Assembly: GCA_016931955.1 (NCBI GenBank)
Contig: JAFGDV010000039.1
Location: forward strand, 1 to 22,716
From: Candidatus Altarchaeota archaeon
GTDB taxonomy: Archaea > Altiarchaeota > Altiarchaeia > IMC4 > QMZM01
Direction: 5' to 3'
DNA length: 22,716 nt
Shown here piece after piece: positions 1-22,716 of the stretch (positions within the stretch are counted from its first letter, which is position 1; the number at the start of each line of letters is the position of its first letter). The notes beneath the pieces are model-generated. The model had not been told where the DNA came from. It saw only the letters and a program-made list of their open reading frames with translations, and searched no databases. A program made the position numbers and the translations under genes.

Positions 1-1
1 G

Positions 2-85
2 GAAGAGGAGGCTAAGCGGATTAAGGAGGAGCGTGAGATGAGGGAAGAGGAGGCTAAGCGGATTAAGGAGGAGCGTGAGATGAGG
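2..85 (+). repeat. Perfect 42-bp tandem duplication, in frame
   Basis: Bases 2-43 and 44-85 are identical copies of a 42-bp unit (14 codons), the second ending at the AGG codon at 83-85. Because the unit is a multiple of three, it duplicates 14 residues without disturbing the frame. More copies may lie left of the window. Perfect nucleotide identity, including wobble positions, suggests recent or ongoing copy-number change. Confidence 0.9.
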
Positions 86-181
86 GAGCATGAGATCATG
101 GAGGCGAAGGAGGGGCGTGAGAAGAAGGGTCATAGGATTAAGAAGAGAAAGGAGGAACATGGGGGAGGTAAGATAGTTTAA
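2..181 (+). CDS. C-terminal end of a Glu/Lys/Arg-rich helical protein (partial)
   Basis: An open frame enters from the left edge and ends at a TAA at 179-181, giving 59 visible residues; the start lies outside the window. The residues are almost all charged (Glu, Lys, Arg) with scattered Ile, Met and Ala, as in a long single helix or coiled coil. Two back-to-back identical 14-residue units (EEEAKRIKEEREMR) open the fragment, followed by a degenerate continuation and a Gly-rich end. The next gene, a roadblock/LC7 protein, starts 55 nt downstream on the same strand, so the two may be cotranscribed. No enzymatic motif is visible and I do not recognise the family; it could be the charged tail of a larger signalling or scaffold protein. 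The reading frame is clear, the function unknown. Confidence 0.7.
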   Translation, partial: EEEAKRIKEEREMREEEAKRIKEEREMREHEIMEAKEGREKKGHRIKKRKEEHGGGKIV

Positions 182-236
182 GAGTCAATCAGATCGGAAC
201 CTGATTTGATAAAAACCATACATCGGAGGTAAAAAA

Positions 237-581
237 ATGTTAGAAAAGATTTTGACGGACCTGAATTCTGTAGAGGGCGTGACCGGATCTTTAGTTACTG
301 GAAAAGACGGTTTAGTCATTGCTCAAAGAGCACCAGCGGGCGTGGATGTGGATCTAGCATCTGCTATGACTGCTACGATATTTGGTACGGGTGATAGGGC
401 TATAAAGGAGCTAAAGCAGGGGGAAATAGTGCAAGGTATGCTGGAAGGGACCGCGGGAAAGACATTGGTTATCGCTGGTAAGGATGCTATATTGATGGTT
501 ATGACGTCTCCTAGGGTAAACCTTGGTCTTGTAAGGATCGAGATGACACGTTGCATTAAGGAGATAGAAGAGTCCCTCTAG
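237..581 (+). CDS. Roadblock/LC7 domain protein, single domain
   Basis: This 114-residue protein is a stand-alone roadblock/LC7 fold, the dimerising module that in archaea and bacteria binds small GTPases or other P-loop partners. Typical features are the N-terminal helix, the 'VTGSLVTGKDGLVIAQR' strand pair, the long central helix with 'MTATIFGTGDRAIKEL', and the C-terminal 'VNLGLVRIEMTRCIKEI' segment. The ATG at 237 is chosen because an excellent Shine-Dalgarno GGAGGT lies at 225-230, 6 nt before it. It is the first of three successive roadblock-containing genes on this strand, and two KaiC-like genes follow. Family assignment is confident; the partner protein is not known and no Rag/MglA-type GTPase occurs in the window. 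Confidence 0.9.
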   Translation: MLEKILTDLNSVEGVTGSLVTGKDGLVIAQRAPAGVDVDLASAMTATIFGTGDRAIKELKQGEIVQGMLEGTAGKTLVIAGKDAILMVMTSPRVNLGLVRIEMTRCIKEIEESL

Positions 582-665
582 GTTCCAACAATTCAGCAGG
601 CTGGTAAAACAGCCCGGTCATCTGGTAGAGTAAATAGGGGTTGATGATCTTAGTGCTGGATTCAA

Positions 666-1619
666 ATGGACGATGAAGCCTTAAATATTGACATCCTGGG
701 TGAGGTTCTCACCTCGCTCAGTAGTAATCAGGGCGTTTTAGGGTGTCTTATAACTGATGAAGAAGGTAACAGTATGGTCAGTAGGATACCTTCTGATATA
801 AATAAATCAATCTGTGAGTCAGCAATAGCAACACTGTATGGCTCATCTGAGCGGGCGATCAACTGGGCTAATCAAGGCGATTTGATGAGTGTTATGGTGG
901 AGGCCAGCTCAGGTAATCTCCTCATAGCTAATGCTAGTGGTCTTAATTTCGTTGTTATTGCTCAGCGTGATGTCAATCTTGGTTTACTGCGCGTTTCTAT
1001 GAAGAGGGCATCTGAGAGTATAAGGGGGGGTGTTGGAAGTAAAACCACTCGACCAATGCAGGCTTCAGTACAGGGCGTTGAGGCTCCGAAGCCTAAGATA
1101 GCTGAGGCTAGGTTAAAGATTAAAGAGGTTAGACCTAAAATGGAAGAAATTCCCCTACCTGTGTTACCGGATATACCCGTTAGTGTGGAAATACCTGATG
1201 ATTCTGCTGGCAGGGCAGATCTTGCCTTTGAAATATATAAAGTAGTTTTTCTGTCTCTCTCTGTTGGTGCGGCGAGGGTTTCTGGTGTAGCACCTACGCG
1301 TGGAATGATCAAGCGTTGTTTGTCTCGTGTTAGATGTCATGATCTCCTGGAGGGTGTCGCCATACAGAGAGACGCTACCCTGGACTTCAAAAAACTGAAG
1401 GAGAACCTTGAAAGAATACCCCCTAAAGACAGGGAGCGTGCGATAAAAGAGAAGTTCGGTGAAATCATCAGTTCTCTTGTTGATGGCTATGGAAGCGTGA
1501 TGGGGTACGCGCCTTTGAAGGGCATGACCATGAAGGAGATGGGTCTTGTGTTAAAGGGCTATAAGGAAGCGATGGATGAGCTCGGTATCATGAATACGAT
1601 CCCATTAGAGATCCTTTAG
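666..1619 (+). CDS. Roadblock/LC7 protein with unrecognised helical C-terminal domain
   Basis: This 317-residue protein has three parts. Residues about 1-118 form a roadblock/LC7 domain with the same strand-helix order as the preceding protein ('GVLGCLITDEEGN', 'ATLYGSSERAINWA', 'DVNLGLLRVSMKRA'). Residues about 120-180 are a Pro/Lys/Glu-rich linker. Residues about 183-317 are a helical domain I do not recognise. The ATG at 666 is the first possible start, because an in-frame TAG lies at 651-653; the ribosome-binding site before it is weak. An 84-bp gap separates it from the upstream roadblock gene. The linker suggests a tethered adaptor: the roadblock part would dimerise or bind a P-loop partner while the C-terminal domain acts elsewhere. 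That role is inference. Confidence 0.8.
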   Translation: MDDEALNIDILGEVLTSLSSNQGVLGCLITDEEGNSMVSRIPSDINKSICESAIATLYGSSERAINWANQGDLMSVMVEASSGNLLIANASGLNFVVIAQRDVNLGLLRVSMKRASESIRGGVGSKTTRPMQASVQGVEAPKPKIAEARLKIKEVRPKMEEIPLPVLPDIPVSVEIPDDSAGRADLAFEIYKVVFLSLSVGAARVSGVAPTRGMIKRCLSRVRCHDLLEGVAIQRDATLDFKKLKENLERIPPKDRERAIKEKFGEIISSLVDGYGSVMGYAPLKGMTMKEMGLVLKGYKEAMDELGIMNTIPLEIL

Positions 1620-1680
1620 TTGATTGAGGATATCCGTTCCTGTGGTATGCCCTCAAGGTATTTTTATATTGGTGGGCTAA

Positions 1681-1708
1681 TTATAACTGAATATATCTTG
1701 TGCTTAAA
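1681..1708 (+). promoter_or_regulatory. Putative TATA promoter for the DUF2226-like/roadblock gene
   Basis: TTATAA at 1681-1686 is centred about 25 nt before the ATG at 1709, the spacing expected for a leaderless archaeal transcript. A second AT-rich block (TTTTTATATT, about 1660-1669) lies upstream. No Shine-Dalgarno is seen before this ATG, which agrees with a leaderless start. Confidence 0.4.
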
Positions 1709-2875
1709 ATGTATTTGCCTAAAGGAATACGTTTAAAACATGGTGATTTTTCTGATCTGCCCGGCTTCTGCAGGGAGCTGCCGAGTGAATTCAACGGTGC
1801 AATAACCTTCTATACCAAATACGGAGGGAAATTTTATGAGGGGAACATGCTGATCATGGGGGGTAAAATAGTTGCTTCATCAATTAAGAATCTGGAGGAT
1901 GATACCGAACTGACAAAGGAGGAATCACTGGAAGATATCAAGAAAAAGATGGATGGCGCTGGGGATGTTGACATCTATTCCTTCAATGACGTTGACATGT
2001 GGCTTTCTGTTGAGCATAACCCCCAGGCCTTTCTGAAAAACGGCATTGATATCCCCTATTTTCTGGAAGGACTAGTCGTTAAACCAAAGACTAGGAAGTC
2101 GACTGAAGATGGGATTGCAGACTCAAAGAAGCATGGAAGGGATGAGGGGATGAGGAAGAGGTTTAAAGCAAAGATCGATGAATGGAGGTCTAAGGGATAT
2201 GATGTCCTGCCCCTTGAGTCTGTAATAGACTATGATCTGCAAGAGGTTCAAAGTACCTTCAAAAAGTTTGAGTTTGACATTAAAGTGCTTCAGAGGATTG
2301 AGGAGCAGTTGAACTCATTTGATACTGCCGGTTTTGAGGACGACGTGAGGGCGATAAGGTCCAAGCTTAGGGATACTCAGAGGATTGTCGAGCTGATGGG
2401 GGGGATAAAAAGGCTTGAGAAGAGGATTGAATCTAAGCAAAAAGAAATGCGGAAAGGTGGGGTAACTGAGAAAGAAAAGGAGAAACCGGTTGAGGAGAAG
2501 AAGCCGGTTTCTAAGAAAGAAGCTTTTTTGAATCTTCTGCGAGAGCTGGAGATCTCAGCGAAGGACTTAAAGGGTGTAGCAGTCATAACAAAAAACGGTC
2601 TTCCTATAGCTACGAGGCTTCCAAGGGATCTAGATGTGGAATCCTTTGCTGGAATGGCGGCTGCGATGTATGGGGCGGCGGAAACAACGATGGTGGAGTT
2701 AAAGCATAGCAACCTGTTTTGGGTCTATACTGAAGCAGAGGATTCTAAATTCGTGGTTGTTGGGGCTGGTCCTCAAGCACTCTTGGTAGCACTTGTTGGC
2801 ATGGGTGCGAATATGGGCCTGGTCCTTGTTAAACTAAAGGATACTGCCAATAGGGTGAAGGATTTAATGAAATGA
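1709..2875 (+). CDS. DUF2226-like N-terminus, coiled coil and C-terminal roadblock domain
   Basis: This 388-residue protein has three modules. Residues 1-125 ('MYLPKGIRL...', 'GGKFYEGNMLIMGGKIVAS') resemble the archaeal DUF2226 family, recognised from memory and not checked. Residues about 150-245 carry a helical segment with the pattern 'IDEWRSKGYDV..LE', 'F..F..DI..L..IEEQL', 'GFEDDVRAIRSKL', a motif I recall from many archaeal regulatory proteins. A Lys/Glu linker leads to a roadblock/LC7 domain at about 272-388 ('DLKGVAVITKNGLPIATR', 'AAAMYGAAETTMVELKH', 'ANMGLVLVKLKDTANRV'). The ATG at 1709 is preferred over the GTG three codons upstream because DUF2226 proteins begin similarly and a TATA-like box fits it. 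It is the third roadblock gene in a row. An adaptor role is inferred. Confidence 0.78.
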   Translation: MYLPKGIRLKHGDFSDLPGFCRELPSEFNGAITFYTKYGGKFYEGNMLIMGGKIVASSIKNLEDDTELTKEESLEDIKKKMDGAGDVDIYSFNDVDMWLSVEHNPQAFLKNGIDIPYFLEGLVVKPKTRKSTEDGIADSKKHGRDEGMRKRFKAKIDEWRSKGYDVLPLESVIDYDLQEVQSTFKKFEFDIKVLQRIEEQLNSFDTAGFEDDVRAIRSKLRDTQRIVELMGGIKRLEKRIESKQKEMRKGGVTEKEKEKPVEEKKPVSKKEAFLNLLRELEISAKDLKGVAVITKNGLPIATRLPRDLDVESFAGMAAAMYGAAETTMVELKHSNLFWVYTEAEDSKFVVVGAGPQALLVALVGMGANMGLVLVKLKDTANRVKDLMK

Positions 2876-2955
2876 ATCCCCATATCTATCATACTTTTTA
2901 TTAAACAAGAATCTAATATCTAATCTATTAAATGCATTTTTCACGGGGTGCTATA

Positions 2956-3672
2956 ATGCCTGACGAAGTAATTAGGGTCCCAACGAATATCAAGGGGTTT
3001 GATGAAATTGCTGGAGGCGGTTTACCTCCTGGTACGTGCATACTTCTAATAGTCCCGCCAGTGATTGACGTGCACCTATTCTGTCTTGAGTATATATACA
3101 AAGGCCTGCTCAGTGGAGAGCCGGGGCTGGTCATCACCATGAATTATTCCCCTGAGGATTTGAAGATCAGGGCCCTTCAGTATGGGTGGTTTTTGGTGAG
3201 GGGTGAGCAGCAGAACCTCCTTCGTTGGGTTGACGGTTACTCGTTGAATGCTAGAAAGGACGTGGAGAATACTCCAACGATTAAGAGGATCGGAGGATCC
3301 ATTGCGTTGTCTGATCTCACAATCGGGATGTCTCAGGCACAGAAGGATTTCTACTCGGTAAAGAACTACTACCGGTTCATCTTCGATTCGCTATCCACCC
3401 TGTTCATATACAATGACCCTAACACAATATACCGTTTCCTCAGGACGATAATACCGAAGCTTAGGGTTTCAGGTGGTATTGGGTTTTTCCTGCTTGGAGC
3501 GGGCATGCATGACCCACAGATAGAGATGACCCTCCGTTATATGATGGATGGCACTATTGAGGTAACCAATGATCTGGAGATGAAGATAATGAGCCTACCA
3601 AATCCAACGCCTGTTAGAATGGCTCAACTATCCCTCACAAAGGAGGGTTTTATAGTAGAGCAGAAACAGTAG
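2956..3672 (+). CDS. KaiC-like RecA-fold protein with destroyed Walker A (pseudo-ATPase)
   Basis: The fold follows archaeal single-domain KaiC-like ATPases: 'IKGFDEIAGGGLPPGTCILL' at residues 12-31, a tract equivalent to the Walker B strand ('FIFDSLSTLFIYND'), and 'FLLGAGMHD' further on. Where an active member has G-x-x-G-x-G-K-T, this one has 'VPPVIDVH' (residues 33-40): all P-loop glycines, the Lys and the Thr are gone. The rest of the 238-residue frame is intact, so it is probably a non-hydrolysing relative and not a pseudogene. The ATG at 2956 is chosen over the in-frame ATG at 2932 because GGGGTG (2945-2950) precedes it by 5 nt. It follows three roadblock genes and faces an intact KaiC-like gene 42 bp away. 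A pairing of active and inactive subunits is inference. Confidence 0.85.
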   Translation: MPDEVIRVPTNIKGFDEIAGGGLPPGTCILLIVPPVIDVHLFCLEYIYKGLLSGEPGLVITMNYSPEDLKIRALQYGWFLVRGEQQNLLRWVDGYSLNARKDVENTPTIKRIGGSIALSDLTIGMSQAQKDFYSVKNYYRFIFDSLSTLFIYNDPNTIYRFLRTIIPKLRVSGGIGFFLLGAGMHDPQIEMTLRYMMDGTIEVTNDLEMKIMSLPNPTPVRMAQLSLTKEGFIVEQKQ

Positions 3673-3714
3673 TATCTATTGTAGAGCGGTTTCCATTGTT
3701 GAAGGATCCAGTTC

Positions 3715-4422
3715 TTAGAGCTCGAACATTGGTTTCAGTACTATGCCGTCCTTGGTTATCTGGAGTATCTGTTTGTTCCTTGAGTGAGCCACACCCCTCA
3801 TCTTAACAACTTGCAGGGTTCTTATGAGTTCTCCTTTGTCTTCGTGCTCTCTAAGCATTATCACTCCATCTGCTATGAATTCTTCAACTCCGTAGACTGA
3901 ATACTGGAGGCTCATTGGCGGTATCTCTGATATGAACAGGGTTGTGCAGTCTAGATAGCCTAACTGAAGCCCTAGTTCGAATATGAATTCCCTTATGTTT
4001 TTTTCGCTGCCTAAGCTGTTGCAGATTGCTGTTATTGAGTCCACGCAAACCCTCTGTGCTTCGCTGTCCCTTATTATGGAGCTGATCATGTTTATTATCC
4101 CGTTGACGGTGAGTGGCTCCAGATTTATCAGCCTCGCATCCTGGGTTATGTCGAGGATCTTTATCTTGTCCTCCTCGACAAGTTTTGGGTCGTAGAAGCT
4201 GAAGGGTTCCAGATTCGCTATTATCTTGTCTCTTGGTTCGGAGAGTGATATATAGATCCCTATCTCATCTGCTTCCTTTGCCCCATAGAAGAGAAAATGT
4301 TCTGCCAGTATAGTCTTGCCTGTACCACAGCTTCCTGATAGCAGTACAGAACTCCCCCTTGGGACTCCGCCGCTCAATAAATCGTCTAGCTCATTGATAC
4401 CTGTCTTTATTAGCTCGACCAT
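3715..4422 (-). CDS. KaiC-like RecA-superfamily ATPase (intact Walker A)
   Basis: This 235-residue single-domain KaiC-type ATPase starts 'MVELIKTGINELDDLLSGG' and has Walker A 'GSCGTGKT' at residues 30-37 and a Walker B strand 'RVCVDSITAICNSLG'. The C-terminal half carries the usual 'MRGVAHSRNKQILQITKDGI' segment. Relatives occur singly in archaeal genomes as ATP-dependent signalling or regulatory proteins. The start is placed at the ATG at 4422, not the GTG at 4431, because the GTG itself belongs to a Shine-Dalgarno AGGTG (4433-4429) 6 nt before that ATG. It converges on the pseudo-KaiC gene with 42 bp between the 3' ends. The two proteins align well around the P-loop, so they are probably paralogues. 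Confidence 0.87.
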   Translation of the reverse strand: MVELIKTGINELDDLLSGGVPRGSSVLLSGSCGTGKTILAEHFLFYGAKEADEIGIYISLSEPRDKIIANLEPFSFYDPKLVEEDKIKILDITQDARLINLEPLTVNGIINMISSIIRDSEAQRVCVDSITAICNSLGSEKNIREFIFELGLQLGYLDCTTLFISEIPPMSLQYSVYGVEEFIADGVIMLREHEDKGELIRTLQVVKMRGVAHSRNKQILQITKDGIVLKPMFEL

Positions 4423-4516
4423 GGTAAACACCTGATTAATTTAAAAGTTGCTATACTATAATTATCCCTCCTCTTTTAAATACATTACGTTTTTAGTATT
4501 TATACTTTATGGTTGC
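4423..4516. promoter_or_regulatory. Divergent intergenic region, KaiC-like / MGMT-type genes
   Basis: The 94-bp gap contains TATA-like tracts for both directions. The minus-strand one is around 4456-4465 (ATTATAGTAT on that strand), about 38 nt before the KaiC-like start and leaving room for its AGGTG ribosome-binding site. The plus-strand one is CTTTTAAATA near 4473-4482, about 39 nt before the MGMT-type start. No operator-like repeat is evident. Confidence 0.4.
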
Positions 4517-4837
4517 ATGATGGACTTCGGTGATTCAGTTCTTGCGATGACGGAAAAAATACCTCGTGGGAGGGTTACCAATTATGGTGAAATCGCCAAG
4601 GCTTTGGGGGATGTTAGGCTTGCGAGGGCTGTGGGTCAGGCACTCAAAAAGAACCCCCGACCAGTGAAGGTACCATGCCATCGCGTGGTCTGCTCTGACG
4701 GCAGGATAGGCGGCTACAGTCGCGGCGTTTCAGAGAAGATAAAGCTGCTGAGTGCAGAGGGCATAGTAGTCGAGAATAACCGGATACTTGACTTGGAGAG
4801 GATATTTGTTAGCTCATCTGAGCTGATAAAGTCCTAA
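4517..4837 (+). CDS. MGMT-type (O6-alkylguanine-DNA alkyltransferase C-terminal domain) protein, minimal
   Basis: The 106-residue protein is only the DNA-binding/active-site domain of O6-alkylguanine-DNA alkyltransferases. It shows 'IPRGRVTNYGEIAKALG', the helix 'LARAVGQALKKNP' and the active-site 'PCHRVV' with its alkyl-accepting Cys, then 'GRIGGYSRGVSEKIKLLSAEGI'. Because the Cys is present, it is not the Trp/Ala-substituted ATL type and could repair alkylated guanine by suicide transfer. Full-length Ada/Ogt proteins carry an additional N-terminal domain, missing here. The tandem ATG-ATG at 4517/4520 is chosen because the domain begins just after it; the frame is open further upstream but that part is hydrophobic and unlike the family. 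Its last 29 bp overlap the end of the opposite mptE gene. Confidence 0.85.
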   Translation: MMDFGDSVLAMTEKIPRGRVTNYGEIAKALGDVRLARAVGQALKKNPRPVKVPCHRVVCSDGRIGGYSRGVSEKIKLLSAEGIVVENNRILDLERIFVSSSELIKS

Positions 4838-5543
4838 GCTGTTTAACAGTGATCCCTGGAATCCCCCTCAGTTGTTCACCCTTGTCTGTTAGATTGACTA
4901 TTCCTGCATGCGATCTCTCTGCTAACTCCTCCAATAGGGTCTTCCCTATCCTAAGCTTCCTTGGCTTAAGTTCTCTATCATAGCTTCCAGAGTATTCGCC
5001 TATCTCTGAACCGAAGTCCATTCCAGCTAGCACGATAAGACCTGACTTGAAGTGTTCTGCAAGATAAACAGCCCGGTCGCCGTCCGTAAAACCGCCGAAG
5101 TTATGGAGTCTGCCGAAGGGCTTCAACTGTGTTGTTCCGATAACGTTCCTTAGTTCTGGGACGAACTCTCTGATCTTCTCCATATTATCCGCGTGTGCGT
5201 GCACCACTGTGATAACTCCCCTCCTGTTTGCCTCTATTATCGCTTTAATGTCTCCGTCGAGGTCAGTCACCTGTATCTGTGGCAGCATGTTGTGTTCAAG
5301 CAGGGCTTTGACGGCGCCGTCGGCGGCGATCAGGACAAAGCCAGTGTGCAGCTTATCGGAGATTATCTTATCTATGTCCTGGATAAGGGATGGTCCCGCC
5401 CCGAAGACGATAATGCACCTGTCTATGATTGATTCCAGTGGCTTTAGGTCTGGTTCCTCAATCAAGTTATCAAGCAGCTTAGCAGCCTTTTCATCCCCTT
5501 CTGTATCCAACCTAAGCCTTCTTGCGATCTCTATGTAATCCAT
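4809..5543 (-). CDS. mptE: MptE-like 6-hydroxymethyl-7,8-dihydropterin diphosphokinase (DUF115)
   Basis: This 244-residue protein matches the archaeal DUF115/MptE family, which transfers diphosphate from ATP to 6-hydroxymethyl-7,8-dihydropterin on the way to folate or tetrahydromethanopterin. Supporting motifs are 'CIIVFGAGPSL' (residues about 43-53), 'LIAADGAVKALLEHNMLPQIQVTDLDGD', 'VVHAHADNMEKI' and 'FTDGDRAVYLAEHFKS'. The length is normal. The ATG at 5543 has a TATA-like tract (GTTAAAATAAG on the minus strand, centre about 5570) about 27 nt upstream, so the gene may be leaderless. Its 3' end overlaps the convergent MGMT-type gene by 29 bp and it diverges from pdxS. The pterin assignment rests on family recognition; substrate specificity was not verified. 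Confidence 0.82.
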   Translation of the reverse strand: MDYIEIARRLRLDTEGDEKAAKLLDNLIEEPDLKPLESIIDRCIIVFGAGPSLIQDIDKIISDKLHTGFVLIAADGAVKALLEHNMLPQIQVTDLDGDIKAIIEANRRGVITVVHAHADNMEKIREFVPELRNVIGTTQLKPFGRLHNFGGFTDGDRAVYLAEHFKSGLIVLAGMDFGSEIGEYSGSYDRELKPRKLRIGKTLLEELAERSHAGIVNLTDKGEQLRGIPGITVKQLRTLSAQMS

Positions 5544-5604
5544 CCCTAAAGATATTTGGCTTCACTTATTTTAACCTAATCGAATATTATTGTTGGGTGA
5601 AGGG
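5544..5604. promoter_or_regulatory. Divergent promoter region, mptE / pdxS
   Basis: This 61-bp gap separates the two start codons. An AT-rich block at about 5565-5575 (CTTATTTTAA on the plus strand) is placed to act as the mptE TATA box (about 27 nt before its ATG) and could also serve pdxS with a very short leader. The pdxS ribosome-binding site GGGTGA (5595-5600) lies at the right end. Confidence 0.4.
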
Positions 5605-6492
5605 ATGAAAGCAAAAACAGGAACAGACCTGCTTAAGAAGGGTTTTGCTAAGATGGTTAAAGGCGGCGTCGTGATGGACGTCACCAATGCTGAGCAGGCG
5701 AGGATCGCAGAGGAAGCCGGTGCTGTAGCAGTGATGGCATTGGAAAGGGTGCCAGCAGACATTAGGGCTGCTGGGGGTGTTGCACGCATGGCTGACCCGC
5801 AGAAGGTATGTGAGATAATGGATGCAGTAACCATTCCCGTCATGGCGAAGGTTAGGCTAGGCCACTTCGTTGAGGCTCAAATCTTGGAAGCAATCGGTGT
5901 TGACATGATCGATGAATCAGAGGTTCTGACGCCTGCCGACGAAAGCAACCACATAGATAAGTCTAAGTTCAAGATCCCGTTCGTCTGCGGCGCCAGAGAC
6001 CTGGGCGAAGCCTTGCGCAGGATCTCTGAGGGTGCTGCGATGATAAGGACTAAGGGAGAAGCGGGCACAGGCAATATCGTAGAAGCGGTGAGACACATGC
6101 GTTTGATAAATTCACAGATCAGGAAGGCACAGAATATGGGTGAGGATGAGCTCTACACCGAGGCGAAGAACCTGCAGGTGCCACTTTGTAGACTTAGGGA
6201 GGTCAGGAATCTTGGCAGGCTTCCTGTGGTGAACTTCGCAGCGGGTGGGATAGCTACTCCGGCAGACGCGGCCTTGATGATGCAGCTTGGAGCTGATGGC
6301 AACTTCGTTGGCTCGGGAATCTTTAAATCAGATGACCCTGAGAGGAGGGCTAAGGCCATAGTCGAAGCCACGGCTCACTATAATGACCCTAAGCTGTTGG
6401 CAGAGGTGTCAAGGGGCCTGTCAGGTGCTATGAAGGGTATAGACATCAGGTGCTTGGAGGAGAGCGAGCTTTTGCAGGTTCGAGGTGTTTGA
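5605..6492 (+). CDS. pdxS: Pyridoxal 5'-phosphate synthase subunit PdxS
   Basis: The 295-residue protein is the TIM-barrel synthase of the DXP-independent vitamin B6 route, which makes pyridoxal 5'-phosphate from ribose 5-phosphate, glyceraldehyde 3-phosphate and ammonia. Hallmarks are '[20 protein letters not shown]', '[18 protein letters not shown]' with a catalytic Lys in '[18 protein letters not shown]', '[19 protein letters not shown]', and '[33 protein letters not shown]'. Length is normal. The ATG at 5605 is preferred to the TTG at 5590 because GGGTGA (5595-5600) directly precedes it. The thymidylate kinase gene starts 2 nt after its stop, so they form a two-gene operon. The glutaminase partner PdxT is not in the window and must be elsewhere or absent. 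Confidence 0.96.
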
Positions 6493-6494
6493 AC

Positions 6495-7292
6495 ATGTTC
6501 ATAGTCCTAGAAGGCATAGACGGCTGTGGTAAATCAACCCAGGCTCAGCTGCTGCATGATTGGCTTGTTGAGGAAGGCCGCGATGTTCTGTTAACGGCGG
6601 AGCCTACAAACAACGTCATCGGCTCTTATGTGAAAGAGATACTCTCAAGTGGTAGGGAGGTTGATCCAAGCGCCCTCGCTTTGTTGTTCACCGCAGACAG
6701 GCATGAACACATCAAGGGGGAGATAGAGCCTGCCCTAAAGGCCAGAAAGACGGTCATATCAGAGAGATATTATCACTCAACGGTAGCCTACCAGGCGGCT
6801 CAGGGCGTTGATAGGAGCTGGTTGATTGATATAAACTCTTTCCCGATTGAAAACAAGCCGGATGTGACTTTCTTCCTTGATATCAAAGCAGAGGTTGCTT
6901 TACCCAAGATTCAGGAGAAGGATCAACGTTTTAGAGAACTTTTGGAGAATTCACGCAAGAAGGTTGAGGACCTGAGGAAGCACTACTTGAACAATAAGAA
7001 GGCGATCTATACTAAGATAAATCAGAAGAAGGCTGCTGATGAGCTTCTTGAGGTAAGCAGGCGGCTGGAGATGGCTGAAGAGGAATATAAGCGCGAGAAA
7101 TCTAAGTACCTGCGGTTTGAGAGATTCGAGAAGCCCACGACTTTGGAGGCAGAGACCCAGAGATATGATGTCTTCCTTGGCAAGGTGAGGGAGAACTATC
7201 TGCAGTTCAAGGACGTTGTCAGAATAGACGGCTCAAAACCAGTCGACCTGGTCTTTGAGGATATCAAAAGGTCTGTCAGGAAAATCCTCTAG
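6495..7292 (+). CDS. tmk: Thymidylate kinase with a helical insertion before the LID
   Basis: This 265-residue kinase phosphorylates dTMP to dTDP. It shows the P-loop 'EGIDGCGKST' (residues 6-15), the substrate-binding 'TAEPTNN', the 'ADRHEHIKGEIEPALKARKTVISERYYHST' block with the DR pair, and the strand 'KPDVTFFLDI' (121-130). The C-terminal 'RYDVFLGKVRENYLQF' (223-238) is typical. Between those last two lies a stretch of about 70 residues rich in Glu, Lys, Leu and Arg (about 140-212), where most thymidylate kinases have a short LID, explaining the excess over the usual 200-215 residues. The ATG at 6495 follows a GAGGTG ribosome-binding site (6482-6487) inside pdxS. It overlaps the convergent rtcA by 17 bp. 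Confidence 0.92.
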   Translation: MFIVLEGIDGCGKSTQAQLLHDWLVEEGRDVLLTAEPTNNVIGSYVKEILSSGREVDPSALALLFTADRHEHIKGEIEPALKARKTVISERYYHSTVAYQAAQGVDRSWLIDINSFPIENKPDVTFFLDIKAEVALPKIQEKDQRFRELLENSRKKVEDLRKHYLNNKKAIYTKINQKKAADELLEVSRRLEMAEEEYKREKSKYLRFERFEKPTTLEAETQRYDVFLGKVRENYLQFKDVVRIDGSKPVDLVFEDIKRSVRKIL

Positions 7293-8307
7293 ACCTTATT
7301 GTTTTCCCTTCTATTCTAACGTCGAAGCCGAATCTGTTTAATACTTCAATGTTGGTCTTCGCATGTTCGGTCGTCTCACTAACTGATACGCATCCACCAG
7401 CCAGTGCGATATATGGTATGATCTGGTCTGCCATGTATCTGTCGAGCGCAGCTTTTGAGTTGATCTCCCATATGAGGCTTTCTGCAGCCTCTTCTCCTGC
7501 AATCTCAGCCCTTTTTCCTCTCTCGCCTAGGGAACTGGAGCCCAGCCGGGTGTTCTCCGTCTCGGCCCAGAGGGTTATCCCTGAGCCATATGAAAAAGCC
7601 GGAGAATGTTCTTGTTTAATCTCTATGTCATTGTTAAAGCCCATATTCGATAGTGCGTTATAAAGCAGGGGTCTTGCCGATCTTGCCTGTCTTCTAGCGA
7701 CCCGCGATTTTTCTAAATCCGAGTGGCAATGAGAGATTCCCTTCACGGCTGTTAGTCTACCCTGTTCCATTAGTTCAATCCTATCCACCCGGTCTATCGG
7801 CTGTATCCTGGCTTCGACCTGTCCCCCGCCTGCTGGATAATACCCTCTCCTGGTCAGGTTGATCTCTGCCATGTAGCCGAATTTCTCCAGGATGGGTAGT
7901 GTAACAAACCTAAGGTAGTCTATCTGTGGACTCCATCCGACGTCTGTTCCCCCTGTAATCCTTACCCTGACCTCTTTTTTCGCGAACATTGCGGGTATCA
8001 TCAAAGCCTGCAGTACAAGCGTTATAGACCCTGCAGTCCCTATTTTGAGGCTCATCCCACCACCCTTTATGCCTCCTGGGGAGAACTCCAGCTCCTGTGA
8101 ACCTATATTGAGTCCTTCAACCTTCGCATCGCAGAGTTTTGCCACCGCATTTACTGCATGCAGGTGTTGTGGCCTAATCCCGGGATTTTCTCTTTTTGCC
8201 CGTATGCCTTCTATCCTAAAACTCTTTCCGGTGACGGCACTCATGGCAACAGAGGTCCTGAGAACCTGTCCACCCCCTTCCCCATATGAGCCGTCTATTG
8301 TTATCAT
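7276..8307 (-). CDS. rtcA: RNA 3'-terminal phosphate cyclase RtcA
   Basis: This 343-residue protein converts RNA 3'-phosphate ends to 2',3'-cyclic phosphates through an enzyme-adenylate. The N-terminus 'MITIDGSYGEGGGQVLRTSVAMSAVTGKSF' and 'IRAKRENPGIRPQHLHAV' are diagnostic. 'GSITLVLQALMIPAMF', 'ITGGTDVGWSPQIDYLRFV' and 'RRGYYPAGGGQVE' follow. The catalytic His is in 'SETTEHAKTNIEVLNRFG' (His315). Length is normal. A minus-strand TATA-like AGATATATGA (8340-8331) is centred about 28 nt before the ATG and no Shine-Dalgarno is visible, so translation is probably leaderless. It diverges from the sugar nucleotidyltransferase gene and overlaps the 3' end of tmk by 17 bp. No RtcB or other RNA repair partner is adjacent. 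Confidence 0.96.
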   Translation of the reverse strand: MITIDGSYGEGGGQVLRTSVAMSAVTGKSFRIEGIRAKRENPGIRPQHLHAVNAVAKLCDAKVEGLNIGSQELEFSPGGIKGGGMSLKIGTAGSITLVLQALMIPAMFAKKEVRVRITGGTDVGWSPQIDYLRFVTLPILEKFGYMAEINLTRRGYYPAGGGQVEARIQPIDRVDRIELMEQGRLTAVKGISHCHSDLEKSRVARRQARSARPLLYNALSNMGFNNDIEIKQEHSPAFSYGSGITLWAETENTRLGSSSLGERGKRAEIAGEEAAESLIWEINSKAALDRYMADQIIPYIALAGGCVSVSETTEHAKTNIEVLNRFGFDVRIEGKTIRSRGFS

Positions 8308-8348
8308 GCCTATATTTTATTTGAAGGAAATCATATATCTAACATCAA
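8308..8348. promoter_or_regulatory. Compact divergent promoter, rtcA / nucleotidyltransferase
   Basis: Only 41 bp separate two opposite start codons. TATATTTTAT (8311-8320) is about 33 nt before the plus-strand ATG (8349), and AGATATATGA (8340-8331, minus strand) is about 28 nt before the rtcA ATG (8307). Each TATA-like box thus lies inside the other gene's leader-length region, so the two promoters may interfere. Neither gene has an evident ribosome-binding site. Confidence 0.5.
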
Positions 8349-9185
8349 ATGACTGAGTTCAAGATCAGGCTTCGCAGTGACTTGATTGCGGAGATTGATC
8401 ACATGGTTGATGGCGTCGAGGTCAAGAACAGGTCGCACGCGATCGAGATAATCCTATCAAGGGTGTTGCATGCGAAGAAGGTGGAGTGTGCAGTCATCCT
8501 TGCCGGTGGCAGGGGTACTCGTATGCGGCCTTTCACCTACGAGATCCCAAAACCCATGATACCTGTGCGGGGTAAGCCCATTGTGCAGTACATCATAGAA
8601 CTTCTGAGAAAATACGATATAAGGAACATCATCCTATCCACAGGATACATGGGCGACAAGATCAGGGAATACTTTGGGAATGGCTCGAAGTTTGGAGTGG
8701 AAATATCCTATGTTGAAGAGAAGGAGGAGTTGGGCACAGCAGGCTCCCTGAACCTTATGAAGGACTTACTTAATGGAACCTTTCTCATGTTTAACGGCGA
8801 TATCTTAGCCAATCTAGACCTATATGATTTCATCGTATTCCACAGGGAGAACAGGGCTCTTGCGACCATTGCTTTAACTCCGGTTAAGGATCCATCGCGT
8901 TTTGGCGTCGCCCGCTTGAGGGGTAACCGAATCCTGGAGTTCATCGAGAAACCGAAGAACAACATCAGATCGAAGCTCATTAATGCCGGGGTCTACGTCC
9001 TCGAGTCGGAGGTCATAGACTATGTCCCTGAGGGGAGGGCGATGATGGAGAAGGACGTATTCCCCAAGCTGGCTGAGGAAAACAAGCTGTTCGGCTACCC
9101 ATTCGACGGCCAATGGTTTGACACCGGAACACACGAAGCCTATGAAAAAGCAATAAGAGACTGGAACGGAATCAAGGGTGTGTGA
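8349..9185 (+). CDS. Sugar-phosphate nucleotidyltransferase with N-terminal ribbon-helix-helix domain
   Basis: This 278-residue protein fuses two domains. Residues 1-42 ('MTEFKIRLRSDLIAEIDHMV', then 'VKNRSHAIEIILSRVL') look like a ribbon-helix-helix DNA-binding unit of the CopG/NikR/MetJ kind. Residues 46-278 are an NTP-transferase: 'AVILAGGRGTRMRPFT' with the nucleotide-binding GGRGTRMR at 53-60, 'PKPMIPVRGKPIVQYIIE', 'EKEELGTAGSLN', 'FLMFNGDILANLDL', 'FIEKPK' and 'GQWFDTGTHEAYEKA'. The enzyme would make an NDP-sugar (GDP-mannose or similar) from NTP and a sugar 1-phosphate. The phosphohexomutase gene starts 1 nt after its stop, giving a sugar 6-phosphate to 1-phosphate to NDP-sugar pathway. 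Which sugar, and whether the first domain binds DNA, cannot be told. Confidence 0.87.
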   Translation: MTEFKIRLRSDLIAEIDHMVDGVEVKNRSHAIEIILSRVLHAKKVECAVILAGGRGTRMRPFTYEIPKPMIPVRGKPIVQYIIELLRKYDIRNIILSTGYMGDKIREYFGNGSKFGVEISYVEEKEELGTAGSLNLMKDLLNGTFLMFNGDILANLDLYDFIVFHRENRALATIALTPVKDPSRFGVARLRGNRILEFIEKPKNNIRSKLINAGVYVLESEVIDYVPEGRAMMEKDVFPKLAEENKLFGYPFDGQWFDTGTHEAYEKAIRDWNGIKGV

Positions 9186-9186
9186 G

Positions 9187-10533
9187 ATGTCTATTTTTCG
9201 TGCCTATGATATTCGCGGCGTCTTTGGTGAGGATTTGACTGAAGAGGTTGGGGAGGAAATTGGGAAGGCTTTTGGGACCTATGTTGGCGGCGGCAGCGTT
9301 GTTGTTGGCCGTGACTGCAGGTTGAGTTCTCCGATGCTCAAGGATGCTTTTGTCAGGGGCCTTATATCGACTGGTTGTGTTGCAGTGGACATTGGGATGG
9401 TTCCAACTCCCGTCTTGTACTTCTCGCTCTACCATCATGGGTTCGCTGGCGGCGTGATGGTCACTGGATCGCATAATCCCCCTGAATACAATGGCTTCAA
9501 GCTCTGTAAGGGCAATGCAGCCCTCTACGGTGAAGAGATTCAGAGGCTTAGGGAGATCATCGAGGCTGGGAACTATAATAAGGGGTTTAGGAAGGTTATC
9601 TCCAAGGAGTTTAATGATGACTATGTTCGATTCTTGAAGGAGAGGATCAGCTTAGGCCGCAGATTGAAGGTTGTAATCGACTCTGGTAATGGGGCCGCCG
9701 GACCGACTGCTTTGAGACTATTCCAAGATCTAGGCTGCGACGTAATACCCCTGTACTGTGAACCTGATGGGAGCTTTCCCAACCATCACCCTGATCCGAC
9801 CCTGGATTCTGCCCTAGCTGACCTGATCAAGGCGGTGAAGGATGAGGGCGCTGATTTTGGTGTCGCATACGATGGCGACGGCGACCGCGCAGGTTTTGTG
9901 GATGATAGAGGCAACATAATAAGGGGTGATCAGGCGCTGATACTCTTCTCCCGGGAGATCCTTGAAAAAAAGAAGAATGCGAAGATCATATTGGAGGTGA
10001 AGTGTTCTCAGGCGCTGGTCGAGGATATACTGGCGCATGGGGGTATCCCGATAATGTATCGCACAGGTCATTCCTTCATAAAGAAGAAGATGAGGGAGGA
10101 AAACGCCTTGCTTGCTGGGGAAATGTCTGGGCACTTCTTTTTTGCGGACGACTACTACGGCTTTGATGATGCAGTATTCGCCTCCCTGAGGATGGCTCAG
10201 ATCCTCTCGCATTCTGAAAAGAGGCTTTCTGAGCTAGTCTATGGGATGCCTCACTATGAGTCCACTCCGGAGATAAGGATCCGTTGTCCTGATGATGAGA
10301 AGTTTCGCGTCGTGGAGGAAGTGACCAAGAAGTTCGAGAAAGACCATGAAGTGATCACCGTCGACGGCGCTAGGATACAGTTCGTGGACGGTTGGGGTCT
10401 TGTCCGTGCATCCAACACCGAGCCTGCATTGATTCTCAGGTTTGAGGCGAAGACGAAGGAGAGGCTTGCAGAGATAAAAGAGATCATAGAAGAAGAGCTT
10501 AAAAGGTATCCTTCCCTAGCAGGTAGCCTGTAG
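9187..10533 (+). CDS. Phosphohexomutase (phosphomannomutase/phosphoglucomutase family)
   Basis: This 448-residue alpha-D-phosphohexomutase interconverts hexose 6- and 1-phosphates. It begins 'MSIFRAYDIRGVFGEDLTEE'. The phosphoserine loop 'TGSHNPPEYNGFK' places catalytic Ser at 95, the metal-binding loop 'DGDGDR' is at 229-234, the sugar loop 'GEMSGHFFF' follows, and the phosphate-binding loop 'RASNTEPALILRFE' is near the C-terminus; all four are intact. The ATG at 9187 is preferred over the GTG at 9178, which forms part of a GGGTG ribosome-binding element. It follows the RHH-nucleotidyltransferase after one base and supplies its likely substrate. Mannose versus glucose specificity (or the GlmM-like reaction) cannot be decided from the motifs. 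Its stop is 8 bp from the convergent lysA stop. Confidence 0.92.
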   Translation: MSIFRAYDIRGVFGEDLTEEVGEEIGKAFGTYVGGGSVVVGRDCRLSSPMLKDAFVRGLISTGCVAVDIGMVPTPVLYFSLYHHGFAGGVMVTGSHNPPEYNGFKLCKGNAALYGEEIQRLREIIEAGNYNKGFRKVISKEFNDDYVRFLKERISLGRRLKVVIDSGNGAAGPTALRLFQDLGCDVIPLYCEPDGSFPNHHPDPTLDSALADLIKAVKDEGADFGVAYDGDGDRAGFVDDRGNIIRGDQALILFSREILEKKKNAKIILEVKCSQALVEDILAHGGIPIMYRTGHSFIKKKMREENALLAGEMSGHFFFADDYYGFDDAVFASLRMAQILSHSEKRLSELVYGMPHYESTPEIRIRCPDDEKFRVVEEVTKKFEKDHEVITVDGARIQFVDGWGLVRASNTEPALILRFEAKTKERLAEIKEIIEEELKRYPSLAGSL

Positions 10534-10541
10534 TCAGTGGC

Positions 10542-11798
10542 TCACTTCAATAGATCCTTTGGGACTCTCTGGTGCCTGAATAGGTCTTCGAATGTTTCTC
10601 TCTCCCGTATGACCTCTGCTGTTTCACCCCAGACGAGTATCTCTGCAGGTCTAGGCCTAAGGTTGTACTGGCTGGACATGCTGAATCCATAAGCACCAGC
10701 ATCATAGAATGCTATTATGTCGCCTTCGCTCACCTTGGGTAGCCTCCTCCCCTTAGCCAAGACGTCTCCTGATTCGCAGATGTTTCCCACGACGTCGTAG
10801 GTCTCCGTTGCTTCATCACCCACCCTGTTCAGGACCTCTACGCGGTGATAGGAATCGTACATGGCAGGCCTCATCAATACGTTGAATCCTGCATCAACGT
10901 TAACGAACTTCTTGTATGGTGTTTCCTTAACCCCCGTGATCCTGCATAAAAGCACTCCAGCGTTCCCTACAATATATCTGCCGGGCTCAAGCCAGAGCTC
11001 GGGTTCATAACCTAACCGCTTCTTGAATCCATTAACCACTGAAGTAATGGCTTCAGCATAGGCCTCAGGTGTTGGTACATTCTCTCCCATGTAAGGTATC
11101 CCTAGGCCGCCTCCGAGGTCGATGAATTCCAACTTAATCCCTAGCTCCTCCCTGAGTTGGCAGGCGAATTCCATAATCTTTTCCGTCGTCTCACTGAAAA
11201 CACCCAGTTCTGTTATCTGTGAGCCGATGTGTGTGTGCACTCCAGTGATCCCAAGCCCCTTAACGCCTTTGGCGACGCCGTAGGCCTTAAACGCCAGACC
11301 ACCCTCTAGATGTATCCCGAACTTTGACTCCCTTAACCCCGTAGCTATCTTGGGGTGCGTCTTGGGGTCTACTGCTAGGTTGACCCTAAATGAGACCTTT
11401 GCAGACTTCTTTTTGTCCTTGATTGTCTTCTTTAGCCGGTATAGCTCATGCAGTGAGTCGAGGTTTATTATGACGCCCGCGTCAACAGCAGCTGTCAGTT
11501 CTTTGTCTGTCTTGCTGTTGTTCGTGAATATTATGTCCTTGGGCTTTATGCCCGCCTTAAGCGCAGTCAAAAGCTCGCCTTCGGATACTACATCCACGCC
11601 GGAATCTTCCTGCCTGAGTATGTGGCAGACTGCAAGCGACGGATTAGCCTTTAAAGCATAGCGGATCCTTGTGTTCTTGTATCTGCTTTTGATTGCTGAC
11701 AGAAAGGTCCTATAGTTTTTCCTTATCTGGTCTTCGTCGTAGACGTAGACGGGGGTGCCGAACTTCCTTGCAACCTTTAGCAGAACCTCTGGATCCAT
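10542..11798 (-). CDS. lysA: Diaminopimelate decarboxylase LysA
   Basis: This 418-residue fold-III PLP enzyme decarboxylates meso-diaminopimelate to lysine, the last step of lysine synthesis. The PLP lysine lies in 'RYALKANPS' (Lys50), and 'VSEGELLTALKAGI', 'GVHTHIGSQITEL', 'LGGGLGIPY', 'LEPGRYIVGNAGVLL', 'GNICESGDVLAKGRRLP' with the substrate-binding Cys, and 'YDAGAYGFSMSSQYNLRPRPAE' are all present. Length is normal. The ATG at 11798 begins 'MDPEVLLKVARKFGTPVYVYDE'. A shared AT-rich block with nurA (about 11812-11827) lies some 20-25 nt upstream, suggesting a leaderless transcript. No other lysine gene is adjacent, so the locus is a singleton between nurA and the phosphohexomutase. Confidence 0.95.
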   Translation of the reverse strand: MDPEVLLKVARKFGTPVYVYDEDQIRKNYRTFLSAIKSRYKNTRIRYALKANPSLAVCHILRQEDSGVDVVSEGELLTALKAGIKPKDIIFTNNSKTDKELTAAVDAGVIINLDSLHELYRLKKTIKDKKKSAKVSFRVNLAVDPKTHPKIATGLRESKFGIHLEGGLAFKAYGVAKGVKGLGITGVHTHIGSQITELGVFSETTEKIMEFACQLREELGIKLEFIDLGGGLGIPYMGENVPTPEAYAEAITSVVNGFKKRLGYEPELWLEPGRYIVGNAGVLLCRITGVKETPYKKFVNVDAGFNVLMRPAMYDSYHRVEVLNRVGDEATETYDVVGNICESGDVLAKGRRLPKVSEGDIIAFYDAGAYGFSMSSQYNLRPRPAEILVWGETAEVIRERETFEDLFRHQRVPKDLLK

Positions 11799-11841
11799 TT
11801 TAATACTTACTCATAATATTATTTTGAGTTAGTTGTTTAAA
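11799..11841. promoter_or_regulatory. Divergent promoter lysA / nurA with a palindromic AT-rich block
   Basis: The 43-bp gap between start codons has one AT-rich block, 11812-11827, containing the palindrome ATAATATTAT (11813-11822). It sits about 25 nt before the nurA ATG (11842) and 20-24 nt before the lysA ATG (11798). One symmetrical TATA-like element may therefore serve both leaderless genes. Confidence 0.45.
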
Positions 11842-12843
11842 ATGGAGAGGCTCAGCCCTGACTTCAGGTTTGATGTGAATCTGCTTGAGAATAAACTGAA
11901 AAAGATCGCAGATGAACTGGGGAAGAAGGAGTTCGATAGGGACTTATTCCGTGACAGGTTCACCTCTGAGGGCTTCAGGATAGGGAAGTTGAAACCATCT
12001 GCTAAGAACACATCCTTCCTCTCAGTTGACTCGTCTGTCGTCAAAAAAGAGCTCCGGCATAATGCGATCTGGGGGTCTCATTCAGTCGTCTTGTACTCTG
12101 AATTCGACGGAAAAAAGCACCCTGACCCGTTAGCGCAGGGCATCGTACACTATACTGATATCATGTACGACTCCCATATAGATGTCGGCGTTTTCTCACC
12201 CTATGGGCAAATCGATTCCAGGATGAACTCTATCCGGGTCGCTGAGGAGTATTCCTCCCTCTTAGCCTCCCTAAGGTCCATGGGGCCCAGAAAAGTGGAC
12301 CTTCTCTTGATTGATGGAAGCCTTTATACCACCCTGAGGAGGCTGAGGGATGAGGCTCGATTGTCTAGATTCCCGGAGCACAAGAAGGCATTGGAATTGC
12401 ATGATGAGCTTATGGGTGCTGGGAAGGTGGTCGGCCTGGTGGAGGACTCTCACTCATCCGATCTCTCGAAGAGGGTGGGCCTTGAAGTAACCAATACAAC
12501 ATTCTTTGAATCGATCTTGGAGGAAAACGAATACGTTGCAACGAAAAAGGCAGGAGTCAATGTCTGCCACATCAAGCTGCCCTCTAAGGCCCTCAGCTAT
12601 ACTCATTCCAGGATCAGCGATCCCCTGGTTGTTAGGTGGGAGTTTTCCTATGATGATTTCATGGAGGATCTATCCAATCTCGTTGGCTTATGGCTGCTTG
12701 AGGATGACATATGGCATCCGCAGATATACCCTATGAGGATTACAGACTATCTGACGAGGAGGCTTAAGATAGGGAGCGTTCTTGACTCACTGATAGCGGA
12801 AAACGAGCTGGATCCTAAGTACAGGGATCTGAGGGAAGCCTAA
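11842..12843 (+). CDS. nurA: NurA nuclease
   Basis: This 333-residue protein matches NurA, the archaeal 5'-3' nuclease that works with the HerA translocase and Mre11-Rad50 in DNA end resection. Metal-binding acidic residues are expected in 'SFLSVDSSVVKKEL' (Asp63) and 'VDLLLIDGSLYTTL' (Asp158), and 'GLVEDSHSSDLSK' and the C-terminal 'RITDYLTRRLKIGSVLDSL' are in the family positions. The ATG at 11842 is chosen over an in-frame TTG at 11833; a TATA-like block is centred about 25 nt upstream, so the transcript is probably leaderless. HerA, Mre11 and Rad50, often linked, are not in this window. Its stop overlaps the convergent dtdA stop by 4 bp. Confidence 0.88.
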   Translation: MERLSPDFRFDVNLLENKLKKIADELGKKEFDRDLFRDRFTSEGFRIGKLKPSAKNTSFLSVDSSVVKKELRHNAIWGSHSVVLYSEFDGKKHPDPLAQGIVHYTDIMYDSHIDVGVFSPYGQIDSRMNSIRVAEEYSSLLASLRSMGPRKVDLLLIDGSLYTTLRRLRDEARLSRFPEHKKALELHDELMGAGKVVGLVEDSHSSDLSKRVGLEVTNTTFFESILEENEYVATKKAGVNVCHIKLPSKALSYTHSRISDPLVVRWEFSYDDFMEDLSNLVGLWLLEDDIWHPQIYPMRITDYLTRRLKIGSVLDSLIAENELDPKYRDLREA

Positions 12844-13580
12844 ACCTTCACCACATCAAGCCCGGTTTGCTCTAACAATCCAATAACCCTCTTCTTTTCT
12901 CTGCCCATACCTTTTTTCTCTATGAGCGCGATCTCTGGTGTCGGGGTAGTCTTTGATATCATCTGCTCTATCATCTCAATATCCAGCTTAGGTAGGTTGT
13001 GTTTTGGGCATATGTGGCCTATTGCGTATTCCTCCAGCAGGGAAAACCTTCTGCAGTAGTGTCCTCCTCCGAAGGCTATTGCAGTACCTAAATCTGGTGG
13101 TTCTGCTCCGATGAGCCCCTCTATGGCTTCGGCGGCGGCTTCGCAGGCTTCCCTGTCTCTCCAATGTTCTTCATCGCTTCCGACTTCGACGAACATTATC
13201 GGGAACCTCAGTGAAGTTGGTCCGTGATGGGTTGCTTCATAACTGACTTCGTATTGGAGTTTCACTCCCTCCCGTTTGAGCTGCATAAGCGCCTCCCTCA
13301 GGTACAGTGCCGGTGCGATCGATAACTCCCTGTCTCTGCCGCCGTAATCAGCTGCATTGAAGTTTCCGGGGGAATGGGTTGTGAGGACTGGGATCCGTGA
13401 ATCGGATTTATGGCGGGAGGCTACGACGCAGACCTCCGGTCTTATGCCCATGTCCTCTATGTAGAGTATCTCCTGCTTTACTTCGATGATCTCGGCCTTA
13501 ACGTGTTTATCCCTCAGAAAATCGACGATATTTTTTCCAGCGACGTCCTTGCTGTAGAACATGACTACCCTTTCTTGCAT
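12840..13580 (-). CDS. dtdA: Archaeal D-aminoacyl-tRNA deacylase DtdA
   Basis: This 246-residue protein matches the archaeal/plant D-aminoacyl-tRNA deacylase (DTD2/GEK1 family), which hydrolyses D-amino acids wrongly attached to tRNA. Diagnostic stretches are 'SRHKSDSRIPVLTTHSPGNF', 'ALMQLKREGVKLQYEVSYEA', 'THHGPTSLRFPIMFVEVGS', 'AIAFGGGHYCRRFSLL' and 'YAIGHICPKHNLP'. Length is near the family norm. The ATG at 13580 is preferred to a second in-frame ATG at 13562 because it keeps the first strand ('RVVMFYSKDVAGKNIVDFL') complete. It overlaps the 3' end of thiI by 16 bp, so the two are translationally linked tRNA genes (quality control and modification). It converges with nurA. Confidence 0.93.
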   Translation of the reverse strand: MQERVVMFYSKDVAGKNIVDFLRDKHVKAEIIEVKQEILYIEDMGIRPEVCVVASRHKSDSRIPVLTTHSPGNFNAADYGGRDRELSIAPALYLREALMQLKREGVKLQYEVSYEATHHGPTSLRFPIMFVEVGSDEEHWRDREACEAAAEAIEGLIGAEPPDLGTAIAFGGGHYCRRFSLLEEYAIGHICPKHNLPKLDIEMIEQMISKTTPTPEIALIEKKGMGREKKRVIGLLEQTGLDVVKV

Positions 13581-14674
13581 TCTAACTTAAGCTCTTCCAC
13601 CATCTTTTCCACACCAATTTCTCTCTCCAAGGCCTCTATTTCTCCGATGTCTGCTCTCGTTGCAGGCTTTTTGGGAACGAAGTGGCACCTTTTTTTCCTG
13701 GCTAACTCGTAGGTTCCTATGTCTTTCGCCCTCTTGATGATCTCCTCCTTGTCCATGCCTATCAGTGGCCTGTAGATCGGTGAGGTAACTCCGCTTATCA
13801 CTTCTAGGTTTTCGAGGGTCTGGCTGGCCACTTGGCCGAGGTTGTCTCCCATGACCACGCCATGGGCTTTTTCCGTCCTACATACCCTCTTCGCTATTCT
13901 CAGCATGGTTCTCTTGCAGACTATGCAGGCGTGTTTTCCCGCATGCACTGAGATGTCTTTGAGCATTTTTTCGTGATCTACTTGGTATAACATTATCTCT
14001 TGTGCTGTGAATTCTTCCAGTGCGTTCAGGATGTCCTCGATTCCGTCGTCTTTTCCCAGGTGCAGTGCGATTATCTCGCAGCCTCGATGCATCATCATCC
14101 ATGCTGCGACTGGTGAGTCAATGCCGGTCGAGATTAATGAAACGACTTTGCCTTGGGTCTTATAGGGTAGGCCCCCCACTGCTGTGTTTTTTTTGTCGAA
14201 GATGAATGCTTTCTCGTCTGAGACCTCTATGGATATGGTCTTTTCTGGGTTGCTCAGGTCGACTGACGCGTTAATGCTCTCCGATATCCTTCTTCCAACG
14301 ACATTCTCGATATCCTTGCTGCTGAAGTCGTGTTTTCCCGTTCTCGTCGCCCTTATCGCGAATCTTTCGCCCTCTGCTATAACCTGCTTTGCGAGCCCCA
14401 ATCCCTTCTCAGTAATCACCGCCATATCTGCTTTGGTTTCAATTGCGGGGCTCGTGGATACTATACCGAAGACCTTGCTCAGCGACTCAGAGACACTTTC
14501 AGCGTCTTTTGTCTGTATGAGGATACGGTGTCTTCTCCTGATGATCTCTCCTTCAAGGTTTTTTCTCTTGAGAATTAGCCTTATATTCTCTATAAGTCTG
14601 TTTTCGAACTGTCTTTTAACGTGCTCGCTTTTCAGAAAGATTTCACCGTATCTTACCAAAACAGTGTCATACAT
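13565..14674 (-). CDS. thiI: tRNA 4-thiouridine sulfurtransferase ThiI (archaeal form)
   Basis: This 369-residue protein adenylates U8 of tRNA and installs sulfur to give 4-thiouridine. An N-terminal ferredoxin-like/THUMP region ('VLVRYGEIFLKSEHVKRQFE', 'IRATRTGKHDFSSKDIENVVG') is followed by the PP-loop 'SLISTGIDSPVAAWM' (about 179-193), 'ACIVCKRTMLRIAKRVC', 'GVVMGDNLGQVASQTLENL' and 'SPIYRPLIGMDKEEIIKRA'. The PP-loop reads STGIDS where many ThiI have SGGIDS. There is no rhodanese domain, as usual for archaea; the CxxC in 'CIVC' may matter for sulfur transfer (inference). It starts the two-gene thiI-dtdA operon and diverges from the Yip1-type gene. Confidence 0.94.
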   Translation of the reverse strand: MYDTVLVRYGEIFLKSEHVKRQFENRLIENIRLILKRKNLEGEIIRRRHRILIQTKDAESVSESLSKVFGIVSTSPAIETKADMAVITEKGLGLAKQVIAEGERFAIRATRTGKHDFSSKDIENVVGRRISESINASVDLSNPEKTISIEVSDEKAFIFDKKNTAVGGLPYKTQGKVVSLISTGIDSPVAAWMMMHRGCEIIALHLGKDDGIEDILNALEEFTAQEIMLYQVDHEKMLKDISVHAGKHACIVCKRTMLRIAKRVCRTEKAHGVVMGDNLGQVASQTLENLEVISGVTSPIYRPLIGMDKEEIIKRAKDIGTYELARKKRCHFVPKKPATRADIGEIEALEREIGVEKMVEELKLECKKG

Positions 14675-14729
14675 TTTTATTTTAGGACTACCAATAGTGT
14701 GTAATAAGAATTAATTTAACCAGATAAAA
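14675..14729. promoter_or_regulatory. Divergent promoter region, thiI / Yip1-type gene
   Basis: The 55-bp gap is AT-rich. GTAATAAGAATTAATTT at about 14701-14717 is placed roughly 26 nt before both the plus-strand ATG (14730) and the minus-strand ATG (14674), so it may contain TATA elements for both. No clear Shine-Dalgarno precedes either gene. Confidence 0.35.
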
Positions 14730-15383
14730 ATGAGTTTTCTGGAGTTGATAAAGGAGGGCGTCAGCGATTTTTTTATGTTGTTGAATCCCTATAAAGTGGG
14801 TGAATTCTTTGGGAGGATGGAGGCAAAATCCGGTAGCTACATGTTCAAGTATCTTGCCTTCTTTGGTATGTCCCTCTTTTTCGGGTACTACCTGAATCTT
14901 GTCTATAAGTTGGGGTTTGAGTCTGAGAGCACCTGTTCCTCTAGTTCGTCTTTTGAGTCGGCATTTATCATCTACCTTAGCCTCTTGATCATGCCCTTTA
15001 TGGCGGGGTCGATCATATCGCTTTTCAGTAAGAACCTTGTTGGCAAGGATGTGGAGACCAACGAAATTGTTTCAATCATAGGATACCCCCTATCTGTTAT
15101 ATTGCTTACTGGCATATTTAAGGCGCATGTGCAAACAATCATCTTGCATTATCTTGGCATAGGTTATGGCCTGTATCTGCTATATAATTCAATAAACGCT
15201 AGATTCGGATTCGATAAAGCACTCATCATCTTTGTGTTCTATCTGGTAGTTAACTCGCTTATCCTGATGATCATGTTCTGGTCTGGGATCACCGTAGTCA
15301 ACTTATTCGTTGATGTCCTGCGCTTTTTAGGGATCTCTTCAAGCGACATACCAATAACCCGCATATCTCCCTGGTGCTACTGA
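14730..15383 (+). CDS. Yip1-domain-type integral membrane protein
   Basis: The 217-residue protein has an N-terminal soluble part ('FLELIKEGVSDFFMLLNPYKVGEFFGRMEAKSG') followed by about five hydrophobic segments. They begin near 'KYLAFFGMSLFFGYYLNLVY', 'AFIIYLSLLIMPFMAGSIIS', 'IIGYPLSVILLTGIF', 'LHYLGIGYGLYLLYN' and 'LIIFVFYLVVNSLILMIMFW'. The 'LLNPYKVGEFF' opening and the five-helix layout resemble prokaryotic Yip1-family proteins, whose function in archaea is unknown. A Ser/Cys-rich loop ('STCSSSSSFES') lies between the first two segments. The ATG at 14730 is the obvious start; no signal peptide is needed. It is monocistronic, between divergent thiI and a convergent coiled-coil gene. The family assignment is moderate. 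Confidence 0.75.
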   Translation: MSFLELIKEGVSDFFMLLNPYKVGEFFGRMEAKSGSYMFKYLAFFGMSLFFGYYLNLVYKLGFESESTCSSSSSFESAFIIYLSLLIMPFMAGSIISLFSKNLVGKDVETNEIVSIIGYPLSVILLTGIFKAHVQTIILHYLGIGYGLYLLYNSINARFGFDKALIIFVFYLVVNSLILMIMFWSGITVVNLFVDVLRFLGISSSDIPITRISPWCY

Positions 15384-15418
15384 GTCCCCATCAGGTCAGT
15401 TTTGGTAGTTATCCGCAT

Positions 15419-15949
15419 CTATACCTCTTTCGATTCTAGCTGTGTTTTGAGCAGGCTGATGATTGTTTTTCTTTCTTTGGCGTCTATTTCCTTGGTTGCT
15501 TCGTTGAATCTTGTTACTCGTTCTTTCTTTTCTAGGTAGAATACTATGTCGTAGATCACTCTTTTACCGTCTTCGAGCATAGCCCTTAGATGGGAGGTTG
15601 TTTCAAGGTCTGCAGTCGCTTTGATTTTGAGGATTTCATCCACGATTCTTTTTAGTTCTCTAAGCCAGTCATTGAAGTTGTTTTCTACCTTTATGTAGTA
15701 TTCTGCGTCGCCTATGGTCCATAGTCTGACGAATTCGAGTTCTTCTCTGCTTAAGTCCTCTCCTTCTCTTAGTTTTTGGATTACTTCTGTGGTCTTCTCC
15801 TTGGTCATCTCTTGGATGTATTCTCTGAGTTTGTTCTCTGTTTCATTGAAGGTCATGGCCAATCTATTGTAGGAAATCTGATCGCCTGTTTCAGTCGCCT
15901 TATCAAAATCGCCTTCTATCGGCCCACATATCTCCTCTAAAGTCGTCAT
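15419..15949 (-). CDS. Conserved-looking helical (coiled-coil) protein of unknown function
   Basis: This 176-residue protein is almost entirely helical and charged, with no signal peptide, membrane segment or catalytic motif. Its most distinctive stretch is 'LSREELEFVRLWTIGDAEYYI' followed by 'ENNFNDWLRELKRIVDEI' (about residues 65-110), which reads as a packed helical hairpin with buried Trp residues; I recall similar sequences in other archaeal hypothetical proteins but cannot name a family. The ATG at 15949 is chosen over the GTG at 15958 because the GTG lies within a near-perfect Shine-Dalgarno GGGTGATC. A TATA-like tract (GGTATTTATACC on this strand, 15999-15988) lies about 46 nt upstream. 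It sits 77 bp downstream of the radical SAM gene but probably has its own promoter. Confidence 0.78.
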   Translation of the reverse strand: MTTLEEICGPIEGDFDKATETGDQISYNRLAMTFNETENKLREYIQEMTKEKTTEVIQKLREGEDLSREELEFVRLWTIGDAEYYIKVENNFNDWLRELKRIVDEILKIKATADLETTSHLRAMLEDGKRVIYDIVFYLEKKERVTRFNEATKEIDAKERKTIISLLKTQLESKEV

Positions 15950-16026
15950 CTTGATCACCCATTAATAATAAAATATAAACCTATGCTGGTATAAATACCT
16001 TTCCAGCTATCATGGAAGGAAATCAT
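15950..16026 (-). promoter_or_regulatory. Promoter region of the helical protein; small hairpin after the radical SAM gene
   Basis: On the minus strand, a short inverted repeat TTCCA/TGGAA (16001-16017) follows the radical SAM stop. Next come the TATA-like palindrome GGTATTTATACC (15999-15988), a second AT-rich tract near 15966-15979, and the GGGTGATC ribosome-binding site (15960-15953). The hairpin is weak as a terminator. Confidence 0.4.
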
Positions 16027-16956
16027 CTAACCCCTTGTTGGTAGTTTTCTCATGTAGAATCTCCATCCCATATACCTTAGTTCTACCAGTTTTTCATCTT
16101 CAAGAAGTCTCTCTACGAGATCCCAGCCTTTGTTGTTTTTCTCCAGCAGCTTTCTTACAGCGTCTTCTCTCATTGGATGTACGGATGTGATGCTCAGGAG
16201 ATCCTCTTCGACATCTCCTGTGGAGGAGAATTCGTTGCCTTCATAGCCAATAAGATGTCTCACTTGTCTAATTTTTTCACTGAAGATCTGGTATGCTTTA
16301 TTGATTCTTTTCTCTGGTGGGGGTGTTGCCCATGCCTCTGCTGGTGGTCTCGTTGGTATAGAAAGATAGGCTATGGATGGTTTCAGTCCAGATATGAAGC
16401 CAGCTGTCTCTTTGAGCTCATCGTCGGAATCATTTACGTCATCAATCAGCATCGTCTCGGTTGTTAACTCTCCTCTAAATTCCTTGGCGAATCTTCTTAT
16501 CCCGTCGAGAATCTTTTCCAGCTCCAGGGATTTGCAGGGTCTGTTGATCTTTCTCCAGGTTTTCTCTTTTACGGCGTCGACCTTGAGGGAGACCCAGTCA
16601 GCTTTTTTCAGATCATCTATTACATCATCTCTCCAGAGCAGCGATGAATTTGTTATTACTGCAATCTTTATTCCCAGGGGCTTAAGTAGTTCGATCTCCC
16701 TTCCAAGGTTTATGTCCAGGGTCGGTTCACCGTCTGGGACGAATGTTATGTAGTTCGGTTTCTCCCTTCCTAATACTCTTTTTATCTCTGTCACCAACTC
16801 CTCTGGGGGATAAAACTCCTTTCTCTCTGCGAATGTCCCTTTCACTGCACCAAGTTGGCAGTAGATGCATGAGTAACTACAGACCTTTGGAGGGATGTTA
16901 TTCACTCCAAGGCTTCTACCAAGCCTCCTTGAGGGCACGGGGCCGTAAGCCTTCAT
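16027..16956 (-). CDS. Radical SAM protein (COG0731-like) with C-terminal helical domain
   Basis: The 309-residue protein begins 'MKAYGPVPSRRLGRSLGVNN', the signature of a widespread radical SAM subgroup usually labelled COG0731 (wyosine-synthase-like). The [4Fe-4S]-binding CxxxCxxC is 'CSYSCIYC' (Cys26, Cys30, Cys33). 'YITFVPDGEPTLD' and 'IAVITNSSLL' are typical SAM-barrel strands. A C-terminal segment of about 60 residues ('SVHPMREDAVRKLLEKNN', 'LVERLLEDEKLVELRY') resembles a winged-helix unit. True TYW1 is longer, and I do not think this protein makes wyosine. The ATG at 16956 is preferred to the GTG at 16965 by match to the family start. There is no Shine-Dalgarno; the hairpin module at 16965-16999 lies just upstream. 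It is last in the minus-strand Mrp-MinD array, separated from it by the hairpin cluster. Confidence 0.85.
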   Translation of the reverse strand: MKAYGPVPSRRLGRSLGVNNIPPKVCSYSCIYCQLGAVKGTFAERKEFYPPEELVTEIKRVLGREKPNYITFVPDGEPTLDINLGREIELLKPLGIKIAVITNSSLLWRDDVIDDLKKADWVSLKVDAVKEKTWRKINRPCKSLELEKILDGIRRFAKEFRGELTTETMLIDDVNDSDDELKETAGFISGLKPSIAYLSIPTRPPAEAWATPPPEKRINKAYQIFSEKIRQVRHLIGYEGNEFSSTGDVEEDLLSITSVHPMREDAVRKLLEKNNKGWDLVERLLEDEKLVELRYMGWRFYMRKLPTRG

Positions 16957-16999
16957 TACAAACACGCAAGGATACCGTGGACTTCAGTCCACGGAGGAA
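16954..16999 (-). repeat. Hairpin leader module, copy 1
   Basis: A 35-nt core (16965-16999) contains the palindrome CCGTGGAC-TTCA-GTCCACGG (16975-16994). Copy 2 at 22645-22679 matches at 33 of 35 bases, differing at 16972 and in the hairpin loop (16985). Between core and gene, the 8 bases CATTACAA (plus strand) are also shared; on the minus strand they read TTGTAATG, including the start codon of the radical SAM gene. The plus-strand flank contains TTAC, which is the target tetranucleotide of IS608-type elements. Confidence 0.85.
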
Positions 17000-17180
17000 C
17001 ACGCAAGACCTTTGGTCTTGAGCGTCCGCAAAATTGCAACGCGATTTTTGGGAGCCAAAACTGCCCTGCAGTTTTGCGCTGTCTGAACGTAGTTCAGCAC
17101 ATTGCGTAATACTCCTTACCTTGCGTTTGCACCTCCTTTGTTTTTGACTGTAAGTTCATACCACACCCTTTAGGGTGTGG
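16957..17180. other. Array of six hairpins between MinD/ferredoxin and radical SAM genes
   Basis: The gap carries no gene but is full of short inverted repeats: H1 16975-16994 (8-bp stem); H2 17004-17020 (CAAGACC-TTT-GGTCTTG, extendable to 17001-17025); H3 17030-17048 (AAAATTGC-AAC-GCGATTTT, one G-U); H4 17056-17076 (CAAAACTGC-CCT-GCAGTTTTG, extendable to 17053-17080); H5 17083-17097 (CTGAAC-GTA-GTTCAG); H6 17161-17180 (CCACACCC-TTTA-GGGTGTGG). The stems differ in sequence but have similar length and loops of 3-4 nt. CGCAA or TTGCG motifs recur between or beside them (16965, 17002, 17075, 17103, 17121). On the minus strand a GGAGGTGC at 17138-17131 looks like a ribosome-binding site but no open frame follows. 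The loops TTCA/TTTA in H1 and H6 recall terminal hairpins of IS200/IS605 elements. Confidence 0.8.
17161..17180 (-). repeat. 8-bp perfect hairpin overlapping the MinD stop codon
   Basis: CCACACCC-TTTA-GGGTGTGG is a perfect palindrome around a TTTA loop. On the minus strand its left arm encodes the last codons of the MinD/ferredoxin protein and the loop supplies the TAA stop (17172-17170). It may stabilise the mRNA 3' end, pause transcription, or mark the end of an inserted palindromic element. Confidence 0.75.
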
Positions 17181-18057
17181 TTGTTGATTTTTCGCATAAG
17201 TAGACGCTTAAACTTTCCCAGATTTTTTTTATGTCAATTGAAGCCTTTCCGTCAGAGAATTCAATCAACGTCTTTCCGGCTATCATCGCCTTTGTGACAA
17301 CGGGGTCGTATGGTATCCGCCCAGCTACTTCAACCCATTTTTTCCTGCAGAAGTCCTCTATTCTGTTGGTGTTCTCTTTGTTGATGTCGTATTTGTTCAC
17401 GCAGACTACTGACCTGACTTTGAAGTGGTTTGCAACATCCAGTATCCTCTCCAGGTCGTGTATCCCTGATATTGTGGGTTCTGTGACGATCAATGCTAAG
17501 TCGACTCCTGCGAGGGAGGCTATCACAGGGCAGCCGATTCCAGGGGAGCCATCTACTATTATCAGTTCTTTGTTGTATTTTTCTGTGAGTTTTTTGGCAT
17601 TTTCTTTCACGACTGTGACGAGTTTCCCGGAGGCTTCTTCCGCTATCCTCAGTTTTGCGTGCGCCATTGGTCCGTACCTTGTCTCTGATATGTAAGCATA
17701 GCCGGAGATTTTTTCTTCAAGCTTGATCGCCTCCGTAGGGCATACGTAGACGCAGGCACCGCAGCCCTCGCACCTGATCGAATCTATCTTTAGATCCTCT
17801 ATTGCATTGAATCTGCATACTTCCCCGCATTTTCCGCATTCTATGCACTTTGAATCATCCTTTATTGCCATCTTTGAGCCCTTAAATGGTTGGGTTTCCA
17901 GGATCTTCGGCTTCAGTATCAGGTGCAGGTCTGGGGCGTCCACATCACAGTCAGCTATTACTGCGTTCTTAGCTAGGGCAGCGAACGATCCCACCAAAGT
18001 GGTCTTTCCAGTACCTCCTTTTCCGCTGATAACCAAGAGCTGCTTTATCTCAGACAT
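17170..18057 (-). CDS. MinD-superfamily ATPase with inserted 2x[4Fe-4S] ferredoxin domain (copy 1)
   Basis: The 295-residue protein has a deviant Walker A 'SGKGGTGKTT' (residues 11-20) of the MinD/Mrp type. A ferredoxin insertion has cysteines 71, 74, 77, 81 and 96, 99, 102, 106, enough for two [4Fe-4S] clusters. 'KELIIVDGSPGIGCPVIASL' and 'LALIVTEPTISGIHDLERIL' are the switch regions. Such ATPases (COG1149 type) occur in pairs in ORP-type clusters, and they probably couple ATP hydrolysis to Fe-S or electron transfer. The ATG at 18057 overlaps the end of trmO by 13 bp, so translation is coupled. The C-terminal Thr-Thr-Pro and the stop codon lie within a 20-bp palindrome, so the C-terminus may have been altered by insertion of the hairpin element. 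Confidence 0.92.
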   Translation of the reverse strand: MSEIKQLLVISGKGGTGKTTLVGSFAALAKNAVIADCDVDAPDLHLILKPKILETQPFKGSKMAIKDDSKCIECGKCGEVCRFNAIEDLKIDSIRCEGCGACVYVCPTEAIKLEEKISGYAYISETRYGPMAHAKLRIAEEASGKLVTVVKENAKKLTEKYNKELIIVDGSPGIGCPVIASLAGVDLALIVTEPTISGIHDLERILDVANHFKVRSVVCVNKYDINKENTNRIEDFCRKKWVEVAGRIPYDPVVTKAMIAGKTLIEFSDGKASIDIKKIWESLSVYLCEKSTTTP

Positions 18058-18653
18058 GCTGATATACCCCCCTCTTTAAAGTGGAATCTTATGCATTCAC
18101 AGCATACGCCATGGCTGATGCACTCTATTTTGATACATGGGCAGTCAATCTTGTTAGGACAGGAAAGCCTCTCCAAATTCATTCCAGCAGACTCTTTTGT
18201 CTGCAGGTGTTTGCCCTTGATTTTGCCTTCAAGCCATCCTATCTCAATGCTTTTTCTATCATCAAATTCAGGAACATATGGTTTTATGTCCAACAGCGGC
18301 GTTCCGTCCAAGACATCGATTCCCTCCACCTTCAGGACATTTTTTTCCCGTTCTATCAGTCTTACAATGGAGAGGCCGATTGGATTCGGCCTTCTTGGGA
18401 ATCTGGTAGCGAAAACCCCCCTCAATCCAGTATCCAGGTAGGGTTTTACGTGGAGCTTGTAATCCTCTGACTTATGGAATAGGTAGAGTATTATGATGTG
18501 GGAAAATCCCTCGATGTCCTTCAAACCAGGTTCATATTCCCTGAAGACTTCAATCTTACCTATCGCCTCTGACATGGATGCCTGGATTTGTATCTCTTCA
18601 AGATTCCTGTAGGGCGAATGGATTATCCCTATTGGTTTCAGTTCAAAATTCAT
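18045..18653 (-). CDS. trmO: TrmO/TsaA tRNA N6-methyltransferase with Cys-rich C-terminal tail
   Basis: Residues 1-142 of this 202-residue protein are the TsaA/TrmO beta-barrel, which methylates N6 of t6A37 in tRNA using SAM. Evidence is 'FELKPIGIIHSPY', 'IEGFSHIIILYLFHKS', 'GVFATRFPRRPNPIGLSIVRL' and 'GIDVLDGTPLLDIKPYVPEFD'. Residues 165-202 are a separate Cys-rich tail with cysteines at 165, 171, 173, 178, 184, 185, 187 and 200 ('CISHGVCCECIRFHFKEGG', then ACLR), which resembles a small stand-alone family I recall as DUF6485. It probably binds Zn or an Fe-S cluster. The ATG at 18653 is preferred over upstream in-frame starts because the barrel begins there; it overlaps the MBL gene by 11 bp. 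Flanking MinD/ferredoxin genes raise the alternative that this TrmO-like protein acts in metal-cluster chemistry. Confidence 0.87.
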   Translation of the reverse strand: MNFELKPIGIIHSPYRNLEEIQIQASMSEAIGKIEVFREYEPGLKDIEGFSHIIILYLFHKSEDYKLHVKPYLDTGLRGVFATRFPRRPNPIGLSIVRLIEREKNVLKVEGIDVLDGTPLLDIKPYVPEFDDRKSIEIGWLEGKIKGKHLQTKESAGMNLERLSCPNKIDCPCIKIECISHGVCCECIRFHFKEGGISACLR

Positions 18654-19320
18654 TCTCCAAAACCTTTCCTGCATAGATTTCCTGATAGCCCTCAAATTCT
18701 CTCTTGAATAATCCTATTGCCAGATCCCCGGAGCAGTGGCAGGGAATCGCGTTTTTAACCCCAAGCTTCTTCAGTTCGGCTATGATCCCCAGGATCTCAT
18801 CCTCAGATTTTTCTTTGAGGTGGAAGCCTCCGAAGACCAGTGAGATCTCATCCACTAACTCTTTTGCTTTTTTTATGATCTCTACTATCCCCGGATGGGC
18901 GCAGCCTGTTATAACAGTGTCTTCAACGATCAATGATTGTTCCTTGATTCCAGGGCCGAGTTCTCCTGTCGTTATTATCCCCTCTTCTATCTCTTCCGGC
19001 TCTGAGACCTCGATCAGCTTAGCGTTTTCTCTTATCTTTGATTTAAGGGCGTCGGAAAAAGACTCCAGGATATACACTCTGAGCCCGGGATTTTTTCCTA
19101 GGATATATGGTATACCTCCAATATGGTCCCAGTGCTCGTGTGAGATGACGAGGGTGTCTATTTTTTTGGGGTCTATGTTGAGTCTCTTCATGTTGTGTTC
19201 CAGGATTTTGGCGTCGCCTCCGGTGTCGAATAAAATATTCTTATCCTCTATCAGGCAGGAGAAACCCCACGCCGCCTTCAAGTCTTTCGCCTCGTTGTCG
19301 TATAAGATTTTAAATCTCAT
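18643..19320 (-). CDS. Metallo-beta-lactamase-fold hydrolase (COG1237-like)
   Basis: The 225-residue protein has the MBL metal-site motifs 'SHEHWDHIGG' (His61, His63, Asp65, His66), 'TGCAHPGI' (His142), 'GGFHL' (His167) and 'IPCHCSGD' (His195). The start 'MRFKILYDNEAKDLKAAWGFSCLIE' and 'ILFDTGGDAKILEHNMKRL' resemble COG1237, often annotated from MJ0301 as a pterin-related (RFA-P synthase-like) enzyme; that function is not assured. The AGGTGAAGAAGG ribosome-binding region directly precedes the ATG at 19320 and overlaps the stop of the upstream MinD gene (6 bp gap). COG1237 proteins often sit next to paired MinD/ferredoxin ATPases, as here. It probably hydrolyses or senses a small molecule; the substrate is unknown. 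Confidence 0.9.
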   Translation of the reverse strand: MRFKILYDNEAKDLKAAWGFSCLIEDKNILFDTGGDAKILEHNMKRLNIDPKKIDTLVISHEHWDHIGGIPYILGKNPGLRVYILESFSDALKSKIRENAKLIEVSEPEEIEEGIITTGELGPGIKEQSLIVEDTVITGCAHPGIVEIIKKAKELVDEISLVFGGFHLKEKSEDEILGIIAELKKLGVKNAIPCHCSGDLAIGLFKREFEGYQEIYAGKVLENEF

Positions 19321-19326
19321 CCTTCT

Positions 19327-20157
19327 TCACCTATCTTTTTTGATTTTCTCAAAGACCTCCTTGAATTTTTCCTTCCACTCAGGCATCTCTTGGATGAATG
19401 GGATACCTTTTGAATACAGTTCAGCTATTTTTCTGTCATATGGAATCCTAAGTAGAATCTGGATTCCATTTTTCTTGCAGAATTCTTCAACTTCCTGATC
19501 CCCGATCCCGTCTTGGTTGATTATAACCCCTTTTCGGATTTTGAGTTTCTCAAGAACCCCTATTGCAATTTTCAGATCATATAAACCAAAGGGCGTTGGC
19601 TCGGTAACCAGTATGCAATAATCCGAGCCATGGACTGCTTCTATTACGGGGCAGGATGTTCCCGGCGGAACATCTACTATTGCTATCTTGTTTTTATCAA
19701 TTTCTTCTTTCACAGCACTTATCAGGGGGGTTGACATTGCTTCTCCGATGTTCAGTATCCCCTGTACGAATTCGATTCCATTAGATGACCCTTTTTCGAC
19801 TACGCCTATTCTCCTCTTTTTTTCTGTTATTGCCTTTTTTGGACATACTAGGGCGCATAGCCCGCAGGAGTGGCAGAGTTCTGGGAAGATCAATACGTTG
19901 TCCTCCAGTACTGCGATTGCATTGAATTCGCATGCCTTGGAGCATTTTCTACAGAAGTTGCATTTTTTCTGATCTATTTCGGGCACTGAAACAAAGCAGG
20001 GTTTTCTCTCCCTGATGTCTGGCGTCAGGAATATGTGGGCATTTGGTTCTTCTACATCGCAGTCCAGTAATTGTGCATTCTCTAGGGATAATGCCAGGTT
20101 TACGGCAACCGTTGTTTTCCCTGTTCCGCCCTTACCTGACGCCACCGAGATAATCAT
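19327..20157 (-). CDS. MinD-superfamily ATPase with inserted 2x[4Fe-4S] ferredoxin domain (copy 2)
   Basis: This 276-residue paralogue of the ATPase at 17170-18057 has Walker A 'SGKGGTGKTT' (7-16), the 'LLDCDVEEPNAHIFL' strand, and ferredoxin cysteines at 66, 69, 72, 76 and 95, 98, 101, 105. Switch segments are 'IAIVDVPPGTSCPVIEAV' and 'YCILVTEPTPFGLYDLKIAI'. Its start overlaps the methyltransferase stop as ATGA, and the MBL gene follows after 6 bp. In sulfate-reducer ORP clusters two such ATPases act together, so heterodimer formation with copy 1 is likely (inference). The ATPase and Fe-S assignments are firm; the cellular target is not known. Confidence 0.93.
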   Translation of the reverse strand: MIISVASGKGGTGKTTVAVNLALSLENAQLLDCDVEEPNAHIFLTPDIRERKPCFVSVPEIDQKKCNFCRKCSKACEFNAIAVLEDNVLIFPELCHSCGLCALVCPKKAITEKKRRIGVVEKGSSNGIEFVQGILNIGEAMSTPLISAVKEEIDKNKIAIVDVPPGTSCPVIEAVHGSDYCILVTEPTPFGLYDLKIAIGVLEKLKIRKGVIINQDGIGDQEVEEFCKKNGIQILLRIPYDRKIAELYSKGIPFIQEMPEWKEKFKEVFEKIKKDR

Positions 20158-20804
20158 TTTCTTATTTCGGCAACAATAAATGCACCGAATGGTTTAAAAA
20201 TTCTGGAGAGAATGCCCTCAAAATTTTCAAGATATCTTAAAAGGAATGGTGGGGTGAATTTAGGGGCGAATAATGTTGATTTCCACCTCTTAACTCCGAA
20301 TCTTTTCTTTAATTCAAACGGAGAAAAGAATCTTACACCCATCCAATCTCTCTCAGTTACTCTTCTTTGTAGAGCCCATAAACTGAATTTATTCAGCACA
20401 CATAAAATAATTTTCCCATCCTTCTCCAAAACCCGTTTTCCCTCTTGGATTATTTTTTCTGGGTCATCAACATATTCTAAGATGGTTATTAGAGTAACCA
20501 AATCAAAAGAATTATCCTTGAATGGCAGGTTTTTAGCATCACCAAACACGAAGTCGCATCCTTCAACCTTATTTTTAGCAATTTTTAGCATCTTCCTTGA
20601 TACATCCATCCCAACTACACCCATCCCGTTTCTCTTAAATTCTAATACATAACTTCCTGTTCCGCAGCCGATATCCAACACTTTTTTCTTTTTTTTTGGC
20701 TCTGTAAATATAAAAATCAGTTTTTTTTCTAATCTATCTGCATAACTTCCGATTGGTGTTCCATACCATGAATCATAACTCTTTGCAATCTCGTCGAAAT
20801 TCAT
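20154..20804 (-). CDS. Class I SAM-dependent methyltransferase
   Basis: The 216-residue protein has the Rossmann SAM-binding motif 'VLDIGCGTGSY' (residues 42-52), the acidic post-I motif 'VVGMDVSRKML', 'FGDAKNLPFKDNSFDLVTLI' and 'EGKRVLEKDGKIILCVLN'. It belongs to the UbiE/Methyltransf_11 type acting on small molecules, with a Lys/Phe-rich C-terminal part. It overlaps the MTH1187-like gene upstream and the MinD gene downstream, both as ATGA, so it is part of a tightly coupled operon. The substrate is unknown. The more AT-rich, Lys-rich composition of this gene and the next two, relative to their neighbours, could mean a later addition to the cluster. Confidence 0.9.
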   Translation of the reverse strand: MNFDEIAKSYDSWYGTPIGSYADRLEKKLIFIFTEPKKKKKVLDIGCGTGSYVLEFKRNGMGVVGMDVSRKMLKIAKNKVEGCDFVFGDAKNLPFKDNSFDLVTLITILEYVDDPEKIIQEGKRVLEKDGKIILCVLNKFSLWALQRRVTERDWMGVRFFSPFELKKRFGVKRWKSTLFAPKFTPPFLLRYLENFEGILSRIFKPFGAFIVAEIRK

Positions 20805-21094
20805 CTCAATGCTCTAATCTTTGACTCAATCGTAGCTTTTTTGTCTCTTCTGTCATCTATCTTTATCTCAGTGACAATCCTTTTCACACCTAATCCAAAA
20901 ATAGAATTATGTGCTTTTTTCACAGCTTTGAATAAATCCTCTAAATTTTCAGTTTCAATTATAGTCCCCATGACTTCTGGTTTAACCCTAATTCTCCCAT
21001 CTTTTTCTAATTCCTTTAATACGGCTTTCACATATTTACTAACACTGGGGGTTTTTGTTCCTATAGGGATTATACTAAATTCCGCGATAATCAT
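20801..21094 (-). CDS. MTH1187/YkoF-type thiamine-binding-like protein
   Basis: The 97-residue protein matches the MTH1187 (DUF77) family of small ferredoxin-like-fold proteins, some of which bind thiamine. Evidence is 'MIIAEFSIIPIGTKTPSVSKYVKAVLKELEK' at the N-terminus, the family's shared pattern, then 'VMGTIIETENLEDLFKAVKKAHNSIF' and 'RIVTEIKIDDRRDK'. Length is typical. The start overlaps the J-domain gene by 20 bp and its stop overlaps the methyltransferase start as ATGA. AGAGGA lies 8 nt before the ATG. Ligand and role in this operon are unknown; a link to thiamine or pterin chemistry would be guesswork. Confidence 0.9.
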   Translation of the reverse strand: MIIAEFSIIPIGTKTPSVSKYVKAVLKELEKDGRIRVKPEVMGTIIETENLEDLFKAVKKAHNSIFGLGVKRIVTEIKIDDRRDKKATIESKIRALR

Positions 21095-21431
21095 TTTTCT
21101 TTTCCTCTTTTTTATCCCCCCTTTTTCCAGGACCCCACATCCAATCCTCCTGAAAACCTTTCATATATTTTGTGTAAAAATCTTCTACCTCCTTCTCAGT
21201 AAACGAATATCTGTAGCTTCCACAGTACTCCATTATGAATTCGTAGGCTTCATTTACCTCTTTCATTTGTTTTTCACTTCTCTTTTTCTTCACCTTGCTG
21301 TATTTATCTGGATGATATTTCTTTACTAATTCTCTATAAGATTTCTTGATCTCCTCCAGAGTGGCGCTCTCTCCCAAACCCAAGGTTTTTCTTGCTTCGT
21401 TTATCCTCCTGAAATCAACTGTGTCTTCCAT
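21075..21431 (-). CDS. J-domain (DnaJ-like) protein, stand-alone
   Basis: The 118-residue protein consists of an N-terminal extension, a J domain with 'LEEIKKSYRELVKKYHPDKYS' and the essential HPD at residues 40-42, and a short basic C-terminal tail. There is no Gly/Phe region, zinc finger or client-binding domain, so it is not a canonical DnaJ; its partner would be a DnaK or another ATPase. The ATG at 21431 begins 'MEDTVDFRRINEARKTLGL'. It starts 23 bp after the NifX-like gene and overlaps the MTH1187-like gene by 20 bp. In Fe-S systems J proteins such as HscB assist cluster transfer; a comparable role here is only suggested by its neighbours. Confidence 0.88.
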   Translation of the reverse strand: MEDTVDFRRINEARKTLGLGESATLEEIKKSYRELVKKYHPDKYSKVKKKRSEKQMKEVNEAYEFIMEYCGSYRYSFTEKEVEDFYTKYMKGFQEDWMWGPGKRGDKKEEKKNDYRGI

Positions 21432-21454
21432 TTCTTTTCCGTATTTTTGGTGTA

Positions 21455-21820
21455 TTAATATCTATGTCTGCTCTCTCTGCAAGCGTTTGCCTCTGTTGCT
21501 TTTTGTAATCTCCCTGATCTCCAGAGGGATAAGGCATCCCTTACGGTCCCTGTTGTTCCAACGAAGACCTCTATCCCCGATTGTTCGAACATCCAGATGG
21601 CTCTTTGACCTAGACCAGAACAGAGTAGTATCCCCACACCCTCTCCATGCATTATCTCAGGGGGCTTCCCTGAACCGCCCATGTGCTCGCTTGTGTTATC
21701 AACAATCTTTACTTCATCTGTTTCTGTGTCTACTATGGTGTAGGTCGGAGCCCGCCCGAAATGGGGGCTGACTTCATCATCCAGTCCCTTATGTCCTGTT
21801 GTCGGTATTGCGACCTTCAT
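21455..21820 (-). CDS. NifX/NafY-like (MTH1175-type) dinitrogenase-cofactor domain protein
   Basis: The 121-residue protein is the RNase H-like domain of the NifB/NifX/NafY and Orange Protein (ORP) group that binds metal-sulfur clusters. Typical are '[30 protein letters not shown]', '[19 protein letters not shown]' and '[27 protein letters not shown]'. The gene starts as ATGA with the stop of the Mrp gene, so Mrp and this protein are translated together. In Desulfovibrio the homologous ORP binds a Mo-Cu-S cluster and is encoded with Mrp and MinD-type ATPases, the same set as here; whether this protein binds Mo-Cu, Fe-S or another cluster is unknown. The C-terminal 'ACRESRHRY' is an uncommon basic tail. 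Confidence 0.9.
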
Positions 21821-22635
21821 CCTCTCACCTTCTCAACAATATCATTAAAGGCCTTCCCAGCCTCCGAATCATGATGTTTAAGGATGAATGGATTTCCTTC
21901 ATCGCTGTCTTCGACAATTCTGGGATCGATTGGGATCCTACCCAGGAAGGGAACCTTAAGTTCCTTTGCTGCTTTTTCTCCCCCACCTGTCTTAAACAGG
22001 GTGATCTCTTTTCCGCAGTGGGGGCATTTAAGCCCTGACATGTTCTCGATTATTCCCATGACTGGGATGTTCAACTTCTTTGAGAAATTCACAGCCCTCC
22101 GGGAATCCATCAAGGCAACTTCTTGTGGGGTTGTTACTATGATGGATCCTGTTATGTCGGGGATTAATTGTGCGATACTTAATGGCTCGTCTCCGGTTCC
22201 TGGGGGTAGGTCAAAGATCAGATAGTCCAGATCTCCCCATTCAACATCTGATAGGAACTGCTGTATTGCGCCCATCTTCAATGGACCTCTCCAGATGACT
22301 GGCACGTCTCTTTCCAGCATGAATGCCAGAGACATTACTCTAAGGGCTCTTCCAGCGCCAATTGGTATCTTAGCAGGTTTTATACCCTCTTCAGAAGCAT
22401 CTAGTTTCGTATCTTCTATTCCAAGCATCTTCGGGACATTTGGTCCGTGTATGTCCACGTCTATTAAGCCGACGTTGTAGCCTTTCATCTGTAATGCGAA
22501 GGCAAGATTCACTGCGACGGTGGTTTTTCCCACGCCGCCTTTTCCGCTCATGACCATTATCTTGTTCTTTATCTTTCCGATTCTTTTCTGGATCGATTCT
22601 TTCTGTTCTTCCAGATTTTTCTGCTTGTTCTCCAT
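21817..22635 (-). CDS. mrp: Mrp/NBP35 family Fe-S cluster carrier ATPase
   Basis: The 272-residue protein is a P-loop Fe-S carrier. The deviant Walker A '[10 protein letters not shown]' is at residues 30-39, '[16 protein letters not shown]' at about 58-73, '[36 protein letters not shown]' at about 114-149, and the C-terminal cluster ligands 'CPHC' at 204-207. It lacks an N-terminal ferredoxin cluster but has a Lys/Glu helix of about 25 residues. It binds a [4Fe-4S] cluster at the dimer interface and hands it on. It is the first visible gene of the minus-strand array and overlaps the NifX-like gene as ATGA. No Shine-Dalgarno is seen before the ATG at 22635; the conserved hairpin module lies a few bases upstream. 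Confidence 0.93.
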
Positions 22636-22679
22636 TACAATTTTCGCAAGGGTACCGTGGACTTTAGTCCACGGAGGAA
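22633..22679 (-). repeat. Hairpin leader module, copy 2
   Basis: The core at 22645-22679 matches copy 1 at 33 of 35 bases and contains CCGTGGAC-TTTA-GTCCACGG (22655-22674). CATTACAA at 22633-22640 (start codon of Mrp, minus strand) is shared as well, separated from the core by 4 bases here and 3 in copy 1. TTCGCAA at 22643-22649 pairs with TTGCGAA at 22680-22686, forming an outer stem that copy 1 lacks. Confidence 0.85.
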
Positions 22680-22716
22680 TTGCGAACTATGTTAGTGTTC
22701 GCTTGTCTTGCGTGTA
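22680..22716. other. Continuation of a hairpin region at the window edge
   Basis: GCGAAC (22682-22687) and GTTCGC (22697-22702) can pair around a 9-nt loop, competing with the outer stem of the preceding module. The last bases, GTCTTGCGTGTA, are the reverse complement of a motif close to ACACGCAAGAC in copy 1 (about 17000-17009). The array probably continues beyond 22716; no gene is visible here. Confidence 0.6.

Follow-up and report, generated by a model that had tools for sequence, protein, structure and literature searches.

Why should two near-identical hairpin modules stand directly against the start codons of two genes, one for a radical SAM protein and one for an Mrp-type ATPase, on a single contig of an archaeal genome? 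The window, i.e. the whole stretch of 22,716 nucleotides that was analysed, is one complete contig (C12) of a metagenome-assembled genome (MAG) of Candidatus Altiarchaeales comprising 46 contigs and 1.55 Mb, and this genome was read as stretches covering about 85% of it. The first-pass annotation had aligned the cores at 16965-16999 and 22645-22679 with 33 of 35 bases identical, which was borne out, the differences falling at core positions 8 and 21. It had assigned one difference to the hairpin loop, which is correct for position 21, and the other, position 8 (A at 16972, G at 22652), proved to be a base of the guide described below. The identical context that it reported was likewise found, a minus-strand ATG adjoining both modules within TTGTAATG (at 16956 and 22635), with GTAATG contained in the context common to both sites.

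The modules are, at a probability of roughly 0.94, the left ends of non-autonomous elements of the IS200/IS605 family, of the PATE/MITE type (PATE, palindrome-associated transposable element), presumably moved in trans by a Y1 TnpA. Direct observations were made of the element ends, the covariation of guide and target, element-free sites, the spread in multiple copies and an insertion sequence with a Y1 tnpA in the same order. The features of the two copies and of the adjoining genes are as follows.

16957..17188 (+): copy 1, a complete 232-bp non-autonomous IS200/IS605-type element, delimited by copies with different flanks and by the element-free sites of sister copies
16953..16956 (+): left cleavage/target tetramer (CL) of copy 1, TCAT, host DNA, complementary to the ATGA with which the radical SAM gene begins
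16971..16974 (+): left guide (GL) of copy 1, GATA, directly 5' of the left hairpin and pairing with TCAT by the IS608 scheme
16975..16994 (+): left subterminal hairpin (IPL) of copy 1, CCGTGGACTTCAGTCCACGG
17157..17160 (+): right guide (GR) of copy 1, CATA
17161..17180 (+): right subterminal hairpin (IPR) of copy 1, CCACACCCTTTAGGGTGTGG
17185..17188 (+): right cleavage tetramer (CR) of copy 1, TGAT, the element end; flanks diverge immediately after TGAT in 16 copies
22636..22716 (+): copy 2, left end, cut by the contig end
22632..22635 (+): left target tetramer (CL) of copy 2, CCAT, the complement of ATGG
22651..22654 (+): left guide (GL) of copy 2, GGTA
22655..22674 (+): left hairpin (IPL) of copy 2
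16027..16956 (-): radical SAM gene, its ATG touching the left tip of copy 1
17170..18057 (-): upstream ATPase/ferredoxin-like gene, its last five codons (STTTP) and stop lying inside the element
21817..22635 (-): Mrp-type ATPase gene, its ATG touching copy 2

On the plus strand, copy 1 reads TCAT / TACAAACACGCAAG-GATA-CCGTGGACTTCAGTCCACGG ... GTAAGTT-CATA-CCACACCCTTTAGGGTGTGG-TTGT-TGAT /, so that each hairpin carries a tetramer at its 5' foot, with one cleavage tetramer just outside the left tip and the other forming the right terminus. The G of the left guide, at 16971, is also the final G of AAGG. The palindromes lie subterminally near both ends in the same orientation, and the copies, at 150-280 bp, leave no room for a transposase gene. 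Sister elements, 151-279 bp in length, have their ends in common and differ in their interiors. The core has a consensus fold, common to the copies, in which the left tip pairs with an internal complement to form a helix, and this tip-to-core fold could serve in tnpA control or in transposition. The left tip TACAAACAC is complementary to the sequence just before the right guide. A classical MITE of the DDE type was rejected, as there is no target duplication and the complement of the left tip is internal, before the right guide. Within the interior, a stretch at 17101-17145 (gene-sense AAAGGAGGTGCAAGCGCAAGG) is kept across genera, being found also in sister copies L130 and L131, and is partly kept upstream of tnpA in a tnpA-bearing element; it resembles a Shine-Dalgarno sequence, yet is far from the ATG.

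A chance resemblance, which the first-pass annotation had argued against, is ruled out by a 71-base query around copy 1 that returned 16 matches in the 1.55-Mb genome and recovered copy 2 at E 1.2e-9. The pattern TTGCGN{3,4}TTGTAATG occurred 17 times in the same genome and not once for the reversed control, and left ends of this kind number at least 17 and are dispersed through the genome. Almost every copy of the module is no more than about 150 bases away from where a contig ends. Of the 92 contig ends in the MAG, 39 fall in the left or right end of an element of this group, which indicates that assembly failed within a repeat present in many scattered copies. The same module is present in other Candidatus Altiarchaeales MAGs and in other archaeal MAGs. 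The copies are dispersed singly, unlike what would be expected of a CRISPR repeat. The start of the window (1-180) is a charged, tandemly repetitive stretch (GAGGAGGCTAAGCGGATTAAGGAGGAGCGTGAGATGAGGGAA...), and other contigs end in similar repeats.

If the module were instead a riboswitch-like cis-regulatory RNA leader through which the radical SAM gene and the Mrp operon are co-regulated, as had been suggested, then the stable hairpin, the identical start-codon context and the consensus fold of the core in gene-sense orientation would all be accommodated. This now appears extremely improbable, since the module is absent upstream of all five close radical SAM orthologues, in which the N-terminus MKAYGPVPSRRLG aligns from the first Met, and upstream of all ten Mrp orthologues from the same order. 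Copies elsewhere precede unrelated ORFs, or in 4 of 17 cases no ORF of at least 100 aa; sister copies are polymorphic between related species, being absent at the orthologous sites; and Rfam gave no match at the gathering score.

Mobility was observed at sister copies rather than at the two window copies: when the flanks of four sister copies are joined, they match element-free sequence in related genomes, without target duplication. For copy L208 in genome G011, the match to G005 is at 90% across 220 bp and the junction is exact; L121 matches G005 at 87%, L131 matches G005 at 88% and G012 at 76%, and L130 in G002 matches G009 at 78%. For three GATA copies, the occupied site has ATGA and the related genome now has ATGG or ATGT. 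L208 (G011:C204), from another genus of the same family, is a 151-bp sister element in the 3' end of mrp that replaces the last mrp codons; it is G005 that has the element-free site.

Because GTA is missing from the element-free sites, only the ATG of TTGTAATG is host sequence and TTGTA is element DNA. This bears on the second suggestion of the first-pass annotation, a mobile palindrome inserted at a fixed TTAC target beside start codons. Mobility and a fixed target both stand, while the identity of the target and the free-standing palindrome do not: the real targets are TCAT, CCAT or TTAT on the element strand, the GTA beside the ATG belongs to the element, and the hairpin is one end of an IS200/IS605-type element of 150-280 bp. 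TTAC is further excluded by the AATA/TTAT sister family (family 4), which reads GTA/ATAA. Members of this AATA/TTAT family lie at the ends of contigs C29-C32 of genome G000, and their tip helix is of 13 bp and of different sequence (TACAAAGTCGGCA).

In IS608, GL AAAG goes with CL TTAC and GR GAAT with CR TCAA (PMC5934647), and from these sequences a pairing scheme was inferred in which guide base 1 pairs with target base 2, guide 2 with target 1 and guide 4 with target 4. In the present genome, the base next to the ATG covaries with the guide, GATA occurring with TCAT in 11 of 11 copies, GGTA with CCAT in 6 of 6 and AATA with TTAT in 4 of 4 (21/21); with relatives included, the guide pairs with the target at 37 of 39 left ends (the exceptions, L120 and L129, both being in relatives), although the copies counted share ancestry and so are not independent. 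One of the two differences between the cores of the window, A at 16972 and G at 22652, is therefore the guide base that matches ATGA and ATGG, respectively. Despite the shared ancestry, copy C42 combines GGTA/CCAT with a left end of the C1/C9 subfamily, in which the two remaining members have GATA/TCAT. Right ends also fit the scheme (CATA/TGAT; AATA/TTAT), with some right guides in relatives pairing only by G-T.

By analogy with IS608, a Y1 (HUH) TnpA would move such elements in trans as single-stranded DNA, recognising the hairpin near each end, while the four-base guide 5' of each hairpin would pair with the four-base cleavage or target site, so that the left guide would pick the landing site. 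Guides GATA, GGTA and AATA would in this way choose TCAT, CCAT and TTAT.

As to the source of the transposase, a complete element of 748 bp is present in genome G015 of the same order. It has the same left end, encodes a Y1 transposase (PF01797, E 3.5e-36) and closes with a right end of the guide type, and G015 also has an internally deleted derivative of 420 bp (L164). We infer that a close relative of this insertion sequence, with its right end at five contig ends of the MAG, moved the copies described here, although the right ends differ (CATA/TGAT in the small elements, AATA/TTAT in the tnpA-bearing element), a point against this explanation. No intact Y1_Tnp was found in the MAG itself. 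At one end of contig C6, however, a TnpA-like C-terminus precedes an IS200-type right end, and the same right end is found where contigs C4, C7, C33 and C45 stop (five contig ends in all); intact tnpA copies probably exist and were collapsed out of the MAG. At the 5' ends of contigs C14 and C26 of genome G000, another IS200/IS605-type right end (GAATA-CCGCCGACTTCAGTCGGCGG-ATATTTAT) comes after a C-terminus ...NLLNYT*.

Two further possibilities concern omega-RNA. In general, family members that carry tnpB have a right hairpin and right end similar to those seen here, as would be expected were the right end a TnpB guide RNA scaffold and the element kept by the TnpB nuclease. This is very unlikely given that the genome has no match to Cas12f1-like_TNB (PF07282) and that the related complete element in G015 carries tnpA as its only gene. 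An element of the HEARO/IscB type would belong to the same broad group of mobile elements, would share a structured core and reportedly has an ATGA neighbour. It can hardly be the case here, as Rfam gave no match, the RRXRR (IscB N-terminal) gene is absent from this genome and from 28 relatives of the same class, and no copy with the same ends bearing iscB was found.

The elements land beside start codons because ATGA and ATGG, read on the opposite strand, give TCAT and CCAT, and start-codon adjacency thus largely follows from the target. Insertion 3' of TCAT or CCAT would leave an intact ATG at the tip of the element (TTTGTA/ATG), and copies on a real start codon would keep the downstream reading frame intact, which probably aids their persistence. 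An ORF of at least 100 aa follows 13 of 17 copies in this genome, the other four preceding none, and follows 25 of 33 with relatives included. Against a rough null of about 24-38% of ATG[AG] sites outside gene interiors, based on crude ORF calls, the observed share is in excess by a factor of about two (P 1.5e-3 to 8e-6 for this genome, with copies treated as independent), which may be explained by the loss of harmful insertions.

The same excess could alternatively reflect domestication, whereby a guide reading the start-codon complement (ATGA, ATGG) spreads portable 5' leaders that are kept for an expression effect on the genes they cap, and the conserved core with GGAGGTG and the tip-to-core helix would suit such a role. 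We regard this as unlikely: the copies are young and polymorphic, CAT is already contained in the target, the loss of insertions inside genes would likewise enrich start sites, GGAGGTG is far from the ATG and the null is crude.

The insertion of copy 1 seems to have struck a stop/start overlap. Its joined flanks read GAAAAATGAAGG, and in two related species the radical SAM gene likewise starts at this ATGA overlap, although the gene upstream is a different one. The right end of copy 1 (17170-17188) now gives the upstream ORF its tail STTTP and its stop codon. An upstream ORF of at least 80 aa runs into the element at 5 of 15 right ends in this genome, at least four of these ORFs coming from host DNA.

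Short palindromic non-autonomous repeats tied to Y1 transposases are also known as REP/REPIN with TnpA-REP (RAYT), in contrast to which the elements here have two different end palindromes in one orientation, defined ends and guide/target pairing. The PATEs of Haloquadratum walsbyi, also an archaeal host, are IS605-type elements shortened by internal deletion, with a 4-5 bp targeting sequence (PMC3119063). The present elements are like them in being short, without a transposase gene, with palindromes near both ends and no target duplication, and differ in their sequences, in host phylum, in the covariation of guide and target shown here and in a target that overlaps start codons. With IS608 of Helicobacter pylori they have in common the subterminal hairpins, a guide tetramer 5' of each, a target 5' of the left end and the same pairing (PMC5934647), whereas IS608 carries tnpA and tnpB and targets TTAC, and the elements here are gene-less and target TCAT, CCAT or TTAT. 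A literature search on Altiarchaeota mobile elements and TTCAT/TTTAT motifs found nothing specific.

The elements are an IS200/IS605-derived PATE in Altiarchaeales and belong to an already known type of element. They offer a natural example of the guide change engineered in IS608, with GATA, GGTA and AATA accompanying TCAT, CCAT and TTAT. A guide-targeted element whose target is complementary to ATG and one further base will place its insertions against start codons, where they pass for regulatory leaders. What looked like a regulon is a transposon footprint, and elements of this kind account for 39 of the assembly's 92 contig ends.
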